Part shown: piece after piece, positions 1 to 64,000 of the stretch
Layout of the letters: every line of letters starts with the position of its first letter
How positions within the stretch are numbered: position 1 is the first letter of the stretch
Virus record (IMG/VR): IMGVR_UViG_3300030329_004647
Span: 62,001 to 126,000 of that record
DNA from: a virus
Length of the DNA: 64,000 bases
Strand: one strand, 5' to 3'
Made by a program: the position numbers and the translations under genes
Notes under the pieces: model-generated
What the model was told of the DNA's origin: nothing
The model's input: only the letters and a program-made list of their open reading frames with translations
The model's database searches: none

Positions 1-216
1 CAGATAACATTCGGGGATAAGAGAGTAAAAACAAAATATAGAAAAGAAGAAACTTACTTAGTAAAGAAACTTAAACAAGAGATGTGTGACTTAAGAATGT
101 ACAAGGACGGTATTACATTACTAAAGAAATATAAAAACGTAGGAGAAATGTTAGGGGTCGTAGTAAAGGTAAAGATATTCTCAAATGACGGGGTATTAAA
201 AGTAATAACTAAATAA
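1..216 (+). CDS. Unidentified protein, C-terminal part (5' end outside window)
   Basis: An open frame runs from the first base to the TAA at 214-216, giving 71 residues rich in Lys and Val (ends VLKVITK). The start lies to the left of the window. I recognise no domain; the alternating charged/hydrophobic pattern at the end (GVVVKVKIFSNDG) suggests beta strands. It is followed by a possible hairpin terminator. The frame is convincing because it is uninterrupted for 71 codons and stops just before a change to non-coding sequence. Confidence 0.55.
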   Translation, partial: QITFGDKRVKTKYRKEETYLVKKLKQEMCDLRMYKDGITLLKKYKNVGEMLGVVVKVKIFSNDGVLKVITK

Positions 217-241
217 TAGTCACTCTATAGAAGAATATAAT

Positions 242-293
242 AAAAGGGAATAAGAACAACTCAATAATGAGTATATATAATATTCCCTTTTTT
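242..293 (+). terminator. Possible long-loop terminator
   Basis: AAAAGGGAATA (242-252) is complementary to TATTCCCTTTT (281-291), followed by T residues. The 28-nt loop is long for an intrinsic terminator, but the position just after the stop of the partial gene fits. It also lies beyond the 3' end of the leftward gene at 346-555. Confidence 0.4.
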
Positions 294-345
294 AATGCCT
301 ATAAGAATAAGGTATTAGTAATTCTTCAACTAACAGACTATATGA

Positions 346-555
346 TTAATTACTTTCTTCTTTATTGTCATTCTCCATATCTTCTAATGTACGACCATCC
401 CTTTCAGGAATCCATATACTTTCATCCTTCCATACAGAACCATAGTGTTCTTTTATCCATTTGTTATAGTAGTATTCATCATCCATATAATCATCATTGG
501 AATCATACGTATATCCAGTATCGTTTGATAGAAGAAATTGTTTAGTTTTACTCAT
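346..555 (-). CDS. Small acidic hypothetical protein
   Basis: 69 residues starting MSKTKQFLLSNDTGYTYDSN, with a Tyr/Asp-rich middle (DDYMDDEYYYNKW) and an acidic tail. No family recognised. Chosen over the opposite-strand frame because a complete host-type promoter (TTTG-N20-TATCTTTG, 593-624) points at it and leaves a 37-nt leader. Probably an early gene. Confidence 0.55.
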   Translation of the reverse strand: MSKTKQFLLSNDTGYTYDSNDDYMDDEYYYNKWIKEHYGSVWKDESIWIPERDGRTLEDMENDNKEESN

Positions 556-592
556 AGTGTATATGTATATTTCGTTTATAAATAGTTGTATA

Positions 593-624
593 CAAAGATA
601 CGAAAATAGTCCTAAACAACCAAA
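593..624 (-). promoter_or_regulatory. Host-type promoter for 346-555
   Basis: Read leftward: TTTG (624-621), 20-bp spacer, TATCTTTG (600-593). This matches the Bacteroidota housekeeping promoter TTTG-N19/20-TAnnTTTG. Confidence 0.65.
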
Positions 625-712
625 GAAAATAAGTTTAAAAACATTAGTCTTTTGGTTGAAGGTAAGTACCCCGCTCCTTGCAATATAAAGAGGTTTTTAG
701 AGAGTTTCTAGA

Positions 713-720
713 TATTTATA
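713..720 (+). promoter_or_regulatory. Orphan late-type promoter element
   Basis: GATATTTATA at 711-720 is the same TATTTATA element that precedes the virion genes further right, but no coding frame follows for more than 300 bases. It may drive the untranslated stretch described next. Confidence 0.4.
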
Positions 721-996
721 TATAGTTACTTAACTAACCCATAACCTATTCCATAACCCCCTTATTTTATCGTATTCCACATATTACCACTTTCTACCAC
801 CATTTACCACTATAATTCCCTATAGTGATATTGTTAGAGGGAATTTCACACAATATGACACTATGTATATAGGAGGTAAAAACCGTCAAAGGGTCTGTGT
901 CGTCCGCGAAGTGTGACTGACATTCTGACAAAGTCAAGTATTTCGACCACTATTTACTAACAAAATTCCCCCTGACAATGTGTCAGAAGGGTTTTA
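721..996 (+). ncRNA. Candidate non-coding transcript, non-coding gap 688-1150
   Basis: The stretch has no credible coding frame on either strand, lies between a late-type promoter element (713-720) and a hairpin terminator (968-996), and is less AT-rich than its surroundings. CACTATA (808-814) pairs with TATAGTG (821-827), and the loop ATTCCC (815-820) is complementary to GGGAAT (839-844), so an H-type pseudoknot or two alternative hairpins are possible. An AGGAGG stands at 871-876 but no start codon follows it. No known RNA family is recognised. Confidence 0.3.
968..996 (+). terminator. Hairpin terminator
   Basis: CTGACA-ATG-TGTCAG stem (972-986) extended by flanking CCC/GGG with two unpaired A, followed by TTTT. 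Closes the candidate non-coding unit. From 1000 to 1150 I see no gene. Confidence 0.45.
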
Positions 997-1150
997 TAAA
1001 GGGAAAATATATGGTACCATAACGGGTAGTTACTAACAACGACAAATAGTCATGTGTTTTATTTGGCCATGTCAAAAAAAAGTTGTACCTTTAGGTTGTG
1101 GGAGGGTGGGTAGTATACTATTAAAAAGGAGTTTAGGGACAAAAAAAATA

Positions 1151-1540
1151 TCACCATCTGTGATATCTTTTCTTCGGTGGGTATACATCTGTACAACTAG
1201 AGTCCTTACCGAACTTAATCGTCTTAAGTTTTACACTAGTAGGGAATCCCCATAGACGGGTCCAAGAACTTACTAAGTTACCCACACCATTATATTCTCT
1301 ACGTAGGAAAGTTCTAATATCTTTAATCCCATAAGTGTGACATCCTCTCCATCCCCCATTAACACATTGTACTTCAGCATGTACAGTGATATCCACTTCT
1401 GTGTAAGGTCTACCCCATCTTGGGTTTACTTGTCTCGCTCTAGTTACTCTTACGTTAAGGTTTCTAATATACCCTCCGTCGTTCCCCCTCAGCAGGGAGG
1501 TCTGTAGTTTCTTATTTAATTGTCTCTTGGTCATATTCAT
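1151..1540 (-). CDS. Basic hypothetical protein
   Basis: 129 residues starting MNMTKRQLNKKLQTSLLRG. Arg-rich (RVTRARQVNPRWGRPYTEVD) with four Cys; no family recognised. The charge suggests nucleic-acid contact, which is only a guess. A host-type promoter ends exactly 4 nt before the ATG (TATCTTTA-CAGT-ATG), so the message would be almost leaderless. This supports this strand over the overlapping rightward frame at 1052-1255. Confidence 0.55.
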   Translation of the reverse strand: MNMTKRQLNKKLQTSLLRGNDGGYIRNLNVRVTRARQVNPRWGRPYTEVDITVHAEVQCVNGGWRGCHTYGIKDIRTFLRREYNGVGNLVSSWTRLWGFPTSVKLKTIKFGKDSSCTDVYPPKKRYHRW

Positions 1541-1544
1541 ACTG

Positions 1545-1576
1545 TAAAGATACGAATTTAATTCCGTACTACCAAA
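1545..1576 (-). promoter_or_regulatory. Host-type promoter for 1151-1540
   Basis: Leftward TTTG (1576-1573), 20-bp spacer, TATCTTTA (1552-1545; last base differs from TAnnTTTG). Only 4 nt separate it from the start codon. Confidence 0.6.
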
Positions 1577-1641
1577 ATAATATGGGGTTTTTTTAAAATA
1601 AAAAGCAGGGTGTCCCCTTATGGTCCGTCCACATCTTAATA

Positions 1642-1673
1642 CAAAGATACAAAAAATATTTTAACTATACAAA
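1642..1673 (-). promoter_or_regulatory. Second leftward host-type promoter
   Basis: TTTG (1673-1670), 20-bp spacer, TATCTTTG (1649-1642). Only a 13-codon frame (MWTDHKGTPCFLF) follows directly, so it either adds transcription to the gene at 1151-1540 or makes a short untranslated RNA. Confidence 0.5.
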
Positions 1674-1729
1674 TTTTTAGGGTAGTATTTAAATTGGGAC
1701 TGACGGGTAATAACATTAACACTAAGAAT

Positions 1730-1885
1730 AATAATATACCCCCTGCTTCCCCTATATATAATCTCCAAATGGCTCCCCCCTTATATATCCCCTATGCTGC
1801 CCCCTTATTTAGGGGGCCCCTCCCCCCGCTCCGTATCCCCTCTTACATATAGGTTTTGGGCGGGTGTTTAGGGGGGTCAATGCTC
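1730..1885. other. C-rich patch in the non-coding gap 1577-2025
   Basis: Repeated runs of 4-6 C occur on the top strand, with a perfect hairpin GCCCCCT-TATTT-AGGGGGC at 1799-1817 and a G-rich stretch after it (GGGCGGG, GGGGGG). The bottom strand therefore holds many G-runs, some spaced closely enough for G-quadruplex folding. No coding frame crosses the region. In such an AT-rich genome this composition is exceptional; an origin or structural role is possible but not shown. Confidence 0.45.
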
Positions 1886-2025
1886 TCTGTGAAATATGAC
1901 CCTATATTTTAATTTAATGCTTATACCCTTAAAAAAATTTTTATAGAATTTTTTAGAAAAAATGGACTTCTTATTATAGATTAGTTATTATTACTTTATA
2001 ATAAAAATCTTAATACAATATAGAA

Positions 2026-2244
2026 ATGGAAATAGTATTTAATGGTGGTCGTGAAGTTTACTGGAAAAGAATTAATCATTACGACGTTACAATTGACGGC
2101 AAGAACTACAGACTAGAAGAAGAGGAAGATTCTAATGGTGGTGACTTTAACTTATATGAAGATAATAAGTTAGTAGACATGCCTGATGAATGGATTGACG
2201 TTATCGCGGAAGAAATGCAAGAACAAGGAGCAGACTTCCTATAG
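2026..2244 (+). CDS. Small acidic hypothetical protein
   Basis: 72 residues starting MEIVFNGGREVYWKRINHYD, ending in an acidic helix (DEWIDVIAEEMQEQGADF). Looks like a small alpha/beta protein; no family recognised. It stands alone between the C-rich gap and a strong hairpin terminator, without a recognisable late element close to the start. Confidence 0.6.
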   Translation: MEIVFNGGREVYWKRINHYDVTIDGKNYRLEEEEDSNGGDFNLYEDNKLVDMPDEWIDVIAEEMQEQGADFL

Positions 2245-2267
2245 GGAGTTATATGTGTAGTTGGGTG

Positions 2268-2308
2268 AAATCCTCATTATGTTTTATACGTAGTGAGGAT
2301 TTTTTTAT
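2268..2308 (+). terminator. Intrinsic terminator
   Basis: AAATCCTCA (2268-2276) pairs with TGAGGATTT (2294-2302), followed by a run of T. Ends the transcript of 2026-2244. Confidence 0.7.
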
Positions 2309-2320
2309 TTTAAACAAATC

Positions 2321-2328
2321 TATTTATA
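2321..2328 (+). promoter_or_regulatory. Late promoter TATTTATA
   Basis: 4 nt before the ATG at 2333, so a nearly leaderless message. Confidence 0.6.
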
Positions 2329-2332
2329 CTAT

Positions 2333-2740
2333 ATGAGACCCGATGTAGAAAAAGCAATACAAAAATACCTTAACTCTCCCGATGGAGACATTAAGAGAAT
2401 TTACCCTGTAATTGATAGAATTGATTTTAATCATAGGAAACATCAACCAGACATTGATGTTTATGATGGTAAGATAGCTTATCATGACGGTAATTATGTT
2501 ACTATGGATTTATATCTTAATACCCCTCCAATGGAAGAACCTCCTAGTATTGATGATTTATGGTCTCTTTATAATCTTGATGAACATTACCTAATGGATT
2601 ACCACATGCCTAGAATATATAGATTGTTTGGTCTTGATAACTTTTCTTATATGACAAACGTATATATACCCAATACTGAAGGAGGTTATCACAATATGAG
2701 AGAGATTAATAATAGAGGCAACATTGTAACAGAGAAGTAG
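2333..2740 (+). CDS. Hypothetical late protein
   Basis: 135 residues starting MRPDVEKAIQKYLNSPDGDI. Asp/Tyr/Pro-rich, no membrane segment, no recognised family. It lacks the recurrent leader found in its neighbours but has the late promoter element directly before the ATG, so it is probably expressed late. Confidence 0.65.
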   Translation: MRPDVEKAIQKYLNSPDGDIKRIYPVIDRIDFNHRKHQPDIDVYDGKIAYHDGNYVTMDLYLNTPPMEEPPSIDDLWSLYNLDEHYLMDYHMPRIYRLFGLDNFSYMTNVYIPNTEGGYHNMREINNRGNIVTEK

Positions 2741-2741
2741 A

Positions 2742-2749
2742 TATTTATA
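2742..2749 (+). promoter_or_regulatory. Late promoter TATTTATA
   Basis: 16 nt before the ATG at 2766. Confidence 0.55.
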
Positions 2750-2765
2750 ACTAAAAATTAATATT

Positions 2766-3056
2766 ATGAAAAAAATTAAACTAACAGAAGCAGATTTAGT
2801 TACTCTTGTAGAAAGAGTGATTAAAGAAGATGGACATACAGATATTCCATCTGCTATTAGAAAATGTAAACTAATAATGGATGATGCTGGAGATATCATG
2901 GAAAAGTTAATAGAACTAAGTGAAACTGGAGGAAGTCTTCCTTCTTGGTGGATGGATAAAGTAACTTTGGCAGCGGACTACCTCAACAAAGCTGATGACT
3001 ATATCAACACTACTAGTCATGTACACGAACAAACCAAAAAGAAAAATGTTAAGTAA
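2766..3056 (+). CDS. Small leader-bearing late protein (KLTE type)
   Basis: 96 residues. The first 21 (MKKIKLTEADLVTLVERVIKE) are a clear copy of the recurrent leader, ending in V-I-K-E, a possible prohead-protease site. The remainder is helical (IRKCKLIMDDAGDIMEKLIEL) with a Lys-rich tail; no family recognised. I infer a virion-associated protein from the leader and the late promoter. Confidence 0.65.
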   Translation: MKKIKLTEADLVTLVERVIKEDGHTDIPSAIRKCKLIMDDAGDIMEKLIELSETGGSLPSWWMDKVTLAADYLNKADDYINTTSHVHEQTKKKNVK

Positions 3057-3138
3057 CATGACGGAAAAGTCTTGGGGCATACTTGTTATGAGTATTTTAT
3101 CTATAGCACTTATGGTCTATACTTGTATAACGTTGTAA
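3046..3138 (+). CDS. Tiny single-span membrane protein
   Basis: 30 codons from ATG at 3046 (26 from the in-frame ATG at 3058), overlapping the previous gene. After MTEKSW come about 20 hydrophobic residues (GILVMSILSIALMVYTC). One of three short membrane proteins in a row (with 3148-3444 and 3447-3527). Supported only by hydrophobicity and tight spacing. Confidence 0.4.
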   Translation: MLSNMTEKSWGILVMSILSIALMVYTCITL

Positions 3139-3147
3139 ATAGAGTAT

Positions 3148-3444
3148 ATGAATCAACCTACATACCAAATTTTATTTTATTTATTAGTGTTTTTCCACCA
3201 CGTTTTTATAATACTAACAATATTAACACCGTTCTATGTTACTTTTAACGAACCTTTCTGGATATGGGTTCCTATTAACATATGGATTACACATCTAATG
3301 TTTTCCCCAGTTTTGGTTTGTCCTGCTACTATATGGGAAAACAGATTACGTAGAAGGTTAAACAAACCAGAAATTAAAACCTTTTTTCTTCACTATTATA
3401 TTAAACCCATAAAAAAACTATTAATTGAATGGGTGGTAAAATAG
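3148..3444 (+). CDS. Small membrane protein, DUF2784-like
   Basis: 98 residues with two to three hydrophobic stretches (residues 7-31, 38-56) and then the motif CPATIWENRLRRR. That motif resembles the CPLTxWENxLR signature of DUF2784 family membrane proteins, as I remember it; function of that family is unknown. Very Lys/Arg-rich C-terminus probably lies in the cytoplasm. Follows the tiny membrane gene by 9 nt. Confidence 0.6.
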   Translation: MNQPTYQILFYLLVFFHHVFIILTILTPFYVTFNEPFWIWVPINIWITHLMFSPVLVCPATIWENRLRRRLNKPEIKTFFLHYYIKPIKKLLIEWVVK

Positions 3445-3446
3445 CC

Positions 3447-3527
3447 ATGATTATTATATTATTTGGTTCTTTTATTCTAATGTTTAAATTTATCTTCTGG
3501 ATTGTGGATATGTTTGATGGTGACTGA
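3447..3527 (+). CDS. Tiny single-span membrane protein
   Basis: 26 residues (MIIILFGSFILMFKFIFWIV followed by DMFDGD), starting 2 nt after the previous stop. One membrane helix and an acidic tail. Small phage membrane peptides of this kind are often lysis or superinfection factors, but nothing specific is recognisable. Confidence 0.4.
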   Translation: MIIILFGSFILMFKFIFWIVDMFDGD

Positions 3528-3686
3528 GAAACGCGACCCTATTCTGACAATTAGTCTAAAACCCTAAAAAAGAATTTTCAGAAAAATTTAGGAAAATACG
3601 CTATTTTTTATGAGTCCGGAACCGGAATCGACTTCGTCGTGACCCCCGACCCCCCTTTTTTTGGTTGATTATCTATAGTTGATTGA

Positions 3687-3694
3687 TATTTATT
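3687..3694 (+). promoter_or_regulatory. Late promoter TATTTATT
   Basis: 4 nt before the ATG at 3699. The gap upstream (3528-3686) holds a GC-rich patch with a CGAC-TTC-GTCG hairpin and two C-runs followed by T7 (3641-3662), possibly terminating the preceding small genes. Confidence 0.6.
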
Positions 3695-3698
3695 TTAT

Positions 3699-5297
3699 AT
3701 GATTAATGAAGAGTTAAATAGAGTACGCTTTCTAATGGGTTATAATAAATCTAGACCCTTATTAGAACAAGAACGTTCTAACGTACAGGGTACCACTAAA
3801 CAAAACGCTGGTGCTTATGTGGGTGTTGCTTTTGAAGACTTAGCACAAATCATGAAAGACCGTGATGATAAGTTAATGTCTGGGGATGTATATACTGATT
3901 TACCACCAGAAGTGGATAACACAATTCCACCTGTTGTTCATGACGATAGTGACATAAGACCAACAAAAGACCTAGAGGATATAGATACCCATACACCTAT
4001 TGATGATATAATAACATATCCATTTGCTTCAGATTGTAATGACCTAAGTGCAATGCAGTTAGCAAAATGTTGTCATGGATTAGAATATGGTTTTTATAAT
4101 GATGACGGAATGGAGGAGTTTTGTTCTGATTATAGTCAATGTTGTGATAGAGTTCCCACAGATACTGATGATGACATAACATTAACTACAGATACACCTC
4201 CAGAACCTACACCTGAAGAACCAGATGATTTAGATGACGCTTTTCCACCACCACCAGTAACAGCAGAACAAATAGAATGCACAGATATGATGGGTGATTT
4301 AGATGGTGACGGACAAATAACACCATGGGATGTCTTTACCTATGTTAGTGTTGCATTAGGAAATATTAGTTTAGAAGATTCAGTTATACCATGTCCTACT
4401 AATATACCATGTGATTTTAGTGGTGAAGGGGATGTTATAGATAACATGATGGTACTATATGCTTACCAAAAAGGATTTCTTGACGAATTACCCCCATGTG
4501 GTGGTACAGATATAATTACCTGGGGATGTGGTACTCCTGGTGACCTAAATGGTGATGGTGAAGTTAATGCACAGGAAGCGTATATATTAAATGATATAGC
4601 TTCAGGTATTATATCACCATCAGAAATTCCATGTCCTACAAATCTTTGTGATTTTAGTGGAGTTGGGGATATGGAAGCAAATGCACAGATAGTACTAGAT
4701 TACGTTGCTGGTAATATTACAGAATTACCTCCTTGTGGTGGTTCAGTAATAGATGATGATACTGAAAATATTATACATTGGTGGACAACCCCTATTCTGG
4801 AAGATGTAGTTTTTGGTTGTATGGAAGGAGCTAATAACTCCAACCCTAATGAATTTTGGTCAGTTGTAGGTGAACCAACACCAGGACAATGGGTTACTAT
4901 TTTAGCTGACGACTTAGTTGGTACACCAGGATTTGACGATGAATCTGTATGTGTACAATACCAAGGAAGTGGAGATGTATCCGAGATGGAGAATAATGAA
5001 GAAATTATTAATGTTATCTGTTCTTCATCCGAATTTTCATTTGAAGGTCCGTTTAATTCATCACCATGTGAAGAAGAGGTACTATCTGGTCTTGAAAACC
5101 TGGTTAAGAAAGGTTCATACGAAAAACCATTAAAAAAGGACCCGTGTTGTAAAAAATGTAAAAATGGTAAATTTAGTGATAGTTGTTGTGATGATGAAGT
5201 TGGTGAACAAAGATGTGTTTATGACACTATAAGTGATTGTCAACTAAGAAAAAGACAAAATAAAGGTAAATGCAAAGGTTCGTCTAGAAAAAGATAG
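3699..5297 (+). CDS. Leader-bearing Cys-rich protein with two dockerin-like repeats
   Basis: 532 residues. Leader MINEELNRVRFLMGYNKSRP followed by LLE, a possible processing site. An acidic, Pro/Thr-rich region (60-190) leads to two dockerin/EF-hand-like repeats, about 199-268 (GDLDGDGQITPWDVFTY) and 281-348 (GDLNGDGEVNAQEAYILNDI), each followed by CPTN..CDFSG and ending LPPCGG. The Asp/Asn pattern is that of type I dockerin calcium loops. Around 372 GCMEGANNSNPNEF resembles a Bacteroidota extracellular repeat. The C-terminus (480-532) is Cys- and Lys-rich. I infer a calcium-stabilised virion or delivered protein; dockerin-cohesin binding is not implied. Confidence 0.75.
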   Translation: MINEELNRVRFLMGYNKSRPLLEQERSNVQGTTKQNAGAYVGVAFEDLAQIMKDRDDKLMSGDVYTDLPPEVDNTIPPVVHDDSDIRPTKDLEDIDTHTPIDDIITYPFASDCNDLSAMQLAKCCHGLEYGFYNDDGMEEFCSDYSQCCDRVPTDTDDDITLTTDTPPEPTPEEPDDLDDAFPPPPVTAEQIECTDMMGDLDGDGQITPWDVFTYVSVALGNISLEDSVIPCPTNIPCDFSGEGDVIDNMMVLYAYQKGFLDELPPCGGTDIITWGCGTPGDLNGDGEVNAQEAYILNDIASGIISPSEIPCPTNLCDFSGVGDMEANAQIVLDYVAGNITELPPCGGSVIDDDTENIIHWWTTPILEDVVFGCMEGANNSNPNEFWSVVGEPTPGQWVTILADDLVGTPGFDDESVCVQYQGSGDVSEMENNEEIINVICSSSEFSFEGPFNSSPCEEEVLSGLENLVKKGSYEKPLKKDPCCKKCKNGKFSDSCCDDEVGEQRCVYDTISDCQLRKRQNKGKCKGSSRKR

Positions 5298-5306
5298 TAA
5301 AAAATA

Positions 5307-5314
5307 TATTTATA
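5307..5314 (+). promoter_or_regulatory. Late promoter TATTTATA
   Basis: 4 nt before the ATG at 5319. Confidence 0.6.
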
Positions 5315-5318
5315 TAAT

Positions 5319-5654
5319 ATGAGAAAACGATTACAAATATCTGAATCTGAAAAAACTAGAATACGAAAGCTTCACGAAGGAAAATTTGCTTTAGGGAGTA
5401 TGATATTCCAAGACGACCCCAAACCAGATAAAAAAGATTTTAAGGTTTATCCTGACCCAAACCTAGTACACGATTTATCAGATAAAGAAAGAAAAGAATT
5501 AGAAAAAAAATATAAAGAGTTTGACAAGTTTGTTTCACAAGCTAGAAAAAACTTTAGACCAGGTCATGACAAAGATTTTGAAACAGAATACCCTGTGGAT
5601 ACTAATGTGCCTGACCCATTTGTTGCAGACCGTGAATATAAAGATATAACTTAA
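5319..5654 (+). CDS. Small leader-bearing late protein (RIR type)
   Basis: 111 residues. Leader MRKRLQISESEKTRIRKLHE (ends L-H-E, possible processing site after residue 20). The rest is charged and Pro-rich at its ends with a helical middle (DKERKELEKKYKEFDKFV). No family recognised. First of a run of four short leader genes. Confidence 0.65.
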   Translation: MRKRLQISESEKTRIRKLHEGKFALGSMIFQDDPKPDKKDFKVYPDPNLVHDLSDKERKELEKKYKEFDKFVSQARKNFRPGHDKDFETEYPVDTNVPDPFVADREYKDIT

Positions 5655-5664
5655 TAAAAATATT

Positions 5665-5835
5665 ATGACTAGATTACAAAAACTTAAAAGAGAACACATA
5701 AAAAACGTAAATAAACTTCTAGACGAAGGACATAAAAAAGAAAATATCACTAAAAAAGAAGTAAAATTAAATCCAAGTGATAATGTTTCTGCCGCTTCAA
5801 AAGAATTTATTGATAAAATGAAAGGGTTATTTTAG
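5665..5835 (+). CDS. Very small leader-bearing protein
   Basis: 56 residues from ATG 5665 to TAG 5833-5835, 10 nt after the previous gene. Starts MTRLQKLKREHIKNVNKLLD-EG, a degenerate form of the recurrent leader, so after cleavage only about 35 residues would remain. Lys-rich. Context (same strand, same late unit) is the main support. Confidence 0.55.
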   Translation: MTRLQKLKREHIKNVNKLLDEGHKKENITKKEVKLNPSDNVSAASKEFIDKMKGLF

Positions 5836-5846
5836 TACTTAACTTA

Positions 5847-5854
5847 TATTTATA
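5847..5854 (+). promoter_or_regulatory. Late promoter TATTTATA
   Basis: 16 nt before the ATG at 5871. Confidence 0.55.
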
Positions 5855-5870
5855 ATAAAACATTAAAATT

Positions 5871-6320
5871 ATGATACTATCAGAACAAGAAAAAAATCGA
5901 ATTAGAGGCTTACATAGAGCTGGTTCAGTAATTAAAGAATCTCCGATGATGTACAAAGGACCTGGTTATACTGGAAAACAAAAAGAAGAAGGTTATAAAG
6001 AAGACGTAATAGGTGTGTATTCAGATTTTGACGACCAAAAAATGAAAACTAATATTCATGATGATATGGATGAGGGAATGCATGAAATGGAAGAAGGAAT
6101 GCATGAAATGGAAGAAGGAATGCATGAAGACATGCACGAAGACAGTGAAGGTGAAGAAACTTACAACTATGGAGAGGATGAAGGTGAAGATAGAAAAAGA
6201 GAAATGTCTATGGAAGACCGTATAGACGCTATCAAAGACCACTTAGACCATCTTAAAAAAGACATGGGTTATGATGAAGACCATGAAGATAGAGATGAGA
6301 AAGGTACTGATTTCGAATAA
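5871..6320 (+). CDS. Leader-bearing acidic Met/His repeat protein
   Basis: 149 residues. Leader MILSEQEKNRIRGLHRAGSV ending IKE (residues 21-23). Residues about 65-85 repeat EEGMHEM three times, encoded by near-identical 24-bp DNA repeats (6067-6140). The C-terminal half is highly charged (helical, DRIDAIKDHLDHLKKDM). Met/His clusters could bind metal, but this is speculation. Similar acidic repeat proteins of this genome are scaffold-like (45114-46208, 55402-56823). Confidence 0.65.
   Translation: MILSEQEKNRIRGLHRAGSVIKESPMMYKGPGYTGKQKEEGYKEDVIGVYSDFDDQKMKTNIHDDMDEGMHEMEEGMHEMEEGMHEDMHEDSEGEETYNYGEDEGEDRKREMSMEDRIDAIKDHLDHLKKDMGYDEDHEDRDEKGTDFE
6067..6140 (+). repeat. Tandem GAATGCATGAAATGGAAG-type repeat
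   Basis: Three near-identical units inside the coding sequence of 5871-6320 encode EEGMHEM; the last unit is degenerate (GMHEDMHED). Likely recent slippage expansion. Confidence 0.7.
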
Positions 6321-6350
6321 ATCTTAATATCACATATACACAAATAAAAT

Positions 6351-6376
6351 AAAGGCCCATTTGGTGGCCTTTTTTT
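6351..6376 (+). terminator. Intrinsic terminator
   Basis: AAAGGCC (6351-6357) and GGCCTTT (6366-6372) with following T run, 30 nt after the stop of the acidic repeat gene. Confidence 0.75.
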
Positions 6377-6393
6377 ATGCTAATTTTTATATT

Positions 6394-6401
6394 TATTTAT
6401 A
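6394..6401 (+). promoter_or_regulatory. Late promoter TATTTATA
   Basis: 13 nt before the ATG at 6415; a second partial copy (TATATTTAT) directly precedes it. Confidence 0.55.
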
Positions 6402-6414
6402 AAGAAATACTATC

Positions 6415-7359
6415 ATGAATAATAAGTTTATCTTAAGTGAGTCAGAAAAAGAAAGGATTAGAAGTTTACATAACTTTAATTATAGACACGACCTGCAGGA
6501 AAATTTAGAAAGTGAACCAGGTGTTGAGGTTAAAAAAACCAATGACGGTGAAATAAACCAAATAACAATGGTAGTCGATAAAGACGCACAAATACCAAAA
6601 GAAGATGGTGTTGATGTAGACATTGAAAATATTGATGGTGAAAACGTAGAGGTTACAATAAGTACGGACCCAGAGTACTGGACAGATAAAGGAACATTAA
6701 CAGGTAAGGTTACACAGAATAAAAAACCATTACCATACGTAAACCTACAACTTATGACACCAAGTGGTGTAGCTACCAAATATGGTGCTGTAACAAACAC
6801 TGAAGGAAAATACACCATAGCCCCAATAGAAAAATTAGGAACATATGATATAATAGCTAGTTTTATTGGAAAAACAACACAAGTTATTAATGATATACCA
6901 ATAAAAGGTGGTAGAGTAACATTTATAGACTTCGACTTCGATGACGCTGAGAATTTAATAGACGCTGTAGAAATTGTAGCTAAAAAAGAAGAACCTATAA
7001 ACATGCTTAACATACAACTCGACAACGACTATATTGACAGCATCTTAAATAAAATAAAAACAGACGAGATATCCCCAATAATGGGTTACGACCTTATAGA
7101 TTTAGAAATCAGACAATGGAACTCTTTTGATAGAAACGAAAAAAGAAAAAATAAAGAGATGTATGATGGAATCATAAAAAAACTACAGGAAAAACTGAAG
7201 AAAGAAGGTAAAGGGTCCCTTAAAAAATATGAAAGAAAAATGTTATATGATGCTTTAATGGACAGTTTAGAATATGAAGAGGGAGCTGAAAATTATACAA
7301 ATGATGATGGTAGTATTGATATTGAAAAATATGAAGACTGGATGAGTTACTTAGATTAA
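6415..7359 (+). CDS. Leader-bearing protein with CarboxypepD-regulatory-like (TonB-plug-associated) domain
   Basis: 314 residues. Leader MNNKFILSESEKERIRSLHN, then L-Q-E at 27-29. Residues about 95-172 form a carboxypeptidase-regulatory-like beta-sandwich (GKVTQNKKPLPYVNLQL, TNTEGKYTI, GTYDIIASFIGK), the domain that begins Bacteroidota SusC/TonB-dependent transporters. It is followed at 183-190 by DAVEIVAK, placed and built like the TonB box that follows this domain in transporters. The C-terminal 120 residues are helical and charged. I infer that the protein may contact the host outer-membrane transport system; a structural beta-sandwich role is the alternative. Confidence 0.75.
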   Translation: MNNKFILSESEKERIRSLHNFNYRHDLQENLESEPGVEVKKTNDGEINQITMVVDKDAQIPKEDGVDVDIENIDGENVEVTISTDPEYWTDKGTLTGKVTQNKKPLPYVNLQLMTPSGVATKYGAVTNTEGKYTIAPIEKLGTYDIIASFIGKTTQVINDIPIKGGRVTFIDFDFDDAENLIDAVEIVAKKEEPINMLNIQLDNDYIDSILNKIKTDEISPIMGYDLIDLEIRQWNSFDRNEKRKNKEMYDGIIKKLQEKLKKEGKGSLKKYERKMLYDALMDSLEYEEGAENYTNDDGSIDIEKYEDWMSYLD

Positions 7360-7360
7360 T

Positions 7361-8008
7361 ATGAAAATTATACTAACAGAAACGGAGCTAATTAATGTTA
7401 TAACAAAAGTTATGATTGAACAGGCAAATGAATCCCCAACTCACGGGATTCAAGAAGATAGTATGAATAAGTTAAAAAAACATATTAGTATCTATTTTTT
7501 ATATCTCAATAGCATGTCTGACCTGGAAGCATACTGGCAGTCAATACAAGACGAAGGAGCTTTAACAGTTTATCTATATGGTAGAGAAAATCCAATTAAA
7601 ACAGATTTACATAGTGGTTTAAAGATTGCAGGTTTGGACAACCCCTTAAATGATAGAGGTAACAGAATGGATGCAAACACAGTTATATACACCCTGTTAA
7701 CAAATTATTTCCATAATGGAGGTAAAAATTGGAAAAGAGGTGATAATATAGAGTTGGTTCCAGCTTATTCCCACTCAGTAGACGTTACATTTGAAGAAGA
7801 TGTTGTTGAGTACGGTACAGTATTTTTGGATATATACACACCAACAGTAGAAAAAGCTCAAGAACTGGCATTAGGTCCTGACAATTATAACTTTGAAGTA
7901 GACCGACAAACTGATGACCATGATTATACTGGAGACCGTAGAAATCAGGAAATAACAGACCTACAAACTAATAAACACGAGTTAACTCCACAAATGTTTG
8001 GTTTTTAA
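7361..8008 (+). CDS. Leader-bearing hypothetical protein (LTE type)
   Basis: 215 residues, starting 1 nt after the previous stop. Leader MKIILTETELINVITKVMIE. The rest has mixed alpha/beta character (GALTVYLYGRENP, VDVTFEEDVVEYGTVFLDIY) with a His/Asp-rich tail; no family recognised. Its stop overlaps the start of the VanY-like gene (TAATG), so the two are probably translationally coupled. Confidence 0.65.
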   Translation: MKIILTETELINVITKVMIEQANESPTHGIQEDSMNKLKKHISIYFLYLNSMSDLEAYWQSIQDEGALTVYLYGRENPIKTDLHSGLKIAGLDNPLNDRGNRMDANTVIYTLLTNYFHNGGKNWKRGDNIELVPAYSHSVDVTFEEDVVEYGTVFLDIYTPTVEKAQELALGPDNYNFEVDRQTDDHDYTGDRRNQEITDLQTNKHELTPQMFGF

Positions 8009-8601
8009 TGAAAATTTTAGAATCTGAAAAATATAGAATTAAAAAACTTTACAATATTTTAGAACAGACTGAAAAGGGTAGGTACTACCAAATGTTAACA
8101 CCCGAAATACAAAAAGCTTTAAAAGATTTATATGACAGATATGGTATAGATATAAAAGACAGTCATCTACAAAAAGAATTTGAACAAGAAGGACAATACA
8201 GAGAAGATGCTGGAGGAGTAAATCCTTATGCTAAAGAAGCTGTAGACCAACTAGTTAAAGACGCTCAAGAAAAATTTCCCAACATCCCTGAAGTACAAAA
8301 GGGTATTTTGTCGGGTTATAGAAGTTATGATAGACAAGTAGATAATTTTGGTAAAAAAGCTAAAAAAAGAGGTATAGAAGATACCCAGAAATATAACACC
8401 ATACCTGGATTTTCTGAACATCACACAGGTAAAGCGTTTGATATTTTTAGTCTAACTGATAGTTTTTGGAACAACAATCCAGATGTTAAAGATTGGGTTG
8501 CTGAAAACGCTGGTATGTATGGGTTTAATGTAACTTATAGTGCAGAAGGAACTCTACGAATGGAAGAACCATGGCATTTATATTATTATGGAATGGATTA
8601 A
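8008..8601 (+). CDS. VanY-type D,D-/L,D-carboxypeptidase with leader
   Basis: 197 residues. Leader MKILESEKYRIKKLYNILEQ (possible cleavage after ILE). Residues 98-191 carry the zinc peptidase signature of the VanY/peptidase M15 family: SGYRSYDRQ (102-110), SEHHTGKAFD (136-145, zinc His and Asp) and EPWH (187-190). The family trims peptidoglycan stem peptides. With a virion-type leader and late promoter, it is probably carried in the particle and acts on the cell wall at entry, or is an endolysin component. Function assignment is firm, timing is inference. Confidence 0.88.
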   Translation: MKILESEKYRIKKLYNILEQTEKGRYYQMLTPEIQKALKDLYDRYGIDIKDSHLQKEFEQEGQYREDAGGVNPYAKEAVDQLVKDAQEKFPNIPEVQKGILSGYRSYDRQVDNFGKKAKKRGIEDTQKYNTIPGFSEHHTGKAFDIFSLTDSFWNNNPDVKDWVAENAGMYGFNVTYSAEGTLRMEEPWHLYYYGMD

Positions 8602-9149
8602 CCTATTTCTATATCAAAAGCTTTTCCAGTAGTATCACCAAAACCATCACCATTTAATGGTTCACCATCATAAGTTAATTCACTTATGATTTCGTAAATA
8701 TTTTCAGGAGTCTCTATCTGTAAGGCCTTTAGTTTTAATTTTTTAATATCAAAATCCTCATCATCATTGATTTCGAAATCACAACTATCCATAGTACCCT
8801 TTTCCCAAGTAACAAAACTAACCATAGTTCCACCACTAAACTTAGGCCAACTGTGTTCATTACTCAACTCAACGGTGGCATCACCAGTCTCAAACTCAAA
8901 TTCATCATCATTTATAGTAACATAAATCTTACATCCGAGATTACCACCCATAAAATGACCCAGGTCATCACAATCATACCACATTCCACGGTCCTCCAAC
9001 ACATCCTCTAAGTTATTAGTTAAAACAGACTCAATGTCTTCATCATTTTCTTTACAATATGATTTAACTTTATTTAGTTCGTCATCCGTAAATTTACTTC
9101 TTGTTATTTCATGGCCTGAACCCCCTAATATTATTTCTACTTTTTTCAC
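8598..9149 (-). CDS. Acidic hypothetical protein
   Basis: 183 residues from a GTG start that overlaps the stop of the small gene upstream (GTGA), which decides the start. Acidic, with WYDCDDLGHFMGGNLGCKIYV near the middle and a beta-rich C-terminal half. No family recognised. Converges with the VanY gene, overlapping it by 4 nt. Last gene of the leftward cluster 10794-8598. Confidence 0.65.
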   Translation of the reverse strand: MKKVEIILGGSGHEITRSKFTDDELNKVKSYCKENDEDIESVLTNNLEDVLEDRGMWYDCDDLGHFMGGNLGCKIYVTINDDEFEFETGDATVELSNEHSWPKFSGGTMVSFVTWEKGTMDSCDFEINDDEDFDIKKLKLKALQIETPENIYEIISELTYDGEPLNGDGFGDTTGKAFDIEIG

Positions 9150-9241
9150 TTTTTTGTTTTTTTATCTAACTTTTCTATATTACGTAAAAGGTCTTTATTT
9201 GGTGAACTAAATAACTCTATTATAAATCTTATAAACCACAT
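9146..9241 (-). CDS. Very small protein, coupled to 8598-9149
   Basis: 31 residues (MWFIRFIIELFSSPNKDLLR plus Lys-rich tail). Amphipathic N-terminus and basic end suggest membrane association. The stop overlaps the GTG start of the next gene, typical of translational coupling. Confidence 0.45.
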   Translation of the reverse strand: MWFIRFIIELFSSPNKDLLRNIEKLDKKTKK

Positions 9242-9250
9242 AATAATTAT

Positions 9251-9445
9251 TTAAGAAAACTTACGTTTTTTTTCCCACTCATCTTGAGAATGTTTTATAC
9301 CGTATAAGTAATACTCTTTTACTTTTTGTTCTTTATTTATTATCGCTGGACCCTTTATGTTATGAGTTTTTAGTTTCCCACCACAATCTTCAGCGTGTAC
9401 TTCAGTTATTGACCCGTCTTCTTCTTCTTTTATATATTTCGCCAT
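9251..9445 (-). CDS. Small hypothetical protein
   Basis: 64 residues starting MAKYIKEEEDGSITEVHAED. Beta-rich first half, charged helical end (SQDEWEKKRKFS). No family recognised. A TAACTTTG element (TAnnTTTG type, 9475-9482) lies upstream, without a clear -33 box. Confidence 0.55.
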   Translation of the reverse strand: MAKYIKEEEDGSITEVHAEDCGGKLKTHNIKGPAIINKEQKVKEYYLYGIKHSQDEWEKKRKFS

Positions 9446-9474
9446 ATTATTTTTTTTATTTATTAAACTTGGTA

Positions 9475-9482
9475 CAAAGTTA
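9475..9482 (-). promoter_or_regulatory. Possible host-type -7 element TAACTTTG
   Basis: Leftward TAnnTTTG match 29 nt before the ATG of 9251-9445; no TTTG found at the expected upstream distance, so weak. Confidence 0.3.
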
Positions 9483-9496
9483 ATAAATTTTTACGA

Positions 9497-9904
9497 TTAT
9501 ATCCATTTATTTTTCTTAAAATACCTCCACATACCTATTATTGTTAATAGAGTTAAAGCTACGAATATCCAAAATCCGTGGTCTCCAGTTAATAAAGGTA
9601 CATCATCAAAGTTCATTCCCCACATCCCAGTATAAAATGATAATGGTAAAAATATCGTGGACCATATTGTTAATAAGTTAAGTCGTTTATTCATTAACTC
9701 ATTATGTCGTCTATCTAACATATTCTCTAACATCTCATGAAGTTCTAATAAGTCACTAACATCCCCACCATCCTTAAAAATACCACCACTAAGTCTAATA
9801 TCGAGTAATGACTTTTTTAACATATAAAATTCTGTCGTATCTATATCCTTACCCTCAAAGATATCCTCCTCAAATTGCCTTAATTGTTGTTTTAATTTTT
9901 CCAT
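9497..9904 (-). CDS. Mini-CorA magnesium-channel-like protein
   Basis: About 135 residues from ATG 9904 (an ATG at 9919 is equally possible; both overlap the upstream gene). It has the CorA C-terminal architecture: a long charged helix, then membrane helix 1 (LTIWSTIFLPLSFYTGMW), the selectivity signature GMN, a short loop, membrane helix 2 and a basic tail (RYFKKNKWI). Normal CorA proteins are about 300 residues; the cytoplasmic alpha/beta sensor domain is missing here. It may form a channel alone or poison the host CorA pentamer. Confidence 0.78.
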   Translation of the reverse strand: MEKLKQQLRQFEEDIFEGKDIDTTEFYMLKKSLLDIRLSGGIFKDGGDVSDLLELHEMLENMLDRRHNELMNKRLNLLTIWSTIFLPLSFYTGMWGMNFDDVPLLTGDHGFWIFVALTLLTIIGMWRYFKKNKWI

Positions 9905-10146
9905 ATATCTATTGTCCATAATATTGATTCCACAAAATATAATAACCCTACCATCATCATTCCATAATGTGTCCAATTACCACTATGACCATAAGTTAAG
10001 TCTTGGTATATTGAGGGTATTGCTGATAACATCACTGAAAGACTAAAGATTATTTTCACCCACCTTCTTTCTGTTAAAGGTTTTCTTTTTGGTTTAATAC
10101 CATTTAACCTATCGATAACCTTAGTTATATCTCTGTGTTTTTTCAT
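9892..10146 (-). CDS. Small two-span membrane protein
   Basis: 84 residues: basic N-terminus (MKKHRDITKVIDRLNGIKPKRK), then membrane helices at about 29-48 and 60-80. No family recognised. Overlaps the mini-CorA gene downstream and the tiny membrane gene upstream, so it is part of one leftward operon of membrane proteins. Confidence 0.6.
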   Translation of the reverse strand: MKKHRDITKVIDRLNGIKPKRKPLTERRWVKIIFSLSVMLSAIPSIYQDLTYGHSGNWTHYGMMMVGLLYFVESILWTIDIWKN

Positions 10147-10255
10147 TTTTCTTTTTATTTATTTTTTCCCACTTAGTGAATTGTTTATCAATATACATCC
10201 AACAAGCTGTTATGGAAATCATAACAACTATACTTACAATGTCTACTATATTCAT
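10121..10255 (-). CDS. Small single-span membrane protein
   Basis: 44 residues (MNIVDIVSIVVMISITACW..., Lys-rich end KKKNEKTQRYN). One N-terminal membrane helix. Overlaps the next gene by 26 nt and lies 3 nt after the cupin gene, which supports it as a real operon member. Confidence 0.5.
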   Translation of the reverse strand: MNIVDIVSIVVMISITACWMYIDKQFTKWEKINKKKNEKTQRYN

Positions 10256-10258
10256 TTA

Positions 10259-10591
10259 TCAGTGATTTCTTTTACCATCGAATACACATACAAATACCAA
10301 ATCTTCGATATCACTTTTATTCCACACTTTATGAAAAGCCCCATCGGGAATCATTAATATATCCCCACCTCTAACTTTATAATCCATAGCACCAATCATC
10401 ATTTCACCATGACCACTTACAAAATGATATACTTCTTCTTGACCTTCATGGGAATGACCTGTAGTCTCTTTATTAGGGTGTAAAACGGTTTTCGATATTA
10501 CAAGATTTTCTAAACTATTATTATCCACTAGTGTATAAGTTTCATTTTCTTTAACTATTTTACTATCTGTTCTGTCTAATTTTATTTTCAT
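10259..10591 (-). CDS. Small cupin-domain protein
   Basis: 110 residues from ATG 10591, chosen because it overlaps the upstream stop as ATGA; a longer frame to 10657 would run into the upstream gene. Both cupin motifs are complete: GHSHEGQEEVYHFVSGHGEM (HxH...E...G) and GGDILMIPDGAFHKVWN (PxG..H...N), so a metal-binding beta-barrel is expected. Cupins of this size include sugar isomerases and dioxygenases; the substrate cannot be told. Confidence 0.8.
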   Translation of the reverse strand: MKIKLDRTDSKIVKENETYTLVDNNSLENLVISKTVLHPNKETTGHSHEGQEEVYHFVSGHGEMMIGAMDYKVRGGDILMIPDGAFHKVWNKSDIEDLVFVCVFDGKRNH

Positions 10592-10794
10592 TCCATTAAT
10601 TTTTTTATAAAAGCTATAATTAATACAACCAAACCAACAGGCCATATTAACAAACATACGACCTTATCAAAATTTGTTAGATTATCCCAACTAGCTCTCA
10701 CCTCCCAATGTGTTTTACCTAATGTAAAAACAAGGAGTTCTATAAAGAACATGAAGATTAATCCATAAAATAAGTAATTAATTAAAAAGGTCAT
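10588..10794 (-). CDS. Small membrane protein
   Basis: 68 residues from ATG 10794 (MTFLINYLFYGLIFMFF...). Two membrane helices separated by a short loop (GKTHWEVRASWDNLTNFDK). The start was chosen because a leftward TATTTATA lies 7 nt upstream, inside the longer frame to 10836. First gene of the leftward membrane cluster. Confidence 0.55.
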   Translation of the reverse strand: MTFLINYLFYGLIFMFFIELLVFTLGKTHWEVRASWDNLTNFDKVVCLLIWPVGLVVLIIAFIKKLME

Positions 10795-10801
10795 AATACA
10801 A

Positions 10802-10809
10802 TATAAATA
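10802..10809 (-). promoter_or_regulatory. Leftward late promoter TATTTATA
   Basis: 7 nt before ATG 10794; one of only two clear late elements on this strand. Confidence 0.45.
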
Positions 10810-10851
10810 AAAATGCTTAAATAATAAAACGTTCATTCTTTAATTAATTGA

Positions 10852-10859
10852 TATTTATA
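10852..10859 (+). promoter_or_regulatory. Late promoter TATTTATA
   Basis: 17 nt before the ATG at 10877. Confidence 0.55.
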
Positions 10860-10876
10860 ATAAAAACATATTAAAA

Positions 10877-11203
10877 ATGGCAAAAAAAATTACATTAACA
10901 GAAAATGAATTAATAGCACTTATAGAAAAAGTGGTTAAAGAACAAGTACAAGGTGAAGACCCAATTCTAAAATGTATTAATGAAACTATGAGAAACGCTA
11001 ATCTAGGTGAAATATCAGAGTTTCCAAAACCATGTATCACAGCTTTAGTAGCAATACAAAAGGGTGACCAATCACCATTAGAACTAATGCAACTTGGAGC
11101 TCAGTGTATGTCTGAAATGGATGGTGATGACTGGAAAAAAGTACAAGATAAAGGTGCAGAGGTTATGGAATGTATTAAGATTCACGGTACAATAGCGTAT
11201 TAA
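10877..11203 (+). CDS. Small leader-bearing late protein (ITLTE type)
   Basis: 108 residues. Leader MAKKITLTENELIALIEKVV followed by KE. The body is helical with four Cys spread over 31-95 (KCINETM, PCITAL, QCMSEM, ECIKIH). No family recognised. Followed by a palindromic hairpin. Confidence 0.65.
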   Translation: MAKKITLTENELIALIEKVVKEQVQGEDPILKCINETMRNANLGEISEFPKPCITALVAIQKGDQSPLELMQLGAQCMSEMDGDDWKKVQDKGAEVMECIKIHGTIAY

Positions 11204-11284
11204 AAAAAAATATTTATTAATTTAAAAGATTTTTTTGAAGTACCTGCATATATATAGCTAGCTAGCATTTTAAATAATATAAAG

Positions 11285-11310
11285 AAAAAAGCTTTAAAGC
11301 TTTTTTTTTG
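11285..11310 (+). terminator. Palindromic hairpin, bidirectional terminator
   Basis: AAAAAAGCTTT/AAAGCTTTTTT with T9 on the top strand. A GCTAGCTAGC palindrome sits just upstream (11258-11267). Otherwise the gap 11204-11346 holds nothing recognisable. Confidence 0.5.
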
Positions 11311-11346
11311 CTTAAAGCAAAAGCATTTTATTCTATATTTTCCTAA

Positions 11347-11354
11347 TATTTATT
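11347..11354 (+). promoter_or_regulatory. Late promoter TATTTATT
   Basis: 16 nt before the ATG at 11371. Confidence 0.5.
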
Positions 11355-11370
11355 AAATAAAGAAACTACT

Positions 11371-11643
11371 ATGGCTTGTAATTGTAAAAAAACTATAACA
11401 AACTTTTTGGGTGGGGATGTTCCTAATAAAACTACATTTCTTAATTGTGCAGAAGCTGACGGAACACATAAGAACCCCATTACTAGAGGTAAGGTTCAAT
11501 GTGTAGCTGAAAATAATGTTTTATCCATTTACGACGTACTCCAAATAGAGGGTACATTAAATAATAGTGGAACAATCTATATGACTAGACCATATACAAC
11601 CACCACAACACAAGGTCTACCAATAACATTACTAGAAGTTTAA
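11371..11643 (+). CDS. Small Cys-containing late protein, possible virion component
   Basis: 90 residues starting MACNCKKTITNFLGGDVPNK. N-terminal CxC plus two later Cys; Thr-rich C-terminal beta region (TIYMTRPYTTTTTQGLPITL). No leader. Similar in style to 44697-45098 (small, Thr/Asn-rich, paired Cys), so a structural protein is plausible. Confidence 0.6.
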   Translation: MACNCKKTITNFLGGDVPNKTTFLNCAEADGTHKNPITRGKVQCVAENNVLSIYDVLQIEGTLNNSGTIYMTRPYTTTTTQGLPITLLEV

Positions 11644-11644
11644 A

Positions 11645-11755
11645 ATGAAACCTACATTTAAAGAAGTAAAAGAATTAATGAAGACAATTATTAAGTCTAA
11701 TGTAGAAGAGGTTGTAATAGAAAAACCTAAATTTAAATTTCGAATAAAAAAATAA
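11645..11755 (+). CDS. Very small basic protein
   Basis: 36 residues (MKPTFKEVKELMKTIIKSNV..., ending KFKFRIKK), starting 1 nt after the previous stop. Helical then basic strand. Resembles a stand-alone leader-like helix. Spacing supports it; nothing else does. Confidence 0.4.
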   Translation: MKPTFKEVKELMKTIIKSNVEEVVIEKPKFKFRIKK

Positions 11756-11756
11756 A

Positions 11757-12464
11757 CTAGTCCAAAGAAATTATATCACTAATTTTTTTACCACTACCTA
11801 CAATAGTGTACGGTTTTAAAGAACTATTACCACTACTACCTTTTATTCCCTTATATTGTAAAACAATACCGTTATTGTACATTTTATTATGTGTTGTAAA
11901 AGGTTCATCCATAAAATGATAACACCCGTCGGATGTGACCTTAACGGTTACATCATTTCCTTTATACTTTCTACTTAAAAACAACTCATCTACCTCTAAC
12001 TTTGAACATAATTCAACAATTCTAGGGTCACCATCCGTACTTTCTAACTTATTTACCAAATTTCTACGATTTTCTAAGTTTTCATTAGTACCACTTTGTG
12101 TTAATGAAGAAATTTTTGTGATTTTTACTCCAGGAATTCTATTTAAAGAGTTTAACCCCCTTGTTACACACGTATAAAAAGATGATTTACCTATTTTGTC
12201 GGTATTAAACCACTCATTTCTATCATAACGAAATAAATGAAAGAAAGAATGACATATAGATTCGATGATTTGAGCTGGATTTTCCACACCTTCTATAGAA
12301 ATTTCCCATACACTTGTCATTTCATACTTAATAGGACCATTTGTATTGGTTAATTCTTTTTCTCGTTGGGTGTAATCCTTTGTTAAACCTATTTTTACAT
12401 CATTTGAGATAAAATTTTCATCTGTTTGGTGAAAATACTCACCAGTGTATATATATTTTTTCAT
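11757..12464 (-). CDS. T5orf172/GIY-YIG-like domain protein
   Basis: 235 residues. The N-terminal 90 match the T5orf172/MUG113 branch of the GIY-YIG superfamily: YIYTGEYF, KIGLTKDYTQREKELTN, then ESICHSFF and NEWF at conserved positions. The remaining 140 residues form a second unrecognised domain. Members of this family occur in phages, often with DNA-binding partners; nuclease activity is possible but the classic catalytic set is not obvious. TATATTTG stands directly before the ATG (early type). Confidence 0.7.
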   Translation of the reverse strand: MKKYIYTGEYFHQTDENFISNDVKIGLTKDYTQREKELTNTNGPIKYEMTSVWEISIEGVENPAQIIESICHSFFHLFRYDRNEWFNTDKIGKSSFYTCVTRGLNSLNRIPGVKITKISSLTQSGTNENLENRRNLVNKLESTDGDPRIVELCSKLEVDELFLSRKYKGNDVTVKVTSDGCYHFMDEPFTTHNKMYNNGIVLQYKGIKGSSGNSSLKPYTIVGSGKKISDIISLD

Positions 12465-12468
12465 ATTA

Positions 12469-12476
12469 CAAATATA
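12469..12476 (-). promoter_or_regulatory. Host-type -7 element TATATTTG
   Basis: Leftward, 4 nt before the ATG of 11757-12464; no clear -33 TTTG. Confidence 0.45.
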
Positions 12477-12506
12477 TTAAAAAAAAATTAAATAATGGTA
12501 AAATAA

Positions 12507-12538
12507 TTTGGTATTATTGAAACAAATTATTATCTTTG
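12507..12538 (+). promoter_or_regulatory. Host-type promoter for 12587-12823
   Basis: TTTG (12507-12510), exactly 20 bp, TATCTTTG (12531-12538). Confidence 0.7.
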
Positions 12539-12586
12539 TAGTATAATATAATAGAAATGAATGTATAATTATAAAATAAAAAGAAT

Positions 12587-12823
12587 ATGTTAGAAATTAT
12601 CACGGGCTACTTAGTTTTATCAGTAATATTAATGATTATCTTTATTGAAATCAATAAAGAACAACTTTATGAACAGTATTTAGAGATTGAAGAAGAATAC
12701 TCTAGAAAACCTTCTAACAAGTGGTTTAATTTCTATATTTTTACTCACTTTTTAAAAGCTCCTATGTTGTGTCCTATGATATTTTTACTAATTTTAGGAA
12801 ATGGAGGTAAATTATTAAAATAA
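12587..12823 (+). CDS. Small two-span membrane protein
   Basis: 78 residues: membrane helix 1 (ITGYLVLSVILMIIFIEI), a charged middle (NKEQLYEQYLEIEEEYSRK), and a second hydrophobic stretch (LCPMIFLLILG). No family recognised. It has its own complete host-type promoter and terminator, so it is a single-gene early unit, perhaps a host-membrane or superinfection function. Confidence 0.6.
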   Translation: MLEIITGYLVLSVILMIIFIEINKEQLYEQYLEIEEEYSRKPSNKWFNFYIFTHFLKAPMLCPMIFLLILGNGGKLLK

Positions 12824-12850
12824 AAAAAGGGTCGTAAGACCCTTTTTTTT
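12822..12850. terminator. Bidirectional terminator
   Basis: AAAAAAAGGGTC-GTAA-GACCCTTTTTTT: 12-bp perfect stem with A-tract and T-tract, serving both 12587-12823 and the convergent gene 12874-13413. Confidence 0.85.
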
Positions 12851-12873
12851 ATATACTATCATTAAAAATATTA

Positions 12874-13413
12874 TTAAGACATTTCATCATCTATATCTTC
12901 TAATTCTTCTGGTTCTTCTACTTCTGGAAATGGTAATGGGTTTGAAACATCATCATAAGTTCTAGCAGCTCTTTGGTCTCTTCCAGACCCGACAAGTTCC
13001 GCGGTATAAGTCATAAAATTATTAATTTTAGTTAAAGTGTTAGCGATTTGTTTTCTGGTTCTAGAATCTTTAACGTAAGTGTAAGCTCTTTTTATGTTGT
13101 CTATGATATTTTCTATACCTTCCGCTGCAGCATGACCAGGATTTCTATCATATTGACCCTGTTCTAATAACACCTCTTGATAATCAGATAAATTTAACTT
13201 AGCTGTACCCTCTCTTAAAATAGATTGAGAGACCAATCTATAAGTTTTATTTATATCTTCATATAATTCTTCTAGTCGTTGAACGTCTGACTTAATAGCT
13301 GTTGGAGCTGGGTTGTACTTTTTACCGGTACCATCCATTCTTGACATCCACTTTTTAATACCCTTTACTTCTGATTCAGTAATGGTTGATGTTGTTTTTA
13401 ATTTACGATTCAT
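12874..13413 (-). CDS. Hypothetical late protein, possible virion component
   Basis: 179 residues starting MNRKLKTTSTITESEVKGIK, which resembles the recurrent leader (TITESE...IKKWM) with an extended front. The middle is helical; DYQEVLLEQGQYDRNPGH contains LLEQ like other leader ends. Acidic Pro-rich tail (PFPEVEEPEELEDIDDE). No family recognised. It has a leftward TATTTATA element upstream, unusual for this strand. Confidence 0.6.
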   Translation of the reverse strand: MNRKLKTTSTITESEVKGIKKWMSRMDGTGKKYNPAPTAIKSDVQRLEELYEDINKTYRLVSQSILREGTAKLNLSDYQEVLLEQGQYDRNPGHAAAEGIENIIDNIKRAYTYVKDSRTRKQIANTLTKINNFMTYTAELVGSGRDQRAARTYDDVSNPLPFPEVEEPEELEDIDDEMS

Positions 13414-13448
13414 TTTTTAAGATTTATTATTTCTCTTATTACTATTCT

Positions 13449-13456
13449 TATAAATA
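13449..13456 (-). promoter_or_regulatory. Leftward late promoter TATTTATA
   Basis: 35 nt before the ATG of 12874-13413. Confidence 0.4.
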
Positions 13457-13477
13457 TAAGATAAAACGAAAGAATAA

Positions 13478-13509
13478 TTTGTTTATATCCTAATTTTTAT
13501 TTATCTTTG
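13478..13509 (+). promoter_or_regulatory. Host-type promoter for 13529-13807
   Basis: TTTG (13478-13481), 20-bp spacer, TATCTTTG (13502-13509), ATG 19 nt further. Confidence 0.7.
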
Positions 13510-13528
13510 TATTACAAATATAAATAAG

Positions 13529-13807
13529 ATGACTGTAAAAAAATTAAAAGAAAAATGTAGGGAGTTGGGTCTAAAGGTTTCTGGGACAAAAGCAGAATTA
13601 AAGTCTAGAATAAAAAACCCCACAAAAAGTGATTTTGTAGATAAAACAAAAGAGTCCTGGATTAAAGTTAGTATTGGGTGGTCTGATAAAAAAACTCCAC
13701 TAATATCTAATCTAAAAGAAAAAGGTTTCGCTAAAGTATTGTGTTACGCTACTGACAGATTTTATTATATGGTTCGCCAAGACAAATGGTTGGAATCCCT
13801 AAAATAA
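13529..13807 (+). CDS. SAP-domain protein
   Basis: 92 residues. Residues 1-29 (MTVKKLKEKCRELGLKVSGT followed by KAELKSRI) are a clear SAP helix-extension-helix, a DNA-binding module. The rest (VSIGWSDKKTPLISNLKEKG...YYMVRQDKW) is an unrecognised small domain. Early-type promoter suggests action on host or phage DNA soon after entry. Converges with the PEP synthase gene. Confidence 0.75.
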   Translation: MTVKKLKEKCRELGLKVSGTKAELKSRIKNPTKSDFVDKTKESWIKVSIGWSDKKTPLISNLKEKGFAKVLCYATDRFYYMVRQDKWLESLK

Positions 13808-13810
13808 ACC

Positions 13811-16282
13811 CTACATTAAAAAAGGTTTGTCATAAGGAGTTCTAGGCATTTTATCTAACACCTCACCTAACTCTACTTTTTTTATAATTCTTAAAGTTTT
13901 TAAAAGAGAATCAGGAGTAACTGATATGGTATCTATTCCCTCCCTCACCAAAAACTCTGCAAAATCTGGAAAATCTGAAGGACCTTGACCACATATACCA
14001 ACCTTAGTGTTGGTTTTTTTAGCTGACTTAATTAAAAATTTAATAGAATCTTTAACAGCTTCATTTCTTTCATCATATAAGTTAGCTACTAACGCGGAAT
14101 CTCTATCTAAACCTAAAGTAAGTTGGGTTAAGTCATTAGAACCTATTGAAAAACCATCTATATGTTTAGCAAATTTTTCAGCTAATAAAATATTTGACGG
14201 TAGTTCCGCCATAAGATATATTTCTAATTCATTTTCGCCTCTTTTTAAACCATATTCCTCCATTACCTCGTAAACTTTATTTAATTCGTCTACTGTACGA
14301 CAAAAAGGAATCATAACTACCACATTTTTAAGACCCATTTTTTCTCTCACTCTTTTTATAGCTTTACACTCCATACCAAAAGCCTCTTTGTATTCTTCTG
14401 AGTAATATCTAGAAGCACCCCTCCAACCAATCATTGGATTTTCCTCTACAGGTTCGAAGTGTTCTCCACCAAGTAAATTTCTATATTCGTTAGTTTTAAA
14501 ATCAGATAACCTAACTATAACTTTTTCTGGATAAAAAGAAGACGCGATTTTTGCAATACCATAAGATAGTCTTTTAATGAAAAAAGTTTCTTCATCCACA
14601 TAACCTCGAGTTAATTCATCTATTTGTGAGGATAATTTATCATCACCTAACTCTTTATGTCTTAACAAAGCTAATGGATGAGCTTGAATATAATTGTTTA
14701 TGATAAATTCTTCTCTAGCAAGCCCAACCCCCTTATGTGGCAAATTGGAAAACTTAAAAGCTAAATCAGGTGAGGCTACATTTAACATTATAGGTGTGTT
14801 TACCTTAGGAAGGTCTTGTAAGCTAGTCTCTACTTTTTTATAAGGTATCTCACCTTCATATACTTTACCCATATCCCCACTTGCACAACTTACAGTAACT
14901 AAGTCACCATCATTCAGTATTTCTGTAGCATTACCAGTTCCTACTATCGCGGGTACACCCATTTCTCTAGCGACAATAGCCGCGTGACAGGTTCTACCTC
15001 CTTTATTTGTTACAATAGCACCAGCTTTTTTCATTATAGGTTCCCAGTCAGGGTCAGTCATTTCAGTGACTAAAATATCACCATCTTTAAAATCTAATCC
15101 ATCAGCACTACCATCTCTACCATCTATAGAAAACATAATACTCACATTACCTACACCTATACCATCACCCACAGCAATTCCTTGTATTAGTTTTGTATTT
15201 TTAAAATCTTCTTCTAATTTATATTCTACAATCTTATCTTTTTCTTTTTGAGAATGTATTGTTTCTGGTCTAGCTTGAAGAATGTACAACTCATTAGTTA
15301 ATCCGTCTATTCCCCACTCCACATCCATAGGACACCAGTCGTTTTTTCTTTCAGAGTAGTAACGCTCTATTAATGTTACCCACTCAGCTATTTTTAAAAC
15401 TTCTTTGTCTGTAATACAAAATTCATTTTGTTGATAATCTTGTATGTTAACTATTTTTGTCATCTTTCCAGGGTCATCACCATATACCATTTTTTTATCT
15501 TTAACACCCATTCTTTTTTCGATAATAGAACTATATCCTTGTTCTAAAGTAGGTTTGAATACCATAAACTCATCAGGTGAAATAAAACCCTGGACAACCA
15601 TTTCCCCAAGTCCATATGAACCATTTATTAACACAGCGTCCTTAAAACCACTTTCAGTATCTATAGAAAAAGCTACACCTGAAGAACCCAAATCAGTTCT
15701 AACCATTTTTTGTACACATACTGATAAAGCAACATCAAAATGACTAAAACCAAAAGTATCCCTATATGAAATAGCTCTGTCCGTAAACAACGAAGCAAAA
15801 CAATTCCTAACAGACTCTAATAAAGATTCTGGACCCCTAACATTTAGATACGTTTCCTGTTGTCCTGCAAATGAAGCGTCTGGTAAGTCTTCCGCTGTAG
15901 CTGAAGACCTTACAGCTACATCAGTCATTTCTTGACCATACACTTTTGACATTTTATTGTATTTTTCTCTAACCTCATCTTTTAAGTCTTGAGGCCATTT
16001 ACCATTTCTAATAATTTGCCTAACCTCGGTACCTACCTTTCTGAGAGATACGACATTGTCTTTTTCGATTGAATTTATAAGTGTTTCAATTAATGTTTTT
16101 AATCCGTTATAACGCAAAAACTCCCAGTAAGCTTCTGAAGTTATAGCGAAACCGTCAGGAATTCTTATTCCGACAGATTTTAAGTTTTGAATCATTTCAC
16201 CTAAAGAGGCGTTTTTACCACCAACTAAAGGTAAATCATCCATAGAAACTTTATTTAAATCTACAGTATATTGTTTTTTCAT
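13811..16282 (-). CDS. ppsA: Phosphoenolpyruvate synthase
   Basis: 823 residues, complete (E. coli PpsA is about 790). Makes PEP from pyruvate and ATP, releasing AMP and phosphate. N-terminal ATP-binding part: VGGKNASLGEM (20-30), VRSSATAEDLPDASFAGQQE (124-143). Swivelling phosphohistidine domain: GGRTCHAAIVAREMG with the catalytic His at 433. C-terminal PEP/pyruvate TIM barrel: GSNDLTQLTLG (714-724) and CGQGPSD (764-770). All key residues are intact, so an active enzyme is expected. As a phage gene it is an auxiliary metabolic gene, perhaps redirecting pyruvate toward PEP. Upstream on the other strand lies thioredoxin. Confidence 0.95.
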   Translation of the reverse strand: MKKQYTVDLNKVSMDDLPLVGGKNASLGEMIQNLKSVGIRIPDGFAITSEAYWEFLRYNGLKTLIETLINSIEKDNVVSLRKVGTEVRQIIRNGKWPQDLKDEVREKYNKMSKVYGQEMTDVAVRSSATAEDLPDASFAGQQETYLNVRGPESLLESVRNCFASLFTDRAISYRDTFGFSHFDVALSVCVQKMVRTDLGSSGVAFSIDTESGFKDAVLINGSYGLGEMVVQGFISPDEFMVFKPTLEQGYSSIIEKRMGVKDKKMVYGDDPGKMTKIVNIQDYQQNEFCITDKEVLKIAEWVTLIERYYSERKNDWCPMDVEWGIDGLTNELYILQARPETIHSQKEKDKIVEYKLEEDFKNTKLIQGIAVGDGIGVGNVSIMFSIDGRDGSADGLDFKDGDILVTEMTDPDWEPIMKKAGAIVTNKGGRTCHAAIVAREMGVPAIVGTGNATEILNDGDLVTVSCASGDMGKVYEGEIPYKKVETSLQDLPKVNTPIMLNVASPDLAFKFSNLPHKGVGLAREEFIINNYIQAHPLALLRHKELGDDKLSSQIDELTRGYVDEETFFIKRLSYGIAKIASSFYPEKVIVRLSDFKTNEYRNLLGGEHFEPVEENPMIGWRGASRYYSEEYKEAFGMECKAIKRVREKMGLKNVVVMIPFCRTVDELNKVYEVMEEYGLKRGENELEIYLMAELPSNILLAEKFAKHIDGFSIGSNDLTQLTLGLDRDSALVANLYDERNEAVKDSIKFLIKSAKKTNTKVGICGQGPSDFPDFAEFLVREGIDTISVTPDSLLKTLRIIKKVELGEVLDKMPRTPYDKPFLM

Positions 16283-16336
16283 TTTTAAGATAGATAATTG
16301 TATAGTTATTATGACATAATTTAGATAGATACTAGA

Positions 16337-16344
16337 TATTTATC
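16337..16344 (+). promoter_or_regulatory. Late promoter TATTTATC
   Basis: 29 nt before the thioredoxin ATG at 16374. Confidence 0.45.
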
Positions 16345-16373
16345 AATAGAACACATTAAAATATTCAAAAAAG

Positions 16374-16673
16374 ATGAATCAAACAATAGAAAAAAATACT
16401 ATAAAAAAAGAAGGGGTAATGTTAGTGGATTTTTGGGCTGAATGGTGTGGACCGTGTAAAATGTTAGGTCCCATTATTGATGACGTAGCTAACCTATTCC
16501 CTAACAACGTTACTAAAATAAATGTAGACCATAATCAGGAAATAGCAGCTGAATATGGAATCAGGTCAATACCAACGATAATTATATTTAAAAATGGTGA
16601 GGTAATGGAAAAAATATTAGGTATAAGAAATAAAAACGAATATATTGATAAATTAAAGTATTATTTAAATTAA
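16374..16673 (+). CDS. trxA: Thioredoxin
   Basis: 99 residues, a full small thioredoxin fold. Active site WCGPC at 24-28 within VDFWAEWCGPCKM, and the cis-Pro loop RSIPT. Reduces disulfides; in phages it may supply electrons to ribonucleotide reductase or act as polymerase clamp. It heads a late operon with the two leader-bearing genes that follow directly (stop and next ATG are adjacent). Confidence 0.93.
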   Translation: MNQTIEKNTIKKEGVMLVDFWAEWCGPCKMLGPIIDDVANLFPNNVTKINVDHNQEIAAEYGIRSIPTIIIFKNGEVMEKILGIRNKNEYIDKLKYYLN

Positions 16674-16991
16674 ATGGCAAAGATAGTATTAACAGAAAAA
16701 CAACTCCAAAATATCGTTAATGAAGTCATCGGTTTCACTACCAGTTACAAACAAGAAGCTGAGGATGAGTTAAAATCATTTATAAATGTCGTTGGCGGAC
16801 CAATTTTAAATATGAGTAAAAGTAAAGCTATACACGCGGACGACGTTATAGCTCAAAGAATTTATCAACTAACTACTGAAGGTGGAGAATTACACACATT
16901 AACACAAGAGTTAATAGACCTGTTAGAATCCTTACCAGATAAAAAACCTTATAAAGGAGGGATAGGGTTTAGAATGCCTGACAAAAAATAA
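16674..16991 (+). CDS. Small leader-bearing late protein (VLTE type)
   Basis: 105 residues beginning right after the thioredoxin stop. Leader MAKIVLTEKQLQNIVNEVIG. The body is helical (AEDELKSFINVVGGPILNMS, ELHTLTQELIDLLESL) with a basic Gly-rich tail. No family recognised. Confidence 0.65.
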   Translation: MAKIVLTEKQLQNIVNEVIGFTTSYKQEAEDELKSFINVVGGPILNMSKSKAIHADDVIAQRIYQLTTEGGELHTLTQELIDLLESLPDKKPYKGGIGFRMPDKK

Positions 16992-16997
16992 AATATT

Positions 16998-17294
16998 ATG
17001 ATACTAACACAAAAAGAAAAAAATAGAATTAGAAAATTACATAAAGAACAGTCTATTGTTAAAGAAGCAACTGCGTCTGATAATAGTGGAAGTTATGAAG
17101 CTCCATTAACACATGAAAGAGAACACGATTTAGTGGGGATAGAGGTAATAGACACAGCACCTACTATTGATGTGGTTAGTATAGTCGATGATAGTGACGA
17201 AGGATTGGAAATTGATTTAGATAGTTTATTTGACGAACTAGCTATGTTTAATGTTGAGGACGACTCTAGTGATTTTTTTCCAGAAGACCTTTAG
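16998..17294 (+). CDS. Leader-bearing protein mimicking the mature capsid protein N-terminus
   Basis: 98 residues. Leader MILTQKEKNRIRKLHKEQSI, then VKE (21-23). Directly after it come ATASDNSGSYEAP, nearly the same as ATAADNSGSFET after I-N-E(60) in the major capsid protein, where T4-type maturation would cut. The remaining 60 residues are very acidic. I infer that the prohead protease cuts both at the same kind of site. A displaced capsid gene fragment is unlikely because only this dozen residues is shared. Overlaps the convergent NUDIX gene by 29 nt. Confidence 0.7.
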   Translation: MILTQKEKNRIRKLHKEQSIVKEATASDNSGSYEAPLTHEREHDLVGIEVIDTAPTIDVVSIVDDSDEGLEIDLDSLFDELAMFNVEDDSSDFFPEDL

Positions 17295-17727
17295 TTTTTT
17301 TAAACAACCCACAACCACATAAATCTAAATAATAATTAACCAAGTAACGAACTCTACTTGAACAACCTAGGAGTATAGCAGACACTTCTTTTTGATTAAT
17401 CCACTCACATCTTTCTATTCCTTCATTTTCATCAGGAACCAACTTACCACTATACTTTGTTTTCATCACAAACCAACTAGTTTCTTTTTGTAAAAAATTT
17501 TCTTTTAAAAAAACATGTCTAGTGTCTGTTAAATAAGAATGTAGTTTTAATTTTTTAAAAGGAATGCCTGTTTCTTCAGAAACTTCTCTAACAGCAGTTT
17601 CTTCAATAGATTCACCTAAATCTACTTTACCCTTTGGTAAATCCCAGTGACCCCTTCGGTGAATAAAAAGAATTTCTTCATTTTTATTAATAACTAACCC
17701 CCCCGCTGCTTTTATTATTTTTTTCAT
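17266..17727 (-). CDS. NUDIX hydrolase
   Basis: 153 residues with a complete Nudix box, residues 33-55 (G-KVDLG-E-x7-REVSEETGI), after the usual beta strand FIHRRGHWDLPKGK. Cleaves nucleoside diphosphate-X compounds with Mg; the exact substrate (dNTP, capped RNA, diadenosine polyphosphate) cannot be told. Full length for a single-domain member. Two Cys near the end (DLCGCGLFKK). Confidence 0.9.
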   Translation of the reverse strand: MKKIIKAAGGLVINKNEEILFIHRRGHWDLPKGKVDLGESIEETAVREVSEETGIPFKKLKLHSYLTDTRHVFLKENFLQKETSWFVMKTKYSGKLVPDENEGIERCEWINQKEVSAILLGCSSRVRYLVNYYLDLCGCGLFKKTKGLLEKNH

Positions 17728-17843
17728 ACTAATTTAAGTTTAGACAGTTTTTATTTTTACTTCTTGAATAATTGTAAAATATTATTATCATTAACCATAA
17801 ACAAATAATTTTTACGTAATAAATTAAATATAATAAAAAAGTA

Positions 17844-18233
17844 ATGATAGTATATACACAAGAAAACTGTAAATTCTGTAAAGAACTTATAGATGAATTA
17901 ACAGAAAAAGAATACGAGTTCACACCAATAGACATTAATAAAGATGAGTATAGAGACGAATGGTTAAGAACCACAAGACTTACACTTATGCCTATGACAC
18001 CAACAGTTAAAATTAACGATGATATTTTATGTGCTGGTAGAGATTTTAGAGACGCTGCTCACTTTATAAAAATCTTAGAAAATATAGATGTTCATACAAA
18101 CCTAACACTAGAAGAAAGAATTTTTAGTATAGAGAGTAGTTTAAAAAATTTACAAATGACGGTAGGTAGGATAAATACCATTCTTAGTAGAGCTTCTCAA
18201 CCACAAGCACCACAAAAAAATATTAAGGAATAA
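17844..18233 (+). CDS. Glutaredoxin-like protein with coiled-coil tail
   Basis: 129 residues. Residues 1-80 are glutaredoxin: VYTQENCKFCKELIDEL with CKFC at 9-12, cis-Pro in MTPTVKIND, and a C-terminal CAGRDFRDAAHF. Residues 88-120 form an added helix (LEERIFSIESSLKNLQMTVG) probably mediating oligomerisation. Second small redox protein of the window. No clear promoter element before the ATG. Confidence 0.85.
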   Translation: MIVYTQENCKFCKELIDELTEKEYEFTPIDINKDEYRDEWLRTTRLTLMPMTPTVKINDDILCAGRDFRDAAHFIKILENIDVHTNLTLEERIFSIESSLKNLQMTVGRINTILSRASQPQAPQKNIKE

Positions 18234-18675
18234 AAGAATCAACGTCGTCACCGAAAGTTAAGGTAACACATCTTTTACTATTCTTTTTAATTAAAATGTA
18301 CTGGCGCTCATTACAAATTAGAAGATTTTTATTTACATCCATAACAACTAAGTATTCTGGAGAACCAAGAACGTTTATTTTTTTTCTAACTATAGTTAAC
18401 AAATCTTCCATAGAATTTGTTTTTAATTTTTTTACCACACTTCCATCATAAAATTTTATAGTGTAATATTTTTTAGTTTTATAATTATCTATAAAATAAT
18501 CTTCATCGTGATAATCCACGGTAGAAAAAGAAGTGAGATAATTATCTAAAACATTGGTTAGATTATTTGGTACATTTACAGTGGTATCTATAACCTCTGG
18601 GTTGGATTGTGAATACGATATTGTTGACATCAACAACATAGTTAAAATTAGGGTGTTTTTTAGCATTTTTTTCAT
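18223..18675 (-). CDS. Secreted hypothetical protein
   Basis: 150 residues with a typical Bacteroidota signal peptide (MKKMLKNTLILTMLLMSTIS-YSQS). The mature part is beta-rich with Lys and Tyr (KTKKYYTIKFYDGSVVKK) and two Cys. No family recognised. Own host-type promoter, so it is probably made early and acts in the periplasm or at the surface, perhaps in exclusion of other phages. Confidence 0.65.
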   Translation of the reverse strand: MKKMLKNTLILTMLLMSTISYSQSNPEVIDTTVNVPNNLTNVLDNYLTSFSTVDYHDEDYFIDNYKTKKYYTIKFYDGSVVKKLKTNSMEDLLTIVRKKINVLGSPEYLVVMDVNKNLLICNERQYILIKKNSKRCVTLTFGDDVDSFIP

Positions 18676-18702
18676 AATTAATATTTTTTATAAGTGATAC
18701 TA

Positions 18703-18734
18703 CAAAGATAATAAAAAAATCTTAAATAAACAAA
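18703..18734 (-). promoter_or_regulatory. Host-type promoter for 18223-18675
   Basis: Leftward TTTG (18734-18731), 20 bp, TATCTTTG (18710-18703). Its -33 box lies 3 nt from the rightward late element at 18738. Confidence 0.7.
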
Positions 18735-18737
18735 AGA

Positions 18738-18745
18738 TATTTATA
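18738..18745 (+). promoter_or_regulatory. Late promoter TATTTATA
   Basis: 4 nt before the GTG start at 18750. Confidence 0.6.
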
Positions 18746-18749
18746 TAAA

Positions 18750-20297
18750 GTGAAAAGTATTATACAAAAATTATTAAGAGAATCTAGTGGGTATTACGGA
18801 CACGTATTAACACAAAATTTACCTAAAGAATTGGACAATAGGTTATATACCTTATTACATATGTTAGGTGGTATGAACTTTATGGATGTTATTAAATTTG
18901 GAGAAAAGGCCAGTGAAGATGAAATTAATATTTTAACCACTAAGGTTATGCAATTTCCCTCAGAACAACATGAAATACTTAGAAATGCTGGAGGATACGA
19001 AATATTAAAAGACTCTAGTGCATACCAAGAAATTGTGGATATGATAAAATCTATAGCTTATAGAGACACTATAGATGAGTCATTAGACGACTTAAAATAC
19101 GCAGAAGAACCTAAAGAAAAACATGTTAGGAGAATGAATAGAGATTTAGGTCAGTTACACGGATTTCCCATACAAGTTTTTAAAAATATCCCACCACCTA
19201 AAAACGAATCAGAAACTACAGAAGAAGAAATCGTACATTTAGACTCTATCCCTGTGGATGAGAAATTTGTAAAAAATGCTGATGAAACTGAAGAATATTT
19301 TGAAAAGTTTCTTAAAACAAAAGGATTAGAATACCCAAAAGAAGATATAAAAATCTACCTACCAGGTGTAAGGTCTATCATCCTACAATTAAAATACTAC
19401 TACAATCGTCCTAGACCAGGACAAGTAGCAGACGCTAAAGGAATGGATTTTGACCCAGAAAGTTTAAAATCCGCCTCCACACCCTCCTACCCTTCTGGTC
19501 ACGCAACCCAAGGAAGGTTTATAGCTAGATACCTCTCAGACTTGTATCCCGAATATGAAAAAGATTTAATGAAAATAGGTGATGACATAGCTTACAGTAG
19601 AAATATGGCAAAGGTACACTACCCCAGTGATTCTGTGTTTGGAAAAGAATTGGGTGACTCATTATATCAGTATATAATAAAAAACCAACCACTCAATGAA
19701 GACGTACAATATGACAAAGAAGGATATCCCACTAATGACACAAATCCATACGTTCTTAGGTATATAACACCTAAAACTAAAAAGGCTTTATTTAAACATT
19801 GGGACTCTTTAGGTAATATGGAGTGGTCTAGTTTAAAACTTTTTGGTATAGAGGGTGAGGATGAAGCATTTGATAATATTGCTGATGTACTGTATCCACT
19901 ATTAGCAATAGAATGGTTAGGTGGTGTTGAAAATACTCCTTTAGCTAAAGAAGATTGGATGGATATTAGGAGGGGAAGACAAACGAGAATACGATATAAA
20001 ATCATACCACTTAGATTTGATTACTTATTTGATGAAAGTGAAAGGTTTGGTGAACATGGTTACTCCTGTTATGATATAAAAGTTGTAATAGATTGGGGAA
20101 CACCAGGACCAGAAGAACTTCAAATGTTAGAAGAATTGGTCCCAAAAGACAAACGAAACAAATTAATGTCTTATGGGAACTATGATGAGAACACCCTTGA
20201 ACTCATAGAACAATTATGGGAAACTACTGAGCACATAAGGGGTGATGTTGGTGTTATGCAGTTTTGTCGACTAGAAATTGAGGTTGTTAACCCTTAA
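18750..20297 (+). CDS. PAP2-type phosphatase with leader, two-domain
   Basis: 515 residues from GTG (start fixed by the late element 4 nt upstream and by the leader MKSIIQKLLRESS). Residues 195-310 carry the three PAP2/haloperoxidase motifs: KYYYNRPRP (215-223), PSYPSGHA (245-252), SRNMAKVHYPSD (283-294). Such enzymes dephosphorylate lipid or nucleotide phosphates, or act on undecaprenyl pyrophosphate. No membrane helices, so it is a soluble class A-like form. The C-terminal 190 residues are an unrecognised domain. Inferred late, possibly packaged. Confidence 0.85.
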   Translation: MKSIIQKLLRESSGYYGHVLTQNLPKELDNRLYTLLHMLGGMNFMDVIKFGEKASEDEINILTTKVMQFPSEQHEILRNAGGYEILKDSSAYQEIVDMIKSIAYRDTIDESLDDLKYAEEPKEKHVRRMNRDLGQLHGFPIQVFKNIPPPKNESETTEEEIVHLDSIPVDEKFVKNADETEEYFEKFLKTKGLEYPKEDIKIYLPGVRSIILQLKYYYNRPRPGQVADAKGMDFDPESLKSASTPSYPSGHATQGRFIARYLSDLYPEYEKDLMKIGDDIAYSRNMAKVHYPSDSVFGKELGDSLYQYIIKNQPLNEDVQYDKEGYPTNDTNPYVLRYITPKTKKALFKHWDSLGNMEWSSLKLFGIEGEDEAFDNIADVLYPLLAIEWLGGVENTPLAKEDWMDIRRGRQTRIRYKIIPLRFDYLFDESERFGEHGYSCYDIKVVIDWGTPGPEELQMLEELVPKDKRNKLMSYGNYDENTLELIEQLWETTEHIRGDVGVMQFCRLEIEVVNP

Positions 20298-20676
20298 ATA
20301 ACTTTTTCTTACCCCCATCATAAACATAAGCATGACCCTCAGTAATTAATTGTTGATTAATACAGATTTCTTTACCTTCCTTATCTTGAATAAAAATATC
20401 AGCTAATACTCTACCGTACTTACCAACCCCATGAGACCTTAACCTAAAATAACCAGACTTACTTGAAACCTCTTCTAGTAATTCTTTTGTTCGTTCTTTG
20501 GCTAACAAACCCTTTTTCTTTTCCTCGAGATTTCTAGTTCTTGATTCCCAAGTATCGATACCTTTAAATCTAATTCTTTTTTTAAACCAGATGTCAAATC
20601 CAACATCAATAAGAGCGTCTATGGTATCACCATCAACAACCCTGTCTAATTTTCCTCTGTAAATATATTTTTCCAT
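20287..20676 (-). CDS. Thermonuclease (SNase) family protein
   Basis: 129 residues from ATG 20676 (a TTG 15 nt upstream is less likely). SNase fold signatures: VVDGDT (13-18), RIRFKGIDTWESRT (34-47), GLLAKERTKELL, GKYGRVLADIF and a final helix. No signal peptide, so it acts inside the cell, perhaps degrading host DNA or RNA. Overlaps the PAP2 gene end by 11 nt and lies just downstream of rmlC on the same strand. Confidence 0.88.
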   Translation of the reverse strand: MEKYIYRGKLDRVVDGDTIDALIDVGFDIWFKKRIRFKGIDTWESRTRNLEEKKKGLLAKERTKELLEEVSSKSGYFRLRSHGVGKYGRVLADIFIQDKEGKEICINQQLITEGHAYVYDGGKKKLFKG

Positions 20677-20702
20677 AACTTGTTTACCCAATAAATAGTA
20701 AA

Positions 20703-21254
20703 TTACAAGTCAGAGAACTTAATACCTTTTAAATCTTTTGGAGATAGAATAGGATTAGAAATACCAAGTTTATTTAATTCCCAGTCTATATTAATAGTTT
20801 CATCATCCCACATTAAAGTTTTTTCATGGGAAGGAGAATAATATTCGTCACACTTATATAAAAAAGTTGTGTGGTTTTCTAAGGATATAAACCCATGAGC
20901 AAAACCAGGGGGAATCATAAGCATTAGTTTATTTAAAGAAGACAACTCTATTTTGAAGTGTTGCCCGAACGTTTTCGACTTTTTACGTATATCTACCACT
21001 ATGTCTATAACCGCACCATTAACAACTCTAACTAATTTTGATTGTTCTTTAGGTTTAGTTTGGAAATGAAGGCCTCTGATTACTCCTTTGTGTGAAATTG
21101 AGTGGTTGTCCTGTTTAAATTTATAGTTTACACCGATACTCTTAAAATCTTTTTTATTCCAAGACTCTAAAAATCCTCCACGCTCATCACTAAAAAAATT
21201 AGGTTTTATAACAACCAAGTCTTCAAGAGGTGTATTTATTATTTGGTACTTCAT
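20703..21254 (-). CDS. rmlC: dTDP-4-dehydrorhamnose 3,5-epimerase
   Basis: 183 residues, full length. Typical RmlC cupin sequence: FFSDERGGFLESW, GVIRGLHFQ (57-65, catalytic His 63), KLVRVVNGAVIDIVVDIR, TFGQHFKIELSS, IPPGFAHGF and YKCDEYYSP. It epimerises the dTDP-keto-sugar on the way to dTDP-rhamnose. No other rhamnose gene is in the window, so it probably tops up or redirects the host pathway to alter surface glycans or decorate virion parts. Confidence 0.93.
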   Translation of the reverse strand: MKYQIINTPLEDLVVIKPNFFSDERGGFLESWNKKDFKSIGVNYKFKQDNHSISHKGVIRGLHFQTKPKEQSKLVRVVNGAVIDIVVDIRKKSKTFGQHFKIELSSLNKLMLMIPPGFAHGFISLENHTTFLYKCDEYYSPSHEKTLMWDDETINIDWELNKLGISNPILSPKDLKGIKFSDL

Positions 21255-21322
21255 TATAAATTATACTTACTAATAAATTATACTTAATATGCTTGTTAAG
21301 GTAAAGTACTATAATGTCGATA

Positions 21323-21330
21323 TATTTATA
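21323..21330 (+). promoter_or_regulatory. Late promoter TATTTATA
   Basis: 7 nt before ATG 21338; its position rules out the upstream in-frame ATG at 21314. Confidence 0.55.
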
Positions 21331-21337
21331 TAGTGAT

Positions 21338-22123
21338 ATGGTAAACATTACAGAAATAGAAAAATATAGAATTTTAAGAAATCACAACTTACTAGTAACA
21401 GAACAAGATAAAAGTAAGTTTGAAAAAAAAGTAGACAAAGCTGGTGAAAAAGTTGAAAAAGAGAAGTATGGCGAGTTAATAGAATTCGCGTCAGATAAAG
21501 TAGTGGACGCTATGAATTTAATCAAAGGATTTGAAAAAAAAGTTAAAGGAAGGGAACCCCTACCGACCCTAAACCCAACCAGAGTATATACAGATTTAAA
21601 AAAACTAGGTGTTACAGAGTTCTTTATTTATCTTTTTAGAGACATAACTCAATACGCTTCAGTTGTAATGTTTTTAAAATCTTTTTTAACTGAAGACTGC
21701 GATACCGTAAAAAGCTCAGTACCTGAAATTGGGGAAGTAAGTATGGAGGAACTAATTAATATCATCTCTTCGGAGAATAAAGAGGTTTTTAAAATTATTA
21801 AAAAAGCTAAAAGACGATTAACACGTTTAGAAAAAAAACAATTTAGTATGGAACCTATAAAAAACCTTTATAAAAAAGTAGACAACTTTGTAAAGGTTTA
21901 TAATGAAGCCAAATCATTGGTGGAAAATAACCCTAAGTACATGGAAAAATTTGCAGAAGACACTACCTTAAGTAGTATAAGTGAATTATGGGATTCTCAG
22001 TATAGTGGTAAAGACACACACATGAAAAAGTTTTTCATAAGCTCATACTCACAATCTGCATGTGCTGGTACTGGTGATATTGCTAGTAGACGTAGACGTA
22101 GTAAAAACCCGAGGACCTTATAA
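21338..22123 (+). CDS. Leader-bearing helical late protein
   Basis: 261 residues from ATG 21338. Leader MVNITEIEKYRILRNHNLLV followed by TE (22), then a largely helical, Lys-rich protein (KKVDKAGEKVEKEKYGELIE; KKAKRRLTRLEKKQ) with one hydrophobic patch (FFIYLFRDITQYASVVMFLK). Ends with Arg cluster RRRRSKNPRTL. No family recognised. High positive charge fits contact with packaged DNA. Confidence 0.65.
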   Translation: MVNITEIEKYRILRNHNLLVTEQDKSKFEKKVDKAGEKVEKEKYGELIEFASDKVVDAMNLIKGFEKKVKGREPLPTLNPTRVYTDLKKLGVTEFFIYLFRDITQYASVVMFLKSFLTEDCDTVKSSVPEIGEVSMEELINIISSENKEVFKIIKKAKRRLTRLEKKQFSMEPIKNLYKKVDNFVKVYNEAKSLVENNPKYMEKFAEDTTLSSISELWDSQYSGKDTHMKKFFISSYSQSACAGTGDIASRRRRSKNPRTL

Positions 22124-22135
22124 CCTCATATTAGA

Positions 22136-22741
22136 GTGTACACATATAAAACCGCATTTATTGTTATACTAACACTTATAGTAATATTTTTTATTTTTAA
22201 AAACACACAACAGTCGGATACACTACAAGAATATAAAAAAGATAAAAAACTTCTAAAAGACCAAAATCAAAATTTAAATTATCAGCTAGACTCGATTATT
22301 AAAAATTATAATGATTTATATCTTATTATCGATTCTTTGCCTTTAGGCAAACCACTAGACACCATCATATATTGTAGTGGTAAGTCTAATTATGGGTGGA
22401 GACTACATCCAGTGTTTAAACGATGGAGACATCATGACGGTGTAGATTTAGAGGGAACATTTTGGGATACAGTATACTCAACATCCCATGGGATTGTAAG
22501 AAACGCCAATTGGATGGGAGGGTATGGTAGATGTATTATTGTTGACCACGCTTTTGATTACTCAACTAGGTACGGACACCTCTATAAAATGTTCGTCAAA
22601 AAAGGAGATACAATCCATAAAGGTCAAGCGATTGGAAAAGTTGGGAACAGTGGTGTTGTAACAGGACAACATTTACATTACGAAATTAGATATGAAGACC
22701 AACATATAAACCCAGAAAAATTTTTAAGTTTTTCCAGATAG
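22136..22741 (+). CDS. Membrane-anchored M23 peptidase
   Basis: 201 residues from a GTG. An N-terminal membrane helix (AFIVILTLIVIFFIF) and coiled coil (30-60) lead to a lysostaphin-type M23 domain (85-198): HHDGVD (zinc His and Asp, 99-104), GYGRCIIVDH, RYGHL (His 148) and GQHLHYE (His 179/181). Cuts peptidoglycan cross-links in the periplasm. The anchor and absence of the leader suggest a lysis (endopeptidase) role rather than a packaged enzyme. Lies 12 nt after the previous gene. Confidence 0.88.
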   Translation: MYTYKTAFIVILTLIVIFFIFKNTQQSDTLQEYKKDKKLLKDQNQNLNYQLDSIIKNYNDLYLIIDSLPLGKPLDTIIYCSGKSNYGWRLHPVFKRWRHHDGVDLEGTFWDTVYSTSHGIVRNANWMGGYGRCIIVDHAFDYSTRYGHLYKMFVKKGDTIHKGQAIGKVGNSGVVTGQHLHYEIRYEDQHINPEKFLSFSR

Positions 22742-22903
22742 TACAATATTTGGAAAATCAAAACTTAGTTGGTTTTTATTTTTATTTTTAGAACTTCTAA
22801 ATCTAATTTTTTTATTAGACAATTTAACTCTTCTAAAATGTGGAGATACCCACACACCATTTTTTCTAAAGTATCCACTAATTTCTATTTTTTGATATTT
22901 CAT
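22724..22903 (-). CDS. Small basic protein with GYFRKNG motif
   Basis: 59 residues (MKYQKIEISGYFRKNGVWVS..., Lys/Arg-rich). The part GYFRKNGVWVSPHFRR matches a common short bacterial motif (GYxRxxGTYVxPHxR) of unknown role. Overlaps the M23 gene by 18 nt. TATCTTTA lies upstream as a possible weak promoter. Confidence 0.5.
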   Translation of the reverse strand: MKYQKIEISGYFRKNGVWVSPHFRRVKLSNKKIRFRSSKNKNKNQLSFDFPNIVLSGKT

Positions 22904-22936
22904 ATTGTATTACTGTCCATTATAAAGATATTGGTA

Positions 22937-22944
22937 TATTTATA
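22937..22944 (+). promoter_or_regulatory. Late promoter TATTTATA
   Basis: 13 nt before the ATG at 22958. Confidence 0.55.
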
Positions 22945-22957
22945 ATAAAAAACACTC

Positions 22958-23374
22958 ATGGGAAGAAAAATTAAACTAACTGAAGAAAATTTAATAAATT
23001 TAATAGAACAAGTGATGGATGGAATGCAACCACCTATCAACTTAGAAGAACCAATTGACGAACTTCCTTTAGATGATGAGTATGTTGATGATGAAGCTTT
23101 TATAGAGGATGAAGAAGAGGAAAAAGAGGAGGAACCAATAGAGGATATAACACCTACCGTTGAACAACTTGAAGAATACATTATGCAACTAGACTCAAGA
23201 ATTAATTATATTGAAGAATTAGAAGCTGATGTTTTAGAATTTTTAAGTACACTAGTTAAAGACTTAGACAGTACTGAAGATGTAAACATTATGAGAACAA
23301 AAAGTGCTCTAAACTTTTTAGAAAATAGAGCAGACCGAAGAATATTCTATCTTAAGTCAAGAAGACTACAATAA
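22958..23374 (+). CDS. Leader-bearing acidic helical protein
   Basis: 138 residues. Leader MGRKIKLTEENLINLIEQVM. Residues 30-65 are almost entirely acidic (DDEAFIEDEEEEKEEEP), followed by a coiled coil (VEQLEEYIMQLDSRINYIEE...) and a basic end (KSRRLQ). No family recognised; acidic-plus-coiled-coil is typical of prohead core or internal proteins. Confidence 0.65.
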   Translation: MGRKIKLTEENLINLIEQVMDGMQPPINLEEPIDELPLDDEYVDDEAFIEDEEEEKEEEPIEDITPTVEQLEEYIMQLDSRINYIEELEADVLEFLSTLVKDLDSTEDVNIMRTKSALNFLENRADRRIFYLKSRRLQ

Positions 23375-23424
23375 TCCTATACTTTACATAATTACGTTAT
23401 ATATATAATCATAAAAATTATATT

Positions 23425-23703
23425 ATGGTTATAGAAGAAATCAAAAACTTTTTATTTGATGAGGAGAAAGGTGTTTTGGAAGTTGTTTTCGTTTTAGAAG
23501 GTGATGACCAAAATAAAAATAGATTTGGTGAAATATATGAAGAAGATATAGAACCAATTACAGACTTATATGAATCTTTGGGTTGGGAAGAAGAGGACGA
23601 ATCGTTTACAAGAGAAAGAATAGACTTAGATGTTGATAAAGTTAATTACATTTTAAGTGAGTATTACGAAACTAACCCTGAAGAATTACCTATATTAGAA
23701 TAG
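23425..23703 (+). CDS. Acidic hypothetical protein
   Basis: 92 residues starting MVIEEIKNFLFDEEKGVLEV. Alpha/beta pattern with strongly acidic surface. No leader and no clear late element; an ATATATATAATC stretch lies upstream. No family recognised. Confidence 0.6.
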   Translation: MVIEEIKNFLFDEEKGVLEVVFVLEGDDQNKNRFGEIYEEDIEPITDLYESLGWEEEDESFTRERIDLDVDKVNYILSEYYETNPEELPILE

Positions 23704-23730
23704 AAATCCACATATTGTCTAAGTAGTCGA

Positions 23731-23738
23731 TATTTATT
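23731..23738 (+). promoter_or_regulatory. Late promoter TATTTATT
   Basis: 23 nt before the ATG at 23762. Confidence 0.5.
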
Positions 23739-23761
23739 AGGTAGAATCAAACTTAATAAAA

Positions 23762-24109
23762 ATGGACCAAAATTATTTAATTAGTTTATTACAAGATATA
23801 GTGACTAATAACGCTATGGAAGAAAGATGTCCAGAAGGAATGTATTGGTGTGACGCTGATGAAATCTGTAAACCAGATTCACAAGAAATGTCAAAACTAC
23901 CCACAACAGACGAGGAGATTCCATTAGAAATGGGAGAGCAAGATGACGGTGGTGAAGCTGGAACGTCTAGTGCGGGAGAAGGTGCCGGTACAGCCTCTAT
24001 GGGAAAATGGGAGTCAGGACTAAGTAGAGGAGCAGCAAATCAACTAGGTGTTACCAAATGGGAAGATTCTTATGGTCTAACTCGAGGAAAAGCAAATCCT
24101 CTAGTGTAA
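23762..24109 (+). CDS. Late protein with duplicated C-terminal motif
   Basis: 115 residues. N-terminal helix (MDQNYLISLLQDIVTNNAME) may be a leader variant; RCPEGMYWCDADEICKP follows with three Cys. After a Gly/Ala/Ser-rich linker the end holds two related units, KWESGLSRGAANQL and KWEDSYGLTRGKANPL. No family recognised. Probably a small virion protein. Confidence 0.6.
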   Translation: MDQNYLISLLQDIVTNNAMEERCPEGMYWCDADEICKPDSQEMSKLPTTDEEIPLEMGEQDDGGEAGTSSAGEGAGTASMGKWESGLSRGAANQLGVTKWEDSYGLTRGKANPLV

Positions 24110-24117
24110 TTAGAAAG

Positions 24118-24125
24118 TATTTATA
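24118..24125 (+). promoter_or_regulatory. Late promoter TATTTATA
   Basis: 14 nt before the ATG at 24140. Confidence 0.55.
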
Positions 24126-24139
24126 AAAAAAGTGTAACT

Positions 24140-26836
24140 ATGCTTAACGAACAATATAATAGAATAAAATATCTCATGGGTTATGATACCTCAAAACCCT
24201 TAACAGAACAAGCAAAAATCTTAAACACTCTACTACTAACAGAAAGTGTAAATTTTGGTACCTTCCTTAAAGGTCCGATACAGGTAATGATAAGGGAATG
24301 GGTAGGAGGATTAATGGGTGCCTTTGAAAAAGAAGTAATAGAAAAAATGGCGAAAGAACTAGGTTCTTCAGAAGCTGTAATAAGAAATTCTTTACGTAAA
24401 GCTGCGGGAGACGCAACACTAAACCCAATGGATATAAAAGTCGTATTTACTTTCGCTAGAACAGCGGGACCTAGGACAGCGGGGTTAAAAGGATTTGAAC
24501 GAGGTGCACGAGAAGCTTTTAATGATATAAACCAAGTTTTTAAAACTGGAAATATGAATGTGGCAATGAAAGAAGCTTTGGAAGTATTAGAAAACACACT
24601 AGGAAAGGAAAATATGAACTGGATGGCAGGTGGAAGTGGAAAATGGAACGGCCACCCTATGAAAAAAATGTTAGATGAGTTTAGACAGAAAAAAATCAAT
24701 ACAGACCAAAAAGTCGACGTTGATGATGGTGGTGGTAACGTTAAACCAGATGTAGACGGTAAAGTTAAAACAGATGTAGACGGTAAAACAGTATACAAAC
24801 CATCACAACGAAAACCAAAAGATGTGTTTGAAGAAGAAACAGGTCTTAAGTGGAATGAAACCTTATCCTCAAGTGCAGAGGGAGTAAAGAATAAAGGAGG
24901 GTATAACAACTTAAATACTAGTTTAAATAAAGAATCAGCAAAAGTATCACAGGTAGCTGGTTCAGGTAAATTATGGGATATATTTAAACACTCACCAGGT
25001 AACCAAGGACTAACGAAGGGTGAGGTAAAAACTATTACTAATGGAACTAAAGGTTCCAACAACTATCTAAAACAAGTGATGGAAGAAGGGTTCCCACCAA
25101 CAAAGGCACCTTATGAGGGTTATACTGGTCCTTTAAGACAATGGAATGAGTCCACGAATAGTTGGGCTAAACCAGAATATTCATCATCAGATATAGTAAA
25201 TATGTTATCTAGAAGATGGCAACAAAAACAAATATCTAGTAATAGCTTTATACAAAGCATGAAGAACAAATGGACTAAAACCATTTCAAATTTTAAAAAC
25301 GCTTCTATTGGTGGTAAATTTAGACAAATAGTTGATACAGCTCTATTAGTATTTAACACAGCCATGTTAAAAACCAATCCTATTACCAAAGTAATAATGT
25401 ATGGATTAACATGGGGAGCTTTTAGAGGTCTTAATTCTAAAATACTCAAGGGAACAATTAAAATTAGAGCTAGATATGTGATAGCTGCATATAATGTTAT
25501 GAGTCTAGCTGGGGCGTTAGATGGGTTTGATAATCTACTCACAAATATTAAGGCTCTTTTAGATGATATACCAGGTAAACGTAAAGTTGCTTTTACTGAA
25601 AATTTATACTTAAATGTACTTACCCCTGATTTTTATAGTAAATTGGTAGGTCAGAAAAGTGAAATGGAGTCTATTGTTGGTACACCAGAAGAACACGCTG
25701 CTGTAGCAAAACAAATAGCGGAAATAATATATAACGGTTCACTTAATGGTGTAACATTTTTAACTGAAAACGGATTTACACTTAAAGATATAGGGGAGAG
25801 GATAGGAAACCAATGGCCTACAAACTGTACAGTAGCTTTTGCAAGTGGTGTAGCACACCAGTTTAAAAGAGAATGGCAAAGACTAGATGGTGAAGAAAGA
25901 GAAATGTACGACGTGTTTGAACAAGTTCAAAAATTAGAATGGTGGAAAGGTCAGTCGTCTGAATATGATAAGCAATTGTTGACTAAGCTTGGTGCTATAG
26001 ATTTTCCTAGTTGGGATGACCTTGCACCAACCATTAAAAACTGGGACCTTATTGGAACGGATGTAGATGAAATTTTAGTTACAGCACAAAACGCGTATCA
26101 AACAGGAGACATTACACAACAATTAGAAAATGAGTTAAAAAAGATTGCTGAAAATGAAAAAGTACAAATGACAGCTGATTATATACAAATATACGAAACT
26201 CTAATTAGGGATTACTATGGAATGTCGTTAGAACAAAGTGACGTGACTGAAGATGAATTTATACAGAGAAAAACCAACCAACAACAGGCCATTTTCAAAT
26301 TAAGAGAATTTTTATTTGGGCCTTATATAAATTTTGGTTTTCCACTAAAATCTGAAGAAACACCATATATGTTATTTTTACCAGCAACTTGGCAAACAAT
26401 ATCACAAGGAAAAGGAGGTAAAGAATTACAAACCGATGCTTTAGATAAAAACATACAAGTTACCAGAGTTACCGACAAACCTGATAAAATTACTTTAGGG
26501 TTAAGATTGAGTGCGAGTGCTAAGGTAAATAAAATGGACCATTTACAAAGAATAAATGATGCAAAAAATAAATTTATTGGTGGTGAAAGTTACTACGACA
26601 ACTTACCATCAAAAATACAAGGATATATTTTACCAGAATTAAAAAAAGAAACAGGATTAGACAATCCTTTATTATATTTAATGGCCGCTTTAGAATCTAC
26701 CTCAAGGGAAAAAAGAAACCCACGAAATAAAATACAATTTGAAAAAAGACGTGGATATATAATAACACCCAATCCAGTTATACCAACTCAAGTTGAAGAA
26801 TCTAAAATAATTGGTTTAGCAAAATTATTACAATAA
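24140..26836 (+). CDS. Large leader-bearing protein with hydrophobic core segment
   Basis: 898 residues. Leader MLNEQYNRIKYLMGYDTSKP then LTE (21-23), very like that of 3699-5297. A long N-terminal region (helical to 160, then a Lys/Asp-rich linker with VKPDVDGKVKTDVDGK repeat near 200-215) precedes a hydrophobic stretch at about 390-480 with two or three potential membrane helices (TALLVFNTAMLKTNPITKVI; VIAAYNVMSLAGALDGF). No catalytic motif recognised. Size, hydrophobicity and leader suggest an internal virion protein that could insert into a host membrane at infection. Confidence 0.7.
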   Translation: MLNEQYNRIKYLMGYDTSKPLTEQAKILNTLLLTESVNFGTFLKGPIQVMIREWVGGLMGAFEKEVIEKMAKELGSSEAVIRNSLRKAAGDATLNPMDIKVVFTFARTAGPRTAGLKGFERGAREAFNDINQVFKTGNMNVAMKEALEVLENTLGKENMNWMAGGSGKWNGHPMKKMLDEFRQKKINTDQKVDVDDGGGNVKPDVDGKVKTDVDGKTVYKPSQRKPKDVFEEETGLKWNETLSSSAEGVKNKGGYNNLNTSLNKESAKVSQVAGSGKLWDIFKHSPGNQGLTKGEVKTITNGTKGSNNYLKQVMEEGFPPTKAPYEGYTGPLRQWNESTNSWAKPEYSSSDIVNMLSRRWQQKQISSNSFIQSMKNKWTKTISNFKNASIGGKFRQIVDTALLVFNTAMLKTNPITKVIMYGLTWGAFRGLNSKILKGTIKIRARYVIAAYNVMSLAGALDGFDNLLTNIKALLDDIPGKRKVAFTENLYLNVLTPDFYSKLVGQKSEMESIVGTPEEHAAVAKQIAEIIYNGSLNGVTFLTENGFTLKDIGERIGNQWPTNCTVAFASGVAHQFKREWQRLDGEEREMYDVFEQVQKLEWWKGQSSEYDKQLLTKLGAIDFPSWDDLAPTIKNWDLIGTDVDEILVTAQNAYQTGDITQQLENELKKIAENEKVQMTADYIQIYETLIRDYYGMSLEQSDVTEDEFIQRKTNQQQAIFKLREFLFGPYINFGFPLKSEETPYMLFLPATWQTISQGKGGKELQTDALDKNIQVTRVTDKPDKITLGLRLSASAKVNKMDHLQRINDAKNKFIGGESYYDNLPSKIQGYILPELKKETGLDNPLLYLMAALESTSREKRNPRNKIQFEKRRGYIITPNPVIPTQVEESKIIGLAKLLQ

Positions 26837-28089
26837 TGCAATTAGGATTAGTTAGAGTTTTATTAGAACAGACCACCGCAGAAACTTTATGTGAAAAATA
26901 TTGGGGTAACGCAGGTAGTAAAGTGGGTTCACAACCTACAGACTGTGGAAGTTATGATGATATTGCAGGAAGAACTTCTGATGAATTCTGGAACACAAAC
27001 GGTGTGGAAAACGATGACTCAAGAAAATTGTTTCAGGAGGAATACGATAAAATTATTCAAGCTAACGCTGAGGACAAAGAAAGTTGTATTAAAGTCTTAA
27101 CCTGGTTATGGAAAGAAGAGGGATTCCAAGGATGTCCATGGGATGGGTACCAAGGGACACAAGTAGATACTGACAATGATGAAGACCAAGGAGGTTGTCC
27201 AGGTAGAACCCTAGAGGATTATTTAAACGATGGGTATGTTGAACACCAAGATAGAGGAGATTTAGAGTGTTACGGCAAAAAAGGATGTTACAAACACATT
27301 TATAAAAAATTTGATGATAACGGTTGTGAAAGCAGTCTTATCGGAGCAAAAAAAATAAAACTTTATTATAACAACCCTAAATGTGCTTGTTCTGGAGAAA
27401 GTTCTGACGGAGACGGTTCTGACAAAAAAGACAAAAAGAAAAAAGTTGCATTACAAATAGATGGTAAAATAATATTATGTGGTAAAAATAATAAAAAATG
27501 TATTAACCCATTAGCGATGTATAGTGGAAAAATTGAAGAACCATTTTCACAACAACTAAACACCATTAAAGCAAAAGTAACGGACAAAATTACTCTTGGT
27601 AGTGATAGAGGATTTCCAAACAATCCGGGACAACTTTTAGGTGGAGCACCAGAAGGTGGAATACCTAAAGGAACTTTAAGTGCTGCCATGGCTTTAAGTC
27701 ACGTTCACCCAGAAACCAAAGGACAAGAAGATATAATTGTTAGAGTACAAAACACAGACCCTAAAGTAGAACCTATCACATTTAGAGTTTATAAGGTAAA
27801 CAATCTTCCAGCAGACATATACCCAATATGGCAAAGTTATGACAATTACTGTAAAGCTCAACAAAGAAATTTATTAGCTACTGGATGGGAAGCAACAACT
27901 GAAGAGGAAGATACTTTAGGACAATCAGAGGTATTAGTAAGAATGAAATGTCCTCAAAACGGTGTACCAGTATATTGGACACAAAACCCAACTAAGAAAA
28001 ACCTAGAACAAAAAGTACAAACAATACAAAATGACACAATCCAAAAAAGTGTCACCCCCAAAGCACTTAAAATACTACAAGGTAATTAA
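26836..28089 (+). CDS. Large leader-bearing Cys-rich protein
   Basis: 417 residues, coupled to the previous gene (TAATG). Short leader MQLGLVRVLLEQT. The first 190 residues contain about a dozen Cys (e.g. GCPWDGYQG, GGCPGRTLEDYL, ECYGKKGCYKH, KCACSGE), then a Lys-rich linker, then a beta-rich C-terminal domain (GKIILCGKNNKKCINPLAMY; ITFRVYKVNNLPADIY). No family recognised. Paired with 24140-26836 in one transcript, so the two may act together. Confidence 0.7.
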   Translation: MQLGLVRVLLEQTTAETLCEKYWGNAGSKVGSQPTDCGSYDDIAGRTSDEFWNTNGVENDDSRKLFQEEYDKIIQANAEDKESCIKVLTWLWKEEGFQGCPWDGYQGTQVDTDNDEDQGGCPGRTLEDYLNDGYVEHQDRGDLECYGKKGCYKHIYKKFDDNGCESSLIGAKKIKLYYNNPKCACSGESSDGDGSDKKDKKKKVALQIDGKIILCGKNNKKCINPLAMYSGKIEEPFSQQLNTIKAKVTDKITLGSDRGFPNNPGQLLGGAPEGGIPKGTLSAAMALSHVHPETKGQEDIIVRVQNTDPKVEPITFRVYKVNNLPADIYPIWQSYDNYCKAQQRNLLATGWEATTEEEDTLGQSEVLVRMKCPQNGVPVYWTQNPTKKNLEQKVQTIQNDTIQKSVTPKALKILQGN

Positions 28090-28096
28090 ATAAAAA

Positions 28097-28119
28097 AACC
28101 CAGATTTCTCTGGGTTTCT
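28097..28119. terminator. Bidirectional terminator between 26836-28089 and tmRNA
   Basis: AACCCAGA-TTTC-TCTGGGTT, with A7 on one side and a T-rich tract on the other. Serves the rightward gene and, read leftward, lies 5 nt beyond the tmRNA 3' end. Confidence 0.85.
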
Positions 28120-28123
28120 TTTT

Positions 28124-28528
28124 TGGTGGAGGTGGGGGGTTTCGAACCCCCGTCTTGCTCATCTTCAAAAAATATCTATCCTACACGTTTAGTTTATTCT
28201 ACCTATTCGATTATTTCTACAGAATAAACAACCCTAAAAATAACCTAGACTATCTAATGTTTAACCACTCAAATAGCGAGAGTAGGATTGATTTGTGTAA
28301 ATGACATTTCATAATTAAAGGAACAAATCTTAAGACCCTTTAAAGAAATGGAACCATAGGATAACCTAGTTATGCTACAGTCACAGCTGACTCCTCACGG
28401 ACAAGTCCTAAAGTCGCCAACTTAGCAAGTGTTTTGCCAGTTAAAAAAATGAATCAGTTTTACAAGCTTAATTCAGGCTTGACGTGCTGATATCAATCGA
28501 CTGATGCCAATCAATTCCAGTCACCCCC
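28124..28528 (-). ncRNA. ssrA: Transfer-messenger RNA (tmRNA)
   Basis: 405 nt. The 5' end GGGGGTG (28528-28522) pairs with CACCTCC (28134-28128) as acceptor stem including the G3-U pair read by alanyl-tRNA synthetase, followed by encoded ACCA (28127-28124). The T arm GGGGGTTCGAAACCCCC is intact. The resume region reads AACTGGC as in Bacteroidota; from GGC at 28438 the frame runs 22 codons to TAA at 28372-28370, starting GKTLAKLATLG and ending EESAVTVA. That tag is much longer than the usual GENNxALAA. Rescues stalled ribosomes and marks products for proteolysis. An alternative GCA frame gives a 9-residue polar tag and is less likely. Confidence 0.93.
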
Positions 28529-28543
28529 ATATTTTAAATATCT

Positions 28544-28744
28544 TTATAATGTTTGAGGGTCAACATTATTTTTTTCTTCATCTTTTTTAGCTTTAGCTTC
28601 CTCCATTGTTTTTTTATATGTTTCCATTAGAGTTTCCCTCATCTGCTCCATTTTCTTCATTGAAGCGTTTGCCTCCTGTAATTTTCTACTCTTCCAGGAA
28701 GCTAATTTTTTCTTGTGATTTTTTCTATGTCTTGATTTTGGCAT
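28544..28744 (-). CDS. Small basic coiled-coil protein
   Basis: 66 residues. Starts MPKSRHRKNHKKKLASWKSR, strongly basic, followed by a charged helix (KKMEQMRETLMETYKKTMEE). No family recognised; the basic head suggests RNA or DNA binding. It directly precedes the tmRNA on the same strand under an early-type promoter, so both are probably cotranscribed. Confidence 0.65.
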   Translation of the reverse strand: MPKSRHRKNHKKKLASWKSRKLQEANASMKKMEQMRETLMETYKKTMEEAKAKKDEEKNNVDPQTL

Positions 28745-28764
28745 GATTTTAAATTTTTATATTA

Positions 28765-28796
28765 CAAATATATACAAATTAATAAAAAGGACCAAA
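28765..28796 (-). promoter_or_regulatory. Host-type promoter for 28544-28744 and tmRNA
   Basis: Leftward TTTG (28796-28793), 20 bp, TATATTTG (28772-28765). Abuts the rightward late element at 28797. Confidence 0.6.
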
Positions 28797-28804
28797 TATT
28801 TATT
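28797..28804 (+). promoter_or_regulatory. Late promoter TATTTATT
   Basis: 8 nt before the ATG at 28813. Confidence 0.5.
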
Positions 28805-28812
28805 AAAAGAAT

Positions 28813-31800
28813 ATGATATCAAATTTACACAAAATAGAAAGAAAGATTAATGTTTTAAACTCTATATATGAGGATAAGAGCCCTTCCTATAGATTAAAAG
28901 TACTTCACAAGAATTTAAATTTAAGTTTAAAAGAATGTGGAGTAATACTAAAAGAATCATCATCCACTAACCCAGACTATACTTATTTTTACGAAAACTT
29001 AGAAAAAAAGTTTAAAAAAAATTCATATAAGAACATAAGAGATATAATTTTTAATTATTTAAATGGGTGGATAATAGAAGAAGATATATTTTGGGTTTTT
29101 TACGTTGATTCAGGTGACGACATATTTCTAGACCCAACAGACGGGCCTGATAAATTAACCATAGTTTATCTTTTAACACAAAAAATACAATCTATTTTCC
29201 CTATAAGTGAAGACGAAGCATTTGAGATATCAAATGATTTTATAGACTTTAAATTAAACGAAGAAAAAACTAAAAGACTAGTAGAACAAAATCAGAAAAA
29301 AATTAATCCACCAGTACAACCAGGAGACTATATTAGGGTTATAGAGATAGACCATGATATGTTTCCACCAAGTGAATACGAACAAAATTATATGCCACCT
29401 GAACATTTAGAATTAGGTGAAGTACAAGAAGTATACCAAGAGGAGAATCCAATAGATGGGTCAGAAGTCACAATGTTAAGAGTTTATTTTCCAAACCTGG
29501 AATTTGATAGTGAAGATGTTATGGGTGGTGGAGGTCTAGAAGGTGGATATGATGATGGAGTTAGAGTTTTAGTGTTACCTTATGACACCTATATTAAAAC
29601 AGATGAGGTATTAACCGAACACGGTATCATAGGTGATAATAAACCGAACAGACCTAGAATACCTGATATTTTAAGAAAAAATTTAATTAGAGCAAGATTT
29701 GAAAGACCTGGAGGTTGGGGAAGAAATAGCGAACTTTTTATTTTATACCTAACTCCAGTAGGTAAAATTATGGACATCCAATTCGGAAGTACAACAAACG
29801 CTTCAGTATCCCCATTCCAAATAAACCAACAAGTAAGTTTTGGTGATTTATATAAATTTGAACAAGACTCTCCCTTTGATTTAAGAATGTTCGGAAGACT
29901 AAGAGAACAAGACGAACAAATGAGTTTATTTCCTACCGGAGACTGGGAATTTACAGTTGGTTTTGAAGATTACGCACTAGAAAACGGAGAAATGATTGCG
30001 GGTTCGGACCAAGATACCGCTGATTGGATAAGAAAAACAGCACCAGAAAGACTAGTAGCAAAAATCTTTAAAATGTGGGATGCTGGTGGAATAGACTTCT
30101 CCAACCTTAAGTTATTAGGATTACCAACTAACAGTGCTTTAATTACTTTTCTATTAAAACGATATATTAGAAATACTAAAAAACCTATTCCAGTTTCTTA
30201 TACATTTGATTGTGATGATTTAAGTGACCTATTTGATAAAGATAGTAGAGATTATAATTTAGATTATATTAAACAATATCTTTGTGGTGATGATAGTTTT
30301 TGGGATACTGACCTGTGGTATGGTAATGAGTGGAGTGATTATATGTCAGATGATATAGATGAAACAAATTGGAAAATTATAAGTGAAATTTTTGGAGGGG
30401 CATCACCATCAGATGCTGAAGATATATTAAACAGAAGTTCTTCTAGTGAAGAGGTAGACGAGTTAATAGAAAAATACGATGAGGAAATAGATGATATTAG
30501 AAATTTTGTAACCCAATCACATGATACAGCTATGGAAGATGCTACTAAAAGTGCGATGGCAGCAGATATTAAAGAAAAAATATTAGACCATTTTGGTGGT
30601 GGTAGCCAACATGATGGAAAAATCCAAGGAAAGTTATTTAGAAATGATAATGGAAAATTTAATTATGTGATTGAAGGGGATTTAAGGGATTTAGTTAACG
30701 AGGTGTGGGATAATACAGAAGACGTTTTTCAATTCCACCCAGATTATTCTAACACCACACTAGAAGACGCTTTAATGGAAATGGATGGAAGAACAATGGT
30801 TTCATATGATTTAGACCAACATTTATTTAGATTATTAATGGAAGAAGAATTTAAATTTTGGGACTACTGTGAAGGAAGATTGGGGGATTGTTTAGAGGTT
30901 GATACTAAATTTTTTGATGGTTACTGGCACCCAAGTTACGACATTAATGAATATCTCATTGACCGACTATATGAATTAATACCAGGACCAATACAAGAAC
31001 AGACAGAGAGGTATTTACAAAAAAAAGGAGACCAATTAACCCGTAAAGTTGTAAAAGACATTTTACATATATTAAAAACAGAAAAAGTTTTAGACGACCT
31101 TTATATCTTACCAGACCACGTTTCTGGCGTAGATGGAGACGAGTATACTAGGGGAGACTTAGAGTTTAATGTTACCCTTCATATTCTACAAAACCCAAAT
31201 CAAGATAGAGCTTTTATGGTCGATGCAAACATGGGCGGAGATTTTGATGATGAAATCGAGGTAATCATTAGTTTAGGCCCAAAGTTTGGACAAGGAGATT
31301 ATGAACAAGTACAAGGATTTTTAAATGATTATGTTCGTCACGAAATAGAACATGTTATAGACGCGTTAGAAGGTAATGAAGTAGAAACACCACAAGGTTT
31401 AAGTCCATTTGAATACTACACACAACCACATGAAGTTAGAGCACAAAAAGCTGGATTTAAAAGAAGAGCAAAAATAGAAAAAAGACCAGTTGAGGATATT
31501 GTTAAGGATTATATAGAATATAGGCAAAGTATAGATAAATTGACTGATGATGAAAAAAATGCATTAGTAACCCAACTAACCGAACAAGAAAAAAAAAGTA
31601 GATTCAAAACCATATACGAAAATGATAATTGGAAATATGTATGGCCAATAGGGGACGAGTCCTTTTGTGAAATAGCAAAGGGTACTAAATGGTGTGGGGA
31701 ATGGACTAAAGACCAGAACTGGTACCAGTCTATAGGTAGTAGTGGAACTCATTATATTTTAATAGATAAAAAAACTGGTGAAAAGTATAGTCTTGTAGAC

Positions 31801-33093
31801 CAAGAAAAGGTACCTGGAATGCCTAGTTATAAAGTAAGAATTTATGATAAGGATAGAGAATTCCTTAGTACACATAGATTTTTAGCGGACAAACCAACAC
31901 TACATGAATTGTTCAATCAATCCTATACCATGTTAGATAAATTAAGATATAATGTAGAAATTCCAAAAGAGGACTTAGATAATTTTTATAAAGAAACGAT
32001 AGAGCAGGATGTCTACGGAAGAGGAGAGGGTCACGAGAGCGCTAAACTTTTAGAGCTGGTATATAAAATTATAAAAGACCCAACCTTTGAGGGTCTTAAA
32101 CAACAATTAGAAGAAAACTATAATGGTGGGTTGACCGTATTAACTGAGGGTGATGTCCCAGTAATTAATAGTATGATTGCTGGTAAACAGTTTTTAAGTA
32201 TCTATCTTCCCGATGAGGATTTTAAGTCAGAGTGGATGAATATAGGTGATGATGATGATTATTATTTTGATTTAGCTGTAGACCGCTATTATAGTGAGGA
32301 CCATTGTGAAGAGATGGAGGAAGATGAAATTGCGTATATAGGGAGTTACATGAACAAAGAAAATATAAAAAAATTAAATAACCTTTCTGAAATTATTGGT
32401 GAACCAATAGGAGACTGGAGACAGGAATCTGAAATAGATGAGTATCTAACCAAATACTTTACCAAAGATTGGAACGACTATATATGGAGAATTGTGGAAC
32501 AGATTGGGTGTGCGGTAGGAAGAAACCGAGTTAAGGATATAAGAAAATTAGTGAAAGAGGGGTTACTTTTAGACGTGGATTATGTTGGTGCTAGAAACTA
32601 CGCAATGTGGAGAATAGATATAACATATCCTGAATTATTATACCTTGTAGGGATATATGGTGTGGATAATATAAAACAATTAGAAGACCATTCCATAAAT
32701 GACCTAGATGTAAATTTATATGACGCGTGGTGGGATAGTTGGTCTCTCGAAGGTGGTGAAGAAGATATTAATTGGGAAATGGGCAGATTCTTAGATAATG
32801 TAATGGAAGAATACGGTGATGACCTTAAAACTCTAGGTGAGAATGAAGAAAAATTTATGGAAACGATAAATAACTTAGGATTTACAAAACCCTATAGAGA
32901 ATGGCAACTAAAACAAGATGTTGAGGGAAGCAGTTACCAAAGGTCAATAATAATAAAAGATTGGGATTTAAAGAGTGGTAAAATACACATCCAGATACAA
33001 GAAAATGATGAACAAGGAAGATGGCAAACAAAACAACACCAAACCACTATTGATGAATTACCAACCTATGTTAATCAACACCAACTATTTTAA
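28813..33093 (+). CDS. Giant multidomain protein with zinc-metallopeptidase and GTKWC domains
   Basis: 1426 residues, the longest gene of the window. Residues 839-880 hold a zinc peptidase signature: HEIEH at 843-847 and a likely third ligand Glu 874 in QPHEVRAQ. Shortly after, 935-990 form a domain with GTKWC (957-961) and SSGTHYILIDKKTGEKYSLV, a WCT-type module I have seen in large phage proteins but cannot name with certainty. The N-terminal 800 and C-terminal 400 residues are acidic and unrecognised. The N-terminus (MISNLHKIERKINVLNSIYE) only loosely resembles the leader. Architecture fits so-called polyvalent phage proteins delivered with DNA; that is inference. Confidence 0.75.
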   Translation: MISNLHKIERKINVLNSIYEDKSPSYRLKVLHKNLNLSLKECGVILKESSSTNPDYTYFYENLEKKFKKNSYKNIRDIIFNYLNGWIIEEDIFWVFYVDSGDDIFLDPTDGPDKLTIVYLLTQKIQSIFPISEDEAFEISNDFIDFKLNEEKTKRLVEQNQKKINPPVQPGDYIRVIEIDHDMFPPSEYEQNYMPPEHLELGEVQEVYQEENPIDGSEVTMLRVYFPNLEFDSEDVMGGGGLEGGYDDGVRVLVLPYDTYIKTDEVLTEHGIIGDNKPNRPRIPDILRKNLIRARFERPGGWGRNSELFILYLTPVGKIMDIQFGSTTNASVSPFQINQQVSFGDLYKFEQDSPFDLRMFGRLREQDEQMSLFPTGDWEFTVGFEDYALENGEMIAGSDQDTADWIRKTAPERLVAKIFKMWDAGGIDFSNLKLLGLPTNSALITFLLKRYIRNTKKPIPVSYTFDCDDLSDLFDKDSRDYNLDYIKQYLCGDDSFWDTDLWYGNEWSDYMSDDIDETNWKIISEIFGGASPSDAEDILNRSSSSEEVDELIEKYDEEIDDIRNFVTQSHDTAMEDATKSAMAADIKEKILDHFGGGSQHDGKIQGKLFRNDNGKFNYVIEGDLRDLVNEVWDNTEDVFQFHPDYSNTTLEDALMEMDGRTMVSYDLDQHLFRLLMEEEFKFWDYCEGRLGDCLEVDTKFFDGYWHPSYDINEYLIDRLYELIPGPIQEQTERYLQKKGDQLTRKVVKDILHILKTEKVLDDLYILPDHVSGVDGDEYTRGDLEFNVTLHILQNPNQDRAFMVDANMGGDFDDEIEVIISLGPKFGQGDYEQVQGFLNDYVRHEIEHVIDALEGNEVETPQGLSPFEYYTQPHEVRAQKAGFKRRAKIEKRPVEDIVKDYIEYRQSIDKLTDDEKNALVTQLTEQEKKSRFKTIYENDNWKYVWPIGDESFCEIAKGTKWCGEWTKDQNWYQSIGSSGTHYILIDKKTGEKYSLVDQEKVPGMPSYKVRIYDKDREFLSTHRFLADKPTLHELFNQSYTMLDKLRYNVEIPKEDLDNFYKETIEQDVYGRGEGHESAKLLELVYKIIKDPTFEGLKQQLEENYNGGLTVLTEGDVPVINSMIAGKQFLSIYLPDEDFKSEWMNIGDDDDYYFDLAVDRYYSEDHCEEMEEDEIAYIGSYMNKENIKKLNNLSEIIGEPIGDWRQESEIDEYLTKYFTKDWNDYIWRIVEQIGCAVGRNRVKDIRKLVKEGLLLDVDYVGARNYAMWRIDITYPELLYLVGIYGVDNIKQLEDHSINDLDVNLYDAWWDSWSLEGGEEDINWEMGRFLDNVMEEYGDDLKTLGENEEKFMETINNLGFTKPYREWQLKQDVEGSSYQRSIIIKDWDLKSGKIHIQIQENDEQGRWQTKQHQTTIDELPTYVNQHQLF

Positions 33094-33909
33094 TCAATTA
33101 AGTAAACTCCAAGTAGTAGGTTTATGTTTATAACTGTACTTATTTTCTCCTAATATATTTAAAAGTCTTTCACCTAACTTTATAGCGTTCTCCACATCCT
33201 CGACAACTACATATTCATAATTAGAGTGCCAGCCATAATAACCCGCTGCAAAATTTAAACAACTAAAATCAAACATTTCTTTTAATACCATAGTATCCGT
33301 ATACGGGTGATTTAACCAGTCAGTAATTCCATGTTCTAATATAATATCTTTACACTTTTCGATAAAGTCACCATCTTCCTTATACAACTTTACACCCATT
33401 AAGGTTTTACTCATAGTATTATTTTCAGTAGAATCAAACTGTATAGCGTATCCTACATCTTTAAAAAATTCTTTATCCGCTTGTCTGGTTCCTTGACAAC
33501 CTGTTTCTTCAGCGACTGGAAAAAACACTTTAACATTATCTAATTTGTCTAATAACTCTAAACAAATAAAAACCCCAGCTTTGTCATCACCCCCTATACC
33601 ACATCTATTACCATCATTATCGGAATACGCAACTAAAGATAGTTTTTTTTCGTCTTGAGCATTTAAATGATACTCCTCTTTTACAGTATAGTCTTGGATT
33701 TCATGCACACTATCCAAATGAGCCACCAAACACGGAAAATGTTTAGCATTACCCTTAGTCACATAAATCGAACCAAGCTTATCTATCTTATAGGAATAAC
33801 CCTTTTTATCTAAAATACCTGTAACATATTCTATTAATAAGTCTTCTTCCCAAGTATAGGTAGGTACTGATAAAATATTTTTAAGTTTTTTTATTGTTTT
33901 TTTATTCAT
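33094..33909 (-). CDS. M20/M42-type zinc aminopeptidase or deacylase
   Basis: 271 residues. Metal-site motifs of the clan MH peptidases are in order: VAHLDS (His 64, Asp 66), GIGGDDKAG (104-112), PVAEETGCQG (131-140, catalytic Glu 134/135), FDSTE and AGYYGWHSNYEY (late His). Length is short: the lid/dimerisation domain of M20 enzymes (about 100 residues) is largely missing, nearer to M42-like forms. Probably cuts short peptides in the cytoplasm. Own host-type promoter 4 nt before the ATG, so early. Confidence 0.85.
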   Translation of the reverse strand: MNKKTIKKLKNILSVPTYTWEEDLLIEYVTGILDKKGYSYKIDKLGSIYVTKGNAKHFPCLVAHLDSVHEIQDYTVKEEYHLNAQDEKKLSLVAYSDNDGNRCGIGGDDKAGVFICLELLDKLDNVKVFFPVAEETGCQGTRQADKEFFKDVGYAIQFDSTENNTMSKTLMGVKLYKEDGDFIEKCKDIILEHGITDWLNHPYTDTMVLKEMFDFSCLNFAAGYYGWHSNYEYVVVEDVENAIKLGERLLNILGENKYSYKHKPTTWSLLN

Positions 33910-33913
33910 ACTA

Positions 33914-33945
33914 CAAAGATAAATAAAAATTTTAATATAAACAAA
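33914..33945 (-). promoter_or_regulatory. Host-type promoter for 33094-33909
   Basis: Leftward TTTG (33945-33942), 20 bp, TATCTTTG (33921-33914), then TAGT and ATG. Three nt separate it from the rightward late element. Confidence 0.7.
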
Positions 33946-33948
33946 TTA

Positions 33949-33956
33949 TATTTATA
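33949..33956 (+). promoter_or_regulatory. Late promoter TATTTATA
   Basis: 14 nt before the ATG at 33971. Confidence 0.55.
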
Positions 33957-33970
33957 ATAAAACCTTTAAA

Positions 33971-34777
33971 ATGAAATTTATGATTAAAGAAGAGATAAAT
34001 AGAATTAAAAATTTAATGTTAGTTAATGAAGAAAATGAGATGGGTCAATATATGGATTCCACATATCTTAAAACATCCGAACAAGCAGGGATAGGAGATG
34101 AAGAAACAGAAGTAATTGTATTTAACACAATTAAAGATGCTATAGAACATAATATGAAATTAGTGATGTTAAGACCAGAATATGTTGAAGTAGCTCGTAA
34201 CCTTATAGATAGTGAAGGAGCAAATGTTTTAGTGGGTACGGTTATAGATTTTCCATATGGGAACGGTAGTGTAACTGATAAAGTACAAGAAGCTAAACAA
34301 GCTGTAAATAATGGAGCAGATGAATTAGATTTTGTAATAGATTATAGAGCTTATTTAAGAGGAAATGTAGAAAAAGTTAGTAGAGAGATTAAAGAAGGTT
34401 CTGAAATTGGATTAAAAAATGGAAAAACAGTAAAATGGATTTTAGAGACTGCAGCCTTAACTGAAGACCAAATAGGGGAATTAACTTCTATAATTAGAGA
34501 TGTGATTATTGACAATTTTGGTGAAGGTGAAGCCGCAAATGTTTTTGTAAAAACATCTACAGGATTTTTTACACCAGAAGGGGGTGGTCCTGGAGGAGCT
34601 ACTGAAGAAGCGGTATCTATTATGACAAATAACGCAGGTCCCTTAAAGGTTAAAGCATCTGGTGGTATTTATAGTCAGGACGATTTGAAAAAAATGGTGG
34701 GAGCTGGAGCAAGTCGTATAGGTACTTCAGCAGCTAAAGAAATAATGTTAGGTCAAAAAACAGAAAAGGATTATTAA
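33971..34777 (+). CDS. deoC: Deoxyribose-phosphate aldolase with virion-type leader
   Basis: 268 residues. Leader MKFMIKEEINRIKNLMLVNE (ends L-V-N-E) precedes a complete DeoC barrel: MDSTYLKT (28-35), LRPEYV, GTVIDFPYGNGS (89-100), GADELDFVID (115-124), KWILET, FVKTSTGF (Schiff-base Lys 194), KASGGI (Lys 228) and GASRIGTSAA. Splits deoxyribose 5-phosphate into acetaldehyde and glyceraldehyde 3-phosphate. Bacterial DeoC lacks such a leader. Stop overlaps the next start (TAATG), so it is coupled to the deoxyribosyltransferase-like gene. Confidence 0.92.
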   Translation: MKFMIKEEINRIKNLMLVNEENEMGQYMDSTYLKTSEQAGIGDEETEVIVFNTIKDAIEHNMKLVMLRPEYVEVARNLIDSEGANVLVGTVIDFPYGNGSVTDKVQEAKQAVNNGADELDFVIDYRAYLRGNVEKVSREIKEGSEIGLKNGKTVKWILETAALTEDQIGELTSIIRDVIIDNFGEGEAANVFVKTSTGFFTPEGGGPGGATEEAVSIMTNNAGPLKVKASGGIYSQDDLKKMVGAGASRIGTSAAKEIMLGQKTEKDY

Positions 34778-35664
34778 TGAAAAAGATAATTAAAAAAATA
34801 TTAAAAGAAGAGGTGGTAGATGTCACCCTATTCCAAGACGAAATATTCGACTTACCCCTAGAACAAAGAAAAGCTGTAATGAGTGGTTTGGAGGAGTTAT
34901 TGAAAAATAAAAATAATGATTCCGACTTACAAGAACAAATTTCTTACAAAGGTATTCCTGAAATAAAAGCTACAACCACATTTGGTAAAATTTTAAAATG
35001 GTTAAAAAGGTATATAACAGATAAAGCGACTAACTTTTTAATCAACGCCTCTATGAGTGAGGTTAAGGACACTATACAAATGTTAAAAGTTTTAGACCCT
35101 ACCGATATGCAAGGACTATTCAAACCAAAAGCAATGTATTTAGGAGGGGGGATTGATTTTGCTGAGGACGGAGCATCTTGGAGAACTAGAGTAGAGGAGT
35201 TCTATGGTCCAGACCATGTAGTTAAGGATGAACGACTACGTACATTAGTAACAACAGGAAAATTAAATTTTGGTGGTATAAAATATCCAGCTTTATTGAA
35301 TCCATTAAGAGCTGAAACGGTAAGAGCCGAAGACCCAACATTCCAGGAAATGTTTAAAAAATGGAAGGCAAATGAATTAAATGATGAAGACATGATTATA
35401 TTCCAGGAAAAAGTTAGAGAACAAATCGTACACCAAGATTTATATATGTTACAAGTTTGTGATACTAATCTAATTAGTTTTGATGGGACAGCGGGAGCTG
35501 GAACATTCGGTGAAGCTCAAATATCCGCCTTAAAAAATCAACAAGTTTTTATATGGTTAAATAAAGGTATGAAAATGTCTAATATTTCTCCTTGGTTATT
35601 TCCATCTATTACTAAAATATTAAAGGACGATGAACTATGGCCTTTCTTAAAACGACTAGGTTAA
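34777..35664 (+). CDS. Nucleoside 2-deoxyribosyltransferase-like protein with short leader
   Basis: 295 residues. Short leader MKKIIKKILKEEVVD, then about 100 helical residues, then a Rossmann-like nucleoside deoxyribosyltransferase pattern: AMYLGGGIDFAEDGASWRTR (substrate loop, about 119-138), LLNPLRAE, DLYMLQVCDTNLISFDGTAG and GTFGEAQISALKNQQVFIWL (Glu of GE as likely nucleophile). The family moves or hydrolyses the deoxyribose of nucleosides or nucleotides. Coupled to DeoC; together they could dismantle deoxynucleosides. Confidence 0.75.
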   Translation: MKKIIKKILKEEVVDVTLFQDEIFDLPLEQRKAVMSGLEELLKNKNNDSDLQEQISYKGIPEIKATTTFGKILKWLKRYITDKATNFLINASMSEVKDTIQMLKVLDPTDMQGLFKPKAMYLGGGIDFAEDGASWRTRVEEFYGPDHVVKDERLRTLVTTGKLNFGGIKYPALLNPLRAETVRAEDPTFQEMFKKWKANELNDEDMIIFQEKVREQIVHQDLYMLQVCDTNLISFDGTAGAGTFGEAQISALKNQQVFIWLNKGMKMSNISPWLFPSITKILKDDELWPFLKRLG

Positions 35665-36161
35665 TAATACTTAACCACCTTACGGTTTAAACTCCAAGTA
35701 AATTTATATTCTGCAGTAAACTTGTTATTGTTATGTTCTTTACAACATTTACCACAAGCTAACTCTCTTTTACTTTTTCTAGCGTAATACACATCCCTTT
35801 CACATTTAGGACAAGTAGCAATCCATTTCATTACCCTGGATTTATCAACACCACTATTACTAGTACATCTTTCACCACTACACCCAATAGACATAGCAAT
35901 TTTTCTCCAATTATTGTCATGATTAGAATAACCACGTTTTTTGTAATCCAAAGCGTGTGCGATTTCGTGTAAAATAGTATTTTTTACTCTAGACTCACTT
36001 GTTTCGTGTTGAGTCAAAGGTCTAGACAGTGAAAGAGTTTTAAGTCTACCATTATGACAACCAAATCTACGCACCGCTCTATCCCACTTAAAGGTGTAAT
36101 CAGATACTCCGTGTCTTCTCATTAGTTTAAGGGCCATATTTCTTGCTTTTTCTAAATTCAT
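35661..36161 (-). CDS. SprT-like zinc metalloprotease
   Basis: 166 residues. HEIAH at 65-69 (HEIAHALDYKKRG) followed by a zinc ribbon CPKC (117-120) and CGKC (136-139), the SprT/Spartan layout. Such proteins degrade DNA-crosslinked or chromatin proteins in other systems; phage members are uncharacterised. Strongly basic. Start ATG overlaps the upstream stop (ATGA), so coupled with 36158-36622. Confidence 0.85.
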   Translation of the reverse strand: MNLEKARNMALKLMRRHGVSDYTFKWDRAVRRFGCHNGRLKTLSLSRPLTQHETSESRVKNTILHEIAHALDYKKRGYSNHDNNWRKIAMSIGCSGERCTSNSGVDKSRVMKWIATCPKCERDVYYARKSKRELACGKCCKEHNNNKFTAEYKFTWSLNRKVVKYY

Positions 36162-36622
36162 TTCTCAAAAGTTATTGTGTTAATTTTAATTCCGTCGTAA
36201 TGTCTACCACCTGTAATACCCATTAATTTTAGATAATCTTTAATTTCACCTTTTACTTTACTTCTTATTTCTTCTCTAATTCTTTTGTGACTTTGATATC
36301 CCCACGCAGGACTATAAGTAGATTCATATCCATCCCAGTAAGTTTTTTTACAACGAGTTAGTTTTTTAATATCTTGTTGAGTGTCATTATCACGGTCATA
36401 TCCTCTACCTGTACAGGCAGTACCCCTTACCTTCAAGTTTACTAATATTGTAGAGTACTCAGGATTGTAGATACTTCTATTACCCCACTCGTCGTCTAGT
36501 TTAATCCAAGTAATACGATATTCTATATTCATTCTCCCACCCCAGTGTTGATTTTCTCTGTTGTCAAAGGAGAATCTTTCTTCTTTAATAAGTCGTTGTA
36601 ATTTTTTAGGTAATGTTTTCAT
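36158..36622 (-). CDS. Hypothetical basic protein coupled to SprT
   Basis: 154 residues starting MKTLPKKLQRLIKEERFSFD. Tyr/Trp/Arg-rich (NIEYRITWIKLDDEWGNRSI), two Cys, helical end. No family recognised. Own host-type promoter with 4-nt gap to ATG; overlaps the SprT start. Confidence 0.65.
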   Translation of the reverse strand: MKTLPKKLQRLIKEERFSFDNRENQHWGGRMNIEYRITWIKLDDEWGNRSIYNPEYSTILVNLKVRGTACTGRGYDRDNDTQQDIKKLTRCKKTYWDGYESTYSPAWGYQSHKRIREEIRSKVKGEIKDYLKLMGITGGRHYDGIKINTITFEK

Positions 36623-36626
36623 ACTA

Positions 36627-36657
36627 CAAAGATAATAAAAAAGTTTGTAGTATCAAA
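36627..36657 (-). promoter_or_regulatory. Host-type promoter for 36622-35661 operon
   Basis: Leftward TTTG (36657-36654), 19 bp, TATCTTTG (36634-36627), then TAGT-ATG. Confidence 0.7.
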
Positions 36658-36674
36658 ATATATAGGTATAAATT

Positions 36675-38699
36675 TTACTTTTGTTTAATTTTAACTTTGT
36701 TTGTTTTTTTGTTGTAGTTAACAAAATAAGAATTTCCTTCAGTAACAGTACCTTTTAATATTTCTTCTGAGATTAAATCTTCTAAAATTGTTTGGATAGC
36801 TCTCTGTAAAGGTCTCGCTCCATACTTTTCATCATAACCCTCTTCAGAAATGTGTTTAATCACTGTAGGTCCAAAACTAAAATCGTAATCTTTTTCTTTT
36901 AATCTAATTTTTAATTCAGCTAATTGAATTTTTACAATTTTTTGTAAGTCCACAACTTTAAGTGACTCAAATATAACAACCTCATCTATTCTATTAAGAA
37001 ATTCAGGATTGAACGTGTTCCTCAGAGACTTAGAAATTAAAGACCTCATATGTTCTTCTTTGTGTTGTTCTTTAGCTTTAGTAGAAAAACCAATTCCTTC
37101 TCCCCAGTCTTGTACTTTTTTAACCCCTATATTAGATGTCATAATAATTAGAGTATTTTTAAAATTTATTTTTCTTCCACTTGAATCTGTAATATAACCA
37201 TCATCTAAAATTTGTAACATTAGATTAAAAATATCAGGATGAGCCTTTTCAACCTCATCAAATAAAATTAAAGAATAAGGATTATTACGAACTTTTTCTG
37301 TTAGTTGTCCTCCTTCATTATAACCCACATATCCAGGAGGAGAACCGATTAGTCTAGATAAAGCGTGTTTTTCTTGGAATTCAGACATATCTACTCTAAT
37401 TAATGATTCTTCAGAACCAAATACATGGGAAGACAGTTGTTTAGCTAAATAAGTTTTACCAACACCAGTAGGCCCTAAAAATATAAAAGAACCTATAGGT
37501 CTATTAGTATCCTTTATACCCACACTATTACGTTTAATAGCTTTAGATATTTTACTAACAGCAGTTTCTTGTCCAATAACCACACCTCTTAATTTATCCT
37601 CAAGATTAAGAAGTTCTTTTTTCTCCCCAATATCTAACCTACTTAATGGTATTTTAGTTATATCCGAAACAACCTCCATAATACTATCAACTGTTATTTC
37701 TGTTCTTTTTAAGTCTTGGTCTTTTTCCCACTTTAATTTTAATTTTTCTAAATCTGTAACTAATTTTCGCTCACTATCTCTTATGTCAGCAGCTTTTTCA
37801 TAATTTTGAGTCTTTACTACTTTCATTTTTTCTTCTTTAAGTTTTGCTATTTTTGTTTTTAGATTTTCTATTGATTTAGGGTACTTTACCTCTATTTGAA
37901 ATTTAGCACCAACTTCGTCTAGGATATCTATAGCTTTATCAGGAAACTGACGTTCATTAATATATCTTTCCGCAAATTTTACACAACTCTCTAAAGCTTC
38001 TTCTGAATAATTTACCTTATGATGAGATTCGTACTTATGTTTTATCTGCTTCAATATTGTAAGAGTTTCTTCGGTACTTGTTGGAGCTATACTCACTTTT
38101 TGAAATCTTCTTTCTAAAGCTCCATCTTTCTCAACCTTTTCTCTATACTCGTTTAAGGTTGTAGCCCCTATACATTGTACTTCACCTCTCGCTAAAGCGG
38201 GTTTAAAAATATTAGCAGCGTCTAAAGAACCAGACGAATTTCCAGTACCCACAACAGTGTGCAACTCATCAATAAAAATAATAACATCTTTATTATTTTT
38301 TAGTTCATCTATTACAGCTTTCATTCTTTCCTCAAACTGACCCCTGTACTTAGTTCCAGCCACTAGTGATGTTAACTCTAATGAAACTATTCTTTTATCT
38401 AACAATGGTCTAGGACCCTCACCCCTACTTAACATAATAGACAAACCCTCTACTATTGCTGTTTTTCCACAACCAGGTTCACCTATTAAAACAGGATTGT
38501 TCTTTTTTCTACGACACAACGTTTGTGCTATTCTTTTAATTTCTTTTTTTCTACCAATAACTGGGTCTAATTCACCTGCTCTTGCTAATGCTGTTAAATC
38601 TGTAGAAAAATTATCCAGAATGGGAGTTCCTTCTGGTTGTATTTCATCTCTATTTTCGTCTCTTCTAGGTTTATCTGACGCTTCTTTAAAATCTGACAT
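36675..38699 (-). CDS. clpC: ClpC-like AAA+ unfoldase lacking the N domain
   Basis: 674 residues with two complete AAA+ modules. Module 1: GEPGCGKT (73-80), DELH (144-147), GATTLNEYR, R-fingers. A UVR-type linker (about 296-322, QNYEKAADIRDSER) identifies the ClpC branch. Module 2: GPTGVGKT (409-416), DEVEKAHPDI (481-490), GSPPGYVGY pore loop. The loop at 535-538 reads GIGF, the IGF-type tripeptide that docks ClpP. The N-terminal Clp repeat domain (about 140 residues) is absent. No ClpP is in the window, so it probably uses host ClpP; without the N domain its substrate choice will differ. Confidence 0.93.
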   Translation of the reverse strand: MSDFKEASDKPRRDENRDEIQPEGTPILDNFSTDLTALARAGELDPVIGRKKEIKRIAQTLCRRKKNNPVLIGEPGCGKTAIVEGLSIMLSRGEGPRPLLDKRIVSLELTSLVAGTKYRGQFEERMKAVIDELKNNKDVIIFIDELHTVVGTGNSSGSLDAANIFKPALARGEVQCIGATTLNEYREKVEKDGALERRFQKVSIAPTSTEETLTILKQIKHKYESHHKVNYSEEALESCVKFAERYINERQFPDKAIDILDEVGAKFQIEVKYPKSIENLKTKIAKLKEEKMKVVKTQNYEKAADIRDSERKLVTDLEKLKLKWEKDQDLKRTEITVDSIMEVVSDITKIPLSRLDIGEKKELLNLEDKLRGVVIGQETAVSKISKAIKRNSVGIKDTNRPIGSFIFLGPTGVGKTYLAKQLSSHVFGSEESLIRVDMSEFQEKHALSRLIGSPPGYVGYNEGGQLTEKVRNNPYSLILFDEVEKAHPDIFNLMLQILDDGYITDSSGRKINFKNTLIIMTSNIGVKKVQDWGEGIGFSTKAKEQHKEEHMRSLISKSLRNTFNPEFLNRIDEVVIFESLKVVDLQKIVKIQLAELKIRLKEKDYDFSFGPTVIKHISEEGYDEKYGARPLQRAIQTILEDLISEEILKGTVTEGNSYFVNYNKKTNKVKIKQK

Positions 38700-38878
38700 A
38701 TATTTTTACTTTTTAATTGTTATAAATTTAATTAAATCTGCCTAATAAATCAATACTGACTATATGACATGGTGAAACTTGAATGTTATGACAAAATGTC
38801 TTATCATTGTTATAATACTATGTTGGTACACTTATTGTAATATAAAAGTACGAATAACAATTAAAAAAACAAAAGAAA
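38700..38878. promoter_or_regulatory. Divergent intergenic region between clpC and the dnaK unit
   Basis: Holds GACA-AAA-TGTC (38790-38800) as a small inverted repeat and several TATAAT-like stretches, but neither the late element nor a complete TTTG-N20-TAnnTTTG promoter. Both chaperone genes diverge from here, so shared regulation is plausible. Confidence 0.3.
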
Positions 38879-39031
38879 ATGGATAAAATCAAAAAAAGAT
38901 TTAGCCAAGAAAAAATGTTTAAAATAATAGACGATTTTTTTAACTATAAATTTGACTACACATCAAATGAAAAAAGTTTGACTAAATCAAATGTTATTAC
39001 TAAAATTAATAAGAAATTAAAAAAAAATTAA
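38879..39031 (+). CDS. Small basic protein preceding dnaK
   Basis: 50 residues starting MDKIKKRFSQEKMFKIIDDF, very Lys-rich, ending INKKLKKN. Ends 9 nt before the dnaK ATG, so probably cotranscribed. No family recognised. Confidence 0.5.
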   Translation: MDKIKKRFSQEKMFKIIDDFFNYKFDYTSNEKSLTKSNVITKINKKLKKN

Positions 39032-39040
39032 ATTAAAAAA

Positions 39041-40897
39041 ATGGGAAAAGTAATTGGAATCGATTTAGGGACCACAAATTCTTGTGTATCAGTAGTAGAA
39101 GCTGGAAGTCCTGTAATCATAGTAAATTCAGAGGGTAAAAGAACCACGCCTTCTGTAGTAGCATTTAAAGATGGTGATAGAGTAGTTGGTGAACCAGCAA
39201 AAAGACAAGCGGTATCAAATCCGGATAAAACAATATATTCAGTAAAAAGATTTATAGGTAGTAAGTTTAGTGAAATTAGTGACGAATCTAAAAAAATGGC
39301 TTATAAGGTAAATAAAGGGAAAGGTAATGTTGTTAATATTAAAGTTGATGACAAGTCTTACATCCCCCAAGAAATATCTGCTGTTGTTTTACAAAATCTA
39401 AAAAAAACAGCTGAAGAATACCTAGGGTCTAAAGTAAAACAAGCTGTTATAACTGTACCCGCGTATTTTAATGACGCACAAAGACAAGCTACAAAAGAAG
39501 CGGGAGAAATAGCAGGTTTAGAGGTTCTTAGAATAATTAACGAACCGACCGCTGCGGCATTAGCTTACGGTATAGATGAAAAAAATGAAAAAACTATTGC
39601 CGTCTACGATTTAGGTGGTGGTACTTTTGATATTTCTATATTAGAAATATCTGATGGACTTTTCGAAGTTAAGTCTACAAATGGAGACACACAATTAGGT
39701 GGTGATAATTTTGATGAAGTAATTATTGATTGGTTATTATCGGAATTTAAAACAGAGTCTGGTGTTGATTTAACAAAAGACGCTTCCGCTTTACAAAGAT
39801 TAAGAGAAGCTTCTGAAAAAGCAAAAGTAGAATTGTCTACCGCGAGCACAACAGAAATTAATTTACCTTATTTAACAGCTGATAATACAGGTCCAAAACA
39901 CTTAGTTAGAAATTTAACTAAAGCAAAGTTCCAATCAATGATTGACGACCTAATTAAAAAAAGTATTAGCCCTTGTAGGAAAGCTTTAAAAGACGCTGGA
40001 CTTAAAGTTACAGATATAGATGAAGTTTTATTGGTTGGTGGTTCTACAAGAATCCCAGCAATTCAAGAAGCAGTTGAAAAGTTTTTTAAACAAAAACCGT
40101 CTAAAGGTGTAAATCCAGATGAGGTGGTAGCTATGGGAGCAGCAATCCAAGGAGGCGTGTTAGCTGGAGAGGTTAAAGATGTTTTACTATTAGATGTTAC
40201 ACCTCTTTCACTAGGTATTGAAACTATGGGTGGTGTTATGACAAAACTAATAGATTCCAACACTACTATTCCTACTAGTAAATCAGAAGTGTTTTCTACA
40301 GCTTCAAATAATCAACCAGCAGTAGACATACACGTAGTTCAAGGTGAAAGACCTATGGCTGATGACAATAGAACACTTGGAAGATTTCAACTAACTGACC
40401 TACCACCAGCACCTAGAGGGGTTCCTCAAATTGAGGTTACTTTTGATATTGACGCAAATGGTATTATCAATGTTTCAGCAAAAGATAAAGGAACAGGTAA
40501 AATACAAAATATTAAAATTGAGTCTGGCAGTTCATTGTCTGAAGAAGAAATTAATAAAATGAAAACAGAAGCTGAACAAAACGCTAAAGAAGACGCTATT
40601 AAAAAAGATAAAGTAGAAAAACTTAATACGGCAGACGCGACAATATTCCAAACAGAAAAACAAATAAAAGAGTTTGGAGATAAACTTGACGACACAGATA
40701 AATCAAGATTAGAAAATACAATTAAAGAGTTAGACGAGGTAAGAAAAAATGAGGACCTTGAAGGTATTGATGATTTAACTGAAAAAATAAATGAAATGTG
40801 GCAAGAAATTAGTACAAAACTATACCAACAAACCGACCAACCAGAACCAGAGACCAATGATGGTCCTTCAGATGTAAAATTTGAAGAAGTTAAGTAG
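39041..40897 (+). CDS. dnaK: Chaperone DnaK (Hsp70)
   Basis: 618 residues, complete. Nucleotide-binding domain starts [17 protein letters not shown] and has [46 protein letters not shown] and [13 protein letters not shown]. The substrate domain has [14 protein letters not shown] and the NNQPAV...QGERP segment; helical lid and DVKFEEVK end are present. ATP-driven folding chaperone. No DnaJ or GrpE in the window, so host cochaperones would be needed. Phage copies are rare; head assembly on T4-like phages uses host chaperones, which gives it a plausible role. Confidence 0.96.
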
Positions 40898-40922
40898 AAA
40901 AAGGACCTTCGGGTCCTTTTTT
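40898..40922 (+). terminator. Strong terminator after dnaK
   Basis: AAAAAGGACC-TTCG-GGTCCTTTTT with a UUCG tetraloop and T-run. Confidence 0.9.
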
Positions 40923-40942
40923 TATATACGTTACTTTAGAAG

Positions 40943-40950
40943 TATTTATA
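40943..40950 (+). promoter_or_regulatory. Late promoter TATTTATA
   Basis: 19 nt before the ATG at 40970; a second partial copy (TATTTATAG) follows at 40949. Confidence 0.55.
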
Positions 40951-40969
40951 TTTATAGTAAAACGTTTAC

Positions 40970-43648
40970 ATGTCAAAACTCATTTTAAATAAAGAACAAT
41001 TAACCAATCTTATAGAAACGGTCGTTAAAGATGTTTTAAAGAAAGGGCCTGTATATAAAAAATGGACTAGTATTTCTCCAGAAAAAAGAGAAAAAATAGT
41101 TAACACATCTAAAATTTTATTAGAACAAGAACAAGAGGATGATAGGGACCCAGTAGTAAGGTCCTACTCAACTGATGACCCAACCCTACAGAGTAAAGCA
41201 AACAGTTATTACTCAATACCCCAAGGAGGTTCTTGGACAATAGGAAGGGGAGGTCAACCTAGAGGAAATGATATAGTAACTGTAGACCAATTAACAGGAA
41301 ACTATAAAGTATGGTTTCCAGCGGAAAACATTTCTTATATTTGCAACAACGCTACAAACTACTCAAATCCAGAAACAAAAAACTTTTGGGAAAATGTTTT
41401 TGGAAAACCAAGCACATACAAAACAGGAGCAGCAGCACCAATACATTTAAACCTCGAACAACAAAAATACGCTGAAGCCTTTATTAGGAAAAGTGAAGAA
41501 AAGATGTATAACACGGTAGTAGAGGTGTTAAAAGATTTAGACCCTTCAGACCTATACAATTTATTTCCACGAGGTGTTGTTTGGAAGGAAGGAGCTCCAC
41601 CAAAAGGAAAAATAAAACATAATGACGGTAAGTATTACCATTTTTACACTTTAAAAAACCCAGACAACCCTAAACAACATGCAGCAGTTAAATTAGGTAC
41701 CTCTGCAATTGCAAAAAAGAAAGCTGGGACTGGAGTAGTACAACCAGATAAAAAAATATTTCTAAAGGGGGATAATCTAAGTCTTGGTTTACCCGAAGCA
41801 AATAAAGGTTGGTGGAATGCATTAAGAATGGGGGTTCCAAGAGATGCGGCATTAAAGTTAATTGACGCTGAAGAACAAGTAATAGCATCCAGTATTATTA
41901 ATAGTATGGTAAAGGGTCAGTACGTTGCTGCCCATGGAGAGACAACAAATCACTTTGGATGTAAACCAGGTTTTGTTATGGAGATGGGATGGGTTTTTGA
42001 TGATATAAAAGAGTTTTTATCTGATTTAGACCACCACACTGTTTTTATGGTGATTTCAATTATATTGGCTGTAATAGGCTCTATACTTACAGCTACAGGT
42101 GTAGGTTCCCCAGTTGGTGGTGTTTTATTAGGAGCTTCCTTTATTGTAGATATTATTGACGCTGCGTTTTATTTTGCTGAGGGAGACCCATATATGGGGG
42201 GATTAATGTTAGCTATAGTTATTATACCTGGAGGTCAACTGATGAAACCATTAATGAAAAGGTTAGCTAGGTTTATAGCTAATGCCGTAAAAGGCACTAA
42301 ATTATCATTTCCAGCGTGGAAAACTTTAGCACGTGAACTTAACAACAAAATTGGTTTAAAAAAGATGATGAATTTACTTGATAGTGCATTAGAAACTGTC
42401 AGTAAATTTTATAAGTCTATAAAAAGTTCTGGAAGTAGAGTATTAGATAGTATAGAAAGTGCTTTAAAATCTAAAGGAATTAATATGTCCATGAACACTA
42501 TAAGAGGACTTCTAAGCAAGATTGAAACATCTATCGGTTATGTTATAAAATTTATAAAAAAATTAGGAGGTTTGTTAGGGGGTATGTTGTTAGGATTAGG
42601 GATATATGATTTAGACGCTGTAAAAATGGCCTATAACTGGGTAATGCCTGGTGATTACTGGGATTTAGAAGTAGAATGGAAATACAATCGTATTGGTTTA
42701 TGGAAATGGGTTAAAAGTAGTTCTAGATGGTTTTATGAAAATGTAGACACCGATAACATATGTGGTATAATTAACACAACACCAAACTTCCCAGACAACG
42801 CAGATGATATGGAACCACATAAAATGTTAGGAACACCATACGCTGGATATTATTATTGCAACCTAGTTTATACTAGTTATGTACAACAACTTCTAGAGTG
42901 TGGTACTCGAAATTACCCTGGTTTATCCGAAGACGATTGTGATTCAGTACAAACATACATCAAAAAAGCAGAAGACAATATATTAGAAAATGGACCAACT
43001 TCACAAAAAAAAGCTTGGAGAAAAAATAAAACAATATGGTTTCCAGAAATTGACGCAAATATGAAAAAGGATAAAAATGACTGGAGAGACCATGAAATGG
43101 ATATTACAACAGAATTATCAGATAGGGGGTATAGTAATCCTATGGCTTGTTGGGTTAATAATTTTGAAAAACCTGATAAGTTTCTACCAGACATGAAAAG
43201 AGCGGCTTTAATATGTGCGGACCAAAATGAAAAAGGTGAAGTATTGTATGGCCCACAAAAAGGAAAAACCAGAAAACCTTTTCTAGGAGGATTTGCTAGT
43301 GCGTGGTTAGATGACAAATGGCGTCCAGATTTAGCAACAGAAAAACAACAAGAACAACAAGGATGGGTGACCTTTGTTACATTGTTATTGGAAATGGACA
43401 CAGTTTATGAATACGAATGGATTGATGAAAATGGTAACGAACAAAAACAAAGTTTAACACCAAGACAAAGAGTGGGTATAGATTTAAATATGAAACCAAG
43501 TGAAGCAACAACACAAAAAGTAATACAAGCTTTAAGTGAGTACTATGAAAATAACCCAAATGTCGAGTTATTGGAACAAATAAACAATATAACAAATCCA
43601 GAATCTAAACCAGATTATCAAAACATACAAAAATACTTTGAAAACTAA
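40970..43648 (+). CDS. Large leader-bearing protein with Gly-rich membrane-like segment
   Basis: 892 residues. Leader MSKLILNKEQLTNLIETVVK. Residues 95-300 look globular; 355-425 form a hydrophobic Gly-rich stretch with two to three potential membrane helices (TVFMVISIILAVIGSILTAT; VGGVLLGASFIVDIIDAAF; GGLMLAIVIIPGG), another hydrophobic Gly-rich patch lies at about 525-550. The C-terminal 320 residues are soluble with several Cys. No known family. Like 24140-26836 it could be an internal protein that forms a conduit or toxin in the host membrane. Coupled to the next gene (TAATG). Confidence 0.7.
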   Translation: MSKLILNKEQLTNLIETVVKDVLKKGPVYKKWTSISPEKREKIVNTSKILLEQEQEDDRDPVVRSYSTDDPTLQSKANSYYSIPQGGSWTIGRGGQPRGNDIVTVDQLTGNYKVWFPAENISYICNNATNYSNPETKNFWENVFGKPSTYKTGAAAPIHLNLEQQKYAEAFIRKSEEKMYNTVVEVLKDLDPSDLYNLFPRGVVWKEGAPPKGKIKHNDGKYYHFYTLKNPDNPKQHAAVKLGTSAIAKKKAGTGVVQPDKKIFLKGDNLSLGLPEANKGWWNALRMGVPRDAALKLIDAEEQVIASSIINSMVKGQYVAAHGETTNHFGCKPGFVMEMGWVFDDIKEFLSDLDHHTVFMVISIILAVIGSILTATGVGSPVGGVLLGASFIVDIIDAAFYFAEGDPYMGGLMLAIVIIPGGQLMKPLMKRLARFIANAVKGTKLSFPAWKTLARELNNKIGLKKMMNLLDSALETVSKFYKSIKSSGSRVLDSIESALKSKGINMSMNTIRGLLSKIETSIGYVIKFIKKLGGLLGGMLLGLGIYDLDAVKMAYNWVMPGDYWDLEVEWKYNRIGLWKWVKSSSRWFYENVDTDNICGIINTTPNFPDNADDMEPHKMLGTPYAGYYYCNLVYTSYVQQLLECGTRNYPGLSEDDCDSVQTYIKKAEDNILENGPTSQKKAWRKNKTIWFPEIDANMKKDKNDWRDHEMDITTELSDRGYSNPMACWVNNFEKPDKFLPDMKRAALICADQNEKGEVLYGPQKGKTRKPFLGGFASAWLDDKWRPDLATEKQQEQQGWVTFVTLLLEMDTVYEYEWIDENGNEQKQSLTPRQRVGIDLNMKPSEATTQKVIQALSEYYENNPNVELLEQINNITNPESKPDYQNIQKYFEN

Positions 43649-43890
43649 TGACACTTAAAAAAGAAACAATATTAGAAAATAATATAATTACTGAATATAA
43701 TTCATCGAATTTAAAACAGTCAGAATACAATAAAGAAAACCAAGAATTAATAATGGAATTTAAGAAAGGAGGAAAATATCTTTACTATAAAGTACCATTA
43801 TTAATTTTCACTAAATTAAGGACAGCTGAAAGCAGCGGAGCATACTTTTCAAAAAATATTGCAAAAAAATATAAATTTAAAAAACTATAA
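43648..43890 (+). CDS. KTSC-domain protein
   Basis: 80 residues. SSNLKQSEYNKENQELIMEF, KGGKYLYYKVP, SSGAYFSKNIAKKY match the KTSC domain (named from lysyl-tRNA-synthetase C-terminal occurrences), a small beta-rich module of unknown role common in phages. The N-terminus (MTLKKETILENN) is reminiscent of the short leader. Start and stop overlap both neighbours (TAATG each side), so it is translated in a chain with them. Confidence 0.8.
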   Translation: MTLKKETILENNIITEYNSSNLKQSEYNKENQELIMEFKKGGKYLYYKVPLLIFTKLRTAESSGAYFSKNIAKKYKFKKL

Positions 43891-44648
43891 TGGACGATAA
43901 AAAAATAGTAAAAAGTTTTCATATCCAGGACGAACTTAATCCTGATATTTGGATGGAGTCAGAAGGTATGTATGTAATGAAACCCGAGATTCGTGAAAAG
44001 TTATTGGAAATAGGTGGTGACTTTATGGACTTTTTAGATGTTGGATTAGGTGACTGCGAAGTTGATACTAAAGATTGTGATGTAGAGGACATTACAGTTA
44101 CTGGTTCTTTAGCTAACTATAATTGGTCTGATTATTCTGATATTGATTTGCACGTTATAGTGGATTTCGGTGAGTTCCAATACGATAAAGAATTACTAAA
44201 AAATTATTTTAATAGTAAAAAAACTATTTGGAATTCCCAACACGATGTAACCATATATGGGTATGAGGTTGAAGTTTATGCTCAGGATGACACAGAAGAA
44301 CACTTTTCTTCAGGAGTATATTCAGTACTTTACGATGAATGGATAGTAGAACCCCAACAAGAAGAGTTTGATTTAGATGAAAAAGTTTTATTAAAAAAAG
44401 CATCTCCTTGGATGGAAATGATTGATGATTTATATGAAAAATCAAAAAATATAGAATTTACTGATACCATAGACTTGGTTCGTAAGGTAAAAGATAAGTT
44501 AAAAAAATATAGAACATGTGGGTTAGAAAAAGGTGGAGAATACTCATATGAAAATCTTGTTTTTAAATTATTAAGGAGAAATGGATACATTAAAAAGCTA
44601 CTTGACCTTAGAAATGATATGCAAGATGAATTAATGTCTATAAAATAA
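43890..44648 (+). CDS. Predicted nucleotidyltransferase
   Basis: 252 residues. VTGSLANYNWSDYSDIDLHV (about 71-90) is the GS...DxD signature of the DNA polymerase beta-like nucleotidyltransferase fold; a further acidic residue is in VEVYAQDD. The C-terminal half is helical. Proteins like this recur beside structural genes in T4-like marine phages; the substrate (tRNA, protein or small molecule) is unknown. No leader. Confidence 0.8.
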   Translation: MDDKKIVKSFHIQDELNPDIWMESEGMYVMKPEIREKLLEIGGDFMDFLDVGLGDCEVDTKDCDVEDITVTGSLANYNWSDYSDIDLHVIVDFGEFQYDKELLKNYFNSKKTIWNSQHDVTIYGYEVEVYAQDDTEEHFSSGVYSVLYDEWIVEPQQEEFDLDEKVLLKKASPWMEMIDDLYEKSKNIEFTDTIDLVRKVKDKLKKYRTCGLEKGGEYSYENLVFKLLRRNGYIKKLLDLRNDMQDELMSIK

Positions 44649-44672
44649 GATTACTTTTTATACTAAAAAAAG

Positions 44673-44680
44673 TATTTATA
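44673..44680 (+). promoter_or_regulatory. Late promoter TATTTATA
   Basis: 16 nt before the ATG at 44697. Confidence 0.55.
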
Positions 44681-44696
44681 AAAAAAGGAAAATAAT

Positions 44697-45098
44697 ATGG
44701 CAACAGGTAATTATGGTGGTGCTTCAATACCAACACAAAATATTCTCACTACAGTTCTAGCAGCTGGGTCGGCAACTACTTATAGCGCATGGACATGTAC
44801 AGGGTTATATTCTATAGCTGATGATAAGACTGTACAAGTAAGGGGTGTAAATATAACGTTAAACGAAGGGCAAAGTATTGATATCTCATTTAACCCTGAT
44901 GAGTTGTCGGTTCAAGATGCTTCTGTAGCAGCTCTTTGTTATGATTGTACATGCAATACTTATATGACAACTAATAGAGGATTTACTACAAATTTAGGTC
45001 CCGCAGCTGGAGCTATACCGTCTAATTGGCCGTTTAGCTCGAACACATCACAATTCTTTATGCCATCAATAATAGGAGGAGGACACTCTAACAATTAA
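44697..45098 (+). CDS. Small putative virion surface protein
   Basis: 133 residues starting MATGNYGGASIPTQNILTTV. Ala/Thr/Ser/Asn-rich with beta character and four Cys (WTCTG, LCYDCTCNTY). Low charge and high Gly/Ser content resemble head-decoration or fibre proteins. No family recognised. Confidence 0.6.
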   Translation: MATGNYGGASIPTQNILTTVLAAGSATTYSAWTCTGLYSIADDKTVQVRGVNITLNEGQSIDISFNPDELSVQDASVAALCYDCTCNTYMTTNRGFTTNLGPAAGAIPSNWPFSSNTSQFFMPSIIGGGHSNN

Positions 45099-45113
45099 TA
45101 AAAAAAAACTAAT

Positions 45114-46208
45114 ATGTCAGACTTAAAACCAATTGGCTCAGAAAAATTAAAAGGGCAAGACAAAATTAAAAGAATAATGGAGATAGCTAGATACGGTGAA
45201 TCTCCTAGAAATAATGAGCTTCATACGGAAACCAACTTTTACACTAAAAAAGCACCTAATGGTGTACACTATTCTATAGTACAAGAAAAAGATGGGTATT
45301 ATTTAAAATCTGGATTAAACGAATCTGCACAAGATTATTTACATGGTGTAGGAGGTAAAAAAAGAGACAGATTTAGAAGTTATGGTGCAGCTCTTAAAAA
45401 ATTAAACCTAATATTCAAACCAATCATCATGGAATATACGGATGGTAAAGGTACCTCTATGTTTGAAGATACTGATATGGATGTGGATATGGATGTTTTA
45501 ACAGACCTAACAGATGATGAAATGGAAATGGGTGAACAAAAATCTGTTATAGCGGTAGACATACCAGATACTGAACCAGCGATGGAAGACATGGGAATGG
45601 AAGACGATATGGGAATGGAAGGTGACATGGGTGATGACATGGGTGATGAAGATATGGGTATGGAAGACGACATGGTTGACGACATGGGTGATGAAGAGGA
45701 AGAAATTGATGTTGATGTAGATGTTGAAGGAGAAATGTCTATAAAACCAATTCAAAAATTAACAGGAAAATTAGGACAAAAACTTAGAGATTTCGCTGAT
45801 GAATTAGAATCAGATGATATTAAATATGTTTTAAACTCTATAATTTCAGCTGTAGATTTAGACAAATTGTCTATGGAGGATAAAGATGATATTACTTCTA
45901 GATTTGAGGATGATGATGAAGAGTATGGAATGGAAGACAAAATGGATATCGATGTAAGCGATGAAGAGTTTGAAATGGGAGATGATGAAATGGGAATGGA
46001 AGATGAAGGTATGGATGTTGATGTTGAAGATGAAGGTGATATGTTAGATATGCCTGAAGGGTACAAAAGTATTAGAGAATCAGTTGAAAAAGTGATTGAT
46101 AAATATGTAAACCCTGGTAACAAAAAAAACCATAGCAAACAATTCATACAAAATATTGTAGAAAAAGTTAAAAAAAGAAAAATTAATAAGACTACAAAAA
46201 CAGTTTAA
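45114..46208 (+). CDS. Acidic scaffold-like protein with MGMEDDMG repeats
   Basis: 364 residues. Folded N-terminal part (1-110: GSEKLKGQDKIKRIMEIARY, GVHYSIVQEKDGYYLKSG), then Met/Asp/Glu/Gly repeats (about 150-195 and 290-325), a helical middle (LGQKLRDFADELESDDIKYV) and a basic end (VEKVKKRKINKTTK). Acidic repeats with a Lys-rich tail are typical of T4-type prohead core proteins. First of four genes that lead into the terminase. Confidence 0.65.
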   Translation: MSDLKPIGSEKLKGQDKIKRIMEIARYGESPRNNELHTETNFYTKKAPNGVHYSIVQEKDGYYLKSGLNESAQDYLHGVGGKKRDRFRSYGAALKKLNLIFKPIIMEYTDGKGTSMFEDTDMDVDMDVLTDLTDDEMEMGEQKSVIAVDIPDTEPAMEDMGMEDDMGMEGDMGDDMGDEDMGMEDDMVDDMGDEEEEIDVDVDVEGEMSIKPIQKLTGKLGQKLRDFADELESDDIKYVLNSIISAVDLDKLSMEDKDDITSRFEDDDEEYGMEDKMDIDVSDEEFEMGDDEMGMEDEGMDVDVEDEGDMLDMPEGYKSIRESVEKVIDKYVNPGNKKNHSKQFIQNIVEKVKKRKINKTTKTV

Positions 46209-46212
46209 TTCC

Positions 46213-46617
46213 ATGGAGTTAATCTTTGTAAACGAATTAGGACCTAACTACAAGGGAGAAAATATATATGAATTTATTTTCGGCGACTCTACACAAGAAA
46301 TGTGGGGTGAAGATTGGGACTCTACACCGTCACATGGAAAACCCGCTCCACCAGACATGGTCTACATAAAAAAAGTTGGAGTGTTAACCAAAAGTGATAT
46401 TATCCTAGAAGTTGTTCAGAATTCTGACTATTTTGGTATGGAACACGCAATTGATAGAGTGATAGCTTTAGGTTATGAAATTTGGACTAACGATGAATCA
46501 CAACCAGACGAAAGGCTGGTTTTTCATTTTGGTGACACCATAAAGGAGGTAGAGGATAAACTTTATTCTCGAGACTTAGTATTAAACTACGATAAGAAAA
46601 TAGAATATGTACAATAG
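46213..46617 (+). CDS. Conserved-looking hypothetical protein
   Basis: 134 residues starting MELIFVNELGPNYKGENIYE. Alpha/beta; FGDSTQEMWGEDWDSTPSHG and PDMVYIKKVG stand out. I have the impression of similar proteins in T4-like marine phages, but no function is known. Overlaps the next gene by 11 nt. Confidence 0.65.
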   Translation: MELIFVNELGPNYKGENIYEFIFGDSTQEMWGEDWDSTPSHGKPAPPDMVYIKKVGVLTKSDIILEVVQNSDYFGMEHAIDRVIALGYEIWTNDESQPDERLVFHFGDTIKEVEDKLYSRDLVLNYDKKIEYVQ

Positions 46618-47632
46618 AAAAAAAATTATATATAGATTATTAAAGGAAGGATTTACTCCTACCACACTATCTTTGTTTTCAGACAAACAACTAAAACAGT
46701 TAAGTAAAAAATTATTCAACGAAGTTGAGACAAAAACAGTAAAAAAGACAACATATACCAAATCAGAAGTAGATAAAATTAAACAGAATGATGGGGGATT
46801 AAGTGTTGATGGGACTGTAACACCTAATGATGATGGTTCTGTTACAGTAACTACAAATGAAGTTAATGAGGACGATGTAAAATCTGACGCTGAAGATACT
46901 ACTCCTACAGGACAACCAGTAATGAAACAAATAAAAAAAGACCCAGAATCTGGTGAAGAGGAAGAGGTTGAGATATTGTTAGATGATGAAATGTCAGAAA
47001 CGGAAGAGGTTTCACAAGAAATGGTTGAAAGTTGGATTATGGGTATTGTTGAAAAAAATGAGCCAGCTAAAACAACGAAAGGTAATCTTTTAAAGATGTT
47101 AAAAGAACACAGGATAACCCCAACAACAATGGAAATGGGTGTTTCGTTTGAAAGATTAGCACGTATGGCTGATAATAGTGGATGGAGTCTTTTACCAGAC
47201 AAAGTACAAAACCAAGACATGGACCCAGAGGAAACATTAATGTTAGGTTTTATAAGAAATGATTATAGTATAATCCCTTTTAGAATTAATAGTAATGGAG
47301 ATATAGAATTAGACAACGAACCTATTAATGACTTACAAGATTTTGAGGAGGCTACTAGAGAAGATAGAATGGAAGATAGTAGTGATAGAGAAACTTTAGA
47401 AATTGACGAAACTAATAGAGATAAGGAAGGTACATACATGGGAGCTCCTATGGATACTGAAGCACCAGTTAAAACACCAGTTAAAACACCGACTATTGCT
47501 CCAACAAAACCAGGAAGACCAACACCATTTAAAAGACCTAAAACAACACCAAAACCAAAAGCTAAAGGAAAAACACAACCTAACTGGTTTGATTTCTCAA
47601 ACATAAAAACTTCAGTTGAAACAGGTAAGTAA
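46607..47632 (+). CDS. Hypothetical late protein with short leader-like N-terminus
   Basis: 341 residues. MYNRKKIIYRLLKEGFTPTT resembles the short leader type (LLKE). Low-complexity Thr/Asp/Glu segment (45-135), a helical part (SQEMVESWIMGIVEKNE), LMLGFIRNDYSIIPFRIN (globular), and a Pro/Thr/Lys-rich tail with direct repeats (VKTPVKTP; TPFKRPKTTPKPKAKGK). No family recognised; lies in the pre-terminase unit. Confidence 0.6.
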   Translation: MYNRKKIIYRLLKEGFTPTTLSLFSDKQLKQLSKKLFNEVETKTVKKTTYTKSEVDKIKQNDGGLSVDGTVTPNDDGSVTVTTNEVNEDDVKSDAEDTTPTGQPVMKQIKKDPESGEEEEVEILLDDEMSETEEVSQEMVESWIMGIVEKNEPAKTTKGNLLKMLKEHRITPTTMEMGVSFERLARMADNSGWSLLPDKVQNQDMDPEETLMLGFIRNDYSIIPFRINSNGDIELDNEPINDLQDFEEATREDRMEDSSDRETLEIDETNRDKEGTYMGAPMDTEAPVKTPVKTPTIAPTKPGRPTPFKRPKTTPKPKAKGKTQPNWFDFSNIKTSVETGK

Positions 47633-47634
47633 AA

Positions 47635-48996
47635 ATGGCAAAGAAAAAACTTTATGAGGCACCCCCAATAGAATACAGCGGAGAGGAAAGAATGTCTCCC
47701 GATATAGCTAGAAAATTAAAATCCCGTGAACATCCCCTAGGTGGTAATCCAGCATTTCCAGATATTGATAAAGATGGAGTTCCAGATAATTTTGAAGAAT
47801 TAATAGCTTCTAAAAGATTTAAAGATGTTGTTGAAAAAGTAAAACAAGCTACAGGTTTAGATACAGCTGACCCTTCTTCAGTAATGTCAATGCAACCAAT
47901 GTTCCAAAGAGCTTTGATGAGAATTATGCAAATCGAAAGTCAAAATAAAAAAGCTTTAGAGGATTTAGCTGTAGACTTAGTTAAAAAAGAAATGGGCATA
48001 CCAGAAGAAGATTTACAGTTTGATGCACAATTAAAAAAACCTAGTTTAGAAGGAATGCAATCTAAACCACAAGAACCTAAGAAAAAAGAACCCGAGTTTA
48101 AAAATCCAGAAGAAGAACAAGAAGCAGCGTCAAGACTAGAAAAATTTAATTTAGAAAGACAAAAAAGAAGATTTATAAACTCAATTATACAAGGTTCTTC
48201 AAAAAAAGCACTATACCTATATCATTTAGTTAATGAAAAATTAGATGAAATAAATCCTGAGTTAGTAAACTTATATTCTTTAGTTATGTCAGTTAATGAT
48301 TTAATGTATTGGATAATGCCAGATATGGACATGAGAATGGCTGCAGGTGGTGGAGAAGAGTTAGGTGGTGGAAGAGAAGAACTGGATTTAGAAACAGACC
48401 CACCTACAATTAAAGCAGAAGGAGCTTTATTTCCCATATTAGTACATGAATTATATAAAGGAGTTATGGAATATGTTTCCGCTCATGGATTACCTTCTGA
48501 CCCTAATACAGCGGAAGATGTTATAGGTATGGAGGATACTTTACCAGCAGAAGTATGGGATTTAAGATTGGGTCCTGTTATCTGGGAAAAGTTTAGAGAA
48601 GCTTATCCACAAGAATTATTTACCTCACAAGATAGAAAAAGATTACAAAATTATTTTTATTTTAAATTTGTTAGTTTACCAGCTGAAGAATTTTTTGTTT
48701 TAGCTAAAGAAATATTATCAGGTTCAGACAAAGGTAAAAAAATGGTTCAAAAAATGGTTGACGAAATTACAAGAGAATTAAAACAAGAAGATTATGATGA
48801 GGCAGTTGGAGAACCAATTGATGAACCACAAACACCTGTTACAACAGCGGACGAACCAGAAATAGATTTTACCGAATTATTAAAACCACAAGAAGAAACG
48901 GTAGAATTAGATGTAGATACTATTCTAGACAAAATATCTAGAACGGGTATGGGTTCACTTACCGACGAAGAAAAAGACTTCCTACAAAATCTATAG
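47635..48996 (+). CDS. Hypothetical protein upstream of terminase
   Basis: 453 residues starting MAKKKLYEAPPIEYSGEERM. An FPDIDKDGVPDNFEELIASK segment (about 41-60) resembles a calcium-binding DxDxDG loop. A charged coiled coil (150-185) precedes a helical domain (190-370), then an acidic tail. Position before the large terminase could suggest a small-terminase or portal-associated role, but length and sequence do not match gp16. No family recognised. Confidence 0.65.
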   Translation: MAKKKLYEAPPIEYSGEERMSPDIARKLKSREHPLGGNPAFPDIDKDGVPDNFEELIASKRFKDVVEKVKQATGLDTADPSSVMSMQPMFQRALMRIMQIESQNKKALEDLAVDLVKKEMGIPEEDLQFDAQLKKPSLEGMQSKPQEPKKKEPEFKNPEEEQEAASRLEKFNLERQKRRFINSIIQGSSKKALYLYHLVNEKLDEINPELVNLYSLVMSVNDLMYWIMPDMDMRMAAGGGEELGGGREELDLETDPPTIKAEGALFPILVHELYKGVMEYVSAHGLPSDPNTAEDVIGMEDTLPAEVWDLRLGPVIWEKFREAYPQELFTSQDRKRLQNYFYFKFVSLPAEEFFVLAKEILSGSDKGKKMVQKMVDEITRELKQEDYDEAVGEPIDEPQTPVTTADEPEIDFTELLKPQEETVELDVDTILDKISRTGMGSLTDEEKDFLQNL

Positions 48997-49010
48997 AACA
49001 ATTATCTAAG

Positions 49011-49018
49011 TATTTATA
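49011..49018 (+). promoter_or_regulatory. Late promoter TATTTATA
   Basis: 4 nt before the terminase ATG at 49023. Confidence 0.6.
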
Positions 49019-49022
49019 GGTA

Positions 49023-50765
49023 ATGAACAAAGAACAATTAATACATGAGTACGCTAAGTGTTTTAAAAACACATCATATGCTATAGAGAGTTATCTAGAG
49101 ACATACGACAATACTCAAAGTAAATACGTTCCCTTTAAACTTTTTCCTGAACAGAAAAAGATGTTAAACAACTTTGAGAAGTATAATGAAAATATAACCA
49201 AAAAATATCGACAAGCTGGTGTGTCCACAGCAACCGCAGCCTGGATATCCAAACAACTACAATTCGCTTCTAAAACAAAACCAGAAAAAGTTCTGATTCT
49301 AGCTAATAAACTAGATACAGCTCAAGAATTAGCTAATAAAATTAGAGGATTTTTAAATCAATGGCCAGAATGGGTTAATGTTGGTTTTTCTAAAGAAAAA
49401 GATTCCCAAAGACATTATAAATTAAATAATGGATGTGAAGTTAAAGCTGTTGCCACCTCTGTAGATGCACTAAGAGGATATACACCAACCATATTGATAT
49501 TTGATGAAGCAGCCTATATTGAAGCTGGAGACGACCTATGGGCAGCATGTATGGCTTCATTATCTACAGGAGGTCAAGTTATCGTAATTTCAACACCAAA
49601 CGGTTATGATAAAATTTATTATGAAATATATGACCAATCTATTCAAGGAATGAATAATTTTCAAATATCAGAATTACATTGGGAAAACGACCCTAGATTT
49701 ACTAAAGATTTAGAATGGGTAAAAACTAAAGATATTGTACATTATATGTTAAATCGTGAAGATTATAACGATGATTTAAATATAAAAGAAGATGATTTAG
49801 ATAAGTATCCTTCTTTAATAAAAAAAGGATATAAACCATACTCTTCATGGTTTGAATCAATGTGTAAAAAGTTAAAGTTCGATAGAAGAAAAATATCCCA
49901 GGAATTAGAAAGTGCTTTTTTAGGTTCTGGTGATAATGTTATACCCATTGATACTATAGATAATATAAAAGAAAGAATGGTAGAGGAACCTAAAGAAAAA
50001 TATGCAAGTGGACAATTATGGGTTTGGGAAGAAGCTATTGTAGGACATAAATATATTATGGGTATAGACGTATCAAGAGGAGACTCTGAGGACTTCACCT
50101 CAATTGTGGTTATAGATTTTGAAGAAAGAAAACAGGTAATGGAGTATTTGGGAAAAATACCACCTGATTTAGCAGCGGACTTAGCTTTTAAATGGGGTAA
50201 TCTATATAAAGCTTACATCGTTATAGACATTACAGGAGGTATGGGCGTAGCTACATCAAGAAAATTACAGGAATTAGGTTATAGAGATTTATATGTAGAA
50301 GGAGCTAATACAGCTGATAAGTGGAAATACAATCCTAAACTATTAGAAAAAATACCAGGACTTAGTTTTAATAATAAAAGAACACAAATTGTTTCTGCTT
50401 TTGAAGAAGCTCTACGTCATGGTTTTAATGTTAAATCTCACAGATTATTAAATGAACTTTATACTTTCGTATATGTTAACGGTAAACCCAACCACATGAA
50501 AGGAAAACATGATGATTTAATCATGGCAATGGCTATGGCTATTTATGTTGGTGAAAGTTCTTTTTCACAACTTACAAAAGCTGATGAAATGACAAAAGCA
50601 ATGTTGGATAGTTGGGTTACACATAAAAAAGAAAATGATGAACAGTCAGTTGACCTAAGACCAGGTAGAGATTCTAACGTTCTAAACCCTCATATAACGC
50701 CACAAGCAACACAACAAGGGCTATATAGAGAGTATAGTTGGTTATTTGGAGCAAAACCTAAGTAA
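49023..50765 (+). CDS. Large terminase subunit (gp17-like)
   Basis: 580 residues. The DNA-packaging motor ATPase/nuclease of the T4 type. ATPase domain: Walker A-like KYRQAGVSTATAAW (61-74), Walker B ILIFDEAAY (157-165), coupling motif VISTPNG. RNase H-like nuclease domain: MGIDVSRGDSEDFTSIVVID (346-365, first catalytic Asp), IVIDITGG (second), and GKHDDLIMAMAMA (third acidic cluster). Full length for the family. Acts at the portal vertex to fill the head. Confidence 0.95.
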   Translation: MNKEQLIHEYAKCFKNTSYAIESYLETYDNTQSKYVPFKLFPEQKKMLNNFEKYNENITKKYRQAGVSTATAAWISKQLQFASKTKPEKVLILANKLDTAQELANKIRGFLNQWPEWVNVGFSKEKDSQRHYKLNNGCEVKAVATSVDALRGYTPTILIFDEAAYIEAGDDLWAACMASLSTGGQVIVISTPNGYDKIYYEIYDQSIQGMNNFQISELHWENDPRFTKDLEWVKTKDIVHYMLNREDYNDDLNIKEDDLDKYPSLIKKGYKPYSSWFESMCKKLKFDRRKISQELESAFLGSGDNVIPIDTIDNIKERMVEEPKEKYASGQLWVWEEAIVGHKYIMGIDVSRGDSEDFTSIVVIDFEERKQVMEYLGKIPPDLAADLAFKWGNLYKAYIVIDITGGMGVATSRKLQELGYRDLYVEGANTADKWKYNPKLLEKIPGLSFNNKRTQIVSAFEEALRHGFNVKSHRLLNELYTFVYVNGKPNHMKGKHDDLIMAMAMAIYVGESSFSQLTKADEMTKAMLDSWVTHKKENDEQSVDLRPGRDSNVLNPHITPQATQQGLYREYSWLFGAKPK

Positions 50766-50774
50766 TATGTTCAC

Positions 50775-50782
50775 TATTTATT
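50775..50782 (+). promoter_or_regulatory. Late promoter TATTTATT
   Basis: 22 nt before the portal ATG at 50805. Confidence 0.45.
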
Positions 50783-50804
50783 ATTAATATATTATATTAT
50801 AGAC

Positions 50805-52640
50805 ATGGCAGATAAACTAACAATATTTCAGAGACTATCCAAATTATTTGGACCAGAAGGACCAAGGGTAGATAGACCTTCCTTCCAACAGTACAAATTT
50901 GATAAAAAAGATTTATTAAAAACTACTTCTAAAGCAGAGTTTGACCAAGAAAAACTACAAATACAACAAACTCTTTATTTAGCAAATCAGTGGACAAAAA
51001 TTGATAATGAATTATATACACAATCTATATATTATGAACCTACAAGATTAGCTTCATATTATGACTACGAGTCAATGGAATTTACACCAGAAATATCAGC
51101 AGCTTTAGATATTTTTGCTGAAGAATCTACCACACCATCAGAAGAAGGTTATATATTAACTTTATATTCGGAATCCGCAAGAATAAAATCTATATTAGCG
51201 GACCTTTTTAATAATATTTTAGATGTTGATACAAATTTACAAATGTGGTGTAGAAACATGTGTAAATATGGTGACGATTTTGTGTATTTAAAAATAGACC
51301 CAGAAAAAGGCGTTATAGGATGTTTTCAACTACCTAATATTGAAATAGAGAGAGTAGAAACTGGTAACTATCCTAATGTTCCAGCTACAACATCTCCAGA
51401 TGGTGAAAAAGAAAGAAAGTTAAGATTTCATTGGAAGGAAAAAAATATGGAATTTAATTCTTGGGAAATGGCTCACTTTAGATTATTAGGTGATGACAGA
51501 AGATTACCTTACGGTACATCTATGTTGGAAAAAGCTAGAAGAACCTGGAAACAATTATTATTAGCGGAAGACGCTATGTTGGTTTATAGAACATCAAGAG
51601 CTCCTGAACGAAGAGTATTTAAGGTATTCGTAGGTAATATGGATGACAAAGATGTAGAAGCGTATATCAATAGAGTAGCAAACAAATTTAAAAGAGACCC
51701 CGTTGTGGACCCTCAAAATGGTAATGTGGACATGAGATACAATCAAATGGCAGTAGACCAAGATTTTTTCATCCCAGTAAGAGACGCAGCTGCTCCTAAT
51801 CCGATAGAGACTTTACCTGGAGCTACAAATCTAAGTGAAATAGCTGATATAGAATACATCCAAAAAAAGTTACTAGCGGCTTTAAGAATTCCTAAAGCAT
51901 TTTTAGGTTTTGAAGAGGTTGTTGGTGAAGGTAAAAATCTATCTTTATTAGATATAAGATTTGCTCGTACTATAAACAGAATCCAGAAATCTTTAATACA
52001 AGAACTGAACAAAATAGCTATTATCCATTTATATATTTTAGGATTTGAAGATGAACTTGATAATTTTGCTTTAGGACTAACCAATCCATCTACTCAAGCA
52101 GAATTACTAAAAGTAGAACAATGGCAAACAAAAATTACTTTATATAAAGACGCTGTTAGTGACCCTGGTAACGGTATACAACCAACCTCAAGTACTTGGG
52201 CAAAGAAACATGTTTTAGGTATGAGTGATGAAGAAATAAAATTAGATTTACAACAACAAAGATTTGAAAAAGCAATCGCTAAAGAGTTGGAGACAACAGG
52301 AGACATCATTAAGAAAACAGGAGTATTCAATAATATAGATAAATTATATGGGGACATAGAACAGACTGAAAAAGAAGGGGGTGAAACTGCTGGTGAAGGT
52401 GGTGATGAATTTGCTACTGGTGCAGAAGGTTTACCTGGTGGTGAAGAAACTAGTCCACCACCTGCAGCGGAAGAAAGTCCTGAACCAGCCGCTGAAGGGT
52501 ACAAGGTTGAGAAAGATTTACCACTAATTCTAGAAAATAAAGGGGTAGAGTTGCCTAATCTAGACGAACTTACACAAGAAAATAATAAAAAGATTAAGGA
52601 CATACAAGAAGATATAGACGCTTTACTTGATGATGACTAA
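50805..52640 (+). CDS. Portal protein (gp20-like)
   Basis: 611 residues. Shows the gp20 core: SAALDIFAEESTTPSEEG, MCKYGDDFVYLKI, LPNIEIERVETG, RAPERRVFKVFVGNM, MRYNQMAVDQDFFIPVRD, and LPGATNLSEIADIEYIQKKL followed by ALRIPKAFLGFE. Forms the 12-mer through which DNA enters and leaves the head. The C-terminal 120 residues (Gly/Glu/Pro-rich, then a helix) are an extension not typical of T4. Confidence 0.93.
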   Translation: MADKLTIFQRLSKLFGPEGPRVDRPSFQQYKFDKKDLLKTTSKAEFDQEKLQIQQTLYLANQWTKIDNELYTQSIYYEPTRLASYYDYESMEFTPEISAALDIFAEESTTPSEEGYILTLYSESARIKSILADLFNNILDVDTNLQMWCRNMCKYGDDFVYLKIDPEKGVIGCFQLPNIEIERVETGNYPNVPATTSPDGEKERKLRFHWKEKNMEFNSWEMAHFRLLGDDRRLPYGTSMLEKARRTWKQLLLAEDAMLVYRTSRAPERRVFKVFVGNMDDKDVEAYINRVANKFKRDPVVDPQNGNVDMRYNQMAVDQDFFIPVRDAAAPNPIETLPGATNLSEIADIEYIQKKLLAALRIPKAFLGFEEVVGEGKNLSLLDIRFARTINRIQKSLIQELNKIAIIHLYILGFEDELDNFALGLTNPSTQAELLKVEQWQTKITLYKDAVSDPGNGIQPTSSTWAKKHVLGMSDEEIKLDLQQQRFEKAIAKELETTGDIIKKTGVFNNIDKLYGDIEQTEKEGGETAGEGGDEFATGAEGLPGGEETSPPPAAEESPEPAAEGYKVEKDLPLILENKGVELPNLDELTQENNKKIKDIQEDIDALLDDD

Positions 52641-52648
52641 TATTTATT
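52641..52648 (+). promoter_or_regulatory. Late promoter TATTTATT
   Basis: 13 nt before the ATG at 52662. Confidence 0.5.
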
Positions 52649-52661
52649 AGAAAACAACATT

Positions 52662-53402
52662 ATGGAAGGATTCGGAAAATACAAACACAATATAGACAGT
52701 ATACTAATTAATTCTTATAAAGATAAAAAAACATTTAAGTCTAATTTTCATGTTATAATGGGCGGAATGAAATTATCTGAAGATTTTAGAGAATTTTTTA
52801 CATTATATAACGATATAGAAAATAAAAAATTTAAAAGTATTAATGAGGCTAATGAGTATTTAACTGAATCTGTAAATATTCTTCGTACAAAATTAAAAAG
52901 TCTTAAAACTCCTTATAAGATTTTTAAACAAGTATTTTCTAAAAGAAAAAATCTATGTGAAAACTACACAAACGAGATTTATAAAAAATTAGATTACTTA
53001 ATTTTTTCTACTAAATTAAAAAGTGTAGAAAATAAAATACAAATTAAAGAGGAGTTAACCAATCACATGACCCAACCACTAAATGAAAGTATTTCTAAAA
53101 GTGTGGATAGTAAAATTTTATCCCACGTACTTTCAAAAAACTATAATGAAAAATATAGTACTTTGACCACTGAGGAAAAATCTTTAGTTAAAAAAGTTTT
53201 ATCGTGTGACGATAAAGAAATTAAAAATCAAATACGTACATTAAAAGAAGAAAATTTAAAAAAAATAAATTCTATTCTGAATGAAAGTAATGATGATAAC
53301 CTATCTGCAAAATTAGTAAAAACAAAAGATAAGGTTAAACAAATGGGTAATAGTAGGAACACTTTATTAAAATTACAAAAGTTAAATAGAGATTTGGTTT
53401 AA
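52662..53402 (+). CDS. Putative prohead core-type protein
   Basis: 246 residues starting MEGFGKYKHNIDSILINSYK, almost wholly helical and Lys/Asn/Ser-rich (KKTFKSNFHVIMGGMKLSED; KLKSLKTPYKIFKQVFSKRK). Position between portal and prohead protease is where T4 keeps its small core proteins 67 and 68; sequence identity to those is not evident. LNES occurs twice (possible leader-like ends). Confidence 0.55.
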   Translation: MEGFGKYKHNIDSILINSYKDKKTFKSNFHVIMGGMKLSEDFREFFTLYNDIENKKFKSINEANEYLTESVNILRTKLKSLKTPYKIFKQVFSKRKNLCENYTNEIYKKLDYLIFSTKLKSVENKIQIKEELTNHMTQPLNESISKSVDSKILSHVLSKNYNEKYSTLTTEEKSLVKKVLSCDDKEIKNQIRTLKEENLKKINSILNESNDDNLSAKLVKTKDKVKQMGNSRNTLLKLQKLNRDLV

Positions 53403-53441
53403 GGTAGGTTTTTTCTTATATTTTTATAAACCTATAAAAAT

Positions 53442-53870
53442 ATGAAACATGGAAAACACGTACAATTAAAACTAAATAATACCTTCAGAACTTCCTATGG
53501 AACTGTAGATTCAAAAAATTTAAAATCATTATTTATTAGTATATCATCTTGGGCTGAACCCCACGAAGACAGAACTAACTGGGATAGGATTATTGGTTCA
53601 CTAAAAAAGAGTATCAAGATAGCAATTCTAAATAAACTAAACTCAAACCTATTTAAATCAAAAATGGTGGTGGACTTAGATATTAGGTCTAGTGGATTAA
53701 TGATGAATAAAAAAAGCTTTATGAAGTGTGAAGTAACATTATTTACTACCAAAAATTTAAATATAAAATCACAAGAACTAATTACTAATATTAATGAATT
53801 AATTGAAAATACCATTGAAAACGCACTACATTCAAATTCCTACTTCAGTTTTCACCCTAAAAAAAGGTAA
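53442..53870 (+). CDS. Hypothetical head-region protein
   Basis: 142 residues starting MKHGKHVQLKLNNTFRTSYG. Beta-rich first part, then helix (NWDRIIGSLKKSIKIAILNK) and a beta region (KMVVDLDIRSSGLMM). No family recognised. Preceded by TATATTTTTATAAA, a relaxed form of the late element. Confidence 0.6.
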   Translation: MKHGKHVQLKLNNTFRTSYGTVDSKNLKSLFISISSWAEPHEDRTNWDRIIGSLKKSIKIAILNKLNSNLFKSKMVVDLDIRSSGLMMNKKSFMKCEVTLFTTKNLNIKSQELITNINELIENTIENALHSNSYFSFHPKKR

Positions 53871-53897
53871 CCACCAACTTTTTTAATAGTTTCAATG

Positions 53898-53905
53898 TAT
53901 TTATA
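53898..53905 (+). promoter_or_regulatory. Late promoter TATTTATA
   Basis: 33 nt before the ATG at 53939. Confidence 0.5.
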
Positions 53906-53938
53906 ATATGAATAACAAAAGATAAAAAAATATAACAT

Positions 53939-54514
53939 ATGGCACCATTTTTAGACTTACAATCAAACACATCTTGGCCAGGAACAGGTAATAACCAGGT
54001 TAAAGGTTTACAAGACGCTTTAAAAACTGTTGACCCAATAACTCAGGTAACCCTTCAGATTGGATTAGGTAGATATGCTGCTGGTGGTTCAAATGCTATG
54101 AAAAGAGCTACATCAGGAATGACGTTAAATTTATTTTTCGTTGACAACTACTTTAATGGTCAAAAACAATTTGAAAGTAAAAAATCAATGAACGACAATA
54201 AACCAGCATATGTGTTGAGATATGGTGACAATGACGCGTGGGAAATAATGTCTTGGAACATACGTTCACATGTTATGACTGGAACTACAGGACCTGACGC
54301 TTTAACAATACTTCCTAGAAACCAATGGCTTGGTATCGGTGGATTGAATAACGGAAGTAAGGAAGGTCACATGTTTAGTGTTGGAGACTTTAACGTATAT
54401 TCTGGTGGAACTGGTGGTTCTGACAATACACCATGGACAAGACTACATAGTCATCCTTGGGGACCAGGATTCTCAGCTGGAACTGCAATTATAACAGGAG
54501 TAACATTTAGTTAA
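53939..54514 (+). CDS. Putative virion structural protein
   Basis: 191 residues starting MAPFLDLQSNTSWPGTGNNQ. Gly/Asn/Ser/Thr-rich, beta-type, Trp-containing (NAWEIMSW-like DDAWEIMSWNIRSHVMTG), no Cys and balanced charge, as in abundant capsid or tail components. It has its own late promoter and strong terminator, which suggests high expression. Not recognisably tail tube gp19 or Soc/Hoc. Confidence 0.6.
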   Translation: MAPFLDLQSNTSWPGTGNNQVKGLQDALKTVDPITQVTLQIGLGRYAAGGSNAMKRATSGMTLNLFFVDNYFNGQKQFESKKSMNDNKPAYVLRYGDNDAWEIMSWNIRSHVMTGTTGPDALTILPRNQWLGIGGLNNGSKEGHMFSVGDFNVYSGGTGGSDNTPWTRLHSHPWGPGFSAGTAIITGVTFS

Positions 54515-54542
54515 CACTAAACCCACCCAATTTAATAATATC

Positions 54543-54572
54543 AAATAAAAGCCCTTTAAGGGCTTTTATTTT
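54543..54572 (+). terminator. Strong terminator
   Basis: AAATAAAAGCCCTT/AAGGGCTTTTATTT, a 14-bp near-perfect stem flanked by T. Confidence 0.85.
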
Positions 54573-54580
54573 GCCCAAAG

Positions 54581-54588
54581 TATTTATT
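54581..54588 (+). promoter_or_regulatory. Late promoter TATTTATT
   Basis: 13 nt before ATG 54602; overlaps the TTG at 54587, which is therefore not the start. Confidence 0.5.
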
Positions 54589-54601
54589 GAAAAAGAATTA
54601 T

Positions 54602-55303
54602 ATGAAGATTTTAGGACCCAAAGATATTGGCCACGGATTATTAATAGAATATGATGCTGGACATCTCTCACCACAAGACAATGTTAAAGTAATTAAAGAG
54701 ATGAAAAACTCTGAGTTTTCTGATGAAGTGTATATGTATTGTATCTTACAAAAATATGGAACACCAAATAGAAACGGGAGAGTATACCCAAAAAGAATAT
54801 TAGAAAGAGAAAATGATAGATACCAAGACGTTATTAAAAGAGGAAGTGCTATTTCCGAACTAAACCACCCAGAATCTTCACTAATTGATTTAGAAAGAAC
54901 TTCTCATGTTATCACAGAAACTTTTTGGGATGGTAACAAACTAATGGGAAGACTAAAATTGTTAACAACTCCAGGATACCACCAAAAAGGAATAGTATCA
55001 TCTATGGGGGATATCGCAGCTAATTTATTAAGACAAGGAATCACTTTAGGTATTTCATCTAGAGGAGTTGGTTCACTAAAGAAAAGCGGAGAACACAATG
55101 AGGTACAAGATGATTTTGAATTGATATGTTTTGACCTTGTTTCATCACCATCTACACCAGGCTCTTATCTATTTAAAGACATGAGTGAAGTTGATAATTA
55201 TGATGAAGTATTAGAGACCGTAAAAGAAAAAGATTCATTCGACTCAAAAATAGATAGGTCGCTTTCTCTAATGGATAGATTAGATAACTTTCTTAATCAT
55301 TAA
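54602..55303 (+). CDS. Prohead maturation protease (gp21-like)
   Basis: 233 residues from ATG 54602. Serine protease of the T4 gp21/herpesvirus assemblin type: NRNGRVYPKRIL (56-67), SELNHPESS with catalytic His 89, and GISSRGVGSL with catalytic Ser at 152 or 153. Cuts scaffold, capsid protein and internal proteins, in T4 after (Leu/Ile)-x-Glu. Sits between virion genes and the scaffold gene. Its presence underlies the idea that the many hydrophobic-x-Glu leader ends are cleavage sites. Confidence 0.92.
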   Translation: MKILGPKDIGHGLLIEYDAGHLSPQDNVKVIKEMKNSEFSDEVYMYCILQKYGTPNRNGRVYPKRILERENDRYQDVIKRGSAISELNHPESSLIDLERTSHVITETFWDGNKLMGRLKLLTTPGYHQKGIVSSMGDIAANLLRQGITLGISSRGVGSLKKSGEHNEVQDDFELICFDLVSSPSTPGSYLFKDMSEVDNYDEVLETVKEKDSFDSKIDRSLSLMDRLDNFLNH

Positions 55304-55353
55304 AAAATTACTTCTATTAATTCATTAACACTAACTTTTTTAGAAAATAAATG

Positions 55354-55361
55354 TATTTATA
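55354..55361 (+). promoter_or_regulatory. Late promoter TATTTATA
   Basis: 40 nt before the scaffold ATG at 55402. Confidence 0.5.
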
Positions 55362-55401
55362 GAAGCATAAACTGTATAAACTAACATAAAAACGAAAGTA
55401 T

Positions 55402-56823
55402 ATGTCAAAAGAATCTTTAATAGAACAAGCACTGCTCGAGGCTGAACAGTTGGAAAATACTATGAGGTCTAACGCAAAAGAAATACTTGCTTCAACAATG
55501 AAGGAAGAAATTGGAGAGTTAGTACAAGAATCGTTAGCTGAGAAAGACGATTACCTTAAGGAGCAAACAGAAGAGGACATTGAAGACGAGACTTTAGATT
55601 TTGAAGGGTCAGATGATGACGCTGAAGAAATGGAAATGTCTGTCGAAATTCCTGATTTAGAAGATGAGATGGAGGACGATGAACTCGCACCTCTTGATTT
55701 AACCTCAGCAACTGACGACGAAGTCATAAAAGTATTTAAAGCCATGGGTGATGAAGATGGTATCATTGTTAAAAAAGACGAAGATGAAATTTCATTACAA
55801 GATGGTGAAGATGAGTACTTAATAAAATTAGAAGAAAACAAAAATATGAAAACAAAAAAATCTAATTTAAAAGAAATGGAAAAAGAAATGGAAGTTGACG
55901 AATTAATGATGGATGAGGAATCACCAGAAACTGATGAAACAACTGAAATGGAAGAAGAAGTTATGTATGAAATCGAATTATCTGATGAAGATGAGGATAA
56001 ATCAGAAGAAACTAAAGAAGACGCACACGAAGAAGAGATGGAAGAAGGTCACATGCACCACAAATTTAAGCAAGGTTACGACGCTAGACAAGATGACTCA
56101 CTGGGAGATTTAGATGGACCAGAAAGTAGTTATTCACAATCTTTTGCAGACCGTAGACGTGAAAGAGAAGGTATGAGAAAATCTGCCAGAAGAACTCCAG
56201 ACATGTTAAACGCGGGTAAAAAAGAAGTGGGTGAAATGGTTCGCCAAAATAACCTAGGTCAAAAAGTCCATGCTGGTAACAGAAGTAATTCTTACAACAA
56301 AGCTGCTAGAAAAAAATCTGGAATTCATTTACCAGAATCTAGAAGAAAGAAAGCTAGAATTTCTGAAAGAGCTAGAAAGGTTGCACAAAAATCTTCAGTA
56401 TCTAAAAACTACGGTCAACTTAAAGAAGAAATTACTGGATTAAAATCTAAGAATTTTGAATATAAGAAGGCTTTATCGTCATTTAGGGACAAATTAAACG
56501 AGGTAGGAGTATTCAATTCCAACTTAGCTTACGCAACTAGATTGTTCACTGAACATTCTACAACTAAACAGGAGAAGATTAATATTCTTAAAAGATTTGA
56601 CAACGTCCAATCTTTAAAAGAATCTAAATCACTCTATAAGGTAATCAAAGAGGAGTTATCGACTGTTAAATCTCCGAAAACTAAAAAAACAATTTCGGAA
56701 GCAGTTGAAAAACGAATCAACAAATCCCCAAGAAGCGGAAGTAAGAGTAAACTAACTGAAAGTAAAGTTTACGAAAACCCACAATTCTCAAGGATTAAAG
56801 ACTTAATTAATAAAATAAACTAA
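55402..56823 (+). CDS. Prohead core/scaffold protein (gp22-like)
   Basis: 473 residues. Residues 1-215 are extremely acidic (e.g. DIEDETLDFEGSDDDAEEME), 225-320 basic (RRREREGMRKSARR; ARKKSGIH), and the C-terminal part 325-473 is helical and Lys-rich with SFRDKLNEVGVFNSNLAYAT, which resembles the core-protein helix of T4-like cyanophages. Many hydrophobic-x-Glu sites would allow digestion by the protease encoded just upstream. Followed after 14 nt by the capsid gene. Confidence 0.85.
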   Translation: MSKESLIEQALLEAEQLENTMRSNAKEILASTMKEEIGELVQESLAEKDDYLKEQTEEDIEDETLDFEGSDDDAEEMEMSVEIPDLEDEMEDDELAPLDLTSATDDEVIKVFKAMGDEDGIIVKKDEDEISLQDGEDEYLIKLEENKNMKTKKSNLKEMEKEMEVDELMMDEESPETDETTEMEEEVMYEIELSDEDEDKSEETKEDAHEEEMEEGHMHHKFKQGYDARQDDSLGDLDGPESSYSQSFADRRREREGMRKSARRTPDMLNAGKKEVGEMVRQNNLGQKVHAGNRSNSYNKAARKKSGIHLPESRRKKARISERARKVAQKSSVSKNYGQLKEEITGLKSKNFEYKKALSSFRDKLNEVGVFNSNLAYATRLFTEHSTTKQEKINILKRFDNVQSLKESKSLYKVIKEELSTVKSPKTKKTISEAVEKRINKSPRSGSKSKLTESKVYENPQFSRIKDLINKIN

Positions 56824-56837
56824 AAAAATAAAAAAAC

Positions 56838-58670
56838 ATGGGAGCATTATTAGAATCCGGAATGGTTGGTAACATTGGGTTAAAACACCTAAAAGTTATC
56901 AAAGAGGATACAATTAATAAATGGGACAAATTAGGTTTCCTTGATGGCCTTAAAGGTCATGGAAGAGAAAACATTGCTCAGCTTTTTGAAAATCAGGCAA
57001 CTCATTTAATCAATGAGGCGACTGCAGCTGACAACTCAGGTTCTTTCGAAACTGTAGTTTTCCCTATTATTAGAAGAGTATTCTCAAAATTATTAGCTAA
57101 CGAAATCGTATCTGTACAGGCAATGAACTTACCAATTGGTAAATTATTCTACTTCGTACCAAAAGTATCAAGTAGAGTTGGTGAGGGTGGTATGTATGAA
57201 GGTTTCGCTCCATTTGGAGCACCAGGTGCACCGGCAACACAAACGCCAAGTTCACCTACATCAGCTACAACAATAAACTTATATGACAACTTCTACGCAA
57301 CTAACGCACCAATGGGTGCTGAAGATGGTCTTTATGACATCTCAAAAGGTTCGTACTCAGGTTATATCACAACTAATCTACAAGTTATGGACTGGAACGC
57401 TTCAGCTCGTACTTTAGGTTATGCTGCGACTAACTCTACAACTGTAACGTCATTAACATCAACAACTGATTGTTTAAAATCTGTGATTATTGGAGTTACT
57501 GGATTCCAGTCAACAGGTGAAGGTAAATTAATCGGACCGATGGGTAACGAAATAGATACTGAAGATTTCTTATCTTCTTTAACTTTAATTACTGAAAACG
57601 CTACAACTTGTAAGTCAGGTTCAACTAACTATAACGCTGGTGACAACATGTTATTCAGAGTTGTTACTCAAAAATACGGTAGGTCAATTGCGAACCCAAC
57701 AAGTTCGAAAACATCTACAGCTTTCCCTGGTGGAGACTTTGACAGTATTTGTGATGTAACAGGTACAATTTACTTAGAGGCTGACCTTTCGTGTCCAGCT
57801 TGTATTAATTGTGACTCTGTAGACGGATATGTTTGTTCATACTACGCAAATCGTGAGTTCCAAAATGAAACATCACCATTTAGTGCAGCGTGGAGAGTTT
57901 ACAAAGACCTAGAATTTGAAGAAAAAATGGGTGAAGTTTCTTTCGACCTTGAATCTGTTACAGTTTCGGTTACTGAAAGAAAATTAAGAGCTCAATGGTC
58001 ACCAGAGCTTGCACAAGACGTGTCAGCATTCCATAATATCGACGCTGAAGCTGAGTTAACTGCTTTACTTTCTGAAGAAGTTGCTGCTGAAATCGATAGA
58101 GAAATCTTAAGAGACCTTAGAAAAGGAGCAGCTTGGGATTTAAGATGGGATTACAATGGATGGAAGAGATTCCAATCAGGTCAAGCACCATATACTCAAA
58201 AAGACTGGAATCAAACGTTAATCACTGCGGTTAACCAAATTTCAGCTCAGATTCACAAATCTACATTGAGAGGTGGAGCTAACTGGATTGTTTGTTCTTC
58301 TGAGGTATCTGCAATATTTGATGACTTGGAGTACTTCCACGTGTCAAATGCAGCACCAGACCAAGACCAATACAACATGGGTATTGAAAAAGTTGGAACT
58401 CTAGGAGGTAGATATACTGTATATAGAGACCCTTATTTCCCACCTAACCAATTATTACTTGGTCACAAGGGAACGTCATTACTTGACACAGGGTATGTTT
58501 ACGCACCGTATGTACCGTTACAATTAACACCAACAATGTATAATCCATTTAACTTTACACCAATCAAGGGTATCATGACTAGATACGCTAAGAAAATGGT
58601 TAACAACCGTTTCTATGGTAGAGTTACTATCGATGGAGTTAAAACATTCGATGTTAAAGAGTTAAGATAA
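56838..58670 (+). CDS. Major capsid protein (gp23-like)
   Basis: 610 residues. N-terminal propeptide 1-60 (FENQ at 50-53 as in T4 gp23), ending I-N-E 58-60, the expected protease site; the mature protein would start ATAADNSGSFET. HK97-fold signatures of gp23: LRAQWSPELAQDVSAFHNID, AEAELTALLSEEVAAEIDRE, GGRYTVYRDPYFP, YAPYVPLQLTP, GIMTRYAKK. An insertion at about 200-340 with Cys pairs (CPACINCDS) is larger than in T4 and may form a surface domain. Abundant protein, and codon use shows more C-ending codons (AAC, TTC) than neighbours. Confidence 0.95.
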   Translation: MGALLESGMVGNIGLKHLKVIKEDTINKWDKLGFLDGLKGHGRENIAQLFENQATHLINEATAADNSGSFETVVFPIIRRVFSKLLANEIVSVQAMNLPIGKLFYFVPKVSSRVGEGGMYEGFAPFGAPGAPATQTPSSPTSATTINLYDNFYATNAPMGAEDGLYDISKGSYSGYITTNLQVMDWNASARTLGYAATNSTTVTSLTSTTDCLKSVIIGVTGFQSTGEGKLIGPMGNEIDTEDFLSSLTLITENATTCKSGSTNYNAGDNMLFRVVTQKYGRSIANPTSSKTSTAFPGGDFDSICDVTGTIYLEADLSCPACINCDSVDGYVCSYYANREFQNETSPFSAAWRVYKDLEFEEKMGEVSFDLESVTVSVTERKLRAQWSPELAQDVSAFHNIDAEAELTALLSEEVAAEIDREILRDLRKGAAWDLRWDYNGWKRFQSGQAPYTQKDWNQTLITAVNQISAQIHKSTLRGGANWIVCSSEVSAIFDDLEYFHVSNAAPDQDQYNMGIEKVGTLGGRYTVYRDPYFPPNQLLLGHKGTSLLDTGYVYAPYVPLQLTPTMYNPFNFTPIKGIMTRYAKKMVNNRFYGRVTIDGVKTFDVKELR

Positions 58671-58691
58671 TTATCGCTACTCTATATTATG

Positions 58692-58720
58692 AAAAACCCC
58701 TCTTCGGAGGGGTTTTTTTT
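58692..58720 (+). terminator. Strong terminator after capsid gene
   Basis: AAAAACCCCTC-TTCG-GAGGGGTTTTT, UUCG tetraloop, T8 tail. Confidence 0.92.
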
Positions 58721-58733
58721 ATGCATCTTAAAG

Positions 58734-58741
58734 TATTTATA
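58734..58741 (+). promoter_or_regulatory. Late promoter TATTTATA
   Basis: 18 nt before ATG 58760; lies inside the longer frame from 58721, which is therefore not the start. Confidence 0.55.
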
Positions 58742-58759
58742 TTAAAAGAACTTAAAATT

Positions 58760-61327
58760 ATGCCACAATTTAATATATCATCCGAAGAAAGGAATAGAAT
58801 TAGAGGTTTACACATTACAGAATCTAAAGATAAAAGAATCACTTCAGTCTTAAATGAAGCTAAGGCTTTAGAAGGTTGGTTCGGAAAAATGTTTGGTGGG
58901 AAAAAAAGAAAAGAAGACATATACAACATTCTTAAAGCCGGTGTACAAATTGGTAGTCCCCCACTCTATTTAGAAGATAGAAAAGAAAACCCTCCATATT
59001 ATACTGAAGAAGAAATTAAAAGATTCGCTAATTTCATGAATAAGTTAGATAGAGTTTTTGTTAATGAAAAAAAGGTAATAGAACTATTAAGAACAGGTGT
59101 GGGATTAGGACTAGAGGAATTGGATATATTAACAAGGATTTTATACGCGTCATCTACTGACCCAGAAAAACCACAAAATTTTACTGACGTGTTGGTGGCA
59201 TCAGGAGCATTTAATGAAAGAGAAAGTTACAATCTAGATAGAATATTAGATACTAATCTATCAGATTTAATGAAAAAAACAAAAAAACAAGATATTAAGA
59301 AACGAGACTGTATCGATACAAATCCATTTGATAAAGAGAATGAACCAAGAGAGTGGGCATGGTGTGACAACAAACTTAACCCAGAGGGTGATGTGCAAGA
59401 AACAGAAGATAGTTACGATTATCAGTTAAGTGAAGTTAATAGAATACGCGAGATAATGGGCCTTAAAATATTGACGGAACAAAAAGTAGGTAGTGTTATT
59501 ATGGTAGATGGGAGAGAAATGGAAGTTGTAGATTATATAAAACAAGAATTACCACCAATAAACGTAGGACAACAATTTGGGTCTGGACTGTATAATGTGA
59601 GTGGTGAGGTTAAAAAATCTTTAGATGGTCTAGTTAATAAAATGAAAAATTTCTTTAATAGAAAAGAAGTACAGGGAATAGTTTTTGATATAGACCTAGA
59701 AGGTGGAGCTTCACTAGTTCCAATCTCAGATGCGTTAGCAAGAAAATACGGTATAAGTACTAGTCTGTCTGATGCAGATAGAAATAAGTGGTTAGCTGGA
59801 AAAAGAGCTTCAGAAGTTAAAAAATATTTGGAAGCACAATTAGGTCAACTAGGAAACGTACAAATACCAGAACCAACAGTTACATTAGGTACAACAAAAT
59901 GGGATAAAAATAAAGGAGTTAATCACAAAGACTATACAGAAGAACAGTTTATGAATATTACTGTTAAAGCTGCGGGTAAAAGACAAGTATTAGAGGCTTT
60001 ACCAGCATTCTGTGAAAAAGGATTTGAACCAGAACAGGGAGGATTAGGTGACCCAAAAAGAGCATATAAGGTTTATAAAGGAAGAGGAAAAAAATTAAAT
60101 TTAGGTGCGGGAGAAGGTAAAATATGTTTATCATTTGACGCATTAACCGTTCCAGATATGTTTGAATTAACCTATAACGGAAAAACATATAGAAGTATGA
60201 ACTCAAAGACAGGTAAAGCTGGATTCATATCAGGTAAGTATGATGAGATATCTGAAGAAGAGTTAGATAAATTTACAGCTATGTTACCCGAAATACAAGA
60301 TGAAATAGCTAAATTAACTGGTGATATACAATTAGCACAAGACGCTTTAGAGTCTGTAGGGCCTGAACAAGAAGCAAAATTAGAAGAAATACTCCTAAAA
60401 CAACAAGAAGAATTAGAAAAAAGTATAGAAGATACCAACAGAAAAATGAAAAAGTATGGGTATAACTTATCAATACCAGTAAAAAATCATAGAAGTAGAA
60501 AAAAATGGGATGATTATATTATGCATTATGGCGACCCTAATACAGGATACCCAAATGCTGTAACACCTAATTGGTATTGGGAAGAAGGTCAATATACGAT
60601 AGATGACACTCCTTTCGCTGGACCTGGTAGTGATAAAAGACCCGAAGAATTTTTTAATATGGCCGACGAAGGAGAAGTAAATGGTGAGTGGTTTAATCGT
60701 TTCTTTAACAAATATAGATATGATAACTCTAAAAAAATTAAAAGAAGTACAGGGTTTAAAACATTGTGGGCAAATAGACCAACTAATAAAGATTGGAAAA
60801 AAGATGATGTTGCAGCCTTTTTCCTTGGTATGAGAAGATTAGAAAAACAACTATTTAGAAATCAAGACGCAAAAAGAGACGAACTAGCTAAGTCTATTAA
60901 AAAAATGAAAAGAGATTACGAAAATAGAATTGAAAACTTATCTAGTAATATTGAAAAAGAAACTCGAAGATTACAAAATGAGTTAAATAAAAATATTAAA
61001 ACACTTAATGATTCTAAAGGAGAAGCTGAACTGTCTAAGAAAATGACAGAGTATAAACTAAGAACAGGTACTAAAGGAATGTACAAGTTTGATGAGTTAT
61101 TAAAAGAAATATTAGCTGATTCGTACGGTGGTAGAAAAAATGTTCCAGATATTATAGGACCTAAAGGTACTATTACTTTTGATAAAGTATTAGGGAAAAA
61201 TGAAGCTTATCTACAAGTTATAGCTCCTATAGGTGGTACATTATGGGCGGTACAAGTAGGTTGTGGTGACAAATGTAAGGGATTAGTTGATAATCCAGTT
61301 ACATATGATAGGGGAACACAAGCTTAA
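58760..61327 (+). CDS. Large protein with an N-terminal and a second internal leader
   Basis: 855 residues from ATG 58760. Leader 1 MPQFNISSEERNRIRGLHIT ends ITE (19-21). At about 222-241 a second full leader occurs, QLSEVNRIREIMGLKILTEQ, like the starts of 61945-63204 and 24140-26836. It looks like a precursor of two products: residues 22-220 and 242-855. The second part has mixed alpha/beta and a long coiled coil (about 510-560 and 690-760). No enzyme motif recognised. Ends CGDKCKGLVDNPVTYDRGTQ. Confidence 0.75.
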   Translation: MPQFNISSEERNRIRGLHITESKDKRITSVLNEAKALEGWFGKMFGGKKRKEDIYNILKAGVQIGSPPLYLEDRKENPPYYTEEEIKRFANFMNKLDRVFVNEKKVIELLRTGVGLGLEELDILTRILYASSTDPEKPQNFTDVLVASGAFNERESYNLDRILDTNLSDLMKKTKKQDIKKRDCIDTNPFDKENEPREWAWCDNKLNPEGDVQETEDSYDYQLSEVNRIREIMGLKILTEQKVGSVIMVDGREMEVVDYIKQELPPINVGQQFGSGLYNVSGEVKKSLDGLVNKMKNFFNRKEVQGIVFDIDLEGGASLVPISDALARKYGISTSLSDADRNKWLAGKRASEVKKYLEAQLGQLGNVQIPEPTVTLGTTKWDKNKGVNHKDYTEEQFMNITVKAAGKRQVLEALPAFCEKGFEPEQGGLGDPKRAYKVYKGRGKKLNLGAGEGKICLSFDALTVPDMFELTYNGKTYRSMNSKTGKAGFISGKYDEISEEELDKFTAMLPEIQDEIAKLTGDIQLAQDALESVGPEQEAKLEEILLKQQEELEKSIEDTNRKMKKYGYNLSIPVKNHRSRKKWDDYIMHYGDPNTGYPNAVTPNWYWEEGQYTIDDTPFAGPGSDKRPEEFFNMADEGEVNGEWFNRFFNKYRYDNSKKIKRSTGFKTLWANRPTNKDWKKDDVAAFFLGMRRLEKQLFRNQDAKRDELAKSIKKMKRDYENRIENLSSNIEKETRRLQNELNKNIKTLNDSKGEAELSKKMTEYKLRTGTKGMYKFDELLKEILADSYGGRKNVPDIIGPKGTITFDKVLGKNEAYLQVIAPIGGTLWAVQVGCGDKCKGLVDNPVTYDRGTQA

Positions 61328-61851
61328 GGGTGAACCAAAATTAATACAGGGTAAGATGTTTGAGCGTAACGTGCTTGAATTACACTAACCGCTCCAATCG
61401 TTAAATTTCCACGACCCTCCAAATCAAATAACATAGCTTTTCTATGTCCTGGAGAATTAATCCAGTCATTAACTACTTGACGACATTCCTTTTCTAAATC
61501 AAGAGGCTCGTCAGTCCATGAATACAAAGGCAATCCAGCCATACATTCGGTACCCCAAGAATATGTACCACAATATTTTTTAATTCTCATTTGAGGGTCA
61601 TTTATTTCTTCATGTCCTTTTACATCAACAGTTTCACTATGTGAAAAATTTACTTCTTTATATGTCATGTAACTTGCGTGGTGATAAGCAGCTTTATAAG
61701 CGTCATTAGACCACTCTACGGCCTCCAAACCCTGTGATACCCTATATTCGTTTACCATTCTAAAAATAATTTGTTCTGCCTCACCTATACGTTGTTGTCC
61801 GTAAGAAGTAAAAGTTAAAATAGTAAGTAAGATTGTTATTAGTTTTTTCAT
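61324..61851 (-). CDS. Secreted CAP/SCP-domain protein
   Basis: 175 residues. Signal peptide MKKLITILLTILTFTSYGQQ, then a CAP fold: MVNEYRVSQGLEAVEWSNDA, AAYHHASYM, SHSE, and CRQVVNDWINSPGHRKAML. CAP proteins are extracellular; bacterial functions are mostly unknown. Paralogous in layout to 63201-63785. Host-type promoter directly before the ATG, so early expression; perhaps alters the host surface. Confidence 0.82.
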   Translation of the reverse strand: MKKLITILLTILTFTSYGQQRIGEAEQIIFRMVNEYRVSQGLEAVEWSNDAYKAAYHHASYMTYKEVNFSHSETVDVKGHEEINDPQMRIKKYCGTYSWGTECMAGLPLYSWTDEPLDLEKECRQVVNDWINSPGHRKAMLFDLEGRGNLTIGAVSVIQARYAQTSYPVLILVHP

Positions 61852-61855
61852 ACTA

Positions 61856-61886
61856 CAAATATAATAAATTTATTTTAAACTACAAA
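61856..61886 (-). promoter_or_regulatory. Host-type promoter for 61324-61851
   Basis: Leftward TTTG (61886-61883), 19 bp, TATATTTG (61863-61856), then TAGT-ATG. Confidence 0.65.
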
Positions 61887-61932
61887 GATAATTGTAAGTA
61901 ATTATACGAGTTATTTTAAAGATAGTTTCAGA

Positions 61933-61940
61933 TATTTATA
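61933..61940 (+). promoter_or_regulatory. Late promoter TATTTATA
   Basis: 4 nt before the ATG at 61945. Confidence 0.6.
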
Positions 61941-61944
61941 ATGT

Positions 61945-63204
61945 ATGAAGAGTAATTTATTATCTGAAATTAATCGTTTAAGGGGCATTATGGGTTTAAA
62001 GTTAATCCAAGAACAAGTCCAGTCACCACCTTATGACCTATATACCCAATGGGAAGGTTCTGGTGGAAAAGTTATAACATCTAAGGAATGGAGTGATAAA
62101 AAAATATTTAAAGCAGGTTTTATAAATTACATAGGTCCTTTTGGAGATAGAGGTTATGTTGTTTTAATGCCTGGTACAAAATATGTAGATGGAATTGGTG
62201 AGATATCTTCACCTGTTGTAAATTCTAAATACCCTCCTATCGGAGGAAATGTGGACAACCAATTATTTAAAATAGAAGATAGAAAATTTAGACCTGGTCA
62301 AAATAAAGTGTATGGGGGTGATTTGAAGTGGGCTGAAGGAAACCCACAAATTGACTTTATGAAATATCAAAATAACGATTTATGGGAGTTAGGCAGTCAA
62401 GCTAAAGCTTTACAATCTGATATGAATAGAGGTGGTGGTCAGACTAAAACTAGATTTCATTTTTTAGCTTACTCTCAAAGAACTAATGGTAACTTAAGAA
62501 TTCTAAACATAAATATTAGATTAAAAAACATAAAAGAATTAGAAGCAGAGGGTAAAACAGACAATACAAAAAAAGGTACTTTAAGCATTAACAATTATGT
62601 AAAACAACGTGGTGGTAATGCATGGCACTTAGAATATGGTTCAGCACCGTTAGCGACTTATGGACCTGGAAACATTAGTATAGAGGAAGATTTACCAGAA
62701 TTTGTTACCGACGAATACCAGTTTGATGCTGGTGAAAATTTTGATTTCGATTCTGCAGTTCTAACTCAATTAGCTAAAGACGCCATCAAAGAAAAAATTA
62801 TTGACGCTATAAATGAATTAGGAGAATATAAAAGTGCTTATTTAAAAGAATTAGGTAAAAAACCCGTAATAATCACAGCTTACTCTTCTATCGACGCAGA
62901 TTCTGAAACACCAGGTGGTGGTGGTGATTTTGGACCATGTCAAAGTATTAAAAAATCAGGAAAACGAAAAGATTATAATAAATGCCTTAGTCAATATAGA
63001 GCTAATACAGTTGTAAAACATCTCCAAGATAATTATTCGGATATATTTGGTAATGTTAAATTAAAAGGTATTGGAGGTGGTGAAAACCCATCTAAAAATA
63101 GTTGGAAACCAGGAAAAAAGAATCATGACTCTAAAACAACCCAAAAAGACCGTAAGTTTACAATTAAATTACCAGGATTTACTATACGAAGAAAAGTAGG
63201 TTAA
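61945..63204 (+). CDS. Leader-bearing protein with OmpA-like C-terminal domain
   Basis: 419 residues. Leader MKSNLLSEINRLRGIMGLKL, then IQE (21-23). Residues 24-250 are unrecognised, beta-rich. Residues about 265-405 resemble an OmpA-like peptidoglycan-binding domain: FDSAVLTQLAKDAIKEKI, VIITAYSSIDADSE, LSQYRANTVVKHL and a final KDRKFTIKL strand. An inserted Gly/Lys loop carries two Cys. If delivered with DNA it could bind the cell wall; a tail-associated wall anchor is the other option. Confidence 0.72.
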   Translation: MKSNLLSEINRLRGIMGLKLIQEQVQSPPYDLYTQWEGSGGKVITSKEWSDKKIFKAGFINYIGPFGDRGYVVLMPGTKYVDGIGEISSPVVNSKYPPIGGNVDNQLFKIEDRKFRPGQNKVYGGDLKWAEGNPQIDFMKYQNNDLWELGSQAKALQSDMNRGGGQTKTRFHFLAYSQRTNGNLRILNINIRLKNIKELEAEGKTDNTKKGTLSINNYVKQRGGNAWHLEYGSAPLATYGPGNISIEEDLPEFVTDEYQFDAGENFDFDSAVLTQLAKDAIKEKIIDAINELGEYKSAYLKELGKKPVIITAYSSIDADSETPGGGGDFGPCQSIKKSGKRKDYNKCLSQYRANTVVKHLQDNYSDIFGNVKLKGIGGGENPSKNSWKPGKKNHDSKTTQKDRKFTIKLPGFTIRRKVG

Positions 63205-63785
63205 TAAATGTAATTTCTTGATATTTGAAAGGAAGAGTATATAGCAAGATGTGTTTTACCCTTCCATGTGAATAAACCTAACTGAGTAGACCCAGAACCA
63301 ATACCCACAATACCATCCCCAACAGAAGCCCAGTTTTTTATGATAATTTGGTGCCCAGGAGAGTTGTCCCAAGAGTTAACTAAATAAGTAGCTAAGTCTT
63401 GGTAAGTGACAAATCTTTCAGAGGACACACATGTTAACATACTTACTTCTGAATATGCATCAACTTCATACTTTAATGTTTTATTTTGGTATTGTGATTG
63501 TATCTCATCATATACATCTACACTTATTTTATTTAATATATGTTTACCTTCAGGATGCCCAGCAGTTTGTTGTTCCACTAAAACACCTGTAATGTATGTA
63601 GATAAATTGTCGTGTAAAACATCAGAATAAACTAACTTTGGATTTCCGTACGATTCACGATAATCATTAATTTCTACAAATACTAAACTATCTATAAGTT
63701 CAGCATTAAAATTATTATAATCAATTACCTGTGAATAGGTTGTTAGTGTTATAAGAGTTAGTAATAATGTAATTAATTTTTTCAT
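63201..63785 (-). CDS. Secreted CAP-like protein, divergent paralogue
   Basis: 194 residues. Signal peptide MKKLITLLLTLITLTTYSQV, nearly the same as in 61324-61851. Weaker CAP pattern: VEINDYRESYGNPKLVYSDV, YLVNSWDNSPGHQIIIK, GIGSGSTQLGLFTW. Converges with the OmpA-like gene (4-nt overlap). Host-type promoter with 4-nt gap. Confidence 0.72.
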   Translation of the reverse strand: MKKLITLLLTLITLTTYSQVIDYNNFNAELIDSLVFVEINDYRESYGNPKLVYSDVLHDNLSTYITGVLVEQQTAGHPEGKHILNKISVDVYDEIQSQYQNKTLKYEVDAYSEVSMLTCVSSERFVTYQDLATYLVNSWDNSPGHQIIIKNWASVGDGIVGIGSGSTQLGLFTWKGKTHLAIYSSFQISRNYIY

Positions 63786-63789
63786 ACTA

Positions 63790-63820
63790 CAAAGATAATA
63801 AATTTTAATTAAACAACAAA
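63790..63820 (-). promoter_or_regulatory. Host-type promoter for 63201-63785
   Basis: Leftward TTTG (63820-63817), 19 bp, TATCTTTG (63797-63790). The late element on the other strand starts 2 nt away. Confidence 0.7.
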
Positions 63821-63822
63821 GA

Positions 63823-63830
63823 TATTTATA
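63823..63830 (+). promoter_or_regulatory. Late promoter TATTTATA
   Basis: 17 nt before the ATG at 63848. Confidence 0.55.
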
Positions 63831-63847
63831 ATAAAAAAAAGAATATT

Positions 63848-64000
63848 ATGAATTTTTTCAAAAACATGTTAAGTAGTGAAGGTAAAGTATCTAGTAAGAG
63901 ATTTGTTACCTTCGTATGTCTTTTATTTATGTTAATCGGGTACACCGCTAATTTATTCTGGGATTTCACAATAGATGATAATCTATTCCAGTCACTTCAA
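63848..64000 (+). CDS. Holin-like small membrane protein, N-terminal part
   Basis: The first 51 residues (MNFFKNMLSSEGKVSSKRFV...) continue past the right edge. SSKRFVTFVCLLFMLIGYTA leads into one membrane helix, then NLFWDFTIDDNLFQSL. The pattern (short head, SSKRF, first helix, short acidic loop) resembles small phage holin-like proteins in Bacteroidota; a second helix would be expected beyond the edge. Assignment is tentative. Confidence 0.5.
   Translation, partial: MNFFKNMLSSEGKVSSKRFVTFVCLLFMLIGYTANLFWDFTIDDNLFQSLQ

Follow-up and report, generated by a model that had tools for sequence, protein, structure and literature searches.

Genes at the locus

The window, that is, the whole stretch of 64,000 nucleotides that was analysed, comprises bases 62001–126000 of a 232,028-base T4-like virus record. 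A gp20-type portal (Portal_T4, 3.7e-77) and a terminase gene are encoded within the window, together with the following features, numbered from its first base.

8008–8601: VanY D-Ala-D-Ala carboxypeptidase with a leader of the class described below
16674–16991, + strand: upstream neighbour of P0001 with a different, LTExxL-type leader (52% identity to its counterpart in contig L234)
16998–17294, + strand: small acidic protein P0001, 98 amino acids (open reading frame, translation, charge, and orthologues in four other viral contigs)
16998–17066, + strand: P0001 leader, residues 1–23 (MILTQKEKNRIRKLHKEQSIVKE), net charge +4, ending in V-K-E (predicted helix)
17067–17099, + strand: P0001 residues 24–34, ATASDNSGSYE, the predicted mature N-terminus (9/11 identity to capsid residues 61–71)
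18750–20297: PAP2 domain protein with a different short leader
33971–34777: DeoC-type aldolase with a leader of the same class as VanY
54587–55303, + strand: prohead protease of the gp21/S77 family, the presumed enzyme (Pfam Peptidase_S77, 4.4e-25; PHROG head maturation protease, 6.1e-44)
56838–58670, + strand: major capsid protein precursor of the T4 gp23 family, 610 amino acids (Pfam Gp23, 5.4e-71; PHROG major head protein)
56838–57017, + strand: capsid propeptide, residues 1–60, ending in LINE (LINE invariant in the homologues read)
57018–57050, + strand: capsid residues 61–71, ATAADNSGSFE, the predicted mature N-terminus (N-arm/N-fist region by T4 homology)

Some 40 kb separate the P0001 gene from the capsid gene downstream. 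A thioredoxin gene (16374–16673) precedes the gene at 16674–16991, a convergent NUDIX gene (17266–17727) overlaps the 3′ end of the P0001 gene, and a glutaredoxin-type gene (17844–18233) lies beyond it. In L234, the genes for a thioredoxin, the homologue of 16674–16991, the P0001 orthologue and a glutaredoxin-like protein are likewise all close together; a synteny search for further P0001 orthologues returned L234 again and nothing else.

The predicted structure of P0001 is a helix (residues 5–29; block pLDDT 79 and 71 over residues 1–20) with disorder after the leader. The predicted mature part comprises 75 amino acids with a net charge of −22, and no [ILV]xE occurs in residues 24–98. P0001 was without a match in Pfam or PHROG, and a tblastn search of 50,697 phage records (E up to 1) returned none.

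A segment shared by P0001 and the capsid protein

The initial annotation had proposed that P0001 copies the maturation site of the capsid protein, and the segments that follow the two glutamates are nearly identical. P0001 reads MILTQKEKNRIRKLHKEQSIVKE/ATASDNSGSYEAPL... (longer mature start, ATASDNSGSYEAPLTH) and the capsid reads ...ENQATHLINE/ATAADNSGSFETVVFP... (longer mature start, ATAADNSGSFETVVFPIIRR), where the slash marks the predicted cut, after VKE (E23) in P0001 and after E60 in the capsid. Nine of the 11 residues are identical and the differences are A/S and F/Y; among 23,318 11-mers from the window's open reading frames, the runner-up to the capsid segment reached 6/11. The likeness is confined to the cleavage neighbourhood, as had been claimed, with the leader and the capsid propeptide aligning at the level of shuffled sequences (p = 0.41, local alignment). 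A profile comparison of both families returned a sole alignment that ends in the shared block (E 1e-4, probability only 58%), and P0001 had no gp23 profile match in Pfam, the convincing alignment being limited to the dozen residues. The shared segment is rich in small residues, which calls for caution in reading the match. P0001 also reaches 9/11 against the capsids of two other phages, placing the match inside the natural variation of the capsid family.

Identity under the 12 shared codons is 22/36 nucleotides, and one gene encodes both shared serines by AGT, the other by TCN; the different codons point to conservation or convergence under selection at the protein level, and recent gene conversion or duplication was rejected on these grounds. 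Homology between leader and propeptide was also rejected, as hhalign pulled the alignment into the leader, yet the local alignment scores equal those of shuffles.

Capsid cleavage site in relatives

Capsid proteins were found in 80 relatives, one locus of which starts inside the gene; all others have LINE at the site. The first residue after it (P1′) is Ala with the single exception of a Gln, followed by five or six variable small residues and an invariant G[SA]FE, while P3′–P7′ are free to vary among small residues. This conservation agrees with the proposal that the mature capsid would begin at A61. In the distant, cultured Microcystis phage Mel-JY01 and Flavobacterium immuto phages, [IL]xE/A-type starts are kept (ISE/AN, VSE/AN), and the G[SA]FE block is absent from their capsids.

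In T4, gp23 loses 65 N-terminal residues (PMC9958956), gp21 cuts after L/I-X-E with nothing more needed (PMC9026906), and the N-fist spans residues 66–91 (PMC7136217). The capsid open reading frame of the window also matches gp23* structures (PDB), and when it is aligned with T4 gp23*, the RR of VVFPIIRR coincides with that of T4 PAVMGMVRR, so that the predicted mature capsid start falls in the N-fist region. Relative to T4 (PF07068), the propeptide here is 60 rather than 65 residues and the mature extension before the conserved arm is shorter, while both proteins have an [IL]xE/A site; P0001 has no homology to T4 gp23 beyond the dozen residues. The predicted capsid structure was of low confidence (pLDDT 49) and was not used.

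P0001 orthologues

Absence of the match from relatives had been named beforehand as grounds against it; four distant orthologues retain E/xT-x5-G-[SA]-Y-xx-P. These read LNE/QTSSSSAGAYETPM in L084, LYE/ATTASASGSYSQPL in L085 and L223, which are closely related to each other, and TTE/ATSTASSGAYEQPL in L234 (L-T-T-E, with Thr at P3). L223 and L234 were found via the signature itself and the other orthologues via a short match that includes it. The invariant positions of the five-sequence alignment (M1, K8, I11, E23, T25, G31, Y33, P36, and E49) make the cut site and the residues that follow it the best kept part of the P0001 family.

The orthologues of L085 (1183–1764, − strand) and L223 (6665–7300, − strand) are fusions with another leader-like segment, ERMRRLHRENSIIEQ in the case of L085, which suggests a two-unit precursor. 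In virus G004 (L281 1489–2130) a second leader protein, LQE/KITRGGKGGTNSSSSGSYISTGAFEP, directly follows the orthologue and is apparently a diverged tandem copy.

The shared dozen residues had also been expected to co-vary between the two proteins. Co-variation of P0001-type proteins with the capsid of their own phage was significant overall (p = 0.001), a value that mixes clades, and not within the individual groups (p = 0.085 and 0.071); at this level it is suggestive at most.

Leader class and prohead protease

A leader class was defined by its RIxxLH-like ('RIRxLH') core only, without reference to any site. All 12 members of the class in the genome carry [ILV]xE within ~20 residues after the leader (shuffle mean, 4.4; 12 reached in 0 of 5000 shuffles), compared to 37% for a comparable stretch of non-leader open reading frames, and with an S77 protease in the window this bears out the proposed tie between the leader family and the prohead protease. 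The sites are close to the T4 gp21 L/I-X-E rule, from which the P3 Val of P0001 is a mild departure. The class sits on otherwise unrelated mature parts, such as VanY and DeoC domains. P0001 alone among the 12 has the capsid-like block; in the other leader proteins P1′ is mostly Q, S, E, N or G, and no G[SA][YF] stands at the corresponding position.

Distribution of the signature

Viral contigs were scanned for E-A-T-x5-G-x-Y-type patterns, and the scans returned 58, 43 and 10 stretches, a few of them chance-like. Besides the P0001 orthologues, the stretches include multi-domain proteins, in which the signature occurs with the same spacing as one or more internal copies, and products of genes that closely follow the capsid gene (for example, NINE/ATVSGGSGSYKPP). 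A tblastn search of cultured relatives with the C-terminal piece of one multi-domain protein returned no match. The match is not private to P0001 and the capsid, the signature being present in several protein families.

Since the scans fix the spacing, only modules beyond the reach of the first scan were counted. There were 31 such modules at spacing 5, many of them mutually related and hence not 31 independent events; no other spacing had more than nine, and the reversed control had none at spacing 5. P1 was Glu in 30/42 modules outside the scans, and most of the other 12 are, by eye, chance or unrelated matches or in a shifted register. Across the module set P1′ is most often Ala. P3 is hydrophobic in only 33/100 Glu modules, so that many of the multi-domain copies would be poor gp21-type sites. 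Virus G082 encodes four different proteins reading [ILV]xE/ATTx4-5G[SA][YF]. Overall, the recurrence of the signature at the start of several protein units makes it look like a selected element.

Several groups of proteins with the signature or a similar string deserve mention. In L116 (4424–5122, − strand), L158 (5116–5817, + strand), L258, and L273 the signature is accompanied by a second string that resembles the capsid, M[ND]xPIGK[LI][YF] (KMNLPIGKLYSM, KMDKPIGKIYSM and KMNTPIGKIFTM compared to AMNLPIGKLFYF in the capsid); Pfam Gp23 scored 22.6 bits against L116, just under the 24.4 cut-off. Proteins of L238, L047, and L170, encoded downstream of the capsid gene, have two units each; every unit begins close to a Glu, after which come small residues and G-x-Y-xx-P, with a later PFT motif in L047 and L170. 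Signature-type strings also occur in small proteins of tail-type clusters of GC-rich phages. Those of L210 (8447–8686), L211, L200, L221, L231, L197, and L152 (~60–100 amino acids, mostly on GC-rich phage contigs near tail-type genes) read E/AT-x-x-x-x-(V/A)-G-[SA]-Y-x-x-P-L, and no S78 protease was found in the five contigs searched. Since unrelated GC-rich phages have a similar string in proteins of their tail region, the string alone is no proof of a head role.

A proposed role in the phage head

On balance, P0001 is probably a T4-type internal head protein that is targeted by its leader and cleaved, exposing a capsid-like N-terminus. The helical, basic leader of 23 residues would serve as a capsid-targeting sequence (CTS), bringing P0001 into the prohead core. 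A gp21-type S77 protease would cut P0001 after V-K-E23 and the capsid after I-N-E60, as conservation of the sites suggests, and the cut would expose an N-terminus of the form A-T-x5-G-S-Y-E-x-P, a signature common with the mature capsid arm. Its use is most likely twofold, as an accessible protease site and as a short tag; in what is the weakest step, the tag may let the freed, acidic P0001 sit at the contacts that the mature capsid N-arm makes on its neighbours. Cleavage at E23 and E60 is well supported as far as sequence can carry it, docking through the predicted new N-terminus is plausible, and the signature probably serves head proteins both as a common cutting site and as a common tag at the N-terminus.

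The initial annotation had offered shared protease recognition or a docking role for the match, and the sequence by itself is compatible with either. The near-invariant P1 Glu fits cleavage. The constancy of the spacing and the conserved distal G[SA][YF]xxP seem to point beyond a pure protease site, and both speak for docking, together with the second capsid-like string of some related proteins. A further point in favour of docking is that, when the T4 head expands, the N-terminal part of gp23* that cleavage has freed shifts outward and binds neighbouring subunits (PMC9958956). Against docking, the freed part of P0001 is predicted to be disordered, a hydrophobic P3 is infrequent among the modules, and co-variation within groups is not significant. 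An arrangement in which several head proteins of this T4-like lineage carry a copy of the capsid arm at the N-terminus freed by the prohead protease, and insert it where the shell binds such arms, perhaps at sites near the portal that have no capsid arm, would fit the second string but is rather doubtful; if true, a single protease event would both mature the shell and anchor the cargo. The signature might instead serve protease recognition only, as an extended site, E/A-T-(small)5-G, on which all substrates including the capsid converge and whose N-terminus is idle afterwards. The dominance of Glu at P1, which would be superfluous in a peptide used for docking alone, the mostly Ala P1′, the tie of the leader class to [ILV]xE and the unrelated codons, which fit convergence, all speak for this. 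We nevertheless consider it unlikely, since the other leaders end in [ILV]xE without the block, making the extended block unnecessary for a site, since T4 gp21 needs only L/I-X-E (PMC9026906), and since the conserved G[SA][YF]xxP keeps a constant spacing and is 8–13 residues away from the cut.

The likeness could also be a coincidence of low complexity, with a flexible Ser/Ala/Thr/Gly linker beside an exposed Glu and 9/11 a matter of luck in composition. The free variation of capsid P3′–P7′, the equal closeness of P0001 to two foreign capsids and the strings in unrelated GC-rich phage proteins would be expected on that account, but it is very improbable given that just 0.18% of capsid-module pairs reach 9/11, that composition explains neither the spacing peak at 5, absent from the reversed control, nor the invariant G, Y/F and P, and that no part of the P0001 orthologues is better conserved than the block. 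T4 gp67 is acidic, and P0001, which is likewise small and strongly acidic, mostly disordered by prediction and equipped with a gp21-like site, might be a gp67-like scaffold that is chopped and lost at maturation, the shared segment marking the first cut. This is quite improbable, as gp67 and gp22 are cut repeatedly (PMC9026906), whereas P0001 has a single predicted site, with no further [ILV]xE in its mature part, and its gene lies outside the head cluster.

Comparison with known systems and implications

The resemblance of P0001 to T4 IPI, IPII, IPIII, and Alt (PMC9026906) lies in a short N-terminal leader ending in hydrophobic-x-Glu, an S77 protease in the genome and one leader type on many unrelated proteins. 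The leader here differs in having its own consensus, E-K-N-R-I-R-x-L-H, and a length of ~20 residues compared to 10 in IPIII; further, the T4 internal proteins are basic whereas the mature part of P0001 is acidic, and its mature N-terminus is capsid-like, for which no T4 counterpart is reported in the literature searched. Pfam, PHROG and tblastn found no homology of P0001 to the T4 internal proteins or their CTS, and P0001 may thus resemble a CTS protein in its working rather than by demonstrated descent. In SPN3US and phiKZ, several head proteins also lose N-terminal propeptides to the prohead protease, including short ones of 20 and 24 residues, but the protease motif is another and the portions of the source available report no shared capsid-like mature N-terminus (PMC10052503).

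The signature is real, conserved and more general than one pair of proteins, and amounts to a variation on the way T4 targets and processes head proteins, not to a new kind of system; no prior description of it was found in the open-access literature searched. How proteins are placed and held in the T4-type head core is still called mysterious (PMC9958956), and the signature suggests an anchoring rule for head cargo. The leader-bearing enzymes (VanY, PAP2, and the DeoC-type aldolase) are candidates for head cargo, and if the rule holds, the VanY carboxypeptidase and the DeoC-type aldolase are candidates for delivered cargo. A signature common to the mature capsid and internal proteins, and readable from sequence, would make it easier to predict, for uncultured phages, which proteins are head cargo or substrates of the prohead protease.

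Follow-up and report, generated by a model that had tools for sequence, protein, structure and literature searches.

The open reading frame at 58760-61327 (+ strand), just downstream of the major capsid gene, raises the question of whether one phage gene can encode two head proteins, each behind its own leader, that the prohead protease then separates. It lies in a 64,000-nucleotide stretch (the window) that corresponds to positions 62001-126000 of a 232,028-base IMG/VR virus record. Read from the ATG at 58760 the product has 855 residues; an alternative upstream ATG at 58721, immediately behind a terminator-like hairpin, would give 868. A first-pass annotation had proposed that a leader pattern recurs inside the chain, and that the gene is either a virion polyprotein cut at that place or a fusion of two leader proteins. 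Our reading, to which we assign a probability of roughly 0.6, is that it encodes a head-cargo precursor in which two leader proteins are joined in frame, and which would be packaged whole and cut by the gp21-type protease at the internal leader.

By its gp23 sequence the phage is T4-like: about half of gp23 aligns at 40-45% identity with the best matches, which include Flavobacterium phage immuto, Microcystis phage Mel-JY01 and an uncultured phage. From these matches and the A+T-rich starts without Shine-Dalgarno sequences we infer a Bacteroidota host. The gp21-type protease gene adjoins those of the scaffold and gp23 (Table 1), and gp23 has a conserved predicted cut site, LINE60/ATAADNSGSFE (a slash marks the cut here and below). 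Three terminator-like hairpins were found in the region against 3.4 expected by chance; the one listed in Table 1 is plausibly a terminator, judging from its place behind gp23. The slot just downstream of gp23 varies among relatives, in which it holds leader proteins, opposite-strand secreted-looking proteins or HNH-like genes (by eye); among deposited phages, no isolate encodes the slot protein of the window. Two small secreted-looking proteins are encoded on the minus strand between leader genes of the window (61324-61851 and 63201-63785), the first matching the CAP family (PF00188) with E = 9.8e-11 and the second weakly. The genes at 13811-16282, 39041-40897 and 36675-38699 resemble, by eye, phosphoenolpyruvate synthase/pyruvate phosphate dikinase, DnaK and a Clp ATPase, which are unusual for a phage.

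Table 1. Features of the two-leader gene and its surroundings (window coordinates).
Feature	Position	Strand	Basis or remark
Prohead protease, gp21-like, Peptidase_S77, presumed cutter	54587..55303	+	Pfam PF03420 E=4.4e-25; PHROG head maturation protease E=6.1e-44
Scaffold, gp22 position	55402..56823	+	Between protease and gp23; conserved C-tail YENPQFSRIKDLINKIN
Major capsid protein gp23	56838..58670	+	Pfam Gp23 E=5.4e-71
Terminator-like hairpin between gp23 and two-leader gene	58699..58720	+	Hairpin scan
N-terminal leader, class A, residues 1-33, MPQFNISSEERNRIRGLHITESKDKRITSVLNE	58760..58858	+	Predicted cuts after ITE21 and LNE33
N-half body, residues 34-221, no detectable relative	58859..59422	+	Profile, hhalign and database searches
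Internal leader, class B, residues 222-241	59423..59482	+	Leader profiles above all shuffles; motif count
C-half body, OmpA-like leader protein with long insertion, residues 241-855	59480..61324	+	Alignment to stand-alone homologues
OmpA-like domain and following region, residues 261-475	59540..60184	+	Stand-alone-family profile, hhalign, Foldseek
Long predicted helices, residues ~681-788	60800..61123	+	Model secondary structure; absent from stand-alone relatives (alignment gaps)
Next gene with a leader (class B); weak match to OmpA	61945..63204	+	ORF list, Pfam, leader profile

In T4, gp21 cuts after L/I-X-E and in this way removes the capsid targeting sequences of cargo proteins, which are a means by which varied proteins are packaged (PMC9026906). 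Across the record and all related loci (L numbers below), N-terminal leader copies that score above every shuffle numbered 51 in class A, 17 in class B, 95 in class C and 15 in class D. A [LIVM]xE motif lies within 25 residues of the core in all 41 distinct class A and B leaders, as against 29 of 151 body stretches, the leaders being related to one another rather than independent. Protease sites at the leader front also exceed the shuffled expectation (33 of 54 versus 16), which may reflect helix capping. The sequence behind the presumed cut in gp23 recurs in the class A leader protein 16998-17294 (IVKE/ATASDNSGSYE), so a cut at that place fits both proteins. In relatives, the N-terminus of an 'EATGSGNSG' family carries a gp23-like post-cut sequence as well.

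In the scaffold, the C-terminal tail 'YENPQFxRMKDLMSKL' is strongly conserved (C-terminus of the window protein 55402-56823 and scaffolds of L016-L114) and resembles the class B leader core 'NRI[KR]xLMG' (hhalign 33.5%, single-comparison E = 4e-4); a search with the scaffold-tail profile retrieves no leaders. The leaders may mimic the docking tail of the scaffold, and that tail may represent the ancestral form of the leader helix. None of five leader strings occurred in the literature searched, which would be compatible with a role outside head targeting, for instance as a chaperone or secretion tag, but we consider this improbable in view of the site beside gp21-gp22-gp23, the [LI]xE ends and the post-cut sequence shared with gp23. 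A GTDE/GTNE domain, annexin-like by eye, recurs under different leader classes (L036_5151, L108_4341, L126_1477, L185_2590 and record 51752-52615); no Pfam annexin match was obtained among L108, L126 and L185. A class D leader protein at record 54728-56170, outside the window, resembles by eye an M23 peptidase joined to a lytic transglycosylase and is a possible head-packaged cell-wall enzyme.

Residues 222-241 of the two-leader protein read QLSEVNRIREIMGLKILTEQ, exactly as the first-pass annotation gave them, and their leader character turned out to be stronger than first stated. On a class B profile built from five N-terminal leaders (window genes 61945, 3699, 24140 and 33971 plus L057), from which the internal site was left out, they score 16.4 bits, compared with 13.8 for the best of 25,820 shuffled proteins and about 5 bits for the next-best internal site among 1,291 real ORFs. 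With a rebuilt class B profile the site scores 13.9, while the best of 27,080 shuffled proteins reaches 11.8, and a leader-profile search of the 232-kb record returns the site with E = 8.7e-5. The site is not a copy of the chain's own N-terminal leader. It belongs to class B and most closely resembles the leader (MKSNLLSEINRLRGIMGLKLIQEQ) of the next leader gene, 61945-63204, whereas the N-terminal leader, ending ...EERNRIRGLHITESKDKRITSVLNEA, belongs to class A (41.9 bits, on a profile that had included that leader). The prohead-protease motif [L/I]xE stands at the end of both leaders of the chain. The predicted cut of the internal leader follows E240 (LTE/Q), and LSE225/V is a possible second site. 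By itself [LI]xE occurs in the chain about as often as expected (11 sites versus 10.9); followed by A, S or Q, it occurs in the whole chain only at 21, 33 and 240, all in leaders. The N-terminal leader and that of the record 51752-52615 protein share 68% identity over 34 residues, while the bodies have no detectable similarity, suggesting that leaders move between proteins.

What follows the internal leader has a family of its own. Residues 222-855, leader included, align over most of their length with stand-alone single-leader genes of about 370-410 residues, and the alignment runs from the leader to a C-terminal block that matches in register, apart from an insertion of about 200 residues, many of them in predicted long helices. 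A profile of the stand-alone family made without leaders retrieves the window protein with E = 9.7e-22 (hhalign 98.6%). The members inspected consist of one leader and then the domain, and further members lie directly behind gp23 in L027, L030, L041, L050, L053, L061, L063, L065 and L081. The domain, modelled with a pLDDT of about 70-89, has an OmpA-like fold, matching OmpA C-terminal domains in Foldseek at E = 2e-4; of 10 family members, 6 match Pfam OmpA (PF00691) at E<=1, and the window protein falls below the Pfam cut-off. The helices at residues ~681-788 probably form a coiled coil, in a model whose pLDDT there is mostly 45-62 and below 50 at the end of the region. The class B leader protein L036_6389, OmpA-like by eye, was rejected as a C-half homologue (hhalign 0.3%; no Pfam OmpA match).

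The N half has its own leader and no stop ahead of the second one. It had no significant relative by any method in IMG/VR, deposited phages or the related loci, nor did the whole 855-residue protein in IMG/VR or deposited phages, and its AlphaFold2 model (mean pLDDT 40) is not usable. L116 1492-1899 was considered as a stand-alone N-half gene and dismissed, the match being confined to the leader (bodies P = 0.19), as were the small proteins beside the slot (hhalign 3%) and the family with the GTD/GTNE domain, whose score was reached by 332 of 2,000 shuffles.

Because the C half aligns with stand-alone single-leader genes that occupy the same place behind gp23, the gene is, from its sequence, best described as head-cargo proteins joined either by fusion or by a two-leader insertion. 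The earlier suggestion that two leader proteins were fused is thus well supported for the C half, whose homologues stand alone behind gp23; for the N half, the search for a separate matching gene that the suggestion called for found none. Joining would have been a small step, since class A and class B leader genes nearly abut in relatives: the class A gene precedes the class B gene with a 1-base overlap (TAATG) in L106, L108 and L109, the pair is separated by a 2-base gap in L036, and it is adjacent in L057. In-frame loss of the stop between such neighbours would produce the arrangement seen in the window. Within the OmpA-like family, two leaders are seen only in the window protein. The leader is of class A in its stand-alone relatives but of class B in the C half, so leaders must have been exchanged, or a cassette inserted, at some stage; insertion of a two-leader cassette into an OmpA-like gene is a possible alternative origin.

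Internal leaders are not peculiar to this gene. There are at least eight other internal-leader joints in the clade, one of them in the window's own genome; for several, the downstream half also has stand-alone homologues, and several of the fused families stem from independent metagenomes. Using family labels coined from sequence features (X, MFFS, EGIFD, EAT), a class C leader connects X to MFFS in L050, L053, L137-L140 and L078/L095 and X to EGIFD in L213, the same EGIFD body following a different N part in L073. L183/L185 have the order leader, GTD domain, leader, MFFS, and the EAT family is extended behind its tail, with a class C leader, in L162, L171 and L211/L212. In the genome studied here, outside the window, residues 122-144 of the 218-residue product of record 174095-174751 form a class C leader inside the chain, KKVVKINESTLKRIVHRVMEETE. 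Most loci examined have MFFS as a gene of its own with one leader, L042 has a stand-alone EGIFD and L153 a stand-alone form of the partner found in L162, and the L214 EAT protein stops exactly at the leader while L211 runs on into a second protein. Between fused relatives, synonymous change in the internal leaders was greater than amino-acid change: dN was 0.02 and dS 0.92 in L183/L185, and 0.04-0.07 and 0.5-1.0, respectively, in L137/L139/L140, values that come from 19-24 codons only. Leader-like helices also occur at C-termini (L210, L214, L148, L152, L166, L032, L036_8484 and other EAT-family genes; for example KNESLKDLIKKILRESL, or KKIIRLTENDLIRIIKKIITEQ followed directly by the stop) and are possible packaging tags. 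Tentatively, and at somewhat less than even odds, the leader of this clade may be a position-independent cassette, that is, a short prohead-docking helix that ends in, and is often preceded by, a prohead-protease site and that can stand at the N-end, at the C-end or between proteins.

The recurrence of such joints also bears on whether the window fusion is an artefact. An exact junction search in IMG/VR found no second contig, and the fusion therefore rests on a single metagenomic contig without a second copy of the junction. An assembly or sequencing error that joined two genes is nonetheless very improbable, as the frame stays open both before and after the junction, no Met stands immediately ahead of the leader, a single indel would break the frame, and analogous fusions are present in independent assemblies (L137-L140; L183 and L185).

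Two proteins might also arise by an internal translation start instead of cutting, and elsewhere in the clade the sequences allow for it: a Met opens the internal leader in L078, L162, L171, L211 and L213 and stands two residues ahead of it in L183/L185, so separate initiation is possible there. No Met opens it in L050, L053, L073, record 174095 or the window. The window does have a GTG at 59393, ten codons ahead of the leader, but its 20 preceding bases have an A+T content of 55%, whereas the values for 45 starts begin at 60% and have a median of 85%, and there is no in-frame ATG between codon 171 and codon 233, the latter inside the leader. Internal initiation in the window is thus unlikely, and we regard an internal start as a quite improbable source of two proteins.

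The motif, the neighbouring gp21-type protease and the recurrence of internal leaders in the clade make a virion polyprotein cut at the internal leader the most likely mechanism. As with the capsid targeting sequences of the T4 internal proteins, each leader would carry its protein into the prohead and end in a prohead-protease site ([L/I]xE). The uncut chain would enter the prohead whole, and the gp21-type protease would cut inside the head after LNE33 and LTE240, yielding an acidic product of about 24 kDa (residues 34-240, pI ~5) and a basic OmpA-like product of 69.7 kDa (residues 241-855, pI 8.6). The OmpA-like part would perhaps bind the host cell wall on entry. Retention of the internal leader as a cutting joint would allow such fusions to be tolerated.

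Alternatively, the fusion or insertion may be real and the internal leader an uncut second targeting or docking helix, or a relic, in which case only the N-terminal leader would be removed and the mature protein would be about 94 kDa. [LI]xE is a weak motif, and in L214, L133 and the EAT family leader-like helices lie at C-termini with no second protein after them, so docking on the prohead may be due to the helix itself. We nevertheless find this rather unlikely: an [LIV]xE end is kept at nearly every joint, although profile detection favours such cases, and the window joint has LTE/Q, as in N-terminal class B leaders.

If polyprotein cutting at retained leaders is correct, head maturation proteases would also resolve cargo polyproteins, with internal or terminal leaders retained and probably cleavable. 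This would help explain how head-packaged proteins are acquired and swapped in these phages, and would allow virion cargo to be predicted by a simple sequence rule throughout a large clade of uncultured phages.

The closest parallels are in T4, where IPI-IPIII and Alt likewise combine a short N-terminal leader ending in L/I-X-E, varied cargo and a gp21-type protease (PMC9026906). The 855-residue protein shares sequence features of such cargo, having L/I-X-E leader ends (LNE33/A, ITE21/S), a leader shared with an unrelated protein and an encoded gp21-type protease, and at the level of the motif it also has the protease site between units (LTE240/Q) that characterizes a polyprotein. The likeness is one of layout and end motif, and here there are several leader classes on dozens of proteins, with leaders also internal or at the C-end, whereas capsid targeting sequences are N-terminal in the T4 literature, as far as the portion available to us describes them (PMC9026906). 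T4 gp22, gp67 and gp68 resemble our case in that one chain receives several prohead-protease cuts (PMC9026906), but those proteins are core parts removed as fragments, while here two whole cargo proteins, each with a leader, would be released. The inner-head proteins of phiKZ and SPN3US are similarly large-phage head cargo, processed by a diverged gp21-type protease; their long propeptides are cut several times and then discarded, and the available portions of the reports describe neither a second leader that is kept nor a second complete protein (PMC5694885, PMC10052503). Finally, the polyvalent proteins of phages and conjugative elements carry several functions per chain, are delivered with DNA and are thought to be separated by proteolysis (PMC5512222), often with metallopeptidase domains of their own, whereas in the two-leader protein leaders form the joints and cutting would fall to the prohead protease.
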